Origin: Bacteroidia bacterium
Lineage (GTDB): Bacteria; Bacteroidota; Bacteroidia; UKL13-3
DNA length: 64,000 bases
Reading direction: 5' to 3'
Assembly (NCBI GenBank): GCA_025454875.1
Contig: JALONP010000005.1
Location: 59,040-123,039, forward strand
Shown piece after piece: positions 1-64,000 of the stretch. The notes beneath the pieces are model-generated. The model was given only the letters and a program-made list of their open reading frames with translations, did no database searches and was not told the DNA's origin. How positions within the stretch are numbered: position 1 is the stretch's first letter; each line of letters starts with the position of its first letter. The translations under genes and the position numbers were made by a program.

Positions 1-708
1 ACTGGCTATTGGCTCGCTAAATGCTTTGATTCCATAGGGCTCAACATAAATAATATCATTATGGTGTATAACAATGTCGGTACTTTTTAACGCTTGTATA
101 TCTTTTAAATTAACCAATATCACTTGTTCGCCTCTGATAATTTTGATGCGGTCTTTGCGGCCACTGTCTTTAAAACCTCCTGCAAGTGCAATCACATCAA
201 CTACTGTTGTATTTTCTTTATCAATTGCAATTTTACCTGGTTTCATAACTTCTCCAAGAATGGTTACCATTAAACTGGTAATGTTTACATCAATGATTGG
301 GTTGTTAATCAGTTTACCATATTCTTTCTCTAAATAAGCAGCCGCAGCAAGCCGATCTTTTCCCACCAAGTTGACTCTGCCAATAAGTGGTAAGGTGCAT
401 GTGCTGTCATAATTAACTAAATATCCTAAGGCTTCTATACTCCCAATCGCACCGGCAGTAGCACTTTCTCCTGCACCTTTGCCTAAATCATAGTTGTTTA
501 AAAAACGTATTTGAACACGGTCGCCTATTTTAATCAAATGTCGGTACGGCCCTTGGTTTTTTGGGGTTGAATCAGCCGATATTACATAAACAGGCTCCGA
601 AGGCTTAATTTGTTTTTGCCCTTTAAATAAAATGTTTTTTTTCTTATACGAACAAGATGCAACAATAACCATCATGGCTATTAGCACCCAATAAATATTC
701 AGTTTCAT
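1..708 (-). CDS. Polysaccharide export lipoprotein (Wza/BexD type), 3' end outside the window
   Basis: The minus strand is open from an ATG at 708 to the window edge (236 codons, no stop). The N-terminus is a lipoprotein signal with a lipobox ending VASC (Cys19). About residues 50-130 match the poly_export domain (a HLIKIGDRV stretch, then TCTLPLIGRV). They are followed by an SLBB-like domain (VTILGEVMKPG, then VVDVIALAGGF). Family members form the outer-membrane channel that exports capsule or exopolysaccharide and usually work with a Wzc-like tyrosine kinase, which would lie beyond the left edge. The start follows from the lipobox position. The family call is firm; which polysaccharide it exports cannot be told. 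Confidence 0.85.
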   Translation of the reverse strand, partial: MKLNIYWVLIAMMVIVASCSYKKKNILFKGQKQIKPSEPVYVISADSTPKNQGPYRHLIKIGDRVQIRFLNNYDLGKGAGESATAGAIGSIEALGYLVNYDSTCTLPLIGRVNLVGKDRLAAAAYLEKEYGKLINNPIIDVNITSLMVTILGEVMKPGKIAIDKENTTVVDVIALAGGFKDSGRKDRIKIIRGEQVILVNLKDIQALKSTDIVIHHNDIIYVEPYGIKAFSEPIAS

Positions 709-789
709 CTTTAACCAGTTATCACTCCTTGCAAGTATACATATTTAGTGGCAATTCCACTGCTGTGTGTCTTATTAATTGGGGGTTAC

Positions 790-2433
790 TTACGCTCCGT
801 GTTCCTTAATGATAGCGCGTAGCCATTTAAGCATTAAAAATATAGCAAGTGCCGCTACCAGTACAATGAGGCAATTTACGATGAAGAAGTATTGTTTATC
901 CTCATAAGTATCCCATAGGCTGGCCAATACCCCACTCAATTTATTACCTATAGAAGTGCTCAGCATCCAACCGCCCATCATCAATGCCGCAAGTCGAGGA
1001 GGAGCCAATTTGGAAACCAGCGAAAGGCCCATTGGGCTAAGACATAGCTCGCCTACAGTAATCACACCATAGGTTCCAATAAGCCACCATGCCGATACCT
1101 TTTCATTGCCATTCATGCCCATATGCACTGCTGCAATCATTACGGTAGTGGATAAAGCGGTAATCATCAGCCCCCAAAATATTTTACCCGGAGTGCTTGG
1201 CTCTATGCCTTTGCTGCGTGCCCAAACAAAGAATCCTACTACTAATGGCGTCAGTATCACCACAAAAAATGGATTAATTGATTGAAATAATTCTGTTGAT
1301 ATCAATTGTACTGATTGCCCTTCAGTTGGCAATTGCGTTGGGGGTAAATTTTTAAAATAATGCGGATAGTCAACTACCTTTTGCGTTTTACCAGTTTCAG
1401 TTTTAATAGGTCTAAATTGGTTATCGACCAACACTACTGAATCTTTGCTGTAGTTGATTTCTTGAACCATTCCCAGAGCCTTGGTTGTGGGTACGATGGC
1501 TGCAGGTAATTCGCGATCCGTATAACTTTCGGCCCAAGTTGTAAGTGCGGTTCCATTTTGCTTAAAAATAGCCCAAAAAATAACCACAACGCCCATAATG
1601 GCCAATAGTGCACCAATGGGTTTTTTGTCTTCTGCATTCGAACGCACATACAATGAAACGTAAAACAATACAATCGGTATGGATCCAAAAATAAAGGCAT
1701 CTGTGCTATCGCTTCCAAAAATGGTACCTGGAATAAACCATCCCAATAAACCACCAGCAATTGCTGGTAATAAAACAATGGATAGAATTTTGGCTACGCT
1801 CATGTCTTCGGCCTTGGCAGGTTTAATGGTATCAACAGCCTTGTAATGTTTGCTTCCAATCCAAAAAATGGCTATACCAATAAACATGCCGATACCCGCT
1901 GCAAAAAAAGCATATCCCCAACCAAAATGATTGCGCAAGTAAGCGGCAAAAAAATTGCAGATAAACGCACCAATATTAATGCCCATGTAAAAAATATTGT
2001 ATCCAGCATCTTTATTCGCCTTGTATTGCGGCTCGTTGTATAAATTGCCTAATAAGGTTGAAATATTGGGTTTGAAAAACCCGTTACCAACAATCATCAA
2101 TGCCAAGGCAATAAAAAAAGTAGTTTCTCCAGGAATAGCTAAACACATATAGCCCAATCCCATCAGCACGCCACCAATTGAAATGGCCACACGGTATCCT
2201 AAAATTCTGTCGGCTAACAATCCGCCAATAAATGGTGTAATAAATACCAGCGCGATGTACGTTCCAAAAATGTCTGATGCCTCTTTTTTCTCGAGACCTA
2301 ATCCGCCCTTGTCTCCATCAGTCATGTATAGGAAAAAAATTCCTAGCATCAAGTAATAGCCAAATCGTTCCCACATTTCGGTAAAAAATAAGTAGGGAAG
2401 TCCTTTTGGATGTTTGCGTTGTATTTCAGTCAT
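790..2433 (-). CDS. POT/PTR2 family proton-coupled peptide transporter
   Basis: A 547-residue polytopic inner-membrane protein of the proton-dependent oligopeptide transporter family (MFS fold). The POT signature EMWERFGYY lies at about residues 19-27, the FYMGINIGAF motif near residue 148, and the late PTR2 motif GELCLSPMGLSLVSKLAP in the C-terminal half. A longer hydrophilic stretch around residues 300-370 separates hydrophobic segments, as in bacterial and animal POTs with an extra extramembrane loop. It imports di- and tripeptides with protons. A second POT gene lies just upstream in the same direction, and a secreted dipeptidyl peptidase IV gene is a few kb away, which fits peptide scavenging. 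Substrate range is not predictable. Confidence 0.92.
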   Translation of the reverse strand: MTEIQRKHPKGLPYLFFTEMWERFGYYLMLGIFFLYMTDGDKGGLGLEKKEASDIFGTYIALVFITPFIGGLLADRILGYRVAISIGGVLMGLGYMCLAIPGETTFFIALALMIVGNGFFKPNISTLLGNLYNEPQYKANKDAGYNIFYMGINIGAFICNFFAAYLRNHFGWGYAFFAAGIGMFIGIAIFWIGSKHYKAVDTIKPAKAEDMSVAKILSIVLLPAIAGGLLGWFIPGTIFGSDSTDAFIFGSIPIVLFYVSLYVRSNAEDKKPIGALLAIMGVVVIFWAIFKQNGTALTTWAESYTDRELPAAIVPTTKALGMVQEINYSKDSVVLVDNQFRPIKTETGKTQKVVDYPHYFKNLPPTQLPTEGQSVQLISTELFQSINPFFVVILTPLVVGFFVWARSKGIEPSTPGKIFWGLMITALSTTVMIAAVHMGMNGNEKVSAWWLIGTYGVITVGELCLSPMGLSLVSKLAPPRLAALMMGGWMLSTSIGNKLSGVLASLWDTYEDKQYFFIVNCLIVLVAALAIFLMLKWLRAIIKEHGA

Positions 2434-2610
2434 GGGTTCGAATATGCGCTAAAAAAGGCAATGGGGCAAGTAGGTTGAAGGAGAGGATTTTATAAGGATA
2501 TTGGTGATTAAGATATAAATGGCTTTGCGACTTATGGTATGAGGGTTTTATTAAGTGTTACTTTCTTTAGAGTTCCATTTGAAGTGGACTAAGTGGGATG
2601 CACAAAGGGT

Positions 2611-2644
2611 AAAAAGAAACCCTATGAGCAACTCACAGGGTTTC
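2611..2644 (-). terminator. Rho-independent terminator after the upstream POT gene
   Basis: GAAACCCT and TGAG (2616-2628) pair with CTCA and AGGGTTTC (2632-2644) around a CAA loop, with one A/C mismatch. Read on the minus strand, the stem is followed at once by five T (2615-2611). It lies 26 bp after the stop of the minus-strand POT gene at 2670, so the two POT genes are probably separate transcription units. Confidence 0.8.
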
Positions 2645-2669
2645 AAAATGCGTATTACCTTATAAAAAG

Positions 2670-4397
2670 TTAACGTACTCCATGCATCATCTTTAGCAAC
2701 TTATTGCTCAACACAAATAAAATGATGGCAGCCACACCGGCCATTACCACAAAAATCATAAAGAAGTCGTATAAATCAGTTATTTGAAAACCGATGAATT
2801 GCTTGCTAATTCCATTTTCAGGATACAATCCACTTAAAACGCCCGCAAATTTATTTGCAGCAGAAGTAGATAAAAACCAAACACCCATCAGTAATGACGC
2901 AAATTTCACAGGTGCAAGTTTGTTTACCATTGACAAACCAATTGGCGATAAACACAATTCACCAAATGTGTGAATCGTGTATAAACTTACCAACCACATC
3001 ATGCTCACTTTTGCAGTTACATCTTTTACGCCTATTGCAATAACGGCATAACCAACTGCTAACAAAAACAGTCCAATTGCTTGCTTATAGGGCGATGCTG
3101 GTTCAATGTTTTTATTTCCCATCCAGGTCCATAACAGTGCAAATAATGGCGCAAATATCACAATAGCAATTGCATTAATTGATTGGAAGAAACTTGTTGG
3201 AATTTGTTCAATGTAAATTCCTTCATCAGAGAGCTGAAAAATACTATACACACCGTAAGCAATGCCTCCACCTAATAACAGCATGAACAATTCTTTTACG
3301 CCACGTTGTTCGTTCTGAAAACCACGAAGTACCTTATTAAACAACCAGGCTAATATCCCTACTACAATTGCAATTAATCCCAATAAGAATGTTTTTGACA
3401 AAGTAAGATTCACTGTTCGATCAGTTTGCTCTTCTGCAAAATAGGTTAAGGATGCTCCTGCTTGTTCAAATGCTGCCCAGAAGAAAATAACAAAAAATGC
3501 GATGATGTAAATAACCCAAATCCGTTCGCGTTCTTCCTTGTTTAAAGACCTGTCGGAAATAATAAATCCGGGTGCAGCTATAGTTAACGAAAAAATGAAA
3601 GAGCCAATCACCCCAAAGTCTAAAAGATAAAACAACACAAACAAACCAACTTCTACTCCAGCCCAAGTTAAAATTTGTTGCATAGAGAAATCTTTTTTAA
3701 CCTCAGCAGCAGTATCTATTGGAGGCGTATCTGTTTTTCTTGATTGGTTTGGAGCTGTACCAATTGGTGTGCCATCAGGAGTGACAATATAATGATCCTT
3801 TAGCCAAATAAACAGCAGTGTACTGAGTAACATCCCTACACCAGCAGCCAAAAATCCCCATTTAAAATCAGCAGGATTTCCAGTATCTCCCAGCGTTCCA
3901 CATACCAATGGGGATAAAAACGCACCTAAGTTAATACCCATGTAAAAAATGGTAAATGCCGAGTCTACGCGTTTATCTCCTTGCGGATAAAGCTGACCTA
4001 CCATTGTTGAAATATTGGGTTTAAAAAAGCCGTTTCCAAAAATTAAAAAAGCCAATCCTGTATACATAATCATTGATGACAATCCTACCTCTTGGTATAA
4101 GCTTCCGCTTGCAAACATTAAAAATTGGCCTATAGCCATTAAGAACCCGCCAATAATAATCGACTTCCGGTTTCCCCAATACCTATCGGCCATATAACCT
4201 CCAAGTAGCGGTGTTAAATAAACCAAGCCGGTGTAGCTTCCGTAAATATCTGAGCCAAGTGCTTTATCAAATAATAAAGCTTTGGTCATGTATAAAGTAA
4301 AAATAGCGCGCATACCGTAGTAGCTAAAACGCTCCCACATTTCGGTAACAAATAGCACATACAATCCTTTAGGATGTCCTGTTGTTGATTGACTCAT
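2670..4397 (-). CDS. POT/PTR2 family proton-coupled peptide transporter (second paralogue)
   Basis: A 575-residue polytopic membrane protein with the POT signature EMWERFSYYGMRA near residues 19-31, a FYMGINLGAFLSP segment near residue 150, and GELCLSPIGLSMVNKLAP near the C-terminus. It shares the order of motifs with the next gene downstream, but the sequences are clearly diverged, so this is an old duplication. The loop around residues 205-240 is polar (TPPIDTAAEVKKDF). The predicted role is di/tripeptide uptake. A good hairpin terminator follows the stop codon. Start at MSQSTTGHPKGLYVLFVTEMWERF, with the usual short polar head before helix 1. Confidence 0.92.
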   Translation of the reverse strand: MSQSTTGHPKGLYVLFVTEMWERFSYYGMRAIFTLYMTKALLFDKALGSDIYGSYTGLVYLTPLLGGYMADRYWGNRKSIIIGGFLMAIGQFLMFASGSLYQEVGLSSMIMYTGLAFLIFGNGFFKPNISTMVGQLYPQGDKRVDSAFTIFYMGINLGAFLSPLVCGTLGDTGNPADFKWGFLAAGVGMLLSTLLFIWLKDHYIVTPDGTPIGTAPNQSRKTDTPPIDTAAEVKKDFSMQQILTWAGVEVGLFVLFYLLDFGVIGSFIFSLTIAAPGFIISDRSLNKEERERIWVIYIIAFFVIFFWAAFEQAGASLTYFAEEQTDRTVNLTLSKTFLLGLIAIVVGILAWLFNKVLRGFQNEQRGVKELFMLLLGGGIAYGVYSIFQLSDEGIYIEQIPTSFFQSINAIAIVIFAPLFALLWTWMGNKNIEPASPYKQAIGLFLLAVGYAVIAIGVKDVTAKVSMMWLVSLYTIHTFGELCLSPIGLSMVNKLAPVKFASLLMGVWFLSTSAANKFAGVLSGLYPENGISKQFIGFQITDLYDFFMIFVVMAGVAAIILFVLSNKLLKMMHGVR

Positions 4398-4451
4398 GTA
4401 ATGTTAAATTTAAGTAATGCAATATAAAACTATGATAGAACTATGCAAGTG

Positions 4452-4562
4452 CTAGTTTATATTGGCAAACAATACCATTAGCCCATAAAGCAAAACAATG
4501 CTCATGATGATTGTGCCTATGGTAATAAGCATATCAACAAATGGTTTTAGTTTTTCTTTCAT
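4452..4562 (-). CDS. Small single-pass membrane protein (36 residues)
   Basis: A short ORF starts 2 bp after the stop codon of the DUF1569 gene. It encodes a basic head (MKEKLKPF), one continuous hydrophobic segment (about residues 10-33) and a stop. The layout suggests translational coupling to the upstream gene and one transmembrane helix with the N-terminus inside. No family is recognised. Support comes from tight spacing and the coherent head-plus-helix pattern; it could still be chance, since AT-rich DNA often yields hydrophobic short ORFs. Confidence 0.45.
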   Translation of the reverse strand: MKEKLKPFVDMLITIGTIIMSIVLLYGLMVLFANIN

Positions 4563-4564
4563 GG

Positions 4565-5032
4565 TTATACCCCAAATTGCGTAAGGTGGTGGTTTAAATG
4601 TTTGCATTGCCCTTTGTTCCACTCGTCAACAGTTAGTTTGCCAAAAAAACCATGAGGGTATTTGGTTACAACTGCAGGTCCACCTTTTGAAAAGGTTTCC
4701 ATAAGTTGTAGTAAACGTTTTTTTTCGGTGTTAAAATCTTTTTCTGAACCAATCATCACAAACTCTGGGCTGGTTGGCGTTCCGGGTTTGTAAGGTTTAG
4801 CGCTAGTAAGCATGCCTTTAAACAGAGGTCCAATGAAACGCGATGATAAGCTGCGTTTGCTTGTTGGGGGTGTTGTACTCATTGATTTCTTCAATCCTGC
4901 GCAACAGTGCGCCAGCATTTGTGCTACATTCATTCTTCCCCATTGAGGTTGTGTTGTAGGATTGAGGTTATTGATACGGTTGGTAAAATGAAGAAGTGTT
5001 TCTGCCTCAAATAAATTCATAAACTTATCCAT
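4565..5032 (-). CDS. DUF1569 (DinB-like fold) protein
   Basis: A 155-residue cytoplasmic protein. The start of the domain (NLFEAETLLHFTNRINNL, then QPQWGRMNVAQMLAHC at about residues 30-45) matches DUF1569, a family in the DinB/YfiT helical-bundle superfamily that often binds metal through histidines. The conserved His is in MLAHC. The C-terminal KHLNHHLTQFGV is also typical of the family. Function is unknown; related DinB-like proteins include thiol transferases and damage-inducible proteins. It lies 9 bp downstream of the DPP IV gene on the same strand, so co-transcription is likely. Confidence 0.75.
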   Translation of the reverse strand: MDKFMNLFEAETLLHFTNRINNLNPTTQPQWGRMNVAQMLAHCCAGLKKSMSTTPPTSKRSLSSRFIGPLFKGMLTSAKPYKPGTPTSPEFVMIGSEKDFNTEKKRLLQLMETFSKGGPAVVTKYPHGFFGKLTVDEWNKGQCKHLNHHLTQFGV

Positions 5033-5041
5033 ACAATTTCA

Positions 5042-7204
5042 TTATAATTTTTCCAATATAAACCGTGTCATTCGTTCATATAAGTGCAGACGGGTTTTGC
5101 TACCTCCAATTCCATGGTTTTTGTTAGGGTAAAATTCACTGTCAAACTTTACCCCTTTGTTAATCATTGCATTCACCATTTCTACTGCGTTTTGAAAGTG
5201 CACATTGTCATCCGCTGTTCCATGAATGATTAAGTAATTGCCTTTAATTTTTTCTACATGGTTGATGGGTGAATTCTCGTCATAACTTTTTCCGTTTTCT
5301 TGTGGTGTACGCATAAAGCGTTCCGTATATATATTATCGTAATAACGCCAATTGGTAACCGGTGCAACTGCAATGGCAGTTTTAAATACATCAGCACCTT
5401 TGCTGATACCTAAACTTGCCATATACCCACCGAAGCTCCAGCCCCAAATGCCAATTCTATTCCTATCTACATAATTCAGATTTTGCAATTGCTTGGCTAC
5501 ATAAATCTGGTCTTCAATTTCAAATTTTCCCAATTGAAGATAGGTTGATTTCTTAAATGCCTCTCCTTTAAAACCTGTCCCACGGCCATCTACACATACA
5601 ATCAAGTAACCTTTATCTGCCAATAATTGGTACCAAAAGTAATTTGATCCCATCCACCTGTTCACTGCAAGTTGATGCCCAGGACCTCCATACACATACA
5701 TTAGCACCGGGTATTTTTGTTTCTCAGTGAAATTGGTTGGCTTAATAACAAATGCATTTAATGACTCACCATATGCATTCGAAAAGGAAGTCATTTCAGC
5801 GTTGTTTATTTTGTATGAAGTCAATTTGGATTGCAACTCGGTATTATTCTCTAAAACTCGTATTTCTTTTCCGGCCGCATCACATAATGCATAATAAGGA
5901 GGTGTGTTGATGCTTGATTGAGACAGTAAAAAGTAGCTAAAATCAGCATTGAATGTAGCGTTATTCCATCCGCGTTTTTGCGTTAATTGTTGTTTCTTTT
6001 TTCCGTCCAATCCTATTGCGTAGACATAACGCTCAGTTGAGTTTACTTCAGAACTTGTAATATAAATGGTTTTGTTTTTTTCATAAATACCATAAAATTG
6101 ATCCACATCCCAGTTGCCGTTAGTTATTTGTTTCATAAGTTTTCCATTCAAATCATATTGGTATAAATGATTCCACCCAGACTTTTCACTGTTAATAATA
6201 AATGACTTTCCATCTTTTAAAAACGTGATCTCAGGAACATCAAGGTATGCTTTGTTTTCTTCTGTATAAACTAAAGTATGACTGCCTGTATTTGTGTTGG
6301 CAAGCAACAGCTCGAGTTTATTTTGCAAACGGTTCATTCGTTGAATGCAAAGTAAGTTTTCATTTTGTGTCCAGTGAATTCGTGGTATGTAAATATCGGT
6401 TTCATTTCCAATATCAAGTTTTGTAATAGAACCAGTATTGGTTTGGTAACAATATAATGTAATGACCGAATTGGCTTCTCCTGCCTTTGGATATTTAAAC
6501 TGATAGTCTTCTGGATACAACTTACCGTACATCGCCATATTAAACTCCTTCACCTTGCTTTCGTCAAATCGGTAATAAGCCAATTGGCTGCCGGTTTTAT
6601 TCCAATAAAATCCTTTACTTAAAGCAAATTCTTCTTCATAAACCCAATCAGTTGCTCCGTTGATAATAGCATTTGTTTTTCCATCCGTTGTGATTTGTTT
6701 TTCGGCCTTATTCTTCAAATCATACACATACAAATTATTATTTTTAACGTATGCGAGATGTGTTCCATCAGGCGAAAATTCGGCCAGCATTACTTCCTCT
6801 TTCACTGGTTGAAACAACAATTTACTTTTTACATCATATACATAAATATTGGCTGCATAAGAGTGACGGTACAATTGCTTAAAGTTTGTTTGTAGCAATA
6901 ACTTATCTTCCTTAGCGCTAAATGTGTAGCTGAATTGTTGCAGGTTAAGGTCACGCTGGTACACAATCGTATCAATGGCTTTACCAGAAGCAAAACTATA
7001 GCGAATAATGTTTTCATTATCATCTTGAGCGGTGTAATACCTGCCATCATTCATTGAATTAAACCCGGGAACACCTTTGGCAGAAAAGGTCCCCCTTGTC
7101 CAAATATCTTCAAGTGTAATGCTTTGCTGGGATGAGCATTGAAACGCGGTATAGTGAAAAATAATAACCGCAAAGGCGCAATGTCGCCAAGTGAATCTAA
7201 CCAT
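5042..7204 (-). CDS. Dipeptidyl peptidase IV-like S9 serine peptidase, secreted
   Basis: 720 residues: a signal-like N-terminus (hydrophobic stretch ending near FQCSSQQ), an eight-bladed beta-propeller N-domain, and a C-terminal alpha/beta hydrolase. The catalytic triad is visible: Ser590 in GWSFGGY, Asp665 in HGTADDNVHF and His697 in NKNHGI. The propeller carries WVYEEEF, the double-Glu motif that anchors the free N-terminus of substrates in true DPP IV. It should release X-Pro or X-Ala dipeptides in the periplasm or outside the cell, feeding the POT transporters encoded nearby. The start codon lies 1 bp from the stop of the upstream GxxExxY gene on the same strand. Confidence 0.93.
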   Translation of the reverse strand: MVRFTWRHCAFAVIIFHYTAFQCSSQQSITLEDIWTRGTFSAKGVPGFNSMNDGRYYTAQDDNENIIRYSFASGKAIDTIVYQRDLNLQQFSYTFSAKEDKLLLQTNFKQLYRHSYAANIYVYDVKSKLLFQPVKEEVMLAEFSPDGTHLAYVKNNNLYVYDLKNKAEKQITTDGKTNAIINGATDWVYEEEFALSKGFYWNKTGSQLAYYRFDESKVKEFNMAMYGKLYPEDYQFKYPKAGEANSVITLYCYQTNTGSITKLDIGNETDIYIPRIHWTQNENLLCIQRMNRLQNKLELLLANTNTGSHTLVYTEENKAYLDVPEITFLKDGKSFIINSEKSGWNHLYQYDLNGKLMKQITNGNWDVDQFYGIYEKNKTIYITSSEVNSTERYVYAIGLDGKKKQQLTQKRGWNNATFNADFSYFLLSQSSINTPPYYALCDAAGKEIRVLENNTELQSKLTSYKINNAEMTSFSNAYGESLNAFVIKPTNFTEKQKYPVLMYVYGGPGHQLAVNRWMGSNYFWYQLLADKGYLIVCVDGRGTGFKGEAFKKSTYLQLGKFEIEDQIYVAKQLQNLNYVDRNRIGIWGWSFGGYMASLGISKGADVFKTAIAVAPVTNWRYYDNIYTERFMRTPQENGKSYDENSPINHVEKIKGNYLIIHGTADDNVHFQNAVEMVNAMINKGVKFDSEFYPNKNHGIGGSKTRLHLYERMTRFILEKL

Positions 7205-7205
7205 A

Positions 7206-7592
7206 TTAAAAATTATTTACTTTTCGTTTAAAGCCATCAATCAGTTTGGGCACATTAAAATTGATAATAAACCCAAGCCTTTTGTCTGCTAATCTAAGAT
7301 ATGTTATTATTTGTGCTTCGTGCACAGGCAGCAAAGTGTCTACTGCTTTAAGTTCAATTATAATTTCTTCAGCAACTAATAAGTCAATTCTGAAGTCAAG
7401 ATTAAGCATTTCAGTTTTATATTTTACGGGTAATGTTACTTGACGTTGCACAAAGATATTTCGATTCCTTAACTCTTTATAAAGACAAACTTCGTAGACA
7501 CTTTCTAGCAAGCCAGGCCCTAGATTTTTATGTACCTCAATTGAAGCATCTAATATTTGCTTACTAAGCATATCTAATTCTTTACTATTCAT
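7206..7592 (-). CDS. GxxExxY protein (PD-(D/E)XK nuclease-like fold)
   Basis: 128 residues. The name-giving motif is GPGLLESVYEVCL (about residues 25-37). A nuclease-like core follows: Asp in FRIDLLVAEE and E-x-K in IIELKAV (about residues 70-83), then a Gln-containing helix (HEAQIITYL). These match the PD-(D/E)XK superfamily pattern. The biological role of GxxExxY proteins is not established. They are common as single genes near repeats in Bacteroidota and spirochaetes. The 44-bp gap to the divergent glcD-like gene holds TTTGCG repeat words. The stop is 1 bp before the DPP IV start, so the gene may share that transcript by chance of insertion. Confidence 0.85.
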   Translation of the reverse strand: MNSKELDMLSKQILDASIEVHKNLGPGLLESVYEVCLYKELRNRNIFVQRQVTLPVKYKTEMLNLDFRIDLLVAEEIIIELKAVDTLLPVHEAQIITYLRLADKRLGFIINFNVPKLIDGFKRKVNNF

Positions 7593-7598
7593 AAAAAA

Positions 7599-7630
7599 AT
7601 CTTTGCGCCTTGCCGTCTTTGCGGTAAAAT
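7599..7630. repeat. TTTGCG-word intergenic repeat
   Basis: The short divergent spacer holds CTTTGCG twice with a decayed copy (CCTTGCCG) between, ending GCGGTAAAA. Similar runs are common in intergenic DNA of Bacteroidota; their origin is unknown. Here they sit between the GxxExxY start and the GTG start of the oxidase gene. Confidence 0.35.
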
Positions 7631-7636
7631 TGCATT

Positions 7637-9034
7637 GTGCAATATAACAAAGTTACTGCTTCGCAAATAAGCCAATTTGTTGCTATAGTTGGCGAACCGT
7701 TTATCATTTTAGATCACGAGAGCAAGGCTTTGTATTCCAAAGATTATACAGAAGATCTGTTTTACGAACCAGAGATTGTGCTTAAACCCCGCACAGCCCA
7801 AGAAATTTCAGCCATACTCGCCATTTGCAATGAACATAGGATCCCACTCACGCCACGCGGAGCCGGTACCGGATTAAGCGGAGGAGCATTGCCACTTTAT
7901 GGTGGAGTGGTAATTTCAATGGAACGCTTTAACCAAATTATTGAAATTGATGAACGTAATTTTCAAGTTACGGTTGAACCTGGTGTTGTAAATGAAGCAT
8001 TGCAACAAGCTGTTCGAGAGAAAGGGTTGTTCTATCCACCTGATCCTGCAAGCAAGGGAAGTTGCTTTTTAGGAGGCAATATTGCGCATGCGAGCGGTGG
8101 GCCTCGCGCGCTCAAATATGGTACAACCCGCGATTACGTACTTAACTTAGAAGTAGTATTGCCTACTGGTGAAATTATTTGGACAGGAGCCAATACCCTT
8201 AAATATTCAACTGGATACAATCTTACTCATTTATTTATTGGCAGTGAAGGTACCTTGGGTATCGTAACCAAAATGGTGTTAAAGTTGATACCGCATCCAC
8301 AACATACGCTGTTATTGCTCGCTCCGTTTACGTCACCTGAAAAAGCTTGTGAAGCCGTAAATGCGATATTTTTGGCTGGTTGCAATCCCAGTGCATGTGA
8401 GTTTATAGAACCAAGTGGTTTCGAACTTGCTGCCAGTATGCTCAATATCCAGTTTGAAATCCAACCTAATATTGAGGCCTATTTACTCATTGAAGTAGAT
8501 GGCAATGATTTAGAATTGATGATGAAGGAATGCGAAGCGATAAGCGAAGTATTGTATGCTCACCAAAGCGGTGAAGTATTGTTTGGACAAACTGCTGATG
8601 AAAAAGAGTATTTCTGGAAACTTAGAAGAAGCATTGGCGAGGCTACTAAATTTAATAATACCTACAAAGAAGAAGATACAGTTGTGCCACGAGCTGAATT
8701 ACCCAAACTGTATAGAGGTGTGAAGGAAATAGGCAATCGTTTTGGATTTAGAACGGTTTGTTATGGACACGCAGGAGATGGAAATTTGCATGTGAATATT
8801 TTGCGAGATCAACTTACGGATGAGGTTTGGAATAATGAGATTCCAAAAGCAATTGTCGCCATTTTTGAGTTGTGTAAATCATTAAAAGGTACCATTAGTG
8901 GAGAGCACGGAATTGGACTGGTACAAAAGCCATACATGAAAGTGGTGATGCCTGAAGTGCAATTGCAGTTAATGCGTAATATCAAGCGCGCTTTTGATCC
9001 TCATTGGGTTTTAAATCCTGGTAAAATTTTTTAA
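7637..9034 (+). CDS. GlcD-like FAD-binding 2-hydroxyacid oxidase/dehydrogenase
   Basis: 465 residues. The PCMH-type FAD domain (about residues 40-220) shows PRTAQEISAIL, the glycine-rich TPRGAGTGLSGGALP and GGNIAHASGGPRALKYGTT. The C-terminal FAD-oxidase cap ends with GHAGDGNLHVNI (metal/substrate histidines), SGEHGIGLVQKPYM and LNPGKIF, the hallmark of GlcD, D-lactate dehydrogenase and D-2-hydroxyglutarate dehydrogenase relatives. It should oxidise a D-2-hydroxy acid (glycolate or D-lactate). No GlcE/GlcF partners are adjacent, so the electron acceptor is unclear. The start is GTG: an in-frame stop lies 12 bp upstream and the next Met is far inside the FAD domain. Confidence 0.88.
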   Translation: MQYNKVTASQISQFVAIVGEPFIILDHESKALYSKDYTEDLFYEPEIVLKPRTAQEISAILAICNEHRIPLTPRGAGTGLSGGALPLYGGVVISMERFNQIIEIDERNFQVTVEPGVVNEALQQAVREKGLFYPPDPASKGSCFLGGNIAHASGGPRALKYGTTRDYVLNLEVVLPTGEIIWTGANTLKYSTGYNLTHLFIGSEGTLGIVTKMVLKLIPHPQHTLLLLAPFTSPEKACEAVNAIFLAGCNPSACEFIEPSGFELAASMLNIQFEIQPNIEAYLLIEVDGNDLELMMKECEAISEVLYAHQSGEVLFGQTADEKEYFWKLRRSIGEATKFNNTYKEEDTVVPRAELPKLYRGVKEIGNRFGFRTVCYGHAGDGNLHVNILRDQLTDEVWNNEIPKAIVAIFELCKSLKGTISGEHGIGLVQKPYMKVVMPEVQLQLMRNIKRAFDPHWVLNPGKIF

Positions 9035-9051
9035 TCCAGATTCATTGATTG

Positions 9052-10050
9052 TTAAAGTTGGTGTTTTTGGTTACGCAACACATTCTCTAGAGTCCATTCC
9101 ATTCTGTTTTTAAAATTGGCCTGACGAACATCACAGTTCGTCAATGAGCATAAACTACAGGATTCGGGAATGCATGGGTCAGGATGAATAAACAATTCAA
9201 CCTTTTGCTCAAAAGCTTCCGCGATTAACATTTCCATTTCTTTAAGCGCATCGTGAGATGTTTGGAGCGATTGATACCATGGCAAGGTTACATGGCAATC
9301 AATATGAAAACTGGAGCCATATTGTAATATTCTGAGGTTATGAATATCAATCCAATGAGGTTTGCGGTGTGTATTCAAAACATTCAAAACATCTTGCAAT
9401 ATTTGGTCATCGGCTTCATCCATCAATCCTGCCAACGATTTACGCATTAATTGATATCCTGTAAACATGATGATGCATGCAAATACGATTGCCAATACAT
9501 TATCAAGCCAGGTTAAACCTGTGAAGTAGATAAATACAACACCTGCTATTAAACCTAAGCTGCTCCATGTATCACTTTGCAAATGTTTGCCATCAGCAAT
9601 TAAAATAACAGATTGGTGTGCCTTGCCCAGTTTAATGAGTACACGTCCCATAAAATAATTTGCAACTCCAGCTATTGCGGCTAACAATGCACCAGTATCC
9701 AATGCATGTATGGGAGAGGGGTGGATAATATTGCCAATTGATTTGACAATGATGAGTATACCCGCTAATAAAATAAGTCCACCCTCGAAACCGGCAGAAA
9801 TAAACTCAATTTTACCATGCCCATACGGATGATCTGTATCTTTGGGTTTGGCAGCCAGCGATAAACTATAGTAGGCAAATGCACCCGCAATAACATTGAT
9901 AATCGACTCAAGTGCATCACTTAAAATAGCATTGGAGTGTGTGGTAAAATAAGCAGTAAATTTTACCAATAAGATGACCACACTTCCGGTGAGTACCCAA
10001 CGCATGGTTTTAAGTTGTATGGAAAACGTCTGTTGCACGTATTCAAACAT
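9052..10050 (-). CDS. Cation diffusion facilitator (CDF) divalent metal exporter
   Basis: 332 residues with about six transmembrane helices, then a cytoplasmic domain. Helix 2 carries SDALESIINV and helix 5 HLQSDTWSS, the positions of the metal site in the FieF/YiiP family. HPYGHGKIEF is the conserved loop after helix 3. The C-terminal domain (about 215-300) has the ferredoxin-like fold of CDFs (ILQYGSSFHIDCHVTLPW). An extra Cys/His-rich tail, PDPCIPESCSLCSLTNCDV (about 290-310), might add a metal site; this is unusual. Predicted role: proton-driven Zn2+/Fe2+/Mn2+ efflux. Convergent with the oxidase gene; the start ATG directly follows the terminator of the next gene upstream. Confidence 0.9.
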   Translation of the reverse strand: MFEYVQQTFSIQLKTMRWVLTGSVVILLVKFTAYFTTHSNAILSDALESIINVIAGAFAYYSLSLAAKPKDTDHPYGHGKIEFISAGFEGGLILLAGILIIVKSIGNIIHPSPIHALDTGALLAAIAGVANYFMGRVLIKLGKAHQSVILIADGKHLQSDTWSSLGLIAGVVFIYFTGLTWLDNVLAIVFACIIMFTGYQLMRKSLAGLMDEADDQILQDVLNVLNTHRKPHWIDIHNLRILQYGSSFHIDCHVTLPWYQSLQTSHDALKEMEMLIAEAFEQKVELFIHPDPCIPESCSLCSLTNCDVRQANFKNRMEWTLENVLRNQKHQL

Positions 10051-10084
10051 AAAAAAAGGCGTTCAGAATTGAACGCCTTTTTTA
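10051..10084 (-). terminator. Rho-independent terminator of the T9SS sialidase-like gene
   Basis: AAGGCGTTCA (10057-10066) pairs with TGAACGCCTT (10070-10079) around a short loop, flanked by A and T runs on both sides. On the minus strand it follows the stop at 10103 and its T run reaches the ATG of the CDF gene at 10050. Confidence 0.85.
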
Positions 10085-10102
10085 CATCAAAAGTGAATGA
10101 AT

Positions 10103-11968
10103 TTATTTAGCAAGCATTTTGCCTGAAAGTTTGTATCCGCCTGCTTCTACATTGTAAATGTAAAATCCAGCGCTCAAATCACCTGTTACAACTTCAAGAT
10201 CTGAAGCGCCAGCAGGAGTGTTGGTATAGGTTTTTGTGTAAACCAATTTACCAAACATATCCATTACCGAAACAGTTACATCACTAGTTTTGGTTAAGTT
10301 AACCGGAATGCTCGTGCTATAGTTAAATGGATTAGGGAAATTTTGGTTAATAGTGAACAATTCATTTTTATTTCCATTAGGTAAACCAGTTACTTGGAAA
10401 CTATCGATATCTGCTAAATCGATATAGTAATACAAAATATTAAATGGACCTGTTTTATTAGCATTATCAGCTGTACTGAAGAAACCAAGTGCATCACTTT
10501 CCATATAGGTCATGTGCAATCTGCCATTGGCTATCATACCACTTCCAAACATTTGCTCTTTGTTAAAACCACCAACTGATGTTAAGTTTAAGATATTGCT
10601 CCATGTTGCTCCGTTGTCTTTTGAGAAAACTACATATACATCTCTAAAGTTTGATCCTTGTGGGTCTACATCATCTTCTGTTAAAGCAGAGTATATTACA
10701 TACATATCGCCATTAGGTGCAAACATTGCATAAGGCATTGTTGCAACGCCAGCATTTCCATAACGTGTTCTGGAATTGATGTCTCCAATATCCAATTGGC
10801 CATTGCCGTTACCATCAGGTGCTCCTGCTATTCCTACGATGCTATCAGGTCTACCTTCATACCAATAGTCAATACTGTTTGTTCCTAAAAATACGCTGAA
10901 AGAGTTGTCGTTTGCTGTTGTGTTTAATACACGCAAACGTCCCCAATAGCAATGCGCCATTCCATTCGCATCCAAACGAACCGATAATGAACCGTCACAA
11001 ACTTCTGGTGTATCTAAGATTAAATCTTGATCATTAAAAGCTGGAATTGGGAATGGTAAAATCATGGTTGTATCCCAGGTGTTTCCATTATCTGTCGATT
11101 TCCAAAGCATCACATCTTGGGTAGTACCTCCCATTAACACAACCACAATCGAATCGCGCGCATCAATAGCGTATCCATCGGCATTACCATCAAAAAATCG
11201 CGTGCTATCATAGTTTGGCAATGTAATGTTTTGATTTTCCCAAGTGCTGGTTGTAAAGTTATACCTTGAGTACACTGTAGGATTGCGGACTCCTGCTTTT
11301 CTCATAGTATCGGGTTGTGTAGCATTCGGGCTTGTATAGCTTGCAATAACATGCATATAATTACCAGCAATTGCGGTACGTGGCCACAATACAGTTGGTG
11401 TTGAAGGTGATGCTTCACCTAGAACCAATTGTGAAGTCCAAGTTGTGCTGCCTACTGCGCCATTGGTATTGTAAATGAGTCCGCTTGATGTACCTCCAGT
11501 ATCCACTCGGTGACTCATGATAATTTCTGTAGTACCATTGTAATCCAAGTTAGGGTAACCAGCTCTAAATTGTTCAATTCGGGTATTGGTTACCGGTCCC
11601 CAAGTTGATCCATCAAAATGGTTGTATCCTGAACCGCGAGCCAAAAAACCTGTTCCATTTCCGTCACTTGAAGTTTGCCACAATACACTCACAGTGCTAT
11701 CAGGGTAAACCATAATTCTTCTGTATACAGATGAATTGGTTTGGCGATCAAAGTTGGTTGTGCCCACTACTTGCCAGCGAGCAACTTTGTTAAAACCAAC
11801 TGTTGAACTGCTTCCAGTACCCTCTTTTACAGGCGAAGGAACGTCAACATCAGAAGCCAACGTTTTTACCGCAGGTGCAGGTTTTGCTTTGCCTTGCGGG
11901 GTTCTTGCATGCTGCGCGTTAGCGGCAACAGCAATGCCTAATAATCCTAATAAGTAGATTTTTTTCAT
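10103..11968 (-). CDS. Secreted sialidase/BNR-fold protein with T9SS type A sorting domain
   Basis: 621 residues. A signal peptide (MKKIYLLGLLGIAVAANAQ) is followed by a low-complexity Pro/Ala/Lys stretch and a long beta-rich region. Asp-box-like repeats (STDNGNTWDTT, SKDNGATWSNI) indicate a beta-propeller of the sialidase/BNR superfamily. The last 80 residues start with INQNFPNPFNYSTSIP and end FYIYNVEAGGYKLSGKMLAK, a typical type A C-terminal sorting domain that sends the protein through the T9SS to the cell surface. Catalytic sialidase residues cannot be confirmed, so it may be a non-enzymatic propeller. It is a single-gene unit with its own terminator. Confidence 0.85.
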   Translation of the reverse strand: MKKIYLLGLLGIAVAANAQHARTPQGKAKPAPAVKTLASDVDVPSPVKEGTGSSSTVGFNKVARWQVVGTTNFDRQTNSSVYRRIMVYPDSTVSVLWQTSSDGNGTGFLARGSGYNHFDGSTWGPVTNTRIEQFRAGYPNLDYNGTTEIIMSHRVDTGGTSSGLIYNTNGAVGSTTWTSQLVLGEASPSTPTVLWPRTAIAGNYMHVIASYTSPNATQPDTMRKAGVRNPTVYSRYNFTTSTWENQNITLPNYDSTRFFDGNADGYAIDARDSIVVVLMGGTTQDVMLWKSTDNGNTWDTTMILPFPIPAFNDQDLILDTPEVCDGSLSVRLDANGMAHCYWGRLRVLNTTANDNSFSVFLGTNSIDYWYEGRPDSIVGIAGAPDGNGNGQLDIGDINSRTRYGNAGVATMPYAMFAPNGDMYVIYSALTEDDVDPQGSNFRDVYVVFSKDNGATWSNILNLTSVGGFNKEQMFGSGMIANGRLHMTYMESDALGFFSTADNANKTGPFNILYYYIDLADIDSFQVTGLPNGNKNELFTINQNFPNPFNYSTSIPVNLTKTSDVTVSVMDMFGKLVYTKTYTNTPAGASDLEVVTGDLSAGFYIYNVEAGGYKLSGKMLAK

Positions 11969-12234
11969 GATGTATTATTAAATTGTTAATCGATTTCGCA
12001 ACTCCAAAACTATATAAGTTTTTGTAAAAACCAATTAAGGGCTGGTTTCAACCGCGTCTAAAAGGCTCAATTTTACAAAATTCAGATAATCAAATTGTTG
12101 TAGTGGCTATCCACATTCAATCATACCTTCCTACAAAAGAATGCTACTTTTTTCAACACCGCATTACATCCAACAACTGAATTGTATTTTTGGCTTCTTG
12201 ATTAAAGAGCTACTTAACGCATTTTGATTTTAAA

Positions 12235-15200
12235 ATGAAATTTTCGCATTTACACGTACATACACAATTTTCGCTTCTAGATGGTGCGGCTAAAATTGAG
12301 GAGTTATATAAAAAGGCTGCAGCAGATCAAATGCCAGCTATCGCGCTTACTGACCATGGCAATATGTTTGGGGCATTTAAATTTGTTGCCGAAGCATACA
12401 AACACAAAGGCGAAGATGGAAAACCGAAAGTAAAGCCAATTGTGGGTTGTGAGTTTTATGTTGTGGCAGATAGACATAAACGCTCATTTACCAAAGAAGA
12501 TAAAGACCAGCGGTTTCACCAATTGCTCCTAGCTAAAAATGAACAAGGGTACAAAAACCTTGTAAAGTTATGTTCGCTAGGTTATATGGAGGGACTTTAT
12601 GGCAAGTACCCTCGAATTGACAAAGAGTTGATATTACAATACCATGAAGGACTTATCGCAACAACCTGTTGTATAGGAGCGATGGTGCCTAAAACTATTT
12701 TACGGCAAGGGGAAGCGGCTGGTGAAATTGAATTTAAATGGTGGCTCGACTTGTTTGGAGATGATTATTACGTTGAACTCCAACGCCACAATATACCCGA
12801 GCAAAACAAGGTAAATGAAGTATTACTTCAATTTGCTGCCAAATACAATGTTCCGGTAATTGCATCTAATGATTCACATTATGTGGACCAACAAGATGCC
12901 AATGCACATGATATTTTACTTTGCATCAATACTGGCGAAAAGCAAAGCACGCCTAGTATGAAGGAGTTTAGTGATGACGATACGTTTGTGAAAGGCAAAA
13001 GATTTGCGTTTGCAAACGATCAATTTTATTTTAAAACTACTGCCGAAATGCAAAAGTTGTTTAGTGATGTTCCGCAAGCCATAGACAATACAAACCTTAT
13101 TGTAGATAAAGTGGAATTACTCGACTTAAAACGGGATATTTTATTGCCAGCTTTTCCTTTACCTGCCGAGTTTAATAACCAAGATGATTATTTAGAACAC
13201 CTCACTTGGAACGGAGCCAAACAGCGTTATGTAGATATTGCTCCCGAAACAGAAGAGCGTATTAAGTTTGAGTTACACACCATTCGCACAATGGGCTTTG
13301 CGGGTTACTTTTTGATTGTATCCGATTTTATTGCTGCAGGAAGAAACATGGGTGTTTTTATTGGGCCTGGTCGTGGTTCTGCTGCAGGATCCGTGGTGGC
13401 TTATTGTATTGGTATTACCAATATCGACCCTATTAAGTACGATTTGCTTTTCGAACGTTTTTTAAACCCAGATCGAAAGTCGATGCCCGATATTGATACC
13501 GATTTTGACGATGATGGCAGGCAAAAGGTAATTGACTATGTAGTTGATAAATATGGTAAAAACCAAGTAGCACATATTGTTACCTATGGAAGTATGGCTG
13601 CCAAAATGAGTATCAAAGATGTTGCTAGGGTAATGGATTTGCCACTTCCCGAAAGCAATATGCTTGCTAAATTGGTTCCTGAAAAACCTGGAATTTCCCT
13701 CGATCGGGTGCTAAAGGCTCCTATTGATGGAGAAAAAAGTTTACGTGACAAGGAGGGACTCCAAGCAGAAGATTTAGAAGGAGTAAAAAAGTTACGCGAA
13801 ATTTATGCGGGTAACGATTTGCAGGCAACAGTGCTTAAGGAGGCCTTGGTGCTTGAAGGTTCTGTTAGAGGAACGGGTATTCATGCAGCTGGGATTATTA
13901 TTGCACCCAAAGATTTAACCGAATTGATTCCAGTGGCTACCGTGAAAGATGTGAGTTTGCTGGTAACCCAATATGACGGGAAAGTAATTGAAGATGCTGG
14001 TGTTATTAAGATGGACTTTTTGGGGCTTCGAAATTTATCCATCATACGTGATACCTTAAAGCTCATTTCACAAAACCACGGTGTCAATATTGATATTGAC
14101 CAAATTCCACTTGATGACCCTAAAACACTAGCGCTTTTTTCAAGAGGTGAAACCAACGGAACATTCCAGTTTGAAAGCCCCGGAATGCAAAAGCACTTAA
14201 AGGATTTGAAACCTGACCGCTTTGAAGATTTAATTGCCATGAATGCACTGTACCGTCCAGGGCCAATTGCGTATATCCCAAATTACATTGCACGAAAGCA
14301 TGGCAAAGAGCCCGTAACCTACGATTTGGAAGCAATGGAGGAGCATTTGAAAGACACATACGGAATTACCGTTTACCAAGAGCAGGTAATGTTGCTTTCG
14401 CAAAAATTGGCAAACTTCACCAAGGGTGATGCAGACGTACTGCGCAAAGCAATGGGTAAAAAAGACCGTAAAACCTTGGATAAACTCAAACCACAGTTTA
14501 TCCAAAATGCGCAAAATAACGGACATGATGTTACCATACTCGAAAAGGTTTGGACAGACTGGGAAGCTTTTGCATCGTATGCATTTAATAAATCACATTC
14601 TACTTGTTATGCGTTTGTGGCTTTCCAAACGGGTTACCTTAAAGCACATTATCCAGCCGAATACATGGCAAGTGTGCTTACGCACAACCAAGGTAATATC
14701 GAAAAAGTTACGTTTTTCATGGAAGAGTGCAGGCGTATGGGAGTACCAGTTCTAGGGCCTGATGTGAACGAGTCGCAGGTTAACTTTGCGGTAAATAAAA
14801 GAGGTGAAATCAGGTTTGGATTGGGTGCTATCAAAGGAGTTGGCGAAGCGGCAGTTGAAGAAATTATCAAAGAACGAGAAACAAATGGGCCTTTTCAATC
14901 GCTATTCGATTTAACTTCAAGGGTCAATCTGCGTGCAGTTAACAAAAAAACACTTGAAGGTTTAGCACTAGGTGGCGCCTTGGATTGCTTTGCCAATATG
15001 CACCGTGCGCAATTCTTTTTTCCTGAAAATGTGGAAGAGCCTAACCTGCTCGAAAAGGCATTACGGTATGGCAGCAATGTTCAAAATAACGAATCAGCTA
15101 ACCAGCAATCTTTGTTTGGTGGAGCGCAAACCATTACGTTAACCGAACCAATTATTCCTCCCTGCGAACCATGGACACTGCTTAAAAAGTTAGCTAAAGA

Positions 15201-15810
15201 AAAGGAAGTAATTGGGATGTATCTAAGTGGTCATCCATTGGATGATTTTAAGATTGAATTTAAAAACTTCAATGTAACAGATATCAATCGGGTAGAGGAG
15301 TTCAAAAACAAAGAAGTCAATATTGCAGGCGTTGTAACAGAAGTGTTTGAGCGAATGGGTAAAAACAATAAACCATATGGCAGCTTTACACTTGAGGATT
15401 ATTCAGGCAATATCAGGGTTACGATGTGGAGCGAAGATTTCTTGCGGTTCAAGCATTTTTTAACACTCGGACAAATGCTCTATGTTAAGGGCCAGATGAA
15501 GCCTGGATTTAGGAGTCCAGATCAGTTTGAGTTAAAAGTAACCCAAATCATGCTGTTAGCTGATGTGCGCGAGCGTTTGTTGCAAAAAGTAACACTCACA
15601 CTTAAAGCAGATCGAATTAAACCGACATTCCTTCAGCAGTTTCAGCAGCTAGTTCAAAACCATAAGGGCAATGCTGTACTGCGCTTGCAAATTTTAGACG
15701 ATTCAGAACGGATGGCCGTCCAGGGGCTCAGCACACGTTATAAAGTGAACTTAGAGAATGATATGGTAAAGGCATTGGAAGCCATGGAAATTGATTATAA
15801 GATTAACTAA
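12235..15810 (+). CDS. dnaE: DNA polymerase III alpha subunit
   Basis: 1191 residues, the usual size of DnaE. Domains in order: PHP domain (HLHVHTQFSLLDGA from residue 5), polymerase palm with the catalytic PDIDTDF motif (Asp419, Asp421), the third acid in KMDFLGLRNL (Asp594), fingers (FNKSHSTCYAFVAFQTGYLKAHYP split over about 784-807), a helix-hairpin-helix region, and an OB domain (VNIAGVVTEVFERMGK, about 1028-1043). It is the replicative polymerase; the delta subunit gene holA is also in this window (59985-60989). The 266-bp upstream spacer holds one TATTTTTG that fits the Bacteroidota -7 pattern but no clear -33 partner. Confidence 0.98.
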   Translation: MKFSHLHVHTQFSLLDGAAKIEELYKKAAADQMPAIALTDHGNMFGAFKFVAEAYKHKGEDGKPKVKPIVGCEFYVVADRHKRSFTKEDKDQRFHQLLLAKNEQGYKNLVKLCSLGYMEGLYGKYPRIDKELILQYHEGLIATTCCIGAMVPKTILRQGEAAGEIEFKWWLDLFGDDYYVELQRHNIPEQNKVNEVLLQFAAKYNVPVIASNDSHYVDQQDANAHDILLCINTGEKQSTPSMKEFSDDDTFVKGKRFAFANDQFYFKTTAEMQKLFSDVPQAIDNTNLIVDKVELLDLKRDILLPAFPLPAEFNNQDDYLEHLTWNGAKQRYVDIAPETEERIKFELHTIRTMGFAGYFLIVSDFIAAGRNMGVFIGPGRGSAAGSVVAYCIGITNIDPIKYDLLFERFLNPDRKSMPDIDTDFDDDGRQKVIDYVVDKYGKNQVAHIVTYGSMAAKMSIKDVARVMDLPLPESNMLAKLVPEKPGISLDRVLKAPIDGEKSLRDKEGLQAEDLEGVKKLREIYAGNDLQATVLKEALVLEGSVRGTGIHAAGIIIAPKDLTELIPVATVKDVSLLVTQYDGKVIEDAGVIKMDFLGLRNLSIIRDTLKLISQNHGVNIDIDQIPLDDPKTLALFSRGETNGTFQFESPGMQKHLKDLKPDRFEDLIAMNALYRPGPIAYIPNYIARKHGKEPVTYDLEAMEEHLKDTYGITVYQEQVMLLSQKLANFTKGDADVLRKAMGKKDRKTLDKLKPQFIQNAQNNGHDVTILEKVWTDWEAFASYAFNKSHSTCYAFVAFQTGYLKAHYPAEYMASVLTHNQGNIEKVTFFMEECRRMGVPVLGPDVNESQVNFAVNKRGEIRFGLGAIKGVGEAAVEEIIKERETNGPFQSLFDLTSRVNLRAVNKKTLEGLALGGALDCFANMHRAQFFFPENVEEPNLLEKALRYGSNVQNNESANQQSLFGGAQTITLTEPIIPPCEPWTLLKKLAKEKEVIGMYLSGHPLDDFKIEFKNFNVTDINRVEEFKNKEVNIAGVVTEVFERMGKNNKPYGSFTLEDYSGNIRVTMWSEDFLRFKHFLTLGQMLYVKGQMKPGFRSPDQFELKVTQIMLLADVRERLLQKVTLTLKADRIKPTFLQQFQQLVQNHKGNAVLRLQILDDSERMAVQGLSTRYKVNLENDMVKALEAMEIDYKIN

Positions 15811-15897
15811 GGCTTGGGATAACTTTTACTGCCAAATTGTACTAATCCCAAAAAAGGAATTAAAATTGTATCGCATTAATTGTAAATAAAAATAAAA

Positions 15898-16218
15898 ATG
15901 GCATTAGAAATAACAGATAGCAACTTCGAGGAAGTGGTGCTAAAGTCGGGTAAACCAGTATTGGTTGATTTTTGGGCTGAGTGGTGTGGTCCTTGCCGTA
16001 TGGTTGGCCCAGTTGTAGAAGAATTGGCAAAAGAGTATGACGGAAAAGCAGTAGTTGGTAAAGTCAACGTAGACTTTAACCCTAAAGTTGCAACCGATTA
16101 CGGAATCATGAGCATTCCTGCATTGCTTTTTTTCAAAGATGGTAAATTGGTTGACAAACAAGTTGGGGCAGTTCCAAAGCATGTTTTAGCTAACAAGCTA
16201 GAAGCTCAAATGGCGTAA
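15898..16218 (+). CDS. trxA: Thioredoxin
   Basis: 106 residues, standard thioredoxin length. The active site is WCGPC (Cys30 and Cys33), the buried Asp is at 24 (VLVDFWAEW), and the cis-Pro loop is SIPALLFFKDGK. It is cytoplasmic, with no signal peptide, and serves as general disulfide reductant with thioredoxin reductase. It follows dnaE by 87 bp, and a strong hairpin follows it, so it may be read from its own promoter or by run-through from dnaE. Confidence 0.97.
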   Translation: MALEITDSNFEEVVLKSGKPVLVDFWAEWCGPCRMVGPVVEELAKEYDGKAVVGKVNVDFNPKVATDYGIMSIPALLFFKDGKLVDKQVGAVPKHVLANKLEAQMA

Positions 16219-16226
16219 GGCATATA

Positions 16227-16257
16227 TTGATTCCGCGCCCGCAGGGCGCGGAATCAA
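16227..16257. terminator. Strong hairpin between convergent trxA and cry-DASH
   Basis: A perfect 14-bp stem, TTGATTCCGCGCCC (16227-16240) with its complement at 16244-16257, around a GCA loop. There is no T run on either side, so it is not a textbook intrinsic terminator, but its GC-rich stem and place between two convergent genes fit a bidirectional terminator or transcript-end stabiliser. Confidence 0.65.
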
Positions 16258-16291
16258 TTGAACACAACCCAAAGCATTGCGCACAACCATA

Positions 16292-17767
16292 CTAGCTGAT
16301 TTTAGTGCGCCTATCCTTGAGCGCCATATTGTACAAGCCCTCGATTTCTTTTACAGATAGGTCTAAGTCAATCATCGGTTTAGAATAATTTTTACCTAAT
16401 TCAAAATCATACAACAGCTTTTCATTCACGGCCATTTTATAAGGTTGATGTACCTTGCCATCAGGTAGCAATCTCAATTCAGGTAACCAATGTTTTACAT
16501 ACATCCCGTTAGCATCATAATCGTGAGCTTGTTTTAGGATGTTGAAGTACCTGAAGCCCCTTGCATCATTGCCAACACCCGCTGCGTAATTCCAATTTCC
16601 ATAGTTACTGCATACATCATAATCGATTAATTGTGATTCAAACCATTGCGCTCCCCAAAGCCAGTTTATTCCTAGGTTCTTTGTTAAAAAGCTTGCTACC
16701 AGTTGGCGCCCTCGGTTACTGATAAAACCCGTCTGCAACAATTCACGCATATTGGCATCAATAATGGGATAGCCAGTGTTCCCTGTTCGCCATTGCATAA
16801 ATTGGTGTTCATCTTCTCTCCATTGAATTTGTAATTTTTGAAGTCCTTCTAATTGAAACAATTGCCCTTTGTGTTTGGCTGCAATCCACTTAAAATAATC
16901 ACGCCACAGTAATTCAAATACCAGCCAATAGGTTGAATCATTTTGTACGCGTTCTTGCTCATATTTTTTTACCTCATGGTAAATGCTACGCGCGCTGATA
17001 CAACCCAATGCAAGCCAAGGTGAAAACTTACTGCTGTAACTTTCACCCAACATTCTGTTTCGTGTTTCTTTGTATTGACTTATATGGTTTGTATCCCAAA
17101 AATAATGATTCAATCTTTTTTGCGCCTCAGCTTCGCCTCCTTTAAAATCAAGTACTGCCAACGGTGAAAGCTGTGGCTTTTCTAATCCCAACATTTTGAG
17201 TGTAACTTCTTCAAATTCCAAGTTGTGATTAATGGAAACTAACTTTGTAGGAGCAGGAAGTGAATTGCGAATAGCAGTTTCGCGCTCAACTTTTTTCCTA
17301 AAATCAGTGAATAATTCGGATAGTTTTTGAATGGGAAAAGGCAAATCTTCGGGATGCATCAAAGTGCTATTCCAATACGTAGTTGTTTGAATATGCTGCT
17401 TCAAAAGTGCGCTTTCCAATGCGTCTTCAATGGCAACTTCTTCGGGAGCAATCTCTTTTTGGTATGTCACCAGTTCAATTGTTAACGCTGCACAAATGCT
17501 TGGAACAATTTCTTCGGGTTTACCGAATACAACAATTAAATCACTACCAAGTGTTTGCAATAATTGCTTTAGATGCGTTACACTTTCGAGTATAAATTGG
17601 GCTCTAAAACTTCCTGTTTTTGGAAAACCTATTTCAAGTGTGGTGTAATTTCGCGGATCGAAACAATACACTCCTAAGGTTGGATTTTGTTGTATAGAAG
17701 CTTTGTGTAAAGCCTCATGGTCGGTAATGCGTAAATCGTTTCGAAACCAAATTAACGTACGTTTCAT
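16292..17767 (-). CDS. Cryptochrome/photolyase, DASH type
   Basis: 491 residues. The N-terminal photolyase alpha/beta domain starts MKRTLIWFRNDLRITDHEAL. The C-terminal FAD-binding helical domain has FELLWRDYFKWIA, GYPIIDANMRELLQTGFISNRGRQ and SNYGNWNYAAGVGNDARG followed by FRYFNILKQAHDYDANGMYV. The last two blocks are diagnostic of CRY-DASH rather than CPD class I photolyase. DASH proteins bind FAD and usually a folate antenna, and repair CPDs in single-stranded DNA; some also regulate. Cytoplasmic. Convergent with trxA, no operon partners. Confidence 0.92.
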   Translation of the reverse strand: MKRTLIWFRNDLRITDHEALHKASIQQNPTLGVYCFDPRNYTTLEIGFPKTGSFRAQFILESVTHLKQLLQTLGSDLIVVFGKPEEIVPSICAALTIELVTYQKEIAPEEVAIEDALESALLKQHIQTTTYWNSTLMHPEDLPFPIQKLSELFTDFRKKVERETAIRNSLPAPTKLVSINHNLEFEEVTLKMLGLEKPQLSPLAVLDFKGGEAEAQKRLNHYFWDTNHISQYKETRNRMLGESYSSKFSPWLALGCISARSIYHEVKKYEQERVQNDSTYWLVFELLWRDYFKWIAAKHKGQLFQLEGLQKLQIQWREDEHQFMQWRTGNTGYPIIDANMRELLQTGFISNRGRQLVASFLTKNLGINWLWGAQWFESQLIDYDVCSNYGNWNYAAGVGNDARGFRYFNILKQAHDYDANGMYVKHWLPELRLLPDGKVHQPYKMAVNEKLLYDFELGKNYSKPMIDLDLSVKEIEGLYNMALKDRRTKIS

Positions 17768-17806
17768 ACCCTAGTAACGCTATGCTTAAAGTAATGTTTA
17801 GTTACC

Positions 17807-18394
17807 TTAAAATTGGACAATGCATTGAAACCCGTTTGGAGAAAAACCTATTTGCGTGGTTTGCAATTTTTGCCACAATTTTTCATTGTTATTTCGATGC
17901 AATGCATACATCATACCATCAAACACCAACAAAAAAACACCATTATACATTACAGCATTTCCCCAACCTGTAAGCTGATTCCATTGTGCGGAGTTTCGGT
18001 AGCGTGTTTCTTTTATCCAAGCACCACCTGCAATATAGGCCATATCCAATGCGGCATTTACTAAAAAAATAGTTTCCATTTTCTCACCTGCTTTTAATGC
18101 TTGCACATCATTGGTAAATGGTTTTGTTCGATAGGCTTGTCTCAATCCCGATGCTCCTAAAATTATATTAACACTATTCCATCCAATATTCATTTGGTGA
18201 AAAGCTTTGTTGCTCGCATTTTCAGAGGATAAACCAATTGCACTAACTGTGATATTTGCAATGGCAAAACTGCTCAACGTGGCCATTCCTACTTTTTGAA
18301 GTTGATTATATTGCTTATCAAAGTTTAACAATGGTTGAGCCCAACATTGAATGATTAAAAGTAAAGAAGATAGTCCAGAAATAAATTTCATCAC
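17807..18394 (-). CDS. Unknown membrane protein with signal peptide (195 residues)
   Basis: A cleavable-looking signal peptide (SLLLIIQCWAQP) is followed by a short periplasmic stretch and about four hydrophobic segments (about residues 37-55, 70-82, 108-124, 145-165). Gly, Ala and Asn are common in the helices. The pattern is like small Bacteroidota membrane proteins annotated only as DUFs (it may be DUF6992, but I cannot confirm this). It stands alone: the stop is 40 bp from the cry-DASH start and the next gene upstream is the divergent methionine operon. Confidence 0.7.
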   Translation of the reverse strand: MMKFISGLSSLLLIIQCWAQPLLNFDKQYNQLQKVGMATLSSFAIANITVSAIGLSSENASNKAFHQMNIGWNSVNIILGASGLRQAYRTKPFTNDVQALKAGEKMETIFLVNAALDMAYIAGGAWIKETRYRNSAQWNQLTGWGNAVMYNGVFLLVFDGMMYALHRNNNEKLWQKLQTTQIGFSPNGFQCIVQF

Positions 18395-18566
18395 GTAAAA
18401 TTAATACTAATTAGGTGCTTTCAGTTTAATTAATAATTAATTTATTAAATCTGTCAACCTCAATAAAATAAGTATCTCGCAAGATATTTTAGTGTTTCAA
18501 TTAACTTTTTTTCAAAAAAATAATTTGCATTTCTACTTTTTTCTCTTTCATATTTGCATCACCAAA

Positions 18567-18647
18567 ATGAACAACAAACAACACATATCTGTTTCTCAAA
18601 TGCACCGAATGCATCATTGCATGTGCATGTGTTGTATGTGCATGTAA
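18567..18647 (+). CDS. Met/Cys-rich leader peptide of the methionine operon (26 residues)
   Basis: ATG at 18567 to TAA at 18645-18647. The peptide has an ordinary start (MNNKQHISVSQ), then RMHH, and ends in nine residues reading CMCMCCMCM before the stop. Six of its last fifteen residues are Met and five are Cys; both amino acids are rare in bacterial proteins. The ORF lies 342 bp before metY, the first gene of metY-metX-thioesterase-hom. This is the design of a ribosome-mediated attenuator: scarcity of charged Met-tRNA or Cys-tRNA would stall the ribosome on the run and change folding of the downstream leader. Seen: the ORF and its codons. Inferred: translation and regulation. No matching signal is known to me for this operon. 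Confidence 0.75.
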   Translation: MNNKQHISVSQMHRMHHCMCMCCMCM

Positions 18648-18787
18648 TTGCACTCAAAGAAGGGTTGTTGTCGTTCCCTCCCCAATTGGCAAACCAATCA
18701 ATCACATTTCTTAATAAACTAAAAACGCATCACAAGTGTATTTCATTAACACACTTCCATTCACAAACACATTAAGCTGCAACTGCT

Positions 18788-18952
18788 GCATGATGATGCG
18801 TATGCGTTGCTCATACGAGCAACACCATTCCCACAGTTGATAAGGGCGCAGGAAGCGTCCTGCAACACTCGCCCAAAATAATCGCTGTAATACTTTAACA
18901 TTTCGTTTAAGAGTTTACACAATGGCTTACCACAGCCTTTTTTTCGTGGTAC
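18788..18952 (+). promoter_or_regulatory. Candidate attenuator structures downstream of the Met/Cys leader
   Basis: Four elements lie between leader peptide and metY. ATGATGC (18793-18799) can pair with GCATCAT (18611-18617) inside the leader ORF just before the Cys/Met run. GTTGCTC (18806-18812) pairs with GAGCAAC (18817-18823). GGGCGCAGGA (18844-18853) pairs with TCCTG(C) at 18858-18863 and CGCCC at 18870-18874. Last, GGCT (18924-18927) and AGCC (18934-18937) form a short stem followed by seven T (18938-18944), terminator-like but weak. TACCAC in its loop (18928-18933) can instead pair with GTGGTA (18946-18951). The parts suit a switch; the actual fold is inferred. Confidence 0.45.
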
Positions 18953-18980
18953 TTCTTTAATCAATTCAAAAAAACAATAA

Positions 18981-20312
<1,332 letters not shown>

Positions 20313-20324
20313 TATTTTAAAAAG

Positions 20325-20358
20325 AAAACGTGGGTGGTTATTCGCTACTCACGTTTTT
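20325..20358 (+). terminator. Hairpin with T run between metY and metX
   Basis: AAAACGTGGGT (20325-20335) pairs with ACTCACGTTTT (20347-20357) with one G-T wobble and an 11-nt loop; the T run is five bases. It sits 13 bp after the metY stop and 16 bp before the metX start. It may be a partial terminator that lowers expression of metX-hom relative to metY, or it may stabilise the metY 3' end. Confidence 0.65.
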
Positions 20359-20373
20359 CAACCAACACCAATA

Positions 20374-21405
20374 ATGCCAATTTTTAAGTATAACAAAGAA
20401 ACACAACTCGAAAGTGGAGCAACACTTCCATCTTACCATTTATCCTACGAAACATGGGGTGAGTTAAATGCCAAACGAAATAATGTGGTATGGATTTTTC
20501 ATGCGCTTACTGCCAATGCCAATGCAGCCGATTGGTGGAGTGGATTGGTTGGTGAAGGAGAGTTTTTCGATCCTTCGACTTATTTTATTGTATGTGTAAA
20601 CATGCCAGGGTCGTGTTACGGAAGTATTAGTCCATTAAGCATCAATGCCGAAACGCAACAGCCCTATTATGCAACTTTTCCATTGATAACACCACGTGAT
20701 ATGGTGTGCATGTACGATACATTGCGCAAGCAGTTGCAAATTGAACAAATAGCAATAGGCATTGGAGGTTCAATGGGTGGCATGCAAGCATTGGAATGGG
20801 CTATTGAGCAACCTAAGTTGTTTAAACAATTGGTATTAATTGCAACCAACGCCAAACATTCGCCTTGGGGAATTGCGTTTAATACCGCTCAACGCATGGC
20901 TATTGAAGCCGATCAAACTTGGTTGCAACACAGTGAGTTTGCCGGAGCAAAAGGATTACGGGCGGCTCGAGCAATGGCCATGGTTTCGTATCGCAATTAT
21001 TATCCGTTTAAAGAAACACAAAGCGAAACTGATGATGAAAAGGTGGATAATTTTAGAGCGTCAACCTATCAATATTATCAAGGTGAAAAGTTAGTAATGC
21101 GCTTTAATGCGTATTCATACTATGCGCTAAGCAAAAGCATGGATGCGCACAATGTGGGAAGAGCTAGAGGAGGTGTAGCAAAAGCACTGCAACAAATACA
21201 ATCTCAAACGCTTGTTATCGGTATTGAGTCAGATTTATTATTTCCACCTGAAGAGCAATTGTTTTTATCACATCATATTCCCAACACTCAGTTTAAATTA
21301 ATTGACTCACCTTATGGCCATGATGGATTTTTGATAGAGGCTGAAGAACTCACACAGTTACTTCGTCAATTTACAAAACCTTTAAAGCAACTTACTCAAA
21401 TATGA
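20374..21405 (+). CDS. metX: Homoserine O-acetyltransferase
   Basis: 343 residues from the ATG at 20374, an alpha/beta hydrolase. The nucleophile is Ser133 in GIGGSMGGMQALEWA and the catalytic His316 is in PYGHDGF. NNVVWIFHALTANANAADWWSGLVG and the oxyanion region match MetX. An in-frame ATG at 20269 would add 35 residues but lies inside metY and crosses the metY-metX hairpin, so 20374 is preferred; the protein then starts MPIFKYNKETQLESG, at the normal family position. It makes O-acetylhomoserine for MetY. Its stop overlaps the next start (ATGA). Confidence 0.95.
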   Translation: MPIFKYNKETQLESGATLPSYHLSYETWGELNAKRNNVVWIFHALTANANAADWWSGLVGEGEFFDPSTYFIVCVNMPGSCYGSISPLSINAETQQPYYATFPLITPRDMVCMYDTLRKQLQIEQIAIGIGGSMGGMQALEWAIEQPKLFKQLVLIATNAKHSPWGIAFNTAQRMAIEADQTWLQHSEFAGAKGLRAARAMAMVSYRNYYPFKETQSETDDEKVDNFRASTYQYYQGEKLVMRFNAYSYYALSKSMDAHNVGRARGGVAKALQQIQSQTLVIGIESDLLFPPEEQLFLSHHIPNTQFKLIDSPYGHDGFLIEAEELTQLLRQFTKPLKQLTQI

Positions 21406-21827
21406 ACGAACAAACAAACACCACCATAGCAAAGAGTGCAGTGAGCCAAACTACGCTGCACTCGTTTATGGTTTTTCCAGAAGATTTGAATTATGCAGGT
21501 ACTTTATTTGGCGGAAAAGTATTAGCAGAAATGGACAGAGCAGCGGCTAAAGCCGCGCGCAGGTTGTTATACGGAACGCCCTGTGATGGCTCTGTTACGG
21601 TAAGTTTAGATAAGGTTGACTTCGTCTCTCCAGCACATTTGGGTGATTTTATTGAGCTAACCGCTACGCTTAAAAAACTTGGTCGAACATCTATTGAAAT
21701 TCATGTATATGTTTCGAAAGAAGATACAACTGGAGCTATTGCTAAAATATGTGAAGGTACTTTCGTTTTTGTATCGCTTAAAGATGGGAAACCCTATCCA
21801 CATAATTGCTTTTTTTCAACTAATTAA
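21402..21827 (+). CDS. Hotdog-fold acyl-CoA thioesterase
   Basis: 141 residues of the YciA/BACH-like acyl-CoA hydrolase family. MVFPEDLNYAGTLFGGKVLAEMDRAAA (in two blocks) is the family signature, with the Asn/Asp and Gly-Gly of the CoA-binding hotdog helix. It is a single hotdog domain, likely a hexamer, cytoplasmic. It overlaps metX by 4 bp and is followed by hom after 11 bp, so it is translated inside the methionine operon. Its link to methionine synthesis is not known; it might act on CoA thioesters such as acetyl-CoA or be there by chance. Confidence 0.88.
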   Translation: MNEQTNTTIAKSAVSQTTLHSFMVFPEDLNYAGTLFGGKVLAEMDRAAAKAARRLLYGTPCDGSVTVSLDKVDFVSPAHLGDFIELTATLKKLGRTSIEIHVYVSKEDTTGAIAKICEGTFVFVSLKDGKPYPHNCFFSTN

Positions 21828-21838
21828 TAATAAATAAA

Positions 21839-23071
21839 ATGAATACATTAAACATCGGATTGTTCGGGTTTGGCTGCGTGGGCCAAGGTTTATATGAAGT
21901 ACTCAAACAATCACAAAGTATAAATGCAAACATCACAAAGATTTGTGTGAAACAAAAAAATAAACAACGTAGTATTGATGCTTCAAATTTTGTGTATGAT
22001 AAATGGGAATTGCTCAATGATGAAAATATAAATGTGATTGTTGAGTTAATTGATGATGCAGCAGAAGCATTTTTAATTGTGAGTGAAGCACTCAAAAGGG
22101 GCAAAGCGGTGGTTACGGCCAACAAAAAGATGGTGGCCGAAAATTTTAATGCACTGTATCACTTACAACAAGAATATAAGGTTCCATTGCTATACGAAGG
22201 CTCTGTTGGTGGAGCCATTCCAATCATTAGAACGTTGGAAGAGTATTATGATAACGACTTGTTACAAAGTGTTGAAGGAATTTTAAATGGCACTACTAAT
22301 TACATTTTAACTAAAATTGCAAAGGAGCAAAAAAACTATAACGAAGCTCTACTTGGCGCACAACAATTGGGCTTTGCAGAAAGCAATCCGAAATTGGATG
22401 TGGAGGCTTATGATCCTAAGTATAAACTGACTATTTTATTAGCTCATGCATATGGTTTGATTGTTTTGCCAAATGAGGTGTTAAACAGCGGCATTCAATT
22501 TTTGAGTAAACGCGATACCCAATTTGCAACTGAAAATGGCTATTCACTCAAATTAATTGCACAGGCATACAAAACGGCAAATGGAGTTGCTGCCTTTGTA
22601 TTGCCACAATTTATTACTTCCGAAAATGCATTTTACAATGTAAATAATGAATTTAATGCAGTGCAAGTTTCGGGAGCATTTAGCGATAAGCAATTATTGA
22701 AAGGCAAAGGAGCGGGAAGTTATCCAACGGCTGCGGCTGTGTTATCTGATATTTCGGCATTAAACTATAGCTATAAATATGGCTACCGTAAAATCCGACA
22801 GAATAAGCTAGCATTGGATACCAATGAAAACCTCGCCATTTATTTACGCTATGCCGATGATGCTATTTTAGGTATACTCAATTTTGAAACAGTAGAAGAT
22901 GAATTTGTCAGTAAAGAATACAAATACGTGGTAGGACAAGTTAGTATTGCTGATTTATTACGCGCAAATTTGAATGAACGGAACGATGTATTTGTTGGAG
23001 TAGTGGAACGACCGTTATTTATTAAGAAAAAACCATATGCTCAATTAGAGCAGATGGTTAGTATACATTGA
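21839..23071 (+). CDS. hom: Homoserine dehydrogenase
   Basis: 410 residues. The N-terminal NAD(P)-binding domain starts NIGLFGFGCVGQG. The catalytic domain has VVTANKKMVAE, YEGSVGGAIPIIRTLE, ILNGTTNYILTKI and LDVEAYDPKYKLTILLAHAYG, with the catalytic Lys and Asp/Glu positions of the family. The C-terminus (about 330-410) is a short domain that may be ACT-like but is not clearly one. It is free-standing, not fused to aspartokinase. It reduces aspartate semialdehyde to homoserine, supplying MetX; it is also needed for threonine. Last gene of the operon; its stop codon touches the stop of the convergent murF-alr gene. Confidence 0.94.
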   Translation: MNTLNIGLFGFGCVGQGLYEVLKQSQSINANITKICVKQKNKQRSIDASNFVYDKWELLNDENINVIVELIDDAAEAFLIVSEALKRGKAVVTANKKMVAENFNALYHLQQEYKVPLLYEGSVGGAIPIIRTLEEYYDNDLLQSVEGILNGTTNYILTKIAKEQKNYNEALLGAQQLGFAESNPKLDVEAYDPKYKLTILLAHAYGLIVLPNEVLNSGIQFLSKRDTQFATENGYSLKLIAQAYKTANGVAAFVLPQFITSENAFYNVNNEFNAVQVSGAFSDKQLLKGKGAGSYPTAAAVLSDISALNYSYKYGYRKIRQNKLALDTNENLAIYLRYADDAILGILNFETVEDEFVSKEYKYVVGQVSIADLLRANLNERNDVFVGVVERPLFIKKKPYAQLEQMVSIH

Positions 23072-25552
23072 TTACTCAAAATAATAAACTCTTTTCACTC
23101 GCTGCGAAATGGAAGTAAGCACCTCGTATGGAATGGTTCCTACTTTTGCGGATACATCTTCCAAATTCAGTTCTTCTCCATATACAATCACTTCATCACC
23201 TTCTTTCACATTCAATCCTGTTACATCAAGCATGGTCATATCCATGCAAATGCTTCCTATGGTTGCAACTTTGTGCCCTTTAATAAGCATGCTGCCTTTC
23301 CCATTACCCAATTTCCGGTTATAACCATCAGCATAACCAATGGCAACAGTTGCAATGAGCGAATCTTTTGTAACTACACCTCTTCGGCTGTAGCCTATGG
23401 TTTCGTGCGCCTTTACATGCCTTATTTGAGATATAACCGTTTTTAAAGTGCCAATAGGTTGTAACTGTTTTTGAAGAATGCCACTAGGATCAATACCATA
23501 TAAACCAATACCCAAACGTACCATGTCCAACTGTGATTCTGAGAAACGAACAATACCACTACTATTGAGAACATGCTTCAAAATGGGATAGTCAAATGCG
23601 GCTGTTACTTGGTTGGCCATTCGCTCGTAAGCTGCAATCTGTTCGTGTGTAAATGCATCGTGTTTTTTATCTTCGCTTGCCGCTAAATGTGCAAATACAG
23701 ATTTGATTCTAATATGTGGATGCTTATACAAGGTTTGCAGCAATAATTCTAAATCTGGTTCATTAAAACCCAACCGTTTCATTCCGCAATCCAACTCAAT
23801 ATGTACCCCAATTTCTTCCCCATCTATTGCTGTTATCAATTGGTGCAAACTGTACATATTGTAAAGTTCTGGCTCGAGGTTGTATTGAACAATTTGGTTA
23901 AAACTTGAGGGTTCAGGATTCATTACCATAATAGGTAATTTGATACCTGCTTTGCGCAACACCACTCCTTCATCTGCATATGCAACTGTTAAATAGTCAA
24001 CGCGGTTAAATGCAAGTACTTTGGCAATTTCATAACTTCCGGCACCATAACTAAACGCTTTCACCATAGCCATTACCTTTACACCTGGTTTAAGTTTGCT
24101 TCTGTATATGTTCAGGTTATGCACCAATGCGTTGAGGTTAATTTCCATTACAGTTTCGTGCACGCGTTTTTCAAGCAACGTATTTATTTTTTCAAAAGCA
24201 AACAAGCGTGCGCCTTTGAGTAAGATGAGTTCATTTTGAAAATGAGTGGCCGAAAACTGTTTTACAAAGGCAGCAGTTGATTCATAAAATTCAGCACTCC
24301 CGTCAAACAGCATGCTATGTGATTGCAACTCTTTACCAATACCAATGAAACGCTGTATTCCTTTTTGCCTTATCAGTTTGGCAATTTCGGTGTACAGTGC
24401 CGTTGTGGGTTGTCCTGTTTGTAATATATCAGATAAAATAAGCGTACGTTTAAGTCCCGCACTTTGTTGTTCTACAAAATCGAGGGCAATGCGCAACGAG
24501 TCAATATCGGCACTGTAACTATCATTAATGACCATGCAATTATTAATGGCTTCTTTCAATTGCATGCGCATCTCCACAGCTTGCAATTCTTCAAAGCGCG
24601 AAAGCACATCAGTTGACGCACGTTGCAAGCACAAAATAAATGCAAAACAGGTGCACGCGTTTTCAATTGACGCTTCATCAGTAAATGGAATGCGTACACT
24701 TAAAATTCTTGCACCCGACCGCGATTGAATCACAGTGCAGTGTTCTTGTTGTTGGGTTGTAAAATACAAAACTGCATTGCTATTGGTTCGCGACCAAGTG
24801 CATATCTTCACATGAGGATGTTTGTTGGCAAACGTTTGCAATGCAGCGCGTACTTCCACCTGTTCGTCACTTGCAATAAGCATATCTACCTGCTCAAACA
24901 GTTTGAACTTTTCAGTAATTTTTGCTTCTCGATTTGCAAAGCCTTCATCATGTGCGTGGCCAAGCATGGTAAAAATCCCAATATTGGGTTGAATGATGCG
25001 TTCCAAATGAGCCATTTCACCAGGTTGCGAAATTCCTGCCTCAAATATTCCCAATGCATGCTGGTCGTTAAGTTGCCATACCGAAAGGGGAACACCAACT
25101 TGCGAGTTGTAGCTTTTCGGATTTCGAGCCACTTGAACATCATCTTTTAAAAGTTGGTACAACCATTCTTTTACAATTGTTTTTCCATTGCTGCCCGTGA
25201 TACCTACCACCGGAATTGTAAATTGCTTGCGGTGCGTACTTGCTAATTTTTGCAAAGCCGATATTGAATGGTCTACCAATACAATATTGGAGCCTTTAAG
25301 TGCCGACAGTTGTTGAAGGGTTAACTGCGCTTTGCGCTCAATCACAAAATTTCGAACACCCGCATCGTATACATCTTGCAAATAATAGTGTCCATCATTC
25401 CGTTGGGTTGATATTGCAAAAAACAAACTTGTTTCTGGATACACAACTTTGCGGCTGTCAATTAAAAGATGTTCAATCCAATTGGCATCTCCTTCGCGCA
25501 ATACAAATTGTGCATTTAGTAGTTGTTGTATCTGTTCAATGGTATAGCCCAT
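23072..25552 (-). CDS. murF-alr: Fused UDP-MurNAc-tripeptide:D-Ala-D-Ala ligase / alanine racemase
   Basis: 826 residues. Residues 1 to about 455 are MurF: the ATP-binding loop GITGSNGKT (117-125), NPKSYNSQVGVPLSVW, and VINDSYSADIDSLR near the domain 2/3 border. Residues from about 460 are alanine racemase: the PLP lysine Lys498 in MVKAFSYGAG, HIELDCGMKRLGF, and the catalytic Tyr in ETIGYSRRG. The fusion makes D-Ala and adds D-Ala-D-Ala to the peptidoglycan precursor. This fusion is known from Bacteroidota. It overlaps the MFS gene stop by one base (TAATG), implying coupled translation. Confidence 0.95.
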   Translation of the reverse strand: MGYTIEQIQQLLNAQFVLREGDANWIEHLLIDSRKVVYPETSLFFAISTQRNDGHYYLQDVYDAGVRNFVIERKAQLTLQQLSALKGSNIVLVDHSISALQKLASTHRKQFTIPVVGITGSNGKTIVKEWLYQLLKDDVQVARNPKSYNSQVGVPLSVWQLNDQHALGIFEAGISQPGEMAHLERIIQPNIGIFTMLGHAHDEGFANREAKITEKFKLFEQVDMLIASDEQVEVRAALQTFANKHPHVKICTWSRTNSNAVLYFTTQQQEHCTVIQSRSGARILSVRIPFTDEASIENACTCFAFILCLQRASTDVLSRFEELQAVEMRMQLKEAINNCMVINDSYSADIDSLRIALDFVEQQSAGLKRTLILSDILQTGQPTTALYTEIAKLIRQKGIQRFIGIGKELQSHSMLFDGSAEFYESTAAFVKQFSATHFQNELILLKGARLFAFEKINTLLEKRVHETVMEINLNALVHNLNIYRSKLKPGVKVMAMVKAFSYGAGSYEIAKVLAFNRVDYLTVAYADEGVVLRKAGIKLPIMVMNPEPSSFNQIVQYNLEPELYNMYSLHQLITAIDGEEIGVHIELDCGMKRLGFNEPDLELLLQTLYKHPHIRIKSVFAHLAASEDKKHDAFTHEQIAAYERMANQVTAAFDYPILKHVLNSSGIVRFSESQLDMVRLGIGLYGIDPSGILQKQLQPIGTLKTVISQIRHVKAHETIGYSRRGVVTKDSLIATVAIGYADGYNRKLGNGKGSMLIKGHKVATIGSICMDMTMLDVTGLNVKEGDEVIVYGEELNLEDVSAKVGTIPYEVLTSISQRVKRVYYFE

Positions 25553-26811
25553 TATGCATTTAAACGTTTATAATTAACCCCTAGGATAACACCCGATAGT
25601 ACCAAGAATAAAGCCATGGTAAAGTACGCCCATATCATGTGATTGCCAAAAGTAAAAAATGGCATCGAAAACAAAAAGATAAACACAGTACGTGTAAGTA
25701 CATTGGCCATATTAAAAATACTGTTTACCCTGCCCATTAACTCATTTGGTATATGGTTAAATAAATAGGTAAGTCTTAATACCCTTATCCCTGCATTGGT
25801 AAAGCCTAAAATTAACGATACAATGTAAATAATGAGCACACTTTTACTTGCAAACGCCCAAAAGAAAATGCCTGCAGTTACAAAAGTCATGAGTATAATA
25901 GCCTTAACGGTATTGGTAGATGCAAATACTTTCGATACAAACAAACCTGCGCTTAACGCTCCAATCGCATAAATTAAGTCGGCTGCCGCAAACACACTCC
26001 CTTCTTCTTGCAAATGCCGTTCAACATAACCCGGCAATACTGCATGTATTTCTACCAATAACATCGCAAAAACCGAATACGAGAACAAACCAAAAATGAG
26101 AAACAATGGATATTGCTTGAGGTAGTTAAATCCTGTATGAACCCTTTTCCAAACACTTCCCAACTCAACTGTTACTTTTTTAATGGGCGTATAGGCAATT
26201 TGCCAAACCAATAATGCAGCAATAAAATAGGTAATGGCATTGAGCATAAATATTTCCCAAATTTCCCATCGGGCAATTTCAAAGGGCATATGCACTGTAA
26301 ACCCAAATAACTTTCCATTACCTGCCGAAACTCCTTCTATAAGTAAAGCTGCAAAAGCTCCTGACAGAATCGAAGTGCTTTGCCCCACTACTTCAATATT
26401 GGCATTTACCTTATTGTAATGTTGAGGCTCTGTAATTTCATGTCCAAAAGCATAAAGTGTTGGATAATGAATATTGTAATTCAACATGGTGATTCCAAAA
26501 ACAGCCATCACCCAAAAATCATTCAACTCGTTGTTTAAATAGCCTGCAAGAGCAATAGCAAAAATGAGCGTTCCGCAAACAACATTGTTACCCAAAAAAT
26601 TTGCCTTACGGCTAAATCGATCCACCAATGTGCCAGCATACAAACCAAAAAACAAAACTATGGCCGTGATTATTCCATATGAAACATTAAAGTATGTTCC
26701 TGATTGGGTTTTGGTAAAATACCATGGAATTGCGAGCATGCTAATGCCTTGCGCAAAGCCACTTATTCCATTTGCTGTAAATAAGAGTTGAAGGGAGCGT
26801 TGGTTTTTCAC
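25552..26811 (-). CDS. MFS transporter, drug-efflux-like (enterobactin exporter EntS type)
   Basis: 419 residues with about 12 hydrophobic segments in two halves. The first cytoplasmic loop LYAGTLVDRFSRKAN is the MFS motif A (GxLaDRxxRk). A second similar loop (LMGRVNSIFNMAN) lies in the C-terminal half, as in the MFS_3/EntS group. Substrate unknown. It is upstream of murF-alr with stop and start overlapping, so it is co-transcribed, but no functional link is evident. Confidence 0.85.
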   Translation of the reverse strand: MKNQRSLQLLFTANGISGFAQGISMLAIPWYFTKTQSGTYFNVSYGIITAIVLFFGLYAGTLVDRFSRKANFLGNNVVCGTLIFAIALAGYLNNELNDFWVMAVFGITMLNYNIHYPTLYAFGHEITEPQHYNKVNANIEVVGQSTSILSGAFAALLIEGVSAGNGKLFGFTVHMPFEIARWEIWEIFMLNAITYFIAALLVWQIAYTPIKKVTVELGSVWKRVHTGFNYLKQYPLFLIFGLFSYSVFAMLLVEIHAVLPGYVERHLQEEGSVFAAADLIYAIGALSAGLFVSKVFASTNTVKAIILMTFVTAGIFFWAFASKSVLIIYIVSLILGFTNAGIRVLRLTYLFNHIPNELMGRVNSIFNMANVLTRTVFIFLFSMPFFTFGNHMIWAYFTMALFLVLSGVILGVNYKRLNA

Positions 26812-26962
26812 AATAATTCGAGGCGAAGGTAAGCAAATATGCCAATGCCTGATATCCGTTTTTAATTCTTTGAACTGTACGTAACAAATGGCATAAATAC
26901 CTTATGCCTGCGGTAAACGAGCAGTTAGTAACCACAAGCAAAACCATGTATATTCGCAGTCA

Positions 26963-27433
26963 ATGAAATCCAGTTCATTAACGCCTAAACAAGCCTTACT
27001 AAAAGCGGCAGCCTATTGTGCTTACCAAGAAAGATGCTACCAAGAGGTAGAGGCTAAATTGGCTGAGTGGGGGATAACGGGTGTAGATGCAGGTAACCTT
27101 TTAATAACCTTGTCTGAACAAAACTACTTGAATGAAGAGCGTTTTGCAAAAGCATTTGCTGGAGGTAAATTTAGGGTGAAACAATGGGGCAAAATTAAAA
27201 TTATGCGTGAGCTCAAATTGCGCAATGTGTCCGATTATTGTATCAAACAAGGGTTGCTCCAAATTGATGATGGCCATTACCTCGAAACAATACACCAATT
27301 GGCGCAATCAAAATTGGATAGCTTAAAAGAAACAAATATTTTCGCACGAAAACAAAAAGCAGCTCAATACCTTATTGCCAAAGGCTACGAGGCCAATTTA
27401 GTATGGAACGTCATCAATCAACTCACATCATAA
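26963..27433 (+). CDS. recX: Regulatory protein RecX
   Basis: 156 residues, typical RecX length. Three-helix repeats: ALLKAAAYCAYQERCYQEVEAKL (two blocks), LITLSEQNYLNEERFAKAFAGGKFRVKQWG and the final KAAQYLIAKGYEANLVWNVI. RecX binds RecA filaments and limits recombinase activity. recA is not nearby. The 150-bp spacer upstream carries a small palindrome, GGCATAA/TTATGCC, at 26890-26908. The end overlaps the next gene by 31 bp in another frame. Confidence 0.88.
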   Translation: MKSSSLTPKQALLKAAAYCAYQERCYQEVEAKLAEWGITGVDAGNLLITLSEQNYLNEERFAKAFAGGKFRVKQWGKIKIMRELKLRNVSDYCIKQGLLQIDDGHYLETIHQLAQSKLDSLKETNIFARKQKAAQYLIAKGYEANLVWNVINQLTS

Positions 27434-28026
27434 CAAGGTATATCGTTACAGCTGTCTTGTTGTTTTTGTCTGTTTCAGCAAACGCACAAACAGATTGGAA
27501 ACTGCAAAAATCAGGTCAAGGATTAAAAGTATACACCAAATCAAGAACCGGCAGTGCTGTTAAATCTATTCGTGTTGAAATTGATTTTGATGTACCTATC
27601 GAAAAGGTACTTGATGTCATCATGGATGTTGCATCTTTTCCGCTATGGATTTACCAATGCAAAGAAGCTACCTTGGTTAAACGCATTAATCAAGATCAAC
27701 TCATTTACCACCACGTAACCCAAGCACCTTGGCCAGTTGCCGATAGGGATCAGTACTCTAAGTTTATTGTAACGCATCACTCAGGTTACGTAACTGTTCA
27801 TTCCGAAATTCTTTCAGGCTTTCCGCTTTATAAAGATTGTGTTCGCTTGCAAGAGTCGCACGCAAATTGGACACTCACTTCACTTGATAAGCAACATACC
27901 AAAGGTGTGTATACACTGTCGTTCGACCCAGCAGGAAATATACCTGCCTGGCTTATTAATTTATTTATTACCGAAGGGCCTTACCGCAGTTTTACGAATA
28001 TGAAGAAGCGGTTAGGAAGCAATTAA
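27403..28026 (+). CDS. Secreted START-domain (SRPBCC) protein
   Basis: 207 residues. A signal peptide (about residues 12-29, VTAVLLFLSVSANAQ) precedes a START/Bet v1-like lipid-binding domain: DVPIEKVLDVIMDVASFPLW, the WPVADRDQY motif of bacterial START proteins, and a C-terminal helix (PAWLINLFITEGPYRSFTNM). Ligand and role unknown; a hydrophobic periplasmic ligand is likely. The start lies inside recX. A later start would remove the basic head of the signal peptide, so the overlapping start is kept. Confidence 0.8.
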   Translation: MERHQSTHIITRYIVTAVLLFLSVSANAQTDWKLQKSGQGLKVYTKSRTGSAVKSIRVEIDFDVPIEKVLDVIMDVASFPLWIYQCKEATLVKRINQDQLIYHHVTQAPWPVADRDQYSKFIVTHHSGYVTVHSEILSGFPLYKDCVRLQESHANWTLTSLDKQHTKGVYTLSFDPAGNIPAWLINLFITEGPYRSFTNMKKRLGSN

Positions 28027-28054
28027 CTTATGTGCCCTTGTATTTTTGGTTTGG

Positions 28055-28131
28055 GGCTTCAGCGAGGTTCGTTTCACTCACTCGCTGCGCGTGTTCCGCG
28101 GTACACGGTACCTTGCTCCACCCGCTAAGCC
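28055..28131. repeat. REP-like palindromic element
   Basis: Outer arms GGCTT(C)AGCG (28055-28064) and CGCTAAGCC (28123-28131) pair with one bulged base. Inside, GGTAC (28100-28104) pairs with GTACC (28108-28112), and the stretch is more GC-rich than its surroundings. It follows the START gene by 28 bp. It looks like an intergenic palindromic repeat; copies elsewhere cannot be checked from this window. Confidence 0.4.
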
Positions 28132-28167
28132 AGAAGAAGAATGACGAATTGGGAAGTAAAAATTTTT

Positions 28168-28302
28168 AATGTTTGATGTTGAATGTTGAACGAGGGTCTT
28201 GAACCTTGAACTTCCCTGATTAGTGTTGACAGGTAATAAATTCAGCATTCACAACTCAACACTCAAAACTTAGCACCAAGCACTCACCATTCACCATTCA
28301 TT
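28168..28302. repeat. Degenerate low-complexity word repeat
   Basis: Short related words run in both senses: GATGTTGAATGTTGAAC on the left; TTCAGCATTCACAACTCAAC and CACCATTCACCATTCA on the right. The right end enters the arfB gene and supplies its last codons and stop. This type of drifting ATTCAC/GTTGAA repeat is common in Bacteroidota intergenic DNA. Confidence 0.45.
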
Positions 28303-28704
28303 TACAGTCAACTTTCGCTGTTTTTTAATGGTGCTTCTATTCTTTTTGTTGGTTAGCCTTTTGTTCACGGCTGCTTGGGTTGGTTTTGTGGCTTTACGTT
28401 TTTTTGCAACCACAAAACAGGTATTTAGCATTTTGTAAAGTTTACGCACCGCTTCATTTTTATTGGCCAATTGTGTTCGGTCTGTTTGAACAGTAACTTG
28501 TAAAATGCCATCGGTGGTTAACTTTTTTGCCAACTTGTTTTTAAGCACTTCCTTTTGTTCGGCTGTTAACATAGTTGCTGCTTCAATATCAAACTCCAAC
28601 AATACCTTGGTAGATACCTTGTTTACATTTTGGCCACCTTTGCCACCACTTCTGCTTGTTTTAAAACGAAATGCTGAGTTAAGCATGGGTGGTTTAAATT
28701 GCAT
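28291..28704 (-). CDS. arfB: Alternative ribosome-rescue factor / peptidyl-tRNA hydrolase ArfB
   Basis: 137 residues, the size of ArfB (YaeJ). The GGQ domain is at the N-terminus: FKTSRSGGKGGQNVNKVSTKV, with the catalytic GGQ at about residues 22-24. The C-terminal tail is basic (KKRKATKPTQAAVNKRL, NRSTIKKQRKL), as needed to sit in the empty mRNA channel of stalled ribosomes. It lacks the codon-recognition domains of RF1/RF2. It releases peptides from non-stop ribosomes. The last residues (NEW) and the stop are encoded by the intergenic repeat, so the extreme C-terminus is probably not conserved. Confidence 0.92.
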   Translation of the reverse strand: MQFKPPMLNSAFRFKTSRSGGKGGQNVNKVSTKVLLEFDIEAATMLTAEQKEVLKNKLAKKLTTDGILQVTVQTDRTQLANKNEAVRKLYKMLNTCFVVAKKRKATKPTQAAVNKRLTNKKNRSTIKKQRKLTVNEW

Positions 28705-29068
28705 CGAACTGAAGTTATGAGAATATTTGTTGTAAGCACTAATGCATTTTACATTAGCACATCAAAGTAACAATATTGTTTATTTATCTGTTAGTCTTCA
28801 AGTAAAATAAATAATAGTTTTACTGCCCTATTCTTGGGACTTGCCGAGCCAAATCTGCCTTTATTTTTCAAAAGTGAACAATAAGGTTAATCTTCAGATG
28901 CTTTAGTTTCAAACTACAACTTTTATTTGCCCATCAAATCAAGTCACTCGTTTGCGTGATGCTTACCAAAGGCCACCGCCAATATTAATACTTTGTGTGT
29001 CACACAAATCAATCTAAGGCAATAAAAGTAGTTAGGTTAGTTTTAGAAGCACAGAGTGCGGAGGGCGT

Positions 29069-29151
29069 CCACGAATGGTGTGAAATCAACCTGAATCGGC
29101 CTAAGTGGCGTTGGTTTTTGCTATAGATGAGGGTTGATTTGGCATTCGTGG
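29069..29151. repeat. Long imperfect inverted repeat
   Basis: CCACGAATG plus AAATCAACC (29069-29091, split by GTGTG) matches GGTTGATTT plus CATTCGTGG (29132-29151, split by GG). That is 18 paired bases with one internal loop around a 40-nt centre. It could be a MITE-like or REP-like unit, or a structured RNA. Confidence 0.55.
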
Positions 29152-29163
29152 TCTGCTTTTGGT

Positions 29164-29191
29164 GTTACCTTTTGCAGAACCAAAAGGTAAC
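29164..29191. repeat. Perfect 11-bp hairpin, CAAAAGGTAAC type
   Basis: GTTACCTTTTG (29164-29174), 6-nt loop CAGAAC, CAAAAGGTAAC (29181-29191), then ten A (29192-29201). On the plus strand A, not T, follows the stem. On the minus strand the T run comes before the stem, so it is not a normal terminator for lepB. Similar GTTAC-TTTTG palindromes are widespread in Bacteroidota spacers. Confidence 0.55.
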
Positions 29192-29270
29192 AAAAAAAAA
29201 ATTGACACAAGCCCTATTTTCAATCATTCGGGCCGTTACACGAACAATTGCAAACATGTAATTGATTGTG

Positions 29271-30560
29271 TTAGTTGATACCATTAAATAACCTGTTCCA
29301 TCTAACCTTGTGGATGCCTTTTCCATTTGTATCCCAGCTCATCCAAACAAATAGTGCCTTGCCAACAATATGGTTTTCAGGAACCATTCCCCAAAAGCGC
29401 GAATCGGCTGAATTGTGGCGGTTATCACCCATCATAAAGTAATAGTTGTACTTGAACGTATAGGTTGTAACAGGTTCGTTGTTGAGCCAGAACTTCCCGT
29501 CTTTCATGGTAAATGTTGGATTTGATTCGTATACCTTAATGGCTCTTGCATACAGTCTGTATGTTGTGCTGTCAAGTGTTACCACATCGCCTGCCTTTGG
29601 AATATAAAGCGGACCAAAGTCGTCAACCTGCCAACCAAATGATGCACCATAACCTTCATAACCCGTTAATGCTTCAGGGTCTGGATTGGTAAATGAATCT
29701 ACATCCAAAACACCCGTTGCATTTTTCATTATTTCTACACCTTCGGCACTTAAGTTAACAGCCAAATCAGTCGATTGGGGCAAACGACCCCAAATTGGGA
29801 AATCAAGTTTGCGTTTTAGTTTTTCCGAATCAAGTGGATTGGTGCCATCTGTTTTAACCAACCTAAACTGTTGCATTTGGGGTGGATTTTCGGCAGCAAC
29901 CCCATTAATATATACTTGTTGCCTTACCACGCTAATAGTGTCGCCACCAATCGCCATGCACCTTTTAATATAGTTTTCTTTTTTATCTACGGGTCTGCCA
30001 TCTTCAAACGGATAGTTAAACACAACCACATCATTGCGTTTTACTTGTTGAAAACCCGGTAACCTAAAAAAGGGCATCTCAAAAATTTCTGCGTAAGAAT
30101 TGCCTCCAATTAAAGGCATTGTATTGTGTGCAAATGGGAATGAAATGGGAGTCATTGGTGCGCGTGCACCATAGTTTACTTTGCTCACAAACAAGAAGTC
30201 GCCTACCAACAACGATTTTTCCATTGAAGGGGTAGGAATGGTATAGGCTTCAATAAAAAAAGTCCGTATCAATGTTGCAGCCACAACTGCAAACCCAATA
30301 GCATCAAGCCACTCTCGGGTTTTGGTTTTACGTGGAAATTTGTGCGCCAACAAATAATAGCCAATAATTGATGCTTGCACAACCACAAAAAACGAAACGG
30401 TATTGAGCAAACTTGCTTTTGCAAACAAACTCATCACGATCAAAAAGAAAAGATTGATACCGCTCATGAGCCAAAAGTTCCTACGTTCTTTTGGTTCCAT
30501 CGTTGACCAGAATTGCTGTATTTTTTGTTTTAAGAATGACTGTTCAGATTTAGTTGACAT
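29271..30560 (-). CDS. lepB: Signal peptidase I
   Basis: 429 residues. An N-terminal membrane part (two to three hydrophobic segments, about 28-95) precedes the catalytic domain: Ser112 in [15 protein letters not shown], and the general base Lys199 in [12 protein letters not shown]. Box E is [17 protein letters not shown] near residue 378. The region between Lys and box E (about 210-360) is much longer than in E. coli LepB, as is usual in Bacteroidota. It removes signal peptides on the periplasmic face. It is the last gene of the parA-parB-DUF5683-dapB-lepB group; the 91-bp gap from dapB may hold its own promoter. Confidence 0.94.
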
Positions 30561-30651
30561 ACGTTATTTTGCTATTGAATGGAAACCTAACGCAAGGTAT
30601 TGCATTTGCGTATAGTTGTTTTGTTGAGTGGTAAATTCGAAGGATAATTGG

Positions 30652-31395
30652 TTATAAGTTTAAGATATCTTCCATAGTGTAAAGACCAGTTTTGTTCTGC
30701 AACCATTCGGCTGCAAGCACCGCCCCCTTTGCAAAACCGTATCTCGATTTGGCTTTATGGGTAATTTCAATTTCATCGATTACGGATTCGTATTTTACGG
30801 TATGGTCGCCAGTAACTTCTCCCACACGTTTAGATTCAATCAAGAGCTCATGTGCTTTTGCACTTTGCGAAGGCATATTTTCGTTATACAATAACCTACC
30901 TTTCCACTCGGTCTTTACTTTATTATCTGCTAGGATATGGCCAGCCAATGAAAGAGCTGTTCCGCTCGGGTGGTCTTTTTTCTCAGTATGGTGCACCTCT
31001 TCTATCATTACATCATATTCGTCATGTGCAGCCATCATTTTGGCCAAAATTTTATTCAGCTTATAAAAAATATTGACACCGATACTAAAATTCGTTGAGT
31101 ACACCATGCTTTGTTCTTCAGCTAAACACTTTTCGCGAATGGTATCAAATTGGTCGTACCAGCCAGTAGTTCCTACCACAATGGGAACCTTAGCTTCAAA
31201 ACATTTTAAAATATTGTCAACTGCTGCGCTGGGCATGCTAAAATCAATTGCAACATCCACATTCTGCAAGCTAATGGGCATAAAGTCAAATGAATTTTCC
31301 ATGTTTACTTTATACACAATATCGTGGCCTTTGGCGGTGGCAATTTTTTCAACGGCTTTGCCCATTTTTCCGTAACCCAACAGTGCTATTTTCAT
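30652..31395 (-). CDS. dapB: 4-hydroxy-tetrahydrodipicolinate reductase
   Basis: 247 residues. The N-terminal NAD(P)-binding domain starts KIALLGYGKMGKAVE, with VAIDFSMPSA and VGTTGWYDQ. The catalytic domain has EVHHTEKKDHPSGTALSLA (catalytic His and Lys). The C-terminus returns to the dinucleotide domain (FAKGAVLAAEWLQNKTGLYTMEDIL). It makes tetrahydrodipicolinate in lysine and diaminopimelate synthesis. It follows DUF5683 by 13 bp. Confidence 0.95.
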   Translation of the reverse strand: MKIALLGYGKMGKAVEKIATAKGHDIVYKVNMENSFDFMPISLQNVDVAIDFSMPSAAVDNILKCFEAKVPIVVGTTGWYDQFDTIREKCLAEEQSMVYSTNFSIGVNIFYKLNKILAKMMAAHDEYDVMIEEVHHTEKKDHPSGTALSLAGHILADNKVKTEWKGRLLYNENMPSQSAKAHELLIESKRVGEVTGDHTVKYESVIDEIEITHKAKSRYGFAKGAVLAAEWLQNKTGLYTMEDILNL

Positions 31396-31408
31396 TCGGT
31401 GGTTCGTT

Positions 31409-32080
31409 TTACTTAAACCGGAATGTTAATGCTACTCCTGTGTAAGGTGTATACGCATTCATCCCAATTTGAGGTGTTACGTTCAAAGATAAGTCATCCG
31501 TAACATTAAAATCAAAAAAATGTGCTTCCACATTCGCATCTATAACTTGCAAAGCATACAATAGTGCCAACCCAATAATGCATTGATCTCTTGCTTGTTT
31601 GTAACTATCGCGTATTAACCGCAACGTTTCTGTTTGGTATTGGTCGTATTTTAAGTTACCAGTAAGCTCATTCGGGTTTTGTTCCCTAAAAATATAGGCT
31701 TCTTTGAAATCAGTATAGTTTTGTTGGTAAAAAACCACTCCATATGTTAATGCGGCTCCGCCACCATAAATAATAGGAACTTTCCACCACCAATTTTTAC
31801 GATTATAAACTTGGCCTGCACCTGGCAAACAAAGCGAGAGTAAAGTTGCTTTTTGTGGCGAATGTTTTTGTTCAAAAATGGTATCGGGTTTGGCACGCAT
31901 AACCGTAGGTTGCTCGTTGCTGGGCGCTGCCATTGGCTTGGGTGCGCCAGTTACAATAGTATCGGTACCAACTTTATACACTGGATTAATGGTTTCATCA
32001 TTAATTTGGCAAAAAGCCGAGGTGCTTGCAAACCAAAACAAGATAAGCGTGGCAATTGTATTTACCCTTTTAACCAACAT
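31409..32080 (-). CDS. DUF5683 membrane protein
   Basis: 223 residues with a signal peptide (about 1-25, ending TSAFCQ), a disordered Pro/Ala stretch, then LPGAGQVYNRKNWWWKVPII, which is typical of DUF5683, with hydrophobic segments at about 95-115 and 165-180. The last part (VTDDLSLNVTPQIGMNAYTPYTGVALTFRFK in pieces) resembles short outer-membrane strands. Function unknown. Its place between parB and dapB is conserved in many Bacteroidota, which supports identification. Confidence 0.85.
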   Translation of the reverse strand: MLVKRVNTIATLILFWFASTSAFCQINDETINPVYKVGTDTIVTGAPKPMAAPSNEQPTVMRAKPDTIFEQKHSPQKATLLSLCLPGAGQVYNRKNWWWKVPIIYGGGAALTYGVVFYQQNYTDFKEAYIFREQNPNELTGNLKYDQYQTETLRLIRDSYKQARDQCIIGLALLYALQVIDANVEAHFFDFNVTDDLSLNVTPQIGMNAYTPYTGVALTFRFK

Positions 32081-32166
32081 GCGGGCAAATATAGGCTTCT
32101 AAATTGAGTATAACGATACAGGCTAAATGTTCATAAGAGCATATCACAAGAACATGTCGAAGAATC

Positions 32167-33051
32167 TTAGTTCAGCAAGTCTAATATACGTTGCAAATCA
32201 GCTTGGGAGCGGAAAGGAATTTTAATGGCACCTCTTCCTTTATCATCGGCTTTAATCACAATTTTTGCTGCCAGTTTATCAGATAGGGTTTGTTGGAATT
32301 CCAATAAGGTTTCTGATTTTTTTTGTGCAGCAGGTTTGTCTGATTTTTTGGCTACAGGAGCAGCATTTGCTTCGCGCGCAAGACCTTCAACATCGCGCAC
32401 ACTCAATTCATTTGCTAGCATTTGTTCAAGCATCCACTCTTGTTTTTGAGGGTCTTCTACATTGATAATGGCCCTTGCGTGTCCCATCGAAATGCGCTTT
32501 TCTTTTAAGGCCAATTGAATGGTAGCAGGTAGCTTAAGCAAACGCAAATAATTGTTTACGGTTGATCTGTTTTTACCAACACGCTCACCCAATTCATCTT
32601 GTTTTAAATTGCACTCATCAATCAATCGTTTATAACTCAATGAGATTTCCATTGGGTTGAGTTCCTCGCGTTGAATATTTTCAATCAGTGCCATCTCCAA
32701 CATTTCTTGGTCGTTGGCAACGCGTATATAAGCAGGTATCTTGGTTAAGCCTGCAATGATAGAAGCACGTGTTCTGCGTTCACCCGAAATGATTTGGTAT
32801 GTATCATAACCCATTTTGCGCACCGTAATAGGTTGAATCACGCCATGAACTTTAATAGATTCTGCAAGTTCATTTAAGGCAGTTTCTTCAAATGCCGTGC
32901 GTGGTTGAAACGGATTTGCTTCAATTTGGCTAATTAAGATTTCATTGGTTGCATTAGCCGGTTTTACTTCGCTTGTTGTTACATCTGTATTCGCATTTTC
33001 GAGCAAGGCACTTAACCCTCTTCCTAATGCGTTTCGTTTCGGATTACTCAT
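32167..33051 (-). CDS. parB: Chromosome partition protein ParB (CTPase/DNA clamp)
   Basis: 294 residues. The N-domain has ANPFQPRTAFEE and the CTP-binding box SGERRTRASIIAG (about 87-99). The helix-turn-helix is DELGERVGKNRSTVNNYLRLLKLP (pieces, about 150-175), which reads parS. The C-terminal dimer domain ends LQRILDLLN, after a KKSDKPAAQKKSE linker. The start is MSNPKRNALGRGLSALL, with the usual GRGLSALL motif that contacts ParA. It loads on parS and slides as a clamp. A parS-like sequence lies beyond parA at 34010-34037. Confidence 0.95.
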   Translation of the reverse strand: MSNPKRNALGRGLSALLENANTDVTTSEVKPANATNEILISQIEANPFQPRTAFEETALNELAESIKVHGVIQPITVRKMGYDTYQIISGERRTRASIIAGLTKIPAYIRVANDQEMLEMALIENIQREELNPMEISLSYKRLIDECNLKQDELGERVGKNRSTVNNYLRLLKLPATIQLALKEKRISMGHARAIINVEDPQKQEWMLEQMLANELSVRDVEGLAREANAAPVAKKSDKPAAQKKSETLLEFQQTLSDKLAAKIVIKADDKGRGAIKIPFRSQADLQRILDLLN

Positions 33052-33177
33052 TTAATTATTCGTTACAGGTTATCAGTTATTATCAAAATATTTTATTTAT
33101 GGTCGCTCACTTAGGTCCCAATCGTTTTTGAAGTAGGCACTACCGTACCATTCCATTCGCATTGGTAAACCCTCGCA

Positions 33178-33984
33178 TCAATTCAATGATTGAGGTTCAA
33201 ACTGCTGGTTCATTTTGGTCATGCCATTTTTTTGCAACAACTCTTTCGCTAAGTTTAAATAGTTAACGGTTCCTTTGCACTCGGCATCATGAGCAATTAC
33301 AGGTTTGCCAAAACTTGGAGCTTCGCTTAACCGGGTATTGCGTTGGATAATGGTATCAAATACCAATTGTTGGAAATGCATTTTCACTTCTTCTACCACT
33401 TGGTTGCTTAAGCGCAAACGCATATCGTACATGGTGAGCAACAATCCTTCAATTTGCAAATCAGGATTTAAGCCAGCTTGAACAATTTTCACCGTGTTTA
33501 ATAATTTACCTAAACCTTCTAAGGCAAAATATTCGCACTGCACCGGAATAATTACCGAGTCGGATGCGGTTAAGGCGTTGGTGGTAATTAAGCCTAAAGA
33601 AGGCGAACAATCGATAATGATAAAATCATACTCTCCTTTAATTTTATCAAGTGCATGTTTTAAAATGCGTTCACGGTTTGGTAAATTGATTAACTCAATT
33701 TCTGCACCCACCAAATCAATGGTGGAAGGCAATACATGCAAAAAGTCGAATTCGGTTTTGAACAACGCGTCTTTTGCTTGCACATCGTTAATCATCACTT
33801 CATATAACCCCAATTTTACATTTTGAGGGTCAAATCCCAATCCTGATGTGGTGTTGGCCTGAGGGTCGGCATCCACAACCAATGTTTTGTATTCTAATAC
33901 AGCTAAACTTGCTGCAAGGTTAATGGCAGTAGTGGTTTTGCCCACACCACCTTTTTGGTTCACTATTGATATAACTTTTCCCAT
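33178..33984 (-). CDS. parA: Chromosome partition ATPase ParA/Soj
   Basis: 268 residues. The deviant Walker A KGGVGKTT is at residues 11-18, the switch I/Walker A' region TLVVDADPQANTT at about 34-46, and Walker B DFIIIDCSPSLG at about 118-129. No N-terminal HTH, so it is the chromosomal (Soj) type. It binds DNA non-specifically as an ATP dimer and moves ParB-parS. The 126-bp gap to parB holds a possible 21-codon ORF. A split parS-like palindrome lies 26 bp upstream of its start. Confidence 0.96.
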   Translation of the reverse strand: MGKVISIVNQKGGVGKTTTAINLAASLAVLEYKTLVVDADPQANTTSGLGFDPQNVKLGLYEVMINDVQAKDALFKTEFDFLHVLPSTIDLVGAEIELINLPNRERILKHALDKIKGEYDFIIIDCSPSLGLITTNALTASDSVIIPVQCEYFALEGLGKLLNTVKIVQAGLNPDLQIEGLLLTMYDMRLRLSNQVVEEVKMHFQQLVFDTIIQRNTRLSEAPSFGKPVIAHDAECKGTVNYLNLAKELLQKNGMTKMNQQFEPQSLN

Positions 33985-34009
33985 ATGTATCTAATTGGTC
34001 TTTGGTTGG

Positions 34010-34037
34010 TGTTTCACGGCAAATTTTTCGTGAAACA
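34010..34037. promoter_or_regulatory. Split parS-like palindrome upstream of parA
   Basis: TGTTTCACG (34010-34018) and CGTGAAACA (34029-34037) are perfect inverted copies, 10 bp apart. The general bacterial parS consensus is TGTTTCACGTGAAACA, so both halves match it exactly but are separated by about one helical turn. It may be a ParB-controlled operator in the parA leader, or an RNA hairpin. That ParB would tolerate the gap is inference. Confidence 0.5.
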
Positions 34038-34184
34038 TTTTACCTCATTTCGGTTTGTTCAAAGAACGACATTCGAAATTTGGACTTGTACACTTCGTTT
34101 CAACAGGGGTGTTGAAAGATTTTTAACCTATTGGTGAACAAGTTAGCATTTGGCTTAAAAAATATTGGGAAAATACTTGGAAGC

Positions 34185-35387
34185 TTATTTGGTGTGTTTT
34201 CTGCGTTGTACTTCTTTGGTAATCAAGGTAAGTTCACGTCCCGACTGCCCCTTTACAGAGGTGTTTTCGGCAGCCCGTCTAAACAAGTAAGGCATTACCG
34301 ATTGAATGGGGCCGTAAGGCAAATATTTGGCAACATTGTAACCAGCACTCGATAAATTGTAACTGATATGGTCACTCATTCCAAAAAGCTGCGAAAAGTA
34401 AATGCGCTCATCATTGTTGGCTATTTGGTATTGCTGCATGAGTTCAGCTAACAACATGCTGCTGTTTTCATTATGAGTGCCCGCACAAATTCGCACTCGC
34501 TCTATTTTAGAAAGGCAAAACCTCAATGCTTCGTTGTAATCTGCATCACATGCTTCTTTCGAAGGTTGTATAGGGTTGGGGTAACCACGTTCAGCGGCAC
34601 GTGCAGCTTCTTTTTCCATATACGCACCGCGCACCAATTTAACACCCAAATAATATCCATGCTTTAAGGCATCTTCATAACTGTGCTTTAAGAAGGCGAG
34701 CCGATCATGGCGGTATAGCTGAATGGTATTGTAAACAATGGCTTGTTGATGGTTAAACTTGAGCATCATTTCGCGAGCCAATCCGTCAATGGTGTCTTGA
34801 ATCCATGTTTCTTCGGCATCAATAAAAATGCGAACCTTGGCATCAAAAGCTTTTTTACAAATGCGTTCCACACGGTCTTTTACCCGATCAAATTCGGATT
34901 GCTCTTCCATACTCAATGGTTCTTTTGCATTTACCTTCGCCAATAAATCAAAACGTGCCAATCCGGTTACCTTAAACACACAAAATGGAATTTGTTTCTG
35001 ACTGGCCGCTTTTTCAATGGTGCGAATGGTTTCGTTGGTGGTATGCTCAAACTCGTCTTCGGCTTCTTTGCCTTCAACACTGTAATCCAAAATAGAGCCA
35101 ATACCATATGTATGTAGCGCGTTCATCGTTGCATCACAGTCATTCATCGATTCGCCACCACAAAATTGTTTGAACACAGTAGCCCTAATAATAGGTGTAA
35201 TAGGCAAACGTAACTTAAATGCGAGTTCAGTTAAGGGTGGGCCAACTTTCACCAACCAATTGTAACCAATGGCCTTAAAAAGCCAGTATGAGCGCTTTAA
35301 ATCATTATTTGTTTTTGATTGAAATGCGATTTCTGTATTGTCAAAACTCAGATTCAAAGCGTTTTGGCGCGGTGCAGCTTGTGGCAT
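34185..35387 (-). CDS. Proline dehydrogenase (FAD, monofunctional)
   Basis: 400 residues with the TIM-barrel ProDH domain: VKLVRGAYMEKEAARAAERGYPNP (blocks), IRICAGTHNENSS-like VRICAGTHNENSS, and the C-terminal LPYGPIQSVMPYLFRRAAENTS near residues 355-375 that closes over proline. It has no aldehyde dehydrogenase part, unlike PutA. It oxidises proline to pyrroline-5-carboxylate and passes electrons to the quinone pool. It is divergent from aroB with about 60 bp between starts. Confidence 0.93.
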   Translation of the reverse strand: MPQAAPRQNALNLSFDNTEIAFQSKTNNDLKRSYWLFKAIGYNWLVKVGPPLTELAFKLRLPITPIIRATVFKQFCGGESMNDCDATMNALHTYGIGSILDYSVEGKEAEDEFEHTTNETIRTIEKAASQKQIPFCVFKVTGLARFDLLAKVNAKEPLSMEEQSEFDRVKDRVERICKKAFDAKVRIFIDAEETWIQDTIDGLAREMMLKFNHQQAIVYNTIQLYRHDRLAFLKHSYEDALKHGYYLGVKLVRGAYMEKEAARAAERGYPNPIQPSKEACDADYNEALRFCLSKIERVRICAGTHNENSSMLLAELMQQYQIANNDERIYFSQLFGMSDHISYNLSSAGYNVAKYLPYGPIQSVMPYLFRRAAENTSVKGQSGRELTLITKEVQRRKHTK

Positions 35388-35449
35388 GTGGCGTATTGTT
35401 AGCGTTTTTAATTGAAAAACATCAAATTTGTCGGGGCAAAAATAAAATT

Positions 35450-36511
35450 TTGAAGGAATACTACTTAAAAGATTTCAGTATTTACATCGGAAATGATGTT
35501 TTTGAGCAATTGCTCGAGAACCTTATTGAACGTTCATACTCCAAAGTGTTTGTTTTGGTTGATGAACATACGGAGAAATATTGTTTGCCACAGCTTACCA
35601 AATATTTGTTTGATATAAACCTCATCAGCATTCGAAGTGGTGAAATAACCAAATCACTCACTACAGCCGAATATATTTGGAATGAGTTGTTGCACGCCCG
35701 TGCCGACCGAAACTCAGTATTGATTAACTTAGGAGGTGGAGTTATTGGTGATATTGGTGGTTTTTGTGCTTCAACCTTTAAGCGTGGGATGGATTTTGTC
35801 AATGTTCCTACCACACTTCTGGCCATGGTTGATTCGAGCATTGGTGGCAAAACAGGTATTGACTTTAATGGAATTAAAAATACCATTGGCACCATCGCGC
35901 AGCCTAAAGCCATTTACATTAATCCAGATTTGTTGCTTACTTTACCTCAAGAAGAATTGGTGAATGGATTTGCCGAGATGATTAAACATGGACTCATCTT
36001 GGATCGATCTTACTGGGAAAAAATTCAAAAGACGGGTTTTGATGATTGGTCTAAAATTGCAACCTTAATTAATGGCTCAATTAAACTGAAGTTAGAGGTT
36101 GTTAAGAAAGACCCTTATGAACATTCGCTTCGTAAAATTTTAAACTTCGGTCATACCATTGGCCACGCACTTGAAGCATATTCGCTCAAGCACGATAAAA
36201 AGCCCCTTAAGCATGGCGAAGCTGTGGCAATCGGAATGATTTGTGAAGCCTATCTGTCAAAAATCAAGTTAGATATGAGCAATAAGGAGTTGCGTGAAGT
36301 TACTGATTTTGTGTCGAGGTATTTCCCCAAATACTCCCTACGCACCATTCTCTCTCCAGAGCTAATTCAATTGATGCGTCACGATAAAAAGAACGAACAA
36401 GATGATGCAATTAACTTTACGTTGCTTAAGCGTATAGGCAAAGGCAGTATCAACCATGTTTGCTCCGAAACACAAATTACGGCAGCACTTAATTATTACG
36501 ACAGTTTATGA
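35450..36511 (+). CDS. aroB: 3-dehydroquinate synthase
   Basis: 353 residues from a TTG at 35450. NAD site: DEHTEKYCLPQL region, LINLGGGVIGDIGGFCASTFKRG, and VPTTLLAMVDSSIGGKTGID. Zn ligands: Glu in FAEMIKHGLI and His in ILNFGHTIGHALEA and KHGEAVAIGM. An ATG at 35288 would add 54 residues, but these are antisense to the proline dehydrogenase gene and do not look like AroB; the family normally begins just before FSIYIG, as given by the TTG. Second enzyme of the shikimate pathway. Its stop overlaps aroA (ATGA). Confidence 0.93.
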   Translation: MKEYYLKDFSIYIGNDVFEQLLENLIERSYSKVFVLVDEHTEKYCLPQLTKYLFDINLISIRSGEITKSLTTAEYIWNELLHARADRNSVLINLGGGVIGDIGGFCASTFKRGMDFVNVPTTLLAMVDSSIGGKTGIDFNGIKNTIGTIAQPKAIYINPDLLLTLPQEELVNGFAEMIKHGLILDRSYWEKIQKTGFDDWSKIATLINGSIKLKLEVVKKDPYEHSLRKILNFGHTIGHALEAYSLKHDKKPLKHGEAVAIGMICEAYLSKIKLDMSNKELREVTDFVSRYFPKYSLRTILSPELIQLMRHDKKNEQDDAINFTLLKRIGKGSINHVCSETQITAALNYYDSL

Positions 36512-37761
36512 GTACGGTAACCGTTTGGCATCCCACCGGAATTGTAAACGGAACCGTTACGTTGCCAACATCTAAAAGCATAAGCAACAGGGTGCTGTTG
36601 TTAAATGCAGTTTCAGGCGGTAAAACTGTTTTGCAGAATCTATCAGATGCAACGGATACTGTGTTGATGCAAACTGCTTTAAAACATCATCAAGGAACAA
36701 TCGATTTGCAAAATGCTGGAACATGCTACCGTTTTTTAACCGCCTATTATGCAGCAACTCCAAACACCGATGTTGTATTGTTAGGTGATGATCGAATGCA
36801 AATGCGGCCAATTAAACCGTTAGTTGAGGCTTTACGCAATCTAGGCGCAAGTATCAACTATTTGCAAAAAGAAGGGTTCCCACCAATTGCCATCCAAGGC
36901 AAAACACTTAATGGAGGCCATGTTCGCATCGATGCTTCAGTGAGCAGTCAGTTTGTATCTGCCTTATTATTGTCAGCACCTTTATTGCAATCTCCACTCC
37001 ATTTATTATTGGAAGCGGGTGCCGCTTCGTTGCCATACTTACACTTAACCATTGGCTTATTGAAACAGTGGGGATATGAAGTAAGCATCAATCAACAAAC
37101 CATAACGGTATATCAATATACTGCAACAACTCCGAGCCGGTTTACCGTTGAACCCGATTGGAGCGCGGCAGCTTTTTGGTACGAAGTAATGGCATTGAGT
37201 AAAGGAGGAACAATACAACTCAATCAACTTTCATTGCAAAGCCTACAAGGTGATAAGGAAATTGCAAATTGGATGCAATCTGCTGGTGTTGTTTCATCAC
37301 CAAACAATAAGGGTATCCTAATTCAACAATCAACTTTACGAGATGCAGCGCAAACTGTTTTTAATTTGGTTAACCATCCGGATGCTGCACCAGCAATGGC
37401 TGCTACAGCTGCAGGTTTAAATTTGCCATGGTCACTCACGGGTTTGCAAAACCTAGCTGTAAAAGAAAGTAACCGCGTGGTGGCATTGTGTAAAGAGTTA
37501 GGTAATTGTGGTTATACTTTAGCTGGTCTAAATGAAAATTCGATATTGCAGATCCAACAGCAAGTACCTAATAAAGGCAAATCCAATACAGAAACTTTAT
37601 GGTCGCATCATGATCATCGAATCGCAATGGCATTGGCACCGCTATCACTGGTAAATGGGGCTTTAACCATTCGCAATGCAGAAGCTGTATCCAAATCTTA
37701 TCCCACGTTTTGGGATCAGTTAACCCAAGTTGGGTTTGAGGTAAATCAATTTGATGAATAA
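36508..37761 (+). CDS. aroA: 3-phosphoshikimate 1-carboxyvinyltransferase (EPSP synthase)
   Basis: 417 residues. TLPTSKSISNRVLLLNAVS holds the substrate Lys/Ser; NAGTCYRFLTAYYA replaces the usual NAGTAMR (Cys-Tyr instead of Ala-Met); DASVSSQFVSALLLSAP, VEPDWSAAAFWYE, NHPDAAPAMAATAAGL, LAVKESNRVVALCKEL and SHHDHRIAMALAPL follow. The altered TCYRF loop is found in many Bacteroidota AroA. It condenses shikimate-3-phosphate with PEP. It overlaps aroB by 4 bp and is followed by aroC 36 bp later. Confidence 0.95.
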   Translation: MSTVTVWHPTGIVNGTVTLPTSKSISNRVLLLNAVSGGKTVLQNLSDATDTVLMQTALKHHQGTIDLQNAGTCYRFLTAYYAATPNTDVVLLGDDRMQMRPIKPLVEALRNLGASINYLQKEGFPPIAIQGKTLNGGHVRIDASVSSQFVSALLLSAPLLQSPLHLLLEAGAASLPYLHLTIGLLKQWGYEVSINQQTITVYQYTATTPSRFTVEPDWSAAAFWYEVMALSKGGTIQLNQLSLQSLQGDKEIANWMQSAGVVSSPNNKGILIQQSTLRDAAQTVFNLVNHPDAAPAMAATAAGLNLPWSLTGLQNLAVKESNRVVALCKELGNCGYTLAGLNENSILQIQQQVPNKGKSNTETLWSHHDHRIAMALAPLSLVNGALTIRNAEAVSKSYPTFWDQLTQVGFEVNQFDE

Positions 37762-37797
37762 CTAATTTGTTGAATACACTTACTTTTGTTCGCAAGC

Positions 37798-38889
37798 ATG
37801 GCAGGAAACACATTTGGCACATTATTTAAAATAACCACATTTGGCGAAAGCCACGGTGAGGCATTGGGTGTGGTAATTGATGGATGTCCACCGCAGTTAA
37901 AACTCGATATTGCTGCTGTTCAACATGAATTGAACCGAAGAAAACCAGGCCAATCAGCACTCACCACCAGTCGCAGCGAAGCCGAAAAAGTTGAAATTCT
38001 ATCTGGGGTGTTCGAAGGTATTACCACAGGAGCACCACTCACCATGCTGGTGCGCAATACCAACCAACGTTCTCAGGATTACGATACATTAAAGGAAGTG
38101 TTTAGGCCTTCACATGCTGATTACACGTATATCCAAAAGTATGGAATACGAGACCACCGCGGCAGTGGAAGAGCATCAGCCAGAGAAACAGTTGCAAGGG
38201 TAATGGCAGGTGCAGTTGCCAAGCAAGTGCTCAACCAATACCAAATTCAAATAAGAGGATATGTTAATCGGGTAGCCACCATTGCCATTCAAAAACCATA
38301 TACCGAATTGGATTTAACAAAAACCGAATTGAATGCAATGCGCTGCCCAGATGAAGAAGTTGCAAAAGAGATGATGGATTTGGTTGCAGCAGTAAAGGAA
38401 GCGGGCGACAGTGTTGGCGGTACAATTGCATGCGTAGTTACTGGTGTCCCTGCTGGTTGGGGTGAGCCTGTGTTTGATAAGTTACATGCAGAACTGGGAA
38501 AAGCAATGCTAAGCATTAATGCTTGCAAAGGATTTGAGATTGGTAGTGGATTTGAAGGAACGCGGCTAAAAGGCAGCGAACACAATGATGCATTCGTGTC
38601 AAATGGAGGTAAAATAACAACCCAAACCAACCACTCTGGTGGTGTGCAAGGAGGCATTTCAAATGGAGCAGATTTGTATTTTCAATGTGCATTTAAACCT
38701 GTTAGTTCCATTGCTGTATCCCAAGCTACTATAAATACCAGTGGTGAGCCAGTAACACTTGAAACAAAGGGTCGACACGATCCCTGTGTATTGCCACGTG
38801 CTGTTCCAATTGTAGAAGCGATGGCCGCAATTGTGCTAGTTGATTTGATGTTTCGTGCAAAGGCTTCCAATGCAGTGAACCTGATTTAG
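37798..38889 (+). CDS. aroC: Chorismate synthase
   Basis: 363 residues from the ATG at 37798 ([20 protein letters not shown]), where the catalytic His of GESHG is conserved. Other signatures: [21 protein letters not shown] (pieces), [20 protein letters not shown], and the final [25 protein letters not shown] four codons earlier is possible but less likely. It is a reduced-FMN-dependent anti-elimination enzyme and the last step to chorismate. Third gene of the aroB-aroA-aroC operon. Confidence 0.97.
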
Positions 38890-38978
38890 GTTAGGAACTG
38901 CGATGCGGCATTCTCCAAATTTTACCCTTACTTTGTTATTCCATGTCCAACTTAAATGGAGTGGCTGATTAATTTACG

Positions 38979-40832
38979 ATGAAAAAACTATTGATGATAA
39001 CCTGTAGCTTGTTGGCTTCAGTTCTGGTGCTAAATGCACAAGTTATTCCGTGTTTTACTGATGAGATGGCTGCACAGCATGCGGCCAAGGATCCATCGGC
39101 TAAACTACGCGAATACGAAGCCAACGAACGTATTGCATCATTTATTCCTGCAATGCAAAAGGCAGGAGGCATTATTTATGTTCCAGTGGTGTTCCATATC
39201 ATTCACAACGATGGTTTGGAGAATATTTCGCAAGCCCAAATCATGGATCAAATTCGTATTATCAATGAAGATTTTCGCAAGAAGACTGGAACACCTGGTT
39301 TTTCAGCCGACCCATTAGCAGCTGATTGTCAAATCGAGTTTAGGTTGGCTCAGTATGACCCTAATGGAAATAAAAGTGATGGTATTATTCGCATTAAATC
39401 AACAGCTACAAACAATGCAACAGATGCGGTAAAGGCGCTGAGCTATTGGGATAGCGAACGGTATTTGAATGTATGGGTAGTGAATACCATTCAAAACAAT
39501 TCAGGGTCTGCTGGGACCATTTTAGGGTATGCTCAATTCCCATGGGATCGAAGTTCAAGGCCAACTACTGATGGCGTAGTTGTACGCTCTGATCAAGTTG
39601 GTGTTATTGGACGGGGGCAGGTATCACAAGGTGGCCGCACGCTTACCCACGAAATTGGCCACTGGTTGGGATTATTCCATACGTTTCAAGGGGGATGCGT
39701 TGGAGGAACAGCCGCCACTTGCGGAAGTAGTGGAGACCGCGTATGTGATACACCTCCAGTAAGCGAGGCGAGTTCTGGTTGCAATGTGGGTGCCAATACG
39801 TGTAACAATGATGTTCCAGATTTACCTGATATGATTCGAAATTATATGGACTACAGCGATGGTACTTGCATGAACATTTTTACCACCGGCCAAAAAACTC
39901 GGATGTATGCCAATATGCAGGCGTTCAGAAATATTATTTACGGTAACGGAGCCAATGTTGTGGATTATGCCGGTATTGACCCCGAAACAGGAAATTACAA
40001 ACCGGTAAATGCTACAGGATACAAAGCGCCCGCAGCATTTGGTTTTGAAAGCCCCGATTTGGCAACCGATTTAATCAGGTTGAATAATTTTAACAATTCG
40101 ACAAATGGTTGGCAACAAAACAACAGCGTGAGTGTGAGTGGAACCAAAAGTATTTATATGCGTAATTTTACCAATGCAACGGCTTTAATTAATGGACGTG
40201 ATGGATTTCAATTACCCGAAATTGATCTCACAACCATTACCGATCCGTATTTTGAATTTACTTATGCGTACGCACAACGTTCAACCGTAAGCACAGACTC
40301 TTTTATTGTAACCATTTCTCCTAATTTTGGCATGACCGAATTTAGGTTGTTTGCCAATGGTGGAACTGGATTGGCAACTGCTGCTGCACAAGCAACCGAA
40401 TTTATCCCTCAACCCAATGAGTGGCGCACCATTAAAATCCCAATTTCTTCACATGGTTCTTATACAAATGCGCGTGTGCGTTTTGAGTTTTTAAATAGGC
40501 GCGGCAACAATATATATGTAGATAATGTATTCATCACAAGTGGACCTACCAGTGTGCAAAACCAATTGCAACAAGAGATGCAGGTATTGGTTTTTCCAAA
40601 TCCTACGGTTGGAAAAAATGTGAATTTGCAATACACTTTAAAAGAAGATGATGCTGTGAAGTTAAGTGTATTTGACAATTTGGGTAAAAAGGTTTGGGAG
40701 GCGCCATCACTTTTGAACAAGCCAGATACATATACTGTAGAGATACCTGCTTCTGCATTCAAACCTGGATTGTATATCATTGAGTTTATGAGCCAAAGAG
40801 GGGGCTTTAACCATAAATTGTTGGTTAATTGA
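38979..40832 (+). CDS. Secreted M43 (pappalysin/cytophagalysin) metalloprotease with T9SS sorting domain
   Basis: 617 residues. Signal peptide (about 1-20, ending LVLNAQ). The metzincin zinc site is HEIGHWLGLFH (224-234). The Met-turn follows in NYMDYSDGTCMNIFTTGQ, which with CVGGTAATCGSSGDRVCDTPP is typical of M43. A beta-sandwich (about 350-530) follows, and the last 80 residues form a T9SS type A sorting domain (VLVFPNPTVGKNVNL to HKLLVN). It is exported to the cell surface or medium to degrade proteins. Single gene. Confidence 0.93.
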   Translation: MKKLLMITCSLLASVLVLNAQVIPCFTDEMAAQHAAKDPSAKLREYEANERIASFIPAMQKAGGIIYVPVVFHIIHNDGLENISQAQIMDQIRIINEDFRKKTGTPGFSADPLAADCQIEFRLAQYDPNGNKSDGIIRIKSTATNNATDAVKALSYWDSERYLNVWVVNTIQNNSGSAGTILGYAQFPWDRSSRPTTDGVVVRSDQVGVIGRGQVSQGGRTLTHEIGHWLGLFHTFQGGCVGGTAATCGSSGDRVCDTPPVSEASSGCNVGANTCNNDVPDLPDMIRNYMDYSDGTCMNIFTTGQKTRMYANMQAFRNIIYGNGANVVDYAGIDPETGNYKPVNATGYKAPAAFGFESPDLATDLIRLNNFNNSTNGWQQNNSVSVSGTKSIYMRNFTNATALINGRDGFQLPEIDLTTITDPYFEFTYAYAQRSTVSTDSFIVTISPNFGMTEFRLFANGGTGLATAAAQATEFIPQPNEWRTIKIPISSHGSYTNARVRFEFLNRRGNNIYVDNVFITSGPTSVQNQLQQEMQVLVFPNPTVGKNVNLQYTLKEDDAVKLSVFDNLGKKVWEAPSLLNKPDTYTVEIPASAFKPGLYIIEFMSQRGGFNHKLLVN

Positions 40833-40870
40833 TTTTTTACCAGCACATTTGAAAAATTTGGAAGTGTAAA

Positions 40871-40892
40871 CAAGCGCTTATTTAAGCACTTG
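40871..40892. promoter_or_regulatory. 22-bp imperfect palindrome upstream of topA
   Basis: CAAGCGCTTA (40871-40880), TT, TAAGCACTTG (40883-40892): ten of eleven half-positions are symmetric with one mismatch. The 2-nt centre is too short for a good RNA loop, so a DNA-binding site is more likely. It lies 29 bp before topA. Confidence 0.3.
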
Positions 40893-40920
40893 CAACACGT
40901 GAGAAATTGGAGGAAAGCAC

Positions 40921-43347
40921 ATGACAAAAAATTTGGTAATTGTAGAGTCGCCTGCAAAGGCAAAAACCATTGAAAAGTTTTTAGGGAAAGACTTTACGGT
41001 GCGCTCATGTTATGGCCATATTCGTGATTTGGCCAAGGGCGATGAAGCCATTCAGATTCACAATAATTTTAACCCAGTATACGAAGTATCGCCCGATAAA
41101 AAAGCGATTGTTGCAGAGTTAAAAAAATTATCAAAGGCTGCCGAAACCATTTGGTTAGCATCCGATGAGGACCGTGAGGGAGAAGCCATTTCTTGGCATT
41201 TATCAGAGGTGTTAAATTTGGATGAAAGCAAAACCAAGCGGATTGTTTTTCATGAAATTACCAAACCTGCAATTTTAAAAGCCATTGAAAACCCTAGGCA
41301 AATAGACAAACACTTGGTAGATGCCCAACAAGCAAGAAGGGTGCTTGACAGGCTTGTAGGTTTTGAGTTGTCGCCTGTACTTTGGAAAAAAGTGAAGGGA
41401 AATCTTTCAGCCGGAAGGGTGCAATCAGTTGCGGTGCGCTTAATCGTGGAGCGTGAACGCGAAATCAACGCATTTCAATACAGTTCTGCATTTAAAGTTA
41501 CTGCTCGGTTTTTGGTTGGTGGTAAACAAATGGATGCTGAATTGGGCAAACGTTTTGAAACAGAACAAGAGGCGCAAGCTTTTTTGGAAAGTTGCAAACA
41601 AGCCATATACACCATCCAACAATTGGAGACCAAACCTGCTGAGAAATCACCTTCTGCTCCATTTACAACATCAACCTTGCAACAAGAAGCAAGCAGAAAA
41701 TTGGGGTACTCAGTTTCACAAACCATGAGCATAGCCCAAAAATTGTATGAAAATGGATTCATTACGTATATGCGTACCGACTCAGTAAATTTATCGGAGT
41801 TGGCCATTGCCAATGCAACACAGGTTATCACTAAAAACTATGGGGCGTCTTATTCTAATCCTCGTAGGTATACCACAAAAAATGACAGTGCACAAGAGGC
41901 GCACGAAGCAATTAGACCAACTTATTTTGAAAATCAAAATGTAGAAGGTACTGCACAAGAGAAAAAACTATACGATTTGATTTGGAAACGTGCGATTGCA
42001 TCACAAATGAGCAAAGCACAAATCGAACGCACAACGGCAGGCATCCGCATTTCTACTAACGGAATGGTTTTGGCTGCAACTGGCGAAGTTTTGGTTTTTG
42101 ATGGATTCTTAAAGGTGTACATGGAGAGTAGTGATGACGAAAGTGAAGATGATAACAGCAAAATGCTTCCACCTTTAAAAGTAGGAGAGGAGTTAACGTT
42201 GATGCAATTGGATGCGGTTGAAAAATTTAGTCGCCCTGCACCAAGGTATACAGAAGCCAGTTTAGTAAAGAAGCTGGAAGAACTCGGAATTGGAAGACCA
42301 TCAACCTATGCACCTACGATTAGCACTGTGCAAAAAAGAGGTTATGTGGTTAAAGAAGACCGGGAAGGGAAAGAACGTTCGTTTGTTTCGCTTGTACTCG
42401 AAAATCAATCTATTTCGCGCTCAGTTAAAACGGAAAAGTATGCCAGCGAAAAGTCTAAATTGTTTCCGAGTGATATTGGAATGATTGTGACAGATTTTTT
42501 ATCAAAGCATTTTGAAAACATCATGGACTATAACTTCACGGCTACTGTTGAAAAGGAGTTCGATGAAATTGCAAAAGGTCAAATGAAATGGAATAAAATG
42601 ATTGAAACATTTTACAATCCATTTCATAAGGAAGTTGCTAAAACTACTGAAACGGCCGAGCGACAAAGTGGAGAGCGGTTGTTAGGTGTAGATGCAGAAA
42701 CAGGTAAAAATGTGTATGCAAAAGTGGGGCGTTTTGGTCCATTTGTACAGTTGGGCGAGAATGCTGAGGGCGATGATCCTAAACCTAAATACGGAAAATT
42801 GCGTGCAGGTCAATTAATTGAATCCATAACGTTGGCAGAGGCGCTTGAGTTATTTAAGTTGCCAAGAGTGATTGGTATGTTTGAGGGCAAAGAGATGAAA
42901 GCTTCAGTGGGGCGTTTTGGTCCTTATATTATGCACGATGGAAAATTTGTTTCCATACCCAAACCAGACGATGCTTACACCATTGATGCAGCAAAAGCAA
43001 TTGAGTGTATCGAAGCCAAACGTGTTGCTGAGGCCAACAAATTAATCAAAGCATTTGACGAAGATCCGGAGTTAAAACTGTTAAATGGAAGATGGGGTCC
43101 TTACATAGGATACGGAAAAGGTAACTTCAAAATTCCCAAAGGTAAATCGGTTGAAACCTTAACTTATGCAGAGTGCATGGAGATTGTAAATGCGGATACG
43201 AAACAACTTGCAAAAATGGCAGCAGCCCAAAAGGCGGCAGCTAAAAAAACAAGCGTGAAAAGGGCACCTGCTAAAAAACCAACTGCCAAGAAAAAAGCGG
43301 CAGTTAAAAAGGCGAAAGCACCTGCAAAAAAACGTGCGGCTAAATAA
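40921..43347 (+). CDS. topA: DNA topoisomerase I (type IA)
   Basis: 808 residues. TOPRIM domain: LVIVESPAKAKTIEKFLG (4-21) and SDEDREGEAISWHL with Asp82/Asp84. Catalytic Tyr283 is in GFITYMRTDSVNLS. The C-terminal half lacks the Cys4 zinc fingers of E. coli TopA. It has instead repeated VGRFGPFVQLG/VGRFGPYIMHD/NGRWGPYIGYG modules (Toprim_C_rpt) and a Lys/Ala-rich histone-H1-like tail (last 55 residues). It relaxes negative supercoils. The upstream palindrome may be regulatory. The next gene follows after 12 bp. Confidence 0.96.
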   Translation: MTKNLVIVESPAKAKTIEKFLGKDFTVRSCYGHIRDLAKGDEAIQIHNNFNPVYEVSPDKKAIVAELKKLSKAAETIWLASDEDREGEAISWHLSEVLNLDESKTKRIVFHEITKPAILKAIENPRQIDKHLVDAQQARRVLDRLVGFELSPVLWKKVKGNLSAGRVQSVAVRLIVEREREINAFQYSSAFKVTARFLVGGKQMDAELGKRFETEQEAQAFLESCKQAIYTIQQLETKPAEKSPSAPFTTSTLQQEASRKLGYSVSQTMSIAQKLYENGFITYMRTDSVNLSELAIANATQVITKNYGASYSNPRRYTTKNDSAQEAHEAIRPTYFENQNVEGTAQEKKLYDLIWKRAIASQMSKAQIERTTAGIRISTNGMVLAATGEVLVFDGFLKVYMESSDDESEDDNSKMLPPLKVGEELTLMQLDAVEKFSRPAPRYTEASLVKKLEELGIGRPSTYAPTISTVQKRGYVVKEDREGKERSFVSLVLENQSISRSVKTEKYASEKSKLFPSDIGMIVTDFLSKHFENIMDYNFTATVEKEFDEIAKGQMKWNKMIETFYNPFHKEVAKTTETAERQSGERLLGVDAETGKNVYAKVGRFGPFVQLGENAEGDDPKPKYGKLRAGQLIESITLAEALELFKLPRVIGMFEGKEMKASVGRFGPYIMHDGKFVSIPKPDDAYTIDAAKAIECIEAKRVAEANKLIKAFDEDPELKLLNGRWGPYIGYGKGNFKIPKGKSVETLTYAECMEIVNADTKQLAKMAAAQKAAAKKTSVKRAPAKKPTAKKKAAVKKAKAPAKKRAAK

Positions 43348-43359
43348 GCAGTTCTGCGT

Positions 43360-44307
43360 ATGCTAAATGATCGGGAAGTTTTATCATTAATTGCCTTATT
43401 AGACGATGATGATGAAGAAATCATTCGTCATGTAGAAAGTCAACTTTTGTTGTTAGGAGATGCGGCTATTCCGCTATTAGAGCAGGAGTGGGGCCAGGCT
43501 GATCGATTGGTGCACCAGCAACGCATTGAAAATATGATTCACCAGATTCAATTTTCGGCACAAGTAAATGCGCTTCGGGTATGGGCCAAAGAAAATGCTA
43601 ACGACTTATTACAAGGGTTGTTTATTGTTGCTAAATACCGCTATCCAGAGCTTAGCAAGCAGACATTGCAAAATGAAATTGATAAAATCAGGCTGGATGT
43701 TTGGCTTGAAATGCACTACGATTTATCAGCTTATGAAAAGATAAGAATGATGAATCATATTTTTTACAATGTTCATGGTTTTAAAGGAAATACAGACCAA
43801 TACCACGACCCACAAAACTCATACATCAACCATGTACTCGAACACAAAAGAGGTAACCCAATTATGTTGGCGGTTGTGTACATGCTTGTGGCACAAAGGT
43901 TAAATATTCCACTTTATGGCATCAATTTGCCGCAACACTTTGTATTAGGTTATGTGGATGAGCCAACAACCGATTTAACTCAATTATACAAACCTGATTC
44001 AGTAAGCACTACTTCAAATGGAAAGGTGCTTTTTTATGTGAATGCATTTAACAATGGAGCAGTGTTTAGCAAAGCCAACTTGGAGCAATTTTTAAAGCAA
44101 ATTCAAATTGAACCACGTCTCGAGTTTTTTGAACCCTGCTCAAATGTTGATATTGTAAAAAGAGTGCTTCGCAATTTAATTGTGGCATATGAAAAACAAC
44201 AACGGAAAGATAAGGTCAATGATATGCAACAAATGCTTTCTGTTTTAGGCGAACCTCCATTGGATCATTTTGAAGACACAACGCCTGATGGCGAAGAGTT
44301 TGATTGA
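43360..44307 (+). CDS. SirB1/transglutaminase-like family protein
   Basis: 315 residues. The Transglut_core2 region includes MHYDLSAYEKIRMMNHIFYNVHGFKGN (pieces), HVLEHKRGNPIMLAVVYMLVAQRLNIPLYGINLPQHFVL (pieces), which match the SirB1 family. In this family the transglutaminase Cys is often lost; here it is replaced by the GNPIML segment, so catalysis is doubtful. The N-terminal 80 residues carry HEAT-like helices (LIALLDDDDEEIIRHVESQL). Cytoplasmic, role unknown. Probably co-transcribed with topA. Confidence 0.8.
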   Translation: MLNDREVLSLIALLDDDDEEIIRHVESQLLLLGDAAIPLLEQEWGQADRLVHQQRIENMIHQIQFSAQVNALRVWAKENANDLLQGLFIVAKYRYPELSKQTLQNEIDKIRLDVWLEMHYDLSAYEKIRMMNHIFYNVHGFKGNTDQYHDPQNSYINHVLEHKRGNPIMLAVVYMLVAQRLNIPLYGINLPQHFVLGYVDEPTTDLTQLYKPDSVSTTSNGKVLFYVNAFNNGAVFSKANLEQFLKQIQIEPRLEFFEPCSNVDIVKRVLRNLIVAYEKQQRKDKVNDMQQMLSVLGEPPLDHFEDTTPDGEEFD

Positions 44308-44391
44308 TTTTTGAAGAAATGGTAGTCCTGATGGATTTTTTTCATAATTTCAAACTGTAAAAACTAAACTATAGAAATTTAGAATCTTCTT

Positions 44392-47300
44392 ATGATAAAC
44401 AATATTAAATACTTACAAGTTGATTTTTTAATCAGGATTTTGTTAACAGGATTACTTGTTTCAGTAGCTGGTCAATCTGTTTTTGCTCAAACCATAACCT
44501 TTAACAATGTCCCACCTCTAACTGGTAATTGGAATACATCTAATGCCGGTATATATTTCAACTTGACTACAAATAAGCCTATTGTTTTACAAAATATTAG
44601 GATGGCTTATTCTTCGAGTCGTACACTGGTGAAAATATACTATAATAGGAATAAGATTACAGGACAGCCCGGTTTCACAACAATATCAAACGGTTGGAAT
44701 AAACTTGGTGAAGTATTTGCGGGTGGAGCAAACTCTACAGTCTCAACAATTCCAGTCAACTTCAATTTGATAATAAATCCAGGAGATACATTTGGTTTTT
44801 ACGTTGAAACTGGTACAACTATTTACAATACCAATAACGTTAATATTCCTAGTTTTTCAGATGGGAATGTAAGTATTATAACCGATGGGTCTTGCGCTTA
44901 CTCAAGAATGATGCCTAACACTTTGCTCTTCCCTAGACAATTTAATGGAGGAATTGTTTATAGGCTATTGCCAATGGGAATCAACGATGCAAGTATTTCA
45001 CAATTGGTTTCCTCTTCGAAGTTTTGTGGGTCTAGCCACAATTTAGTAGTTAAGGTTTCTAATAGAGGTATTAACACAATATCGAACGTAACTGTAAACT
45101 GGTCTATTGATGGAATATTACAACCATCAGTTTTTATTAACGCTTTACTTGACACTGTATATCATTTGAGTGGTAAAAATGATACTGACATAACACTGGG
45201 GGTTATTTCATATTCTCCTAACACTCCTAGGATAATTAATGTTTGGACTACTATGCCAAACGGCTTAATTGATACAATTACATATAATGATACATTGAAA
45301 TTAATTTTACAGCCTGGCTTATTAGGGACCTACACGCTTGGAGATAGTTCATCCAATTTCCTAACATTCACTTCAGCAGTTAATAAAATTGATTCAGTAG
45401 GTAGATGTGGTCCTGTAACTTTTAATGTAACATCAGGTATATCATTAACTCAAAGGCCGTTAACTTTGCATAATTTAGACTCTGTTACCTTTCGTAAGTT
45501 TGGTACAGGAGCTAATCCTATTGTGATTGGGGTTGGTGGAACCAGTATAAATGATGATGCAGTATTTAGGATGGAAGGATGTCGATTTGTCGAGTTTGAT
45601 GGCATTGATATAGCTGATAACGTTAGTAATAACAATGATACTTTAAGAATGGAAATTGGATACCGTCTTATGAATGCTGATATGTTTACTGGTTCATCTA
45701 ATAATACCATTCGAAATTGTAAAATAACTTTAAATAGGACTAATTTTCAGAGTAGAGCGATAAGTCAATTTGCCTATGCTGATGTATCAGCTGCTAGTGG
45801 AGGCAATCATAATAATAGATATGAAAATATTAAAGTTGAAAATGTGGCTTCTGGAATTTCATTGTGGGGATCTCCAATAGTTCCTGATACCAACAATGTT
45901 ATTACTTCGTCAGGTGGAGATACCACTATTATTGGCGCAGTCTCCGCGAATGATATTGGTAACCTCAGTATTACTCGATTAATTGCTCTTCCTGTATATG
46001 GAATTGAGGCTAGAAATCAAGTAAAGGTTGAAATATCTAAATGTATTATTCGTAATGTATCTCAAGGGTTCGATAACACGTTGTTTGGAATAACTGTAAA
46101 TGGTAATAATTTCTCAGGTTTTGAATCATCAAATTTAACTAATAAAATTTGGGGGAATACCGTCCACAACATAACTCATTCTGGAAACTCTTTATCTCCT
46201 AGGGTAACAGGGATTGGATTGTCTTTTAGTAGAGACACAATACAAGTTTGGAACAACCAAGTTTATAATATCAATTTTATCGCCTCCACTAATACTTCAT
46301 CTTTTCTAACTGTAAGAGGCATTTCGCACTTTGGTTCTGCGATAGGGGAATATTACCATAACTCTATTTCTATTTCTTCTAGTAACACAAATTTGAATAG
46401 TTCTTCTTCTTGTTTTTTTACAGAAGGTATTTCTACAATAATATTGAGAAACAATGTTTTATCAAACACTTCGCCTGGGAAAACAGGATTGCCTAAAAAT
46501 TACGCAGTATACTTGAGTAACAACCTTACAAATTTTATTTCTTCAAATAATGTCTATTGGGTACCTAATCTCAACGGGTTTGTAGGATTCGATACTAGTG
46601 ACCTTGTTACCTTAGAATTATTCGCTGCTGCAACATCATTGCCTGGACCATCTGATGGAAATGAACTTGGCAGTGCTTACGCAAATCCTAATTTTATATC
46701 TTCAACAAATTTGAATTATTCAGCATCTACACCTGTTGCTAGAAGTGGAGTTCCTACCTCGTCATCGATTGTTATTACTACCGATATTTTAGGTAATCCA
46801 AGGAGTCAAGTTTTTCCAAGCATTGGTGCATTTGAAACAACACAAACATTGATTGACAGTGCAGCTCCTGTTATCTCGAATATTAGAGTAATTAATTCGG
46901 TAAATCCGACTATAATGGCCACAATAAATGATAATAGTTCCCCAAATATTGCAGGTGATGTTAAACTTTGGTACAGACTAGGAGCATCTGGTGCATTTAC
47001 TGCTTTGGCTCCAGACAGTGTTCCATTAGGCACTATGAATGGTGATTATAAGTGGTCAATTTCAATCATTTCTTTACCAGCAGGGGTTTATCAATTTTAT
47101 ATTGCTGCAAGAGATAGTATGGGTCCTGGGATAAATGTAGCTGTTAATCCGATTCAGGCAGAATCTTTCAGTGGCTTTTCTAATCTAGATCCAGTTAATT
47201 ACATCTCCCCTCTTAATGCTAATCCTAATGTTAGAATTTTTATTAAAACATTAATTCTAGCTGGAGGAACTTATCCTGTCGGAACATCTAGTCCAATCTT

Positions 47301-49893
47301 TAAAAAATTAACGGATATATCTAATCGCCTTCAATTTTATGAGTTAACAGGAGATATCATTTTTGAATTGCAATCCGACTATGATGGAACAACAGGAGAG
47401 ACATTTCCAATAGTATTTAGCGAATTAATTACTACAGGAGGAAACTGGACAGTAACGATCCGACCAGCACTCGGGGTATTAGGTAGAGAAACATCAGGAT
47501 ATCCCGTTTCGGGAGTTCCAATAATTGATTTAAACGGAATAGACAGGTTAATATTAGATGGCAGGCCAGGAGGAATTTCAACAAGCAATGAATGGACTGT
47601 AAGAAGTAAGCGAATGGGATCTAGTCAAAGCTCTCCATGTATTCAATTTAATAATGGCGCCCAGAGTAATGTTGTGACAAATTTGATTATCGAAAGCGAT
47701 AATATTTCATTCGTAAGTGGCGCTATTTTTATATCTACTACCAAGAATAATCAAGGGAATAGCTTTAATAGAATCATGAATTGCACAATAAGGGATAGAA
47801 CAGATTCGATTGGAAGCCTAGCAATAGGTATTTATTCTTTAGGAAGAAATGGCGTTACGAACGATAGTAACATAATTTCAAGTAACAATCTGGTCAATTG
47901 GACTAAAAGTGGAGTAGAAATTGCCTCAACTGGAAATGGTTCAGATTGGTTAATTGCTCATAATCACTTTTACATGACAGCATTAAGAATAACTGCCCAA
48001 ACCGCTATCCGTTTCGAAGGAGGGGGCCTCGCTACTGGCGTAACGATTAGTAATAACTTTATTGGTGGGAATATGCCTAATGCTTCAGGAACTCCATGGT
48101 CTAATAGTGTAAGTGGTTTGTGGAGAGGTATTGTATGTGCTGCTTCTTTACATGACTCTACTTTTGTTCATAACAATACCATACAAAATGTGAATCTTAC
48201 TGGTGGAGTTGGAACTTTTGCTGGTATTGAAGTAACAGGTGCTATGATTAGTGTGCGCAACAACACAATTGGGCACCTAACCGATACAAATAGTATAGAA
48301 ACTTCGCAAGCTGGCACTATCATAGGTATTTGGTTGAATCATGCTAATAACAAAGCTTTAATCGAAAATAATATCATAAGTAATATTAATTCAACTGGTG
48401 CTAATACATTGGTTCAACACAATGGAATACGTATTTCGGCAGTTGCAACAAATGCATTGATTATAAGAGGGAATCTGATCTCTAATTTATCGACTACAAG
48501 TCGTGTTGTGAGTTCAATTACACCCTCAATTGCGGGAATTTTGAGTTTGGTTGCTAACCCAATGCATATAATAGAACGCAATACAATTTATGGATTAATA
48601 AATCGCGGCAATTTAGGTGCAACAAGTGTTTTTGGCATTAATGTTTCTAATATATCGGGCGCTGGTACTATTGTTGGCAATAATATTTACAATTTAAACA
48701 ATACAAGTGCAACCTTATCTGCTCAGGTTGCAGGTATACATTTAGACTTAGGAACTTCTTGGAATGTAATCAACAACTTCGTAGCTTTAGGTGATGGAGT
48801 TGACTCTTTAGCTGTAATTTCCGGAATTCAAGATAAAACGACAGGAATAAATAATAACATTTCATTCAATTCGGTACTCATTTCAGGTAATCCCATAAGC
48901 ACAAGAGCTAGTACAAGTCATGCATTTAGGAGGATAGCTAGCTCTAACATAAATGTGCGCAACAATATTTTCCAAAATAATAGGGTTGGCGGAATTGGAA
49001 ATTACGCCATATCTAATATTCATTCCAATCCAGCAATTGGTTGGCGGTCAAATTATAATGCGTTAAGTACGAATAGTATTAATCAACTTGGTTTATGGAA
49101 CGCAACATCAACTAGTTTCTCAATCTGGAAAAATCTTTCATTGTATGACTCAGCATCCATAAATACTCCGGCAACATTTGTCTCACTTACAGATTTACAT
49201 CTTACTTCACCTACAATAGGTAACTTATTCTTTGCAGGTAAGCCTATTTTAGGTATAAATACTGATTTTGACGGACAAATTCGAGATCCTAATTTTCCAT
49301 ATATCGGAGCAGATGAAAACATTTCTTTTCCACTTCCGGTTAACCTTATTTCTTTTACAGCTAAGAAGCTAGAGAATGATGCCTTGTTAGAATGGAGCAC
49401 TGCAAGCGAAGTAAGTAACAGTCATTTTATTGTAGAGCGAAGTATAGATGCTCTTAATTTTACTGAAGTTGGTAAGGTAAAAGGAAAAGGAACAATCCAA
49501 ACCTCTTCTACTTATTCTTACCGAGATAAAAATATTGGCAGCAATCATAATGTTGTATATTATAAATTACGTCAATTTGATTTTAATGGCACTTCTGATT
49601 TAAGTGAAGTTGTAACAGTTAACTTTTCGTTACTTGATGGTGGCGACCTTACCATTGTGCCTAATCCATTTGATAATGATTTTGTGATAACCATCACTGA
49701 AACAGCCAATGAAGAAGCAGTAGTGAGTATCATCGATGTGCAAGGTAAACTATGTGCAACTGAAAGGCATATGATGCAAAGTGGTCAAAACAGATTGAAT
49801 ATTGACTCAAGTAAAGACCTTGAAAATGGTATTTATTATATTCGGATTGTAACACCACTCCACACACAAACGCTTAAAGTGTTTAAATACTAA
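44392..49893 (+). CDS. Giant secreted beta-helix protein with T9SS type A sorting domain
   Basis: 1833 residues. Signal peptide (about 1-33, ending GQSVFAQ). A jelly-roll-like part (about 35-200) is followed by a CARDB-like domain (DASISQLVSSSKFCGSSHN). Two long Asn/Ser/Ile-rich blocks (about 310-800 and 960-1630) follow, with repeats such as NNTIRNC, NNVLSN, NNTIGHL and NNIYNL, typical of right-handed parallel beta-helices. An Ig-like insert (about 820-930) separates them. The end has the LPVNLISFTAKKLENDALLEWSTASE block (pieces) common before sorting domains, then a type A domain ending TLKVFKY. It is probably a surface adhesin or polysaccharide-binding protein. Codon use is more AT-rich than in neighbours. 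Confidence 0.85.
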   Translation: MINNIKYLQVDFLIRILLTGLLVSVAGQSVFAQTITFNNVPPLTGNWNTSNAGIYFNLTTNKPIVLQNIRMAYSSSRTLVKIYYNRNKITGQPGFTTISNGWNKLGEVFAGGANSTVSTIPVNFNLIINPGDTFGFYVETGTTIYNTNNVNIPSFSDGNVSIITDGSCAYSRMMPNTLLFPRQFNGGIVYRLLPMGINDASISQLVSSSKFCGSSHNLVVKVSNRGINTISNVTVNWSIDGILQPSVFINALLDTVYHLSGKNDTDITLGVISYSPNTPRIINVWTTMPNGLIDTITYNDTLKLILQPGLLGTYTLGDSSSNFLTFTSAVNKIDSVGRCGPVTFNVTSGISLTQRPLTLHNLDSVTFRKFGTGANPIVIGVGGTSINDDAVFRMEGCRFVEFDGIDIADNVSNNNDTLRMEIGYRLMNADMFTGSSNNTIRNCKITLNRTNFQSRAISQFAYADVSAASGGNHNNRYENIKVENVASGISLWGSPIVPDTNNVITSSGGDTTIIGAVSANDIGNLSITRLIALPVYGIEARNQVKVEISKCIIRNVSQGFDNTLFGITVNGNNFSGFESSNLTNKIWGNTVHNITHSGNSLSPRVTGIGLSFSRDTIQVWNNQVYNINFIASTNTSSFLTVRGISHFGSAIGEYYHNSISISSSNTNLNSSSSCFFTEGISTIILRNNVLSNTSPGKTGLPKNYAVYLSNNLTNFISSNNVYWVPNLNGFVGFDTSDLVTLELFAAATSLPGPSDGNELGSAYANPNFISSTNLNYSASTPVARSGVPTSSSIVITTDILGNPRSQVFPSIGAFETTQTLIDSAAPVISNIRVINSVNPTIMATINDNSSPNIAGDVKLWYRLGASGAFTALAPDSVPLGTMNGDYKWSISIISLPAGVYQFYIAARDSMGPGINVAVNPIQAESFSGFSNLDPVNYISPLNANPNVRIFIKTLILAGGTYPVGTSSPIFKKLTDISNRLQFYELTGDIIFELQSDYDGTTGETFPIVFSELITTGGNWTVTIRPALGVLGRETSGYPVSGVPIIDLNGIDRLILDGRPGGISTSNEWTVRSKRMGSSQSSPCIQFNNGAQSNVVTNLIIESDNISFVSGAIFISTTKNNQGNSFNRIMNCTIRDRTDSIGSLAIGIYSLGRNGVTNDSNIISSNNLVNWTKSGVEIASTGNGSDWLIAHNHFYMTALRITAQTAIRFEGGGLATGVTISNNFIGGNMPNASGTPWSNSVSGLWRGIVCAASLHDSTFVHNNTIQNVNLTGGVGTFAGIEVTGAMISVRNNTIGHLTDTNSIETSQAGTIIGIWLNHANNKALIENNIISNINSTGANTLVQHNGIRISAVATNALIIRGNLISNLSTTSRVVSSITPSIAGILSLVANPMHIIERNTIYGLINRGNLGATSVFGINVSNISGAGTIVGNNIYNLNNTSATLSAQVAGIHLDLGTSWNVINNFVALGDGVDSLAVISGIQDKTTGINNNISFNSVLISGNPISTRASTSHAFRRIASSNINVRNNIFQNNRVGGIGNYAISNIHSNPAIGWRSNYNALSTNSINQLGLWNATSTSFSIWKNLSLYDSASINTPATFVSLTDLHLTSPTIGNLFFAGKPILGINTDFDGQIRDPNFPYIGADENISFPLPVNLISFTAKKLENDALLEWSTASEVSNSHFIVERSIDALNFTEVGKVKGKGTIQTSSTYSYRDKNIGSNHNVVYYKLRQFDFNGTSDLSEVVTVNFSLLDGGDLTIVPNPFDNDFVITITETANEEAVVSIIDVQGKLCATERHMMQSGQNRLNIDSSKDLENGIYYIRIVTPLHTQTLKVFKY

Positions 49894-50287
49894 CTAGTGT
49901 TTAAATCTTCTTGTTTAAAACGGGCTTGCATTGTTCCAAGTCTTTTATTACTTCATTATCAGTTGATTTGTTATAATAAACATGGGTTTTTTTATTTAAC
50001 TCTTCTCACTGCGCAATCTATGTCATCGTGCTTTTAATATATTTAATCGGTAGTTTATGAAAATAAAAAGCTGTTTATCGAAATTTAAAATAATTGATTT
50101 TCAGTATTTTAGACTAGTGACTACCTTTTAAGGTCGAAACTAACCTTGTTAAAATGATGAAGTAATCTATATTCGTTTTATATTATAGCCATTTACATAA
50201 GTTATGCGTACACTTATATACTTATTTGCCAGGTTAAGGTGTGGGTCATTTTTTACGGCCAAAAACAAATACTGGGAGAGTTCATGC
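49894..50287. other. 394-bp AT-rich intergenic region
   Basis: Very AT-rich, with several T runs. No tRNA or convincing ORF, and no clear terminator after the beta-helix gene. It should carry the promoter of the next gene. A GGGAG sequence lies about 10 bp before the preferred ATG at 50288. Confidence 0.5.
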
Positions 50288-50827
50288 ATGAACGAAACCA
50301 TGACAGAGCTACGTAACCGCTATCGCAACACGCCCGATAAACTTATTCATGCGTCTAAACTCATTGATTCGAACAGTAAATCCTTAAACAGTTCCATTTT
50401 TGATGTATTAAAAAAACATGGCTTGCCTAAAATGATTCAAGCCCGCAAAACAGGAACGGTTTTGCATGAAATAATGTTGTATAAGCGTATGATTCGAGGA
50501 ATGAAAACCCGGATTGTATACCAATTTGTCGAACACCAAATCGCTACCATTCAATTTCAATTTGCAGCTGAGGCTGATATTCATTTTGCGCAGTTGAGAA
50601 ATTACATGCAAGAGCTAGCAAAGGGCACTGATTTACCAACTGAGGGTTCTTTTAGTTTAGTAGATTCAAATGGAAACAGGCTCGATTACAACGAAGGATT
50701 TAAAGTTACCCTCACTTTTGTGAATCATGATCCTGATTTGATTCAAAACATTAATTCAGCAGTATATCAGAACCGGTTTCAACCAAGTAAAATTGAAACC
50801 CAACGCAGATTAGAATTATCATTATAA
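50288..50827 (+). CDS. Unknown cytoplasmic protein (179 residues)
   Basis: Starts MNETMTELRNRYRNTPDKLIHASKL; an in-frame ATG at 50204 would add 28 residues, but a GGGAG ribosome-binding-like sequence precedes the later ATG. A basic alpha-helical first half (KLIDSNSKSLNSSIFDVLKKHG) leads to an alternating beta-like second half (TRIVYQFVEHQIATIQFQF, FKVTLTFVNHDPDLIQN). No signal peptide or membrane segment. No family recognised. It is a single-gene unit closed by a strong terminator, which supports its being a real gene. Confidence 0.7.
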   Translation: MNETMTELRNRYRNTPDKLIHASKLIDSNSKSLNSSIFDVLKKHGLPKMIQARKTGTVLHEIMLYKRMIRGMKTRIVYQFVEHQIATIQFQFAAEADIHFAQLRNYMQELAKGTDLPTEGSFSLVDSNGNRLDYNEGFKVTLTFVNHDPDLIQNINSAVYQNRFQPSKIETQRRLELSL

Positions 50828-50830
50828 CAC

Positions 50831-50862
50831 AAAGGCCGCCCCATTACAGAGCGGCCTTTTTT
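50831..50862 (+). terminator. Rho-independent terminator
   Basis: AAAGGCCGC (50831-50839) pairs with GCGGCCTTT (50851-50859) with an 11-nt loop; the T run goes to 50862. It ends the unknown 179-residue gene. On the minus strand the T run is only three bases, but it may also help end the OmpA-family gene. Confidence 0.9.
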
Positions 50863-50879
50863 GGCTGTGTTTGATTTGA

Positions 50880-51821
50880 CTATCTTCTGTTTTTCTCAAT
50901 GAGTTTATACAACTCATCTAATTTCGGAGAAAGGATAATTTCTGTTCTTCTGTTTTTGGCCCTTCCTTCAGCGGTTTCGTTGCTTGCTTTCGGGTAAAAT
51001 TCGGCCCGGCCAGCTGCTTCCAAACGTTTCGGGTTAACGTTGTGTTGGTTGCTTAACAATCTTACGATGCTTAATGCCCTGTCGGCACTTAATGCCCAGT
51101 TGTCTTCATACTTGGCAGTATTAATTGGGATATTATCCGTATGACCCTCAATGAGTACATCGATATCTGGATTTTTATTTAATACATCACCCAATGTTTT
51201 GATCGCGTCTAATCCTTTGTCTTCTACAGCTGCACTGCCCGACTTAAACAACAGCTTATCGCTCATGGATACATACACCTTTCCATTTTTCATTTCAACG
51301 GTGATTTCATCTGACTTAAATGCCAGCAAAGCTTTTTTCACCGCATCATTGAGTGCATTTAACAAGGAGTCCTGTTTGTTAATGATTCCTTGTAACTCAG
51401 CTAAGCGTTTTTCACGTGCTTCTAATTCTTCAGCTTTAATTTTTAACGCATTGTTAAAACGCTCAGCATCTGATAAGCTTTTTGTCATGAGTTCATTGTA
51501 CTTGGCGTTCATTTCGGCAAACTGTTGTTTGAGTTCGTTATTTTTCTCTGTACAGTTATTGTATTTAGCCGTTAATGCTTTGTACAACGAATCGAGGTAA
51601 CGGTACTCTTTGCCTCTTAAGGTCGTGTCTTTGTTGAATGCAACCACCAACTGGTGTAATGAGTCGCGCTGATTCATGGTTGTTTTTAAGCGCTTACTTA
51701 AAAAGAAATTATACGACTTATCATTAAAAGTTTGTGGATCTTTCACAGGAGACTTCGGTTCAAATTGTGCAAATAACTGCAACGAAAAAACGATACTAAC
51801 AATTGATAAAAAATACTTCAT
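50880..51821 (-). CDS. OmpA-family peptidoglycan-binding protein with coiled coil
   Basis: 313 residues. Signal peptide (1-19, ending QLFAQ). A coiled coil covers about 80-165 (NNELKQQFAEMNAKYNEL, EELEAREKRLAELQGII). The OmpA/MotB domain covers about 180-305, with DVLIEGHTDNIPI, WALSADRALSIVRLL and GRAKNRRTEIIL, the peptidoglycan-contact residues. It has no N-terminal beta-barrel and no lipobox, so it is periplasmic, perhaps a spacer between envelope and cell wall. Convergent with the unknown gene. Confidence 0.9.
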   Translation of the reverse strand: MKYFLSIVSIVFSLQLFAQFEPKSPVKDPQTFNDKSYNFFLSKRLKTTMNQRDSLHQLVVAFNKDTTLRGKEYRYLDSLYKALTAKYNNCTEKNNELKQQFAEMNAKYNELMTKSLSDAERFNNALKIKAEELEAREKRLAELQGIINKQDSLLNALNDAVKKALLAFKSDEITVEMKNGKVYVSMSDKLLFKSGSAAVEDKGLDAIKTLGDVLNKNPDIDVLIEGHTDNIPINTAKYEDNWALSADRALSIVRLLSNQHNVNPKRLEAAGRAEFYPKASNETAEGRAKNRRTEIILSPKLDELYKLIEKNRR

Positions 51822-52006
51822 ACCCTAATTTGATTTATACCCTACAAAAATGAATGAAAGAAGGACGAAGCACTAAGAAATGAATTGATACTTATTCAGA
51901 GTTTAATACACAGTGCATACTACACGGTACAATGCAGTAAGTGGTGGTTGTGTCAAAAAACGGTCTTTGGCAATAATTTATTTCATATTCGCGTTTTGCA
52001 GTGTAT

Positions 52007-52183
52007 ATGAGAATAATTTTGTTAATAACGGCTGCTACGGCACTGCTTGTGTCGTGCGGCAAAGGTAAAACGTGCACCGCACGCGACAAATTTGGGAATG
52101 AACTGGGCGTAACCGAAGGGTCAGACCAATGCGAAAAAAACATTAACAAAGCTAATGGCGAATGGTGCGATTGTGAAGATTAG
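52007..52183 (+). CDS. Small Cys-rich lipoprotein
   Basis: 58 residues from the ATG at 52007 (MRIILLITAATALLVSC). Another ATG two codons earlier is possible. The lipobox is LVSC. The mature part is short and carries four more Cys (KTCTARDKFG, SDQCEKN, EWCDCED), suggesting two disulfides or metal binding. No family recognised. It stands alone between two minus-strand genes and ends just before a terminator. Confidence 0.65.
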   Translation: MRIILLITAATALLVSCGKGKTCTARDKFGNELGVTEGSDQCEKNINKANGEWCDCED

Positions 52184-52214
52184 CTTTGCAACCAACTACG
52201 CTAAATCTGATTGT

Positions 52215-52239
52215 AAAACCCGCACAACTAGCGGGTTTT
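52215..52239. terminator. Bidirectional terminator
   Basis: AAAACCCGC (52215-52223) pairs with GCGGGTTTT (52231-52239) around ACAACTA; ATTTT follows on the plus strand. It lies between the convergent small lipoprotein and PorT-like genes and can end both. Confidence 0.85.
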
Positions 52240-52242
52240 ATT

Positions 52243-52851
52243 TTACAGAAACTTGAATCCGATAGTGAATTGAATAACCGAAGGTCGAGTGCTGTAGTCG
52301 ATGGTGTTGCCAGCAGCATCAACTATTTTTTTGCCAGCATTGCTAAACACACCATCGTACCGAACATCAAGTGAAATTTTAGACAAGTCGAAGCCAATAC
52401 CCGCTTGAAAACCGATATTGCTTGATTTAAAATTCTCTTTATTGAAATTAGGGTCAATTGCAGTTCCTTCAGCTTTTTGATGAGCTCCTGCCAGAAATTG
52501 AAAGTTAGGTCCGAAGTTCACCCTTGCAAATAACAACTTATAACCGATGAGTACTGGAACATCTATATAATTGAGCGATTGAATAACGGCAGTTTGGTTA
52601 GCTGTACTTTGAAAAGCTCCTTTGCGTTGTGAGAACATGAGTTCGGGTTGTACAAAAAAACCGAGTATGCCAACTCGGGCAAATGCACCTCCGCAAAATC
52701 CAACTGAAGAGGCTGATTCTGCGTACAAATTTGTTTGTTTGGTTGTTAACTCGCCTCTGTTTAATCCAGCTTTAATTCCGAGGTCGAACATTTGCGCTTG
52801 CGCTACAATTGTGGTGGTAAATAAGGTAACAAGGATTGCTATCTTTTTCAT
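52243..52851 (-). CDS. PorT-family outer-membrane beta-barrel protein
   Basis: 202 residues from MKKIAILVTLF at 52851, which gives a normal signal peptide (ending VAQAQ). The barrel region has alternating strands: FDLGIKAGLNRGEL, FCGGAFARVGILGFFVQPELMFSQRKG, LNYIDVPVLIGYKLLFARVNFGPNF and the C-terminal SVIQFTIGFKFL ending in aromatic Phe-Leu. These match the outer-membrane beta-barrel/PorT family, small eight-strand barrels. An upstream ATG at 52965 would cross the terminator at 52879-52909 and put extra residues before the signal peptide, so it is rejected. Role unknown; PorT itself is a T9SS part, but this could be any family member. Confidence 0.85.
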   Translation of the reverse strand: MKKIAILVTLFTTTIVAQAQMFDLGIKAGLNRGELTTKQTNLYAESASSVGFCGGAFARVGILGFFVQPELMFSQRKGAFQSTANQTAVIQSLNYIDVPVLIGYKLLFARVNFGPNFQFLAGAHQKAEGTAIDPNFNKENFKSSNIGFQAGIGFDLSKISLDVRYDGVFSNAGKKIVDAAGNTIDYSTRPSVIQFTIGFKFL

Positions 52852-52878
52852 GTTAATCAATTTATTCAAATATATAAA

Positions 52879-52909
52879 AAAAAGGCTCCCAACAAATGAG
52901 AGCCTTTTT
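52879..52909 (-). terminator. Rho-independent terminator of the DPP III gene
   Basis: AAAAAGGCTC (52879-52888) pairs with GAGCCTTTTT (52900-52909), 11-nt loop. On the minus strand the stem follows the stop at 52928 and runs into a T-rich tract (TTTTTTTATATA). Confidence 0.88.
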
Positions 52910-52927
52910 AGCAGAAAAATTATTTGG

Positions 52928-54982
52928 CTAATTATAAGCTGGCAGGTAACCATACTTGCGCCCAAGTTCCAATTGATTTTGTAAAAAGTTAGTTGGGTAC
53001 GACACCTTCACGTCAATCACTTTATCACCATCCATTACGGGGTTTAATTGTGGTTGAATAAAACCTTTGTAAGGGGCAATATTGAGGGCAGCAAAACGCT
53101 CTTTTACCTCTTTTAAAAGTTCTTGATTCACTTTTACACCATATCCTTCAACCAAGGCCGTTGCGGCAGCATAATCACCTTCTGATTTAATACGTTGAAT
53201 TTCGCTTAACAACTCACCAAAAAGTATGCGCAGTTTTTCGTAATCATTAACCCGTACATATGTTTTTCCATTCCGTTTAATCATCTCTACTACATTGTCT
53301 TTTTTACCTTTTTCATATACCCAAGCAGCATTTAATTGTCGGTTGCGCATATGCGCTTCTTCTAAATTTTCGCCCATGTTCAAACGGGTAAGTTGTGTAA
53401 TTAGGCCGTTCATCATATAGCTGTCGTATTCGGTTTTACCAACCTCTAATGACGGCATCACACCCATTTCAACCACTTTTGGATCGAGCACATAATACAA
53501 TGCAACCAAATCAGCTCTTGCTTCCTCCAAAGTACTCGCATAATTTTTAAGTGTTTGGTCTGGGTCACCAACGCCTTTATTAATTTGACCTGAGGCATGT
53601 CCAATTACTTCGTGCATATCTGTATGTAAATCACCCGCAAGTGCACCATACTTTTTAGCGCGTTCAATTTGTGCTTCGTTTTCGGCAAACTCAACTAACA
53701 TTGGACTTTTGGCAGCCACAACATTGTAGGAGTGTACAATATTGCCAAGTGATACAGATTTGCTTCCATGTTGTTGGCGAATCCAATTTGCATTGGGTAA
53801 GTTAATACCAATTGGCGTTGATGGTGCTGCATCTCCGGCTTCTTGTATTACGGTAATAACTTTGGCTGTGATTCCTTTTACCGTTTTCTTTTTATGCGCA
53901 GCCATAATGGGTGAGTGGTCTTCAAACCATTGCGCCTCTTTTGCAATTGCAGCAATACGTTTGGTTGCTTCCATGTCTTTCATCGAAACTACCGACTCAA
54001 ATGAAGCTCTTTTACCAATGGCATCACCGTATACTTCAATAAAGCCATTTACAACATCTATACGCGAATCAATATCTGCAACCCAGGCAATATTGTAAGC
54101 ATCCCATGTTTTAAGGTCTCCGGTTTTATAGTAATCAACAAGCAATTGCAGCGTTTTACGTTGTTGTTCGTTCTCAGCAACAGCTACTGCTTTCTCAAGC
54201 CAAAACACAATTTTTTCAATCGCAGCGGTGTACATCCCACCTACTTTCCAAACTTTTTCAGTTAGCTTCCCATTTTCTTTAACCATTTTTGAATTTAATC
54301 CCCACGAAATTGGTTGAGCATCATTTGGGTTCATTCTACTTTTGTAATACGCCTCTACTTCCGCTTGGGTAACACCTTCATAAAAATTATTGGCCGATGC
54401 TTTTACGTTATCAATGCCTGGGGCAAGATCTACAATTTTAGCATCCATTTTTGGGTCAAATACAATGGGTGTAATTTTTTGGATGAAAGCATCTACTGAC
54501 AATCCGTTTAAAGGTAAACTCGATTGATCAATGCTTTTGATTGCAGCAGCAAAAAAGTCGGCACTGCATTCTGGTATGAACTTTAAATTGGAGTAATGAT
54601 GGTGAATACCATTAGAGAAAAAAACTCTTTTGGCATAGGTTTCTAAAGCGGTCCAGTCAGTACTTGATTTATCACCATTATATTGTGTAAGCAATGCTTC
54701 TAGTGTTTTGCGTACGGTTAAGTTGTGTTTGTATTTTTGATCATAAATAATATCCCGTCCGCAATTGGCCGCTTCGTATAGATAGTATGCAAGTTCTTTT
54801 TGTTGAGAAGAAAGTTCGTCAAAGCCTGTTATTTCGTAGCGCAGCACTTGTAAATCGGCAAAACGATCACAGGTTACATCTTGTTGGTCGTTGCCACCAG
54901 TTGCAGCTTTTTTCTGATCAGATTGGCAACCTAAAGCAAGAGTGGTTGCGCCCAAAACTGTTGCTAACATGAATTTATTCAT
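52928..54982 (-). CDS. Dipeptidyl peptidase III-like zinc peptidase (family M49), lipoprotein
   Basis: 684 residues. Lipobox LALGC at about residues 15-19. The zinc site is HEVIGH (457-462), the six-residue HExxxH that is unique to M49, with the third ligand Glu486 in LEEARAD. It releases dipeptides from short peptides. The lipobox puts it in the periplasm or at the outer membrane, unlike the cytoplasmic human enzyme. Like the DPP IV and POT genes, it fits peptide use. Single gene with its own terminator. Confidence 0.92.
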   Translation of the reverse strand: MNKFMLATVLGATTLALGCQSDQKKAATGGNDQQDVTCDRFADLQVLRYEITGFDELSSQQKELAYYLYEAANCGRDIIYDQKYKHNLTVRKTLEALLTQYNGDKSSTDWTALETYAKRVFFSNGIHHHYSNLKFIPECSADFFAAAIKSIDQSSLPLNGLSVDAFIQKITPIVFDPKMDAKIVDLAPGIDNVKASANNFYEGVTQAEVEAYYKSRMNPNDAQPISWGLNSKMVKENGKLTEKVWKVGGMYTAAIEKIVFWLEKAVAVAENEQQRKTLQLLVDYYKTGDLKTWDAYNIAWVADIDSRIDVVNGFIEVYGDAIGKRASFESVVSMKDMEATKRIAAIAKEAQWFEDHSPIMAAHKKKTVKGITAKVITVIQEAGDAAPSTPIGINLPNANWIRQQHGSKSVSLGNIVHSYNVVAAKSPMLVEFAENEAQIERAKKYGALAGDLHTDMHEVIGHASGQINKGVGDPDQTLKNYASTLEEARADLVALYYVLDPKVVEMGVMPSLEVGKTEYDSYMMNGLITQLTRLNMGENLEEAHMRNRQLNAAWVYEKGKKDNVVEMIKRNGKTYVRVNDYEKLRILFGELLSEIQRIKSEGDYAAATALVEGYGVKVNQELLKEVKERFAALNIAPYKGFIQPQLNPVMDGDKVIDVKVSYPTNFLQNQLELGRKYGYLPAYN

Positions 54983-55102
54983 TTTTAGATTAATTAAGTG
55001 TCATTGATTGAAGAGTCCAAATCAACAGAATAATGCTGATATTTAAAAACAATATTCAGTTTATAAGACCGCTTTGCCAACCCTTAATTGATAAACGGTT
55101 TG

Positions 55103-55134
55103 TTGGTTAAATTGAAATAGAAATTGTAAACTTG
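55103..55134 (+). promoter_or_regulatory. Candidate Bacteroidota-type promoter of the Ca2+/H+ exchanger
   Basis: TTGG (55103-55106) and TAAACTTG (55127-55134) are 20 bp apart. They match the Bacteroidota -33 (TTG) and -7 (TAnnTTTG) elements with one mismatch. It lies 15 bp before the ATG at 55149. Confidence 0.35.
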
Positions 55135-55148
55135 GTAAACATAAGACT

Positions 55149-56228
55149 ATGAATCACAAGATTTCCATTTACTACGGTTTATTGGCTGCTCCTATTGCGT
55201 TGTTGATTAGGGTAATTGCTCCTGAGTATTCTCAGGTTGTATTTGTTTGTGCGGCTATTGCATTGATTCCTGTAGCACGACTAATCAGCGAAGCTACCGA
55301 GCAATTGTCTTTTTACGCTGGCGATGCCATTGGCGGCATGCTCAATGCTACGTTTGGTAATTTGCCCGAAATGGTGATTATTTTGGCCGCGTTGCAGAGT
55401 GGGTTGTATGAAATGGTGCTTGCATCATTGGTGGGTGGTATTTTAGCGAATTTATTGCTTGCCAACGGACTTTCTTTTTTGATTGGTGGGTTTAAAAATC
55501 ATGTGCAAGAGTTTAATCCTGTAAGCGCGAGAGTATACGGTTCTATGATGCTTATTGCCTGTATTAGCATGATAGTACCGGCTATTTTCAACAACGCATT
55601 TAGCAAGGTGGTAATTATCCGCGAAGAATACTTACTCAATATTGGTCTTGCCATTTTTTTATTGATTACCTATGTTTTGTATTTGGTATTTATGCTCAAA
55701 ACACATCGTGATTTTTTTAAACCAACAACACCTAACGAAGAAACAGTATCTCCCAAATGGACATTAAAGAGGGCTTTGGTTTGGCTGTTATGTGGTTCTC
55801 TACTTGCGGCCATTACGGGCGAAATGTTGGTTAGCTCAGTTGAACCTACCGCACAATCACTAGGTTTAAGTACAGGATTTGTTGGAATGATTGTATTGGC
55901 CATTATTGGTGGAGCAGCCGAAAGTTTATCAGCGATTCAAATGGCGAAAAAGAACAAGATGGATTTGAGTTTAGGGATAACTTTTGAGAGTTGTATCCAA
56001 ATATCCTTATTGCTTGCGCCTGTAGCAGTAATCAGCAGTTACTTTATGGGCAACAAACCGTTTAACTTGGCATTTAATGGTATCCATTTAAGTGTATTGT
56101 TTTTAGGCGTTTTGGTTGGTGCAATGGTAACAGGTGATGGCAAGTCTAATTGGTATAAAGGAGTGCAACTGATTATGGTGTATTTAATTATTGCGGCACT
56201 TTTTTATTTCATACCCGAGGCCAATTAA
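55149..56228 (+). CDS. Calcium/proton exchanger (CAX type)
   Basis: 359 residues with about 11 hydrophobic segments. The two inverted CaCA repeats show their acidic motifs: GGMLNATFGNLPEMVIILAA (about 62-81) and GGAAESLSAIQMAKKNKMDL (about 255-274), followed by SLGITFESCIQISLLLAPV. It exports Ca2+ with proton influx. An acidic loop of the yeast type is absent. Single gene, convergent with the asparaginase. Confidence 0.92.
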   Translation: MNHKISIYYGLLAAPIALLIRVIAPEYSQVVFVCAAIALIPVARLISEATEQLSFYAGDAIGGMLNATFGNLPEMVIILAALQSGLYEMVLASLVGGILANLLLANGLSFLIGGFKNHVQEFNPVSARVYGSMMLIACISMIVPAIFNNAFSKVVIIREEYLLNIGLAIFLLITYVLYLVFMLKTHRDFFKPTTPNEETVSPKWTLKRALVWLLCGSLLAAITGEMLVSSVEPTAQSLGLSTGFVGMIVLAIIGGAAESLSAIQMAKKNKMDLSLGITFESCIQISLLLAPVAVISSYFMGNKPFNLAFNGIHLSVLFLGVLVGAMVTGDGKSNWYKGVQLIMVYLIIAALFYFIPEAN

Positions 56229-56231
56229 TTT

Positions 56232-57254
56232 TTACAACAACCGCGAGAAAGGCTCAAGCCATTCACGATTGGTTTGGTAAGTTCCAGTTTCCCATTTGTT
56301 AAAATTGGCAATAGGTCTTTCTGCATAAGCGTGCAATGTTTGGAGTTGACTTGTACTGAAGAGTCCGCTGGCTTCTATGATAGCTTGTGCCACACCATAC
56401 TGTGGATCCATTTTTCCGTCATCAATTTTGATGCAAACTCCAAGTTGGATATTGGTAAATGCCATGCAAAAAATACCTTCTGCTCCGGTTTTACCTATTA
56501 CCTCGGGCGCGGTTATCTTCATCATGTCAGAGCAATACCTGGCTGTTCCAGCAACCATTTCAGGGTGTTGTGAAATGGCTTGAATAATTTTATTGCAAGC
56601 ATTTTTTCGCTGCTCAGGTAAGCGTGGATTCACTAAGTTGGCATAACCTACTGCCTGGTTGTAAACAGGTACAGCATAAATGGGTGCTGAGCATCCATCG
56701 AGGGCCGTTGTCATTTTGGTTTTAGGGTATTGGTACATTTCGCTGCATACATTCAGAATTGCTTGCTGCAATGGATGGTTTGCGTTTAAATAATCATGAG
56801 TTGACCACCCATTTAAAACACAAGTTGCGAGCATACCTGCATGTTTACCACTGCAATTATTGTGTATGGCTTCAGGTTTAAGACCGGCTTTAATTAGGTT
56901 ATTGGATGCAGCGCGTGAAGTTGGAAATTGAGGACCACATAACAAGGCATTTCGTGTTAATCCAATTTTAGCAAGGATTGAATCTACGGCTGCCACATGA
57001 AATGATTCGCCATTGTGAGAGCCACAAATTACTGCTAACTCTGCATTGCTTAATTTAAAATGTTCCACTCCACCCCGTTCAATAAGTGGAAGTGCTTGTA
57101 ATAATTTCATGGCGCTTCGAGGGTAACATATTTGCTGGATATCACCTGCCTGCAAAATCACCTCCGCATTGTGGTTTACAATGCAAACAACACCTCTGTG
57201 AAAACTTTCTAAAACAGAACCTCTGTATATTTCAACCAATATTGGATTGCTCAT
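56232..57254 (-). CDS. Asparaginase II family (PF06089, rhizobial type)
   Basis: 340 residues. VEIYRGSVLESFHRGVVCIV at the N-terminus, YPRSAMKLLQALPL, CGSHNGESFHV, HNNCSGKHAGMLATC and TALDGCSAPIYAVPV all match the Asparaginase_II family, which differs in sequence from the E. coli AnsA/AnsB enzymes and is thermolabile in Rhizobium. It hydrolyses asparagine to aspartate. No signal peptide. It overlaps the upstream TauE-like gene by 4 bp and is last in the run. Confidence 0.88.
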   Translation of the reverse strand: MSNPILVEIYRGSVLESFHRGVVCIVNHNAEVILQAGDIQQICYPRSAMKLLQALPLIERGGVEHFKLSNAELAVICGSHNGESFHVAAVDSILAKIGLTRNALLCGPQFPTSRAASNNLIKAGLKPEAIHNNCSGKHAGMLATCVLNGWSTHDYLNANHPLQQAILNVCSEMYQYPKTKMTTALDGCSAPIYAVPVYNQAVGYANLVNPRLPEQRKNACNKIIQAISQHPEMVAGTARYCSDMMKITAPEVIGKTGAEGIFCMAFTNIQLGVCIKIDDGKMDPQYGVAQAIIEASGLFSTSQLQTLHAYAERPIANFNKWETGTYQTNREWLEPFSRLL

Positions 57255-57997
57255 GTCACAAAAGTAGTGAAGAATAATTTACCCATAGTAAAAAGCGATG
57301 TTGCAATTACAAGTACCAATACCCAACGTGTAAATGCCGTAGCAGAAATATGTTTGAGTATTTCTTTACCTATCCAATTTCCAACAACACTTACCAAGAC
57401 CAAATAAGGAATAATGCTCACAATTTGTGCAGTAGCAAATCCATTTACTAGGTATACAACGCTCCGGCTCATATCCACTCCCAAATCAATAAAAGCAGAA
57501 GTGGCAATAAACACTGGGGCGGCTAATCTAAAAGAGGCCAATGCAAGGCCTCGTATGGCACCACCAGTTCCAACAAGTCCTGCTACTAAACCGGATAAGG
57601 ATCCTCCGGAAACAAGCGTTGTTGTGTTGGCTGGAAGTTGTAATTTTGGTTTAAGTAACAACACAATTGCCATCACAAGCAGCATAGTAGCCATCACCCA
57701 CTCAAGCCATATGGCATTTAAGTGAATGCTTAAATAAGATCCAACCAACACACAAATTACTGCGGGGATTCCCATTTGAATCAATAGCTTTTTCTCGATT
57801 CCATTTTTAAACAAAACGATTTTAAATAAGTTGCTTGCTACATGAAACAAAGCAGTGATGGCTAATGTGGTATGAAAGTCGAAATAATACGATGCAATGG
57901 GAACAAAAAACACTGATGAGCCAAAGCCACCCAAGGTGCCTAATACTTCAGCCAACAAGGCGAGTAGCAAAAAGACAATTAACACTTCTGCGCTCAT
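57251..57997 (-). CDS. TauE/SafE family membrane transporter (TSUP)
   Basis: 248 residues with about eight hydrophobic segments in two repeats. The TSUP motif GTLGGFGSSVFFVPI is in the first helix pair and GLVAGLVGTGGAIRGLAL in the second half. Proteins of this family export sulfite, sulfoacetate or other organic anions; the substrate here is unknown. It overlaps both neighbours by 4 bp, so translation is coupled. Confidence 0.88.
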   Translation of the reverse strand: MSAEVLIVFLLLALLAEVLGTLGGFGSSVFFVPIASYYFDFHTTLAITALFHVASNLFKIVLFKNGIEKKLLIQMGIPAVICVLVGSYLSIHLNAIWLEWVMATMLLVMAIVLLLKPKLQLPANTTTLVSGGSLSGLVAGLVGTGGAIRGLALASFRLAAPVFIATSAFIDLGVDMSRSVVYLVNGFATAQIVSIIPYLVLVSVVGNWIGKEILKHISATAFTRWVLVLVIATSLFTMGKLFFTTFVT

Positions 57998-58854
57998 GCC
58001 GTTCGGATATTGATGTATTTTGGTAGAATGGAAATGTTGAATTCAGTTGCTTCTAGAAGTTCCCCATCTAAATGTGCCGGTATTTTTTTTGAAGATTGAA
58101 TGTGAATTTTTTCAGTTTGTTGGTAAGTGATGAATGAGAGGGGATTGTGCAAGTGCTTGCCTTTTTCTAATACGGGTAAATACCGAATGCGCTGTGCCAA
58201 TGATATCTTGCTTACAATTACGAGCTCAAGTAATCCATCAGTTAATGATGCGCGTGGTGCAACCATAAATCCGCCACCATATGTTTTTCCATTTGCAGCA
58301 GCAATCATAAACGTATTGAGGTCAATTGATGATTGGTTAGTAGTAACACGCATATTGGATTCTTTGTGAAAAAGCAATAACCGCAATACGGTGGCATAAT
58401 AAGCAGCTTTGCCAGTAAGCCATTTTTTTTCAATTAGGTTTTTAACCACCCATCCGTCAAATCCAATACCTACACCATTTACAAAATATCGGTCATTGCA
58501 AATGCCAGCGTCTATTGCTTGAATCGGGCCGTTCGTAGCTGTTTCGAATTGCGATTTATATGAAGCTTTCCCGAAAAGCAAGTTGGTTAAATCATTTCCA
58601 GTTCCACATCGGATAAAACCTATTGGAATTTTTATCTCCCGAAAATGGTTTAACAAAAATTGTATAGAACCGTCACCACCCATTACCACCATGTCGGTGA
58701 AACCAATGAGTGATATTGGCAGTTTGTTGCTAAATACCGTGTATTCGATTGAACGTTCTGTAAGCCAATTTTCAAATAGAGGCAGTATCTGTATTGCTTT
58801 TCCTTTTCCTGCTTTGGGATTACAAAATATGGCAATATGCTGTTGTGGGTTCAT
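57994..58854 (-). CDS. Diacylglycerol kinase-family lipid kinase
   Basis: 286 residues. The DAGKc domain has AIFCNPKAGKGKA (9-21), the nucleotide loop VVMGGDGSIQFLLNHF (about 57-72) and GFIRCGTGNDLTNLLF (pieces, about 78-92). The C-terminal beta-sandwich (RYFVNGVGIGFDG, ANGKTYGGGFMVAPRASLTDGLLELV in pieces) is like YegS/DgkB. It phosphorylates a lipid alcohol with ATP at the membrane surface. Two bases separate it from the tsaC-like gene and 4 bp overlap the next gene. Confidence 0.9.
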   Translation of the reverse strand: MNPQQHIAIFCNPKAGKGKAIQILPLFENWLTERSIEYTVFSNKLPISLIGFTDMVVMGGDGSIQFLLNHFREIKIPIGFIRCGTGNDLTNLLFGKASYKSQFETATNGPIQAIDAGICNDRYFVNGVGIGFDGWVVKNLIEKKWLTGKAAYYATVLRLLLFHKESNMRVTTNQSSIDLNTFMIAAANGKTYGGGFMVAPRASLTDGLLELVIVSKISLAQRIRYLPVLEKGKHLHNPLSFITYQQTEKIHIQSSKKIPAHLDGELLEATEFNISILPKYINIRTA

Positions 58855-58856
58855 GG

Positions 58857-59468
58857 TTAATTTACGATTCCTTTACCTTGTCTTACAATCACAGGTTCTG
58901 ATTCGGTACAGTCAATAATGGTTGAAGGTTCGTTCCCGCCAAATCCACCATCAATTACCACATCAACTTGGTTTTCAAACTTGGACTCAATTTCTTCTGG
59001 ATCGGTCATGTATTCAAGCACCACATCATTATGGTGAATGGTAGAAACCACCAATGGCATCCCAAGTTCTTGGATGATAGTTTGGGCAATGGTATTGTTA
59101 GGAACACGAATGCCAATTGTTTTTTTATTCCCTGCAAAATATCGGGTAACATTAGAGTTGGCTTTTAGAATAAACGTAAATGGTCCGGGTAAATTGGTTT
59201 TGAGTAAACGGAAAATTGCTTTGTCGATAAGAGTTGTGTAATCTGCGATATGCGATAAATCTGCACATAATAAGGAGAAGTTTATCTTTTCCACTTTTTT
59301 ACCAGCAAGTTTAGCCATCCGTTCAATCCCTTTTTTACTTTCAAGTTTGCATGCCATGGCGTAGATAGTGTCTGTTGGGATAATAATGACACCATCACGG
59401 TTTAATAGGTCAATTACTTTTTTAACATCACGTATGTTTGGATTGATTGGGTGTAAGTTGATTAGCAC
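58857..59468 (-). CDS. Sua5/YciO/YrdC family protein (threonylcarbamoyl-AMP synthase-like)
   Basis: 203 residues with a single YrdC-like domain: DGVIIIPTDTIYAMACKLESKKGIERM (pieces), LPGPFTFILKAN, TIGIRVPNN and PSTIIDCTESEPVIVRQGKG. The PTDT(I/V)Y ATP/threonine-site motif is intact. The SxxKxR motif expected after the KGIERM helix is replaced by KVEKINFSLLC, the pattern of YciO rather than TsaC. So it may not make tRNA t6A in vivo. Cytoplasmic. Confidence 0.87.
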   Translation of the reverse strand: MLINLHPINPNIRDVKKVIDLLNRDGVIIIPTDTIYAMACKLESKKGIERMAKLAGKKVEKINFSLLCADLSHIADYTTLIDKAIFRLLKTNLPGPFTFILKANSNVTRYFAGNKKTIGIRVPNNTIAQTIIQELGMPLVVSTIHHNDVVLEYMTDPEEIESKFENQVDVVIDGGFGGNEPSTIIDCTESEPVIVRQGKGIVN

Positions 59469-59471
59469 TAT

Positions 59472-59939
59472 TTATTTGGTTAAAGTACGTTTAAAATTGG
59501 TTTCGTAACAAGCAATCCATTCTTTAACGCTCATCTTGGCTACAAGTTCGCCTAAAAGTGTGTAGGGTATATGTTCGGGCTTTTTAAAACGAATACAACT
59601 TTTGCCCATATCTAATTTTGATTGAACGTGCTTGGGGTATTCAGTCGTAAACCAATTCATCAAATCAGCATCAGCATAAATACCCATATGGTAAAATGAG
59701 ATGGCATTTTTTTGCGAAGCCAAACTCATAAAGGGTAAAGGTAATTTTGGGTCGCAATGGTAACCAGCTGGGTAGATGGAGTGCGGTACCACATAACCAA
59801 TCATTCCGTAGGTCATTGTTTCGGTGAATCCTTTTGGTAGGTTCTTGAGAATATGGTTGCGCAGTTTATTGATACTCTCTTGCCTTTCAGGAGGCAACTC
59901 GGCAATGTACTGTGTAACGGTGGTAGCGGCTGATTGCAT
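59472..59939 (-). CDS. DUF1801 protein (YdhG-like)
   Basis: 155 residues. TVTQYIAELPPERQESINKLRNHI (pieces), FTETMTYGMIGYVVPHS, the middle block ISFYHMGIYADADLMNWF and GKSCIRFKKPEHIPYTLLGELVAKMSV (pieces) match DUF1801, a small iron-binding-like fold (Frataxin-related topology) of unknown role. It lies 3 bp before the YrdC-like gene on the same strand. Confidence 0.85.
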   Translation of the reverse strand: MQSAATTVTQYIAELPPERQESINKLRNHILKNLPKGFTETMTYGMIGYVVPHSIYPAGYHCDPKLPLPFMSLASQKNAISFYHMGIYADADLMNWFTTEYPKHVQSKLDMGKSCIRFKKPEHIPYTLLGELVAKMSVKEWIACYETNFKRTLTK

Positions 59940-59984
59940 GATGCAATTTAAACCGTTCGCATTACGAAAGCAAATGGGTATGTA

Positions 59985-60989
59985 TTATAAAATTTTGATT
60001 AAAACCTCTTTAAGCAGTTCTTCTGGAGTTGCTGAGATATTGTTCACGCCTTTGCTTTTTAAGTCGTACTCATGCATAATGCGGATACACTTTTCAAGTT
60101 CTTGTGATGAGTAGCGGGTAATGGCATTCACATAATCGCCTGCTTGGTAGTAATTAAATCCAAATTCCTTTTGGATTGCATTGCGGTCTTTGAGTTTGCT
60201 TTGTTTAACAAGGTAGGCTTTGTTAAAAAAAGAGTTCATGTTAATGAGGGTGGCAATAATCGAGAAGTCTTTAGCCTTGCCCATATGGTGGGCGATGTGA
60301 AATGCACGTGCGCTGTTTTTTAACGCTACGGCACCAATCAATTCAAAAATATTAAACTCACGGCTGATCCCTATTTTAAGTTCAACATCGGTATCTGTAA
60401 TTTCTTTTTCATCATGTTTGTTGATGATGAGTTTATCCAGTTCGTTGCAAATTTTACCCAAATCTGCACCAAGTGAGTCGGCTATGAGCTGTGTAGCACG
60501 AGTGCTTATCTTAAAACCTTTGCTTTTAAGATATGCTTCAATAAAAGGGGGGAGTTGGTTATCGTATAATTTTTTTGATTCAAAAATCACGTGCTTGGCA
60601 AGTGCTTTGTAAAACTTGGTACGTTTGTCGAGTTTGCTGCTTTTGTTGCAGATAACTAAAATGGTAGACGGAACCGGTTTTTCGAAATAAGCCTCGAACT
60701 CATCTAACTCTTTTAAGGTTTGGGCTTCTTTCACTATAATAACTTGGTAAGGAGCCATCATTGGGAACCTACGGGCGTTGGAAACGATGGTTCGCACATC
60801 GCTATCTTTTCCATATAAAACCGTTTGGTTAAACCCTTTTTCACCATCATTTAGCACATGGTGTTCAATATAGTTGCTTACCTCATCAATAAAATAATGT
60901 TCATCACCATACAGGTAATACACTGGCGCGTATTTACCCGCTTTGAGTTGGGTCATGATCGAATTAAAATCAGAAGCGGCTGCTGCCAT
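59985..60989 (-). CDS. holA: DNA polymerase III delta subunit
   Basis: 334 residues. AAA+ type domains I-II: KYAPVYYLYGDEHYFIDEVSNYI (pieces), FNQTVLYGKDSDVRTIVSNARRFPMM (pieces), VIIVKEAQTLKEL. The Walker A lysine loop is absent, as in all delta subunits. The C-terminal collar domain ends LKSKGVNNISATPEELLKEV (pieces). It opens the sliding clamp in the clamp loader. It starts the minus-strand run to the asparaginase, though a 45-bp gap follows. Divergent from the HsdR_N gene. Confidence 0.9.
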   Translation of the reverse strand: MAAAASDFNSIMTQLKAGKYAPVYYLYGDEHYFIDEVSNYIEHHVLNDGEKGFNQTVLYGKDSDVRTIVSNARRFPMMAPYQVIIVKEAQTLKELDEFEAYFEKPVPSTILVICNKSSKLDKRTKFYKALAKHVIFESKKLYDNQLPPFIEAYLKSKGFKISTRATQLIADSLGADLGKICNELDKLIINKHDEKEITDTDVELKIGISREFNIFELIGAVALKNSARAFHIAHHMGKAKDFSIIATLINMNSFFNKAYLVKQSKLKDRNAIQKEFGFNYYQAGDYVNAITRYSSQELEKCIRIMHEYDLKSKGVNNISATPEELLKEVLIKIL

Positions 60990-61018
60990 GTATGGTATAA
61001 TGTTTAACTTGCGCTGCC

Positions 61019-61459
61019 ATGCAGTTGCAATTTCCTCCGTACAAGTTTAACACGAAAAGCGAACAAAACACCAACTATGTTTTCGACATTGTGCGAAAAA
61101 AGTATGTGGTATTGACACCTGAGGAGTGGGTTAGGCAACATGTACTGCATTATTTGGTTGAAAATAAGAACTATCCGGCATCATTACTCGCAGTGGAGCG
61201 TGGATTGGTGGTGAATGGAAGACGAAAACGATTTGATGCACTCACATTTATGCCAAGCGGAAAACCATACTTGCTTGTGGAGTGTAAAAGCCCGGATATA
61301 GCAATAACACAAACCGTTTTTGAGCAAATTGCTATATACAACTCTGTTTTTAAGGCGCCCTATTTATGGGTAACCAACGGACTACAGCATGTATATATCG
61401 GATACACTGCCGATTTTAAACAGTATACCTTTCTTACCGAGTGTCCAGATTATTTGTGA
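61019..61459 (+). CDS. HsdR N-terminal-like (HSDR_N_2) nuclease-fold protein
   Basis: 146 residues. VLTPEEWVRQHVLHYLVENKNYP (pieces), NGRRKRFDALTFMPSGKPYLLVECK and ITQTVFEQIAIYN match the type I restriction HsdR_N domain family that occurs as a free protein in Bacteroidota next to holA. The PD-(D/E)XK core is visible: Asp in RFDAL and E-x-K in LLVECK. No helicase domain or HsdM/HsdS genes are here, so it is not a type I restriction enzyme. Function unknown. Confidence 0.87.
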   Translation: MQLQFPPYKFNTKSEQNTNYVFDIVRKKYVVLTPEEWVRQHVLHYLVENKNYPASLLAVERGLVVNGRRKRFDALTFMPSGKPYLLVECKSPDIAITQTVFEQIAIYNSVFKAPYLWVTNGLQHVYIGYTADFKQYTFLTECPDYL

Positions 61460-61468
61460 GGAGGTGAG

Positions 61469-61521
61469 TTGGTCAATGGGCGTTGGTCATTGGTCATTGG
61501 CCGTTTGTTATTGGTCAATGG
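61469..61521. repeat. TTGGTCAWTGG short repeat
   Basis: Four copies of TTGGTCA(A/T)TGG at 61469-61479, 61483-61493, 61490-61500 (overlapping) and 61511-61521. They fill the gap between the HsdR_N gene and the RHS fragment. Similar TTGGTCATTGG runs occur in Bacteroidota and cyanobacterial spacers. Confidence 0.65.
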
Positions 61522-61603
61522 TTGATTGATATTGAGATAATTTGATAATGCAATTGCGCATGGTCAATTCGAGTAGCGTCTCAGGTTCATATTGAGAAGT
61601 TAT

Positions 61604-63412
61604 ATGAAACACAGAGCCGCCAATTTCGCTAATTTATTTTTTCATTGCGTGTTCGTATTAAACAATTTTGTTGACAATATGCTTGCGCCATTTTACAATG
61701 TATCCAAAACGTATATCGATTCCTTTAGGTTAAACGATTGGGTTATTTACGGCTCATCACGACTTGGCACGCAGCAAGCCTCAAAACCATTGGTTTCAGT
61801 TAAATTCACTGCCAACCAAACCAACGGGTTACTATCGAACCAACAATGGCTTTACGTGAACGATGAAAGTGAACTAATTTTAGATAGCTTTGTATTAATG
61901 AGGGGCCAAAAAGCATATGAGCTAACCAATCATTTAGGCAATGTACTAACTACGGTGTCTGATAAGAAAGTAGCAGTTTGTACCAACGGAACATTCTCAC
62001 ATTTTGGTGCCGATGTGCTCTCTGCAACTGATTATAGCCCATTTGGTGCACCTTTGCCAGGGCGCAATTGGCAGCAGTTAAAGCCAGATGCAATTGCGGT
62101 TAATTTGCCACAAGGCAATATTACGGCAACTACTGGTTGGACCACCATGTTCTGCAGCAACCCAACCACGTGCATTTCACCCGAACCTTCGGTAACGTTA
62201 AGTGCGGTAGGCGGCAAACTGCGCATGCAAACCAACAAGCGGTATGCCCAAGCATATTATACCATAGCAACTATACCGGGTAGGGTTTATAAAATTAGGT
62301 ATCGGTTAAGTGGAGTTACGTTTAGCTTTACCAATATTAGTGTGTTTGCACCAACCAGCAGGGTTGATTTGTATGTGGCACCAAACCTTACACCAGCAGC
62401 GGTAAATGGCATTGACCAAGAAGTAACCTTTACAGCTACTGAGGGAACCACGCGGTTTTACCTAACACGTGGCTGGGCAGCAACAGCTACCACCCCAACC
62501 ATAGAAACCCTGTTTTTAGATTACCTCACCATTGCAGAGGATTGGAATTACCGTTTTGGTTTTAATGGTATGGAAAAGGATGATGAGATTAAAGGGGTAG
62601 AAAATAGTTATGACTATGGGGCTAGGATTTATGATCCTAGGTTGGGTAAATGGTTGAGTCTAGATCCGTTGCAGGCGAAGTATCCAAATTTAAGTCCATA
62701 TAATTACACGGCAAATAGTCCGTTAATATATAGGGATGTGGATGGTAAAGATTATGAGTTAGTAATTGATCATAAAACGAAGACGATAACTATAGTTGCA
62801 ACATATTATGTTCCTGAGGGTGATGCTGAGGCTAAAGCTGCAGCATCTGCAGGTGTGGCCGTTTGGAATGCTGCAAGCGGTGTATATGAGTATAAAGTTG
62901 GAGATGAGACCTATACTATTAATTTCAGTTTGTCAGTTAAGGAGGTGAAGGATCCAATAGCTGCTGCTAATGCAGATGCATCAGGAAATAGTTATGTAAT
63001 AAGCGATTTATTAGTCAAACCAGGTGAAAAAGAGGGCGAAATGCATAACGGTAATACTACAGATGGAAAACACATAGCAGTGCGCAGATCAAGAGCAGAG
63101 GCCACAGATCCACATGAAATAGGGCATTCTTTGGGGTTGGGGCATTTCTATAAGGGATTTATGAGTGCCTTAGCTGGGGTGTTCAGAACATCGATGAAGG
63201 TAACAAAAGGGAATGTAATGGAGATATTAAAGGATAGTAACATAGGGTCGAAACCTATGCCTATTGACGGTGAAGACGAAAAAACAAAAGACAGGAGGGA
63301 CCCTCCTAAAGCTAAATTCTTCAAGACTGAGGATGTTAGTAAACGACCCTCCAACTTTGAGAATGGAGAAGTTGAGCGGTCTGACGGAAATAATAATTAT
63401 ATTGATTACTAA
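61604..63412 (+). CDS. N-terminally truncated RHS protein with C-terminal metzincin domain (candidate polymorphic toxin)
   Basis: 602 residues from ATG 61604 (a TTG lies four codons earlier). Recognisable RHS sequence begins only at about residue 43 (DWVIYGSSRLG), then LTNHLGNVLTTVSDKK and DYSPFGAPLPGR. The RHS core end is YDYGARIYDPRLGKWLSLDPL (blocks) and YNYTANSPLIYRDVDGKDYE (residues about 345-390). After it a new domain carries HEIGHSLGLGH (504-514), a full metzincin zinc site, and a possible Met-turn in KGNVMEIL. Normal RHS proteins have a signal peptide and hundreds of YD-repeat residues upstream; these are missing, so it may be a silent or displaced C-terminal cassette. Confidence 0.82.
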   Translation: MKHRAANFANLFFHCVFVLNNFVDNMLAPFYNVSKTYIDSFRLNDWVIYGSSRLGTQQASKPLVSVKFTANQTNGLLSNQQWLYVNDESELILDSFVLMRGQKAYELTNHLGNVLTTVSDKKVAVCTNGTFSHFGADVLSATDYSPFGAPLPGRNWQQLKPDAIAVNLPQGNITATTGWTTMFCSNPTTCISPEPSVTLSAVGGKLRMQTNKRYAQAYYTIATIPGRVYKIRYRLSGVTFSFTNISVFAPTSRVDLYVAPNLTPAAVNGIDQEVTFTATEGTTRFYLTRGWAATATTPTIETLFLDYLTIAEDWNYRFGFNGMEKDDEIKGVENSYDYGARIYDPRLGKWLSLDPLQAKYPNLSPYNYTANSPLIYRDVDGKDYELVIDHKTKTITIVATYYVPEGDAEAKAAASAGVAVWNAASGVYEYKVGDETYTINFSLSVKEVKDPIAAANADASGNSYVISDLLVKPGEKEGEMHNGNTTDGKHIAVRRSRAEATDPHEIGHSLGLGHFYKGFMSALAGVFRTSMKVTKGNVMEILKDSNIGSKPMPIDGEDEKTKDRRDPPKAKFFKTEDVSKRPSNFENGEVERSDGNNNYIDY

Positions 63413-63426
63413 TAATTAGAAAGAAT

Positions 63427-63924
63427 ATGCTTGTTGCGAAAAATTATTTGTTATTTATACTTCTACTTGCTTTATGCCTAGGATGCTATTCTCAAAATAA
63501 AGTCGACAGTCTTGGTAGAAAACAAGGTCCTTGGTATTCCTATTCTATAAATGGCCTGCCGAGAGAACAAGGAGTGTATATTAACGACTTAAAAGTCGGG
63601 GTATGGAGAACATACTCACCTAGCGGAATTCTTACTGACAGCGGCTCTTATTCCAATGGTAAAAAAACAGGACGATGGATGCAACGGTTTGACGGAGGTG
63701 ATTATGTCTCTGGAGATCGTTTTGTGGACTACTATGTTGATAGTGGGCTAACAATATGGGACAATCGTTCCGCAATTTACATTAATGAGGATTCTACATA
63801 TTTGAGTCTTACAATTAATCCTGACTATAAGCAGGTGGAATGTCAATGTAAAAACAAGGTTAGTGGAAAGTTTGACTGTGTAAAGTATTACTATAATAAA
63901 GATGTAAGCTTCCCCGAAAGTTAG
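63427..63924 (+). CDS. MORN/YwqK-like repeat lipoprotein, candidate immunity protein
   Basis: 165 residues. Lipobox LCLGC (Cys20), then three MORN-variant repeats: GRKQGPWYSYSINGLPREQG (first), YINDLKVGVWRTYSPSGIL, YSNGKKTGRWMQRF. These resemble the YwqK toxin-antitoxin family repeats. The C-terminal half carries a Cys-x-Cys (VECQCKNK) and another Cys. It starts 14 bp after the RHS-metzincin gene. Position and periplasmic/outer-membrane location fit an immunity protein against an exported protease; this is inference, and it could be a plain lipoprotein. Confidence 0.72.
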   Translation: MLVAKNYLLFILLLALCLGCYSQNKVDSLGRKQGPWYSYSINGLPREQGVYINDLKVGVWRTYSPSGILTDSGSYSNGKKTGRWMQRFDGGDYVSGDRFVDYYVDSGLTIWDNRSAIYINEDSTYLSLTINPDYKQVECQCKNKVSGKFDCVKYYYNKDVSFPES

Positions 63925-63973
63925 CCATTTAAAAGTTGATTAAATAAATAATGATTAACTTTAAATGACAATT

Positions 63974-64000
63974 ATGAAGCATTCAAAATTCACAGAAACA
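63974..64000 (+). mobile_element. Probable start of an IS3-family orfA transposase (cut by window edge)
   Basis: The last nine codons from ATG 63974 read MKHSKFTET. This resembles the start of IS3-family OrfA proteins (MKxSRFTExQI). Too short to prove. It would put an insertion sequence directly behind the RHS/lipoprotein pair. Confidence 0.4.

Follow-up and report, generated by a model that had tools for sequence, protein, structure and literature searches.

Candidate tandem Met/Cys leader peptides ahead of metY in Bacteroidota, in alternation with the SAM-I riboswitch

Introduction

Does a short open reading frame (ORF) that ends in a run of methionine and cysteine codons ahead of a methionine operon serve the ribosome as a gauge of these two amino acids? 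The question is raised by 64,000 nt of contig JALONP010000005.1 (assembly GCA_025454875.1, Bacteroidia bacterium, positions 59,040-123,039), referred to here as the window, meaning the whole stretch of DNA that was analysed. A sequence-only reading of the window had proposed that one such ORF, here called p1, is an attenuating leader peptide of a kind undescribed in Bacteroidota.

Results

The description of p1 was correct when the sequence was re-read: it has 26 codons, 11 of its last 15 residues are Met or Cys, and 342 nt separate its stop codon from the metY ATG at 18990. Between the two lies a further ORF, p2, which had gone unmentioned and forms a tandem pair with p1 ahead of metY. The elements of this leader are as follows (L numbers denote loci).

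18525..18556, + strand: promoter-like element TTG-N21-CATATTTG, ending 10 nt 5' of the p1 ATG
18567..18647, + strand: leader ORF p1, ATG to TAA, 26 residues, MNNKQHISVSQMHRMHHCMCMCCMCM and stop; counterparts in L002, L003, L005, L006 and L008
18600..18644, + strand: Met/Cys codon run of p1, 11 of 15 residues Met or Cys
18736..18840, + strand: leader ORF p2, GTG start, 34 amino acids, ending in SCNCCMMMRMRCSYEQHHSHS and stop
18778..18810, + strand: Met/Cys codon run of p2, 8 of 11 residues

Read from its GTG codon, p2 is MYFINTLPFTNTLSCNCCMMMRMRCSYEQHHSHS; the start codon at the matching place is GTG in L002, L003 and L005 and ATG in L006. The GTG start counts against the explanation that we favour below. 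The element at 18525..18556, which resembles the Bacteroidota promoter consensus, has equal spacing in L002 and L003 as judged by eye; a sigma-70 scan of the window leader concerns another promoter type than TTG-N21-CATATTTG. If transcription starts from this element, p1 would be nearly leaderless, close to the mycobacterial type of poly-Cys sORF, in which transcription begins at or beside the start codon. Further upstream, a divergent gene on the - strand (17807-18394) encodes a DUF6992 protein and adjoins a DASH cryptochrome gene (16292-17767, - strand).

The gene order metY-metX-thioesterase-hom given for the downstream operon agrees with profile matches, those of the metX-like protein lying below the curated cut-offs.

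18990..20312, + strand: metY, O-acetylhomoserine sulfhydrylase (TIGR01326, 672.5 bits, cut-off 495.1; PF01053)
20374..21405, + strand: metX-like homoserine O-acetyltransferase (TIGR01392, 351.9 bits, cut-off 500; Abhydrolase_1)
21402..21827, + strand: 4HBT-type thioesterase (PF03061)
21839..23071, + strand: hom, homoserine dehydrogenase (NF004976, 310.2 bits, cut-off 205; PF00742)

The metX-like protein falls short of the cut-offs of both of its best models, with 351.9 bits where 500 are required and 318.7 where 331 are; its start codon is a putative one, the ORF being open from 20269 and the scan covering 20332-21405. By the profile matches of the operon genes, the Met and Cys of the leader runs are the amino acids of the operon's own pathway. 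An exact 18-base pattern for CMCCMC occurs once in the window's genome, in p1. Looser matching (up to 3 mismatches) gave 66 other matches as candidates for further leaders; among the seven inspected (L228-L234), six lie within or across a long frame, L233 has no listed ORF, and none is a second leader.

Relatives were represented by 13 metY loci (L001-L013) from 97 related genomes, the best 80 matches in GTDB species genomes, 26 loci from 395 genomes of the class, and 40 further flanks from down the same list, for which only L205 and L206 were taken from the many places at 50-55% identity. More distant PLP enzymes (L014-L030) were left out of the locus set, and 156 of the 159 loci were used, excluding L031 (repeats L002), L141 (repeats L039) and L098 (too little upstream sequence). 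A leader ORF was defined as having at most 90 residues, at least 6 Met or Cys in a 15-residue window, and a position within 400 nt 5' of metY. On the coding strand, 86 of the 156 loci have such an ORF; on the reverse strand none does, and dinucleotide shuffles give a mean of 0.3 of 156.

The sequence-only reading was open to refutation if neither the run nor its frame recurred in close relatives. Both ORFs are present at matching places in six of the eight metY loci of the window's family (L001, L002, L003, L005, L006 and L008), the two without leaders being L004, where metY follows a coding frame, and L009, from the window's genus, and the Cys codons change mainly silently. L009 (genome G001) carries a long tetranucleotide (TCAA) repeat 5' of metY and no leader ORF. 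For the codon comparison, 19 independent pairs of leader ORFs were drawn from 59 similar pairs. Cys positions were unchanged in 77 cases, exchanged between TGT and TGC in 32 and replaced in 21, so that 32 of 53 Cys-codon changes are silent. Among all Met/Cys codons 124 were the same, 32 silently changed and 31 replaced (31 of 187), and among the other leader codons the corresponding counts were 184, 95 and 195 (195 of 474 replaced). By these comparisons, the Met/Cys run is kept as codons, beyond the letters of the RNA.

We then compared loci by the presence of a SAM-I riboswitch (S-box), with positions taken from Rfam-model searches (stricter filters for part of the loci) and the region 5' of metY widened to 800 nt. 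Of 105 S-box loci, 70 have a leader ORF and 35 have none at threshold, and two leaders occur in none of the 70. Among the 51 loci without an S-box, 30 have no leader at threshold and 21 do; 13 of these 21 are tandem (13 of 156 overall). This contrast (0 of 70 vs 13 of 21; Fisher P = 1.1e-10 at threshold 6 and 800 nt, kinship ignored) persists when ORF position is not filtered and when the threshold is set to 5, 6 or 7. Leaders also differ in composition, the Met share of Met plus Cys being 0.25 with an S-box vs 0.41 without (P = 7e-5, kinship ignored). Tandem loci occur in at least four families (codes f1, f3, f37 and f54) and in the unplaced records L043 and L080. A quick metY tree was built from 89 of the 91 leader loci; the tandem state switches six times along it, and starred branches force at least three of these switches. 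Absence of an S-box and tandem layout could be compared in three independent pairs (on average 1.3 the same way, 0 opposite, the rest equal; not significant), and S-box and Met fraction gave 1.1 the same way and 0.1 opposite (not significant). With only three well-supported independent pairs, neither the layout nor the Met-share association is significant after correction for kinship; the direction of the two-layout contrast is consistent on the tree, but few independent events stand behind it.

Several genomes with a tandem locus carry S-boxes elsewhere (G050, G006, G280, G105, G141, G203 and G296), indicating that the exchange of riboswitch and leader is local to metY. Upstream of the window's metY no SAM-I riboswitch (RF00162) was found at gathering score or at E values up to 5, and the whole genome (G000, 99.97% complete) gave no match under the stricter filters. 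The 64-kb window has no match at gathering score to any Rfam family, T-box included, and a search of L001 for a T-box at E values up to 5 was negative. A hidden weak S-box was also sought, at E values up to 5, in 14 loci (the 13 tandem loci and L206), and none was found; some attenuators of these loci show a weak likeness to Rfam amino-acid leaders, far under the cut-off (L043, Phe_leader, 29.0 of 55 bits).

Where an S-box is present, the leader ATG follows the aptamer match within 15 nt in 66 of 70 loci, and at 6-10 nt in 54, a position from which the riboswitch may gate translation of the leader. In the four exceptions (L037, L038, L040 and L104) the S-box has a terminator of its own, and the leader, which ends in CMP and stop, lies much further downstream. 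Several of the 35 sub-threshold S-box loci (for example L083, L161, L182 and L196) have shorter or sparser Cys runs at the same place. We also examined 30 S-box loci with regard to other genes (L111-L140), two of which proved to precede metY (L116 and L129). In the remaining 28, where the following gene is mostly a methionine synthase or cystathionine-type enzyme by the look of the next frame, there was no leader-type ORF between S-box and gene; L140 alone has an ORF at threshold, but inside a 244-aa coding frame. The picture of one leader peptide ahead of metY is to be extended on two points: the window carries a tandem pair, and relatives mostly combine the peptide with a SAM-I riboswitch.

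Variants of the riboswitch loci were also observed. Peptides ending in CMP and stop lie within about 150 nt of metY in L036, L037, L038, L040, L070, L081 and L104, mostly from Chitinophagaceae, and that of L040 has a small ATGCC-GTAA-GGCAT hairpin around its stop codon; these leaders are possibly a distinct stop-codon or arrest-type arrangement. In L049, L057 (Spirosoma), L145, L154 and L192 the place of the Cys run after the S-box is taken by a very short peptide whose core is (Q/R)CM(P/S), for example MLYLQQCMSSGAY. L048 has two SAM-I riboswitches in one 6-kb locus (552-663 and 2104-2220), the second followed by a Cys leader and metY.

How the leaders might act is suggested by relatives with terminators. 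Canonical terminators (a strong hairpin and a U run) follow both ORFs in 7 of the 13 tandem loci (L008, L043, L080, L162, L164, L189 and L205), only L008 being from the window's family, and L181 has one after the first ORF only, bringing the tandem loci with a terminator to 8 of 13; L206, with a single leader at threshold, has one as well. Across these 16 attenuators the segment right after the run pairs with the 5' arm of the terminator at a mean z of -2.9 relative to mononucleotide shuffles of the segment. Twelve of the 16, including 11 of the 14 within the seven double-terminator loci, fall under z -1.65, and four miss it, the second attenuator of L189 clearly so. In the first attenuator of L008, the antiterminator duplex reaches -22.5 kcal/mol vs -14.8 for the terminator. 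The predicted order of run, segment 2 and terminator arms 3 and 4 in relatives is the classical attenuator geometry.

The window itself differs in its output step. No intrinsic terminator was found in 18400-19050 (0.4 expected in shuffles), nor a canonical one in L001, L002, L003, L005 and L006, and no clear switch emerged from folding the window leader, which offers no terminator arm for an antiterminator to pair with. Two hairpins are found at the end of p2.

18806..18823, + strand: hairpin GTTGCTC-ATAC-GAGCAAC, overlapping the last Cys codon of p2; kept in L031 (the repeat of L002), L003, L005 and L006
18836..18866, + strand: hairpin with an AGGAA loop, starting at the p2 stop codon

The inner 6-bp stems of the second hairpin differ in sequence among L001, L002, L005 and L006; L003 has a TGGAA loop with five of six pairs, and the loop is otherwise AGGAA or AGGAT. 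It folds at z = -2.3 to -2.8 relative to mononucleotide shuffles, has no Rfam family at gathering score, and recurs in the forward direction in 4 of the 156 loci (reverse control, 0), being confined among them to the window's family. It is possible that this hairpin serves as the expression platform. CsrA is one protein that binds GGA loops; we rejected it as the reader of the hairpin, as the window's genome has no CsrA match.

Discussion

We consider it likely that p1 and p2 are two ribosome-mediated attenuators in series, which would allow expression of the operon once charged Met-tRNA or Cys-tRNA becomes scarce. In this mechanism, a ribosome would trail RNA polymerase through p1. When both amino acids are plentiful, it would reach the stop codon and cover the segment after the run, and the downstream stop signal would form; if it stalled on the run, that segment would be left free to pair with the 5' arm of the stop signal, and transcription would continue. 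As p2 would repeat the test of p1, both gates would have to open, and since each run has both Met and Cys codons, ribosomes would stall at p1 and p2 alike whichever of the two amino acids ran short. Two gates in series should steepen the response; where relatives have an S-box, SAM would be the signal at the first gate. The leader-peptide reading of the locus appears well founded, given the conserved tandem ORFs, the silent drift of Cys codons, and the predicted terminators and antiterminators of relatives. Because a canonical terminator was not found in the window, we infer attenuation there from these relatives. The window has a run of pathway-amino-acid codons in a short ORF and a conserved frame with silent change in the regulatory codons, as trp/his-type attenuators do; as no intrinsic terminator was found between leader and next gene, we regard it as working like such an attenuator, and not as a full member of the class.

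A variant compatible with this explanation, in which the leaders sense Met and Cys and the output runs through Rho-dependent termination or through translational attenuation by the hairpins after p2, is a real possibility, although we rate its chances at somewhat under even. In the window, as in the four tandem relatives nearest to it, no U-run terminator was found but hairpins are conserved at or after the p2 stop codon, one of them keeping its AGGAA loop on changed stems. Most riboswitch-plus-leader loci are likewise without terminators (9 of 70 have one between leader and metY, 3.7 expected), suggesting that the output step is not uniform. Averaged over 69 of the 70 S-box-plus-leader loci, complementarity of the Cys run to the downstream leader is weakly above that of a control stretch (mean z -0.63 vs -0.33, P = 0.05); as a general switch in riboswitch loci such pairing was set aside, the effect being weak only. 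Against the variant stand the two strong terminators with antiterminators of L008, a locus from the same family; the missing CsrA match and the lack of a clear switch in the window folds count against it as well.

The same lack of a canonical terminator, in the window as in four near relatives, would also be expected if the leaders were relics, conserved in sequence and no longer regulating after decay of their terminators. We find this improbable, as decay would not keep both runs and hairpins, and the runs and post-p2 hairpins are kept across five genomes with metY proteins 80-85% identical to that of the window. Less probable still is that p1 and p2 are Cys/Met-rich small proteins co-transcribed with metY and acting in trans in metal or redox handling. 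Cys/Met-rich peptides can bind metals, and the frames are conserved; however, the peptides diverge outside the run even in close pairs, as the replaced codons counted above show, the runs vary among loci from CCCCCC to MMMCCM, and in relatives the two unlike tandem copies each come with a terminator and mostly an antiterminator. Short ORFs are common, but a chance ATG/TGY codon run in a random intergenic ORF is refuted, to the point of being negligible, by the 86 loci with leaders compared with the reverse strand and shuffles, together with the silent Cys drift.

Returning to serial attenuation, we propose that Bacteroidota metY is under a two-slot sensor. Slot 2 would be a Cys/Met leader peptide and slot 1 would be interchangeable, holding either a SAM-I riboswitch, which by ending no more than 15 nt before the leader start codon would gate its translation, or a second Met/Cys leader; in the window's family, a Met-rich peptide would have replaced the riboswitch, turning SAM sensing into a reading of tRNA charging. 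Taken jointly, these claims have in our view an even chance of being right. If they are, many Bacteroidota gauge Met and Cys supply by ribosome stalling before an enzyme of sulfur assimilation, either serially with a riboswitch that is among the best known or as its substitute. The same regulatory slot would then be occupied in some lineages by a metabolite aptamer and in others by a translated codon run, a natural series in which slot exchange can be followed lineage by lineage, and a SAM riboswitch opening the start codon of a leader peptide would be a testable logic gate of which we found no published description.

Our search, of mostly non-subscription literature, found no published description of Bacteroidota with a Met/Cys leader peptide or with a leader peptide placed after an S-box. 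The novelty first claimed for p1 therefore stands provisionally, as does that of the tandem leaders. According to one report, there are clues for leader-peptide attenuation upstream of amino-acid biosynthesis operons of Flavobacterium psychrophilum (PMC9723704), and these operons could include a Met/Cys-leader case. Leader-like sORFs are mentioned for Bacteroides (PMC7366714), and a SAM-II riboswitch has been described that exerts its effect from a distance and involves no leader peptide (PMC9373788).

Poly-Cys leader ORFs have reportedly been described by Canestrari in 2020. Such ORFs precede cys/cbs operons in Mycobacterium, P. acnes and B. longum, and resemble ours in that Cys runs lie close to the stop codon, the short ORF comes before sulfur amino-acid genes, and there is likewise no conserved terminator hairpin (PMC1262725). 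The present leaders differ in phylum, in preceding metY, in the Met codons mixed in and in their tandem pairs, with terminators in some lineages and an S-box partner in others. The trp, his and ilv leaders are the classical ribosome-mediated transcription attenuators (PMC13236596, PMC1262725). They share with our loci the short ORF, the run of pathway codons and, in relatives, alternative antiterminator and terminator pairings after the run; here, in contrast, Met and Cys codons occur together, two leaders stand in series, a SAM-I riboswitch takes the peptide's place in other loci, and the window has no canonical terminator. The uORFC-8-2 motif, linked to cysS and proposed to act by ribosome-mediated attenuation with a U-run terminator (PMC8632094), also has Cys codons in a uORF, but only two conserved ones, in a single attenuator ahead of a synthetase gene.

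Comparison with riboswitches is similarly instructive. Tandem riboswitches acting as logic gates (PMC9481103) place two sensors serially on one leader, and the SAM-I riboswitch serves the same gene in sister loci; here the second sensor is a leader peptide, and the window's genome is without any S-box match. Exchange of a T-box or riboswitch with a leader peptide between lineages, for one and the same gene, was described by Naville in 2010 (PMC2965389). In Bacteroidota metY, by contrast, one leader peptide would be retained, and next to it a riboswitch and a second leader peptide would be exchanged for each other.
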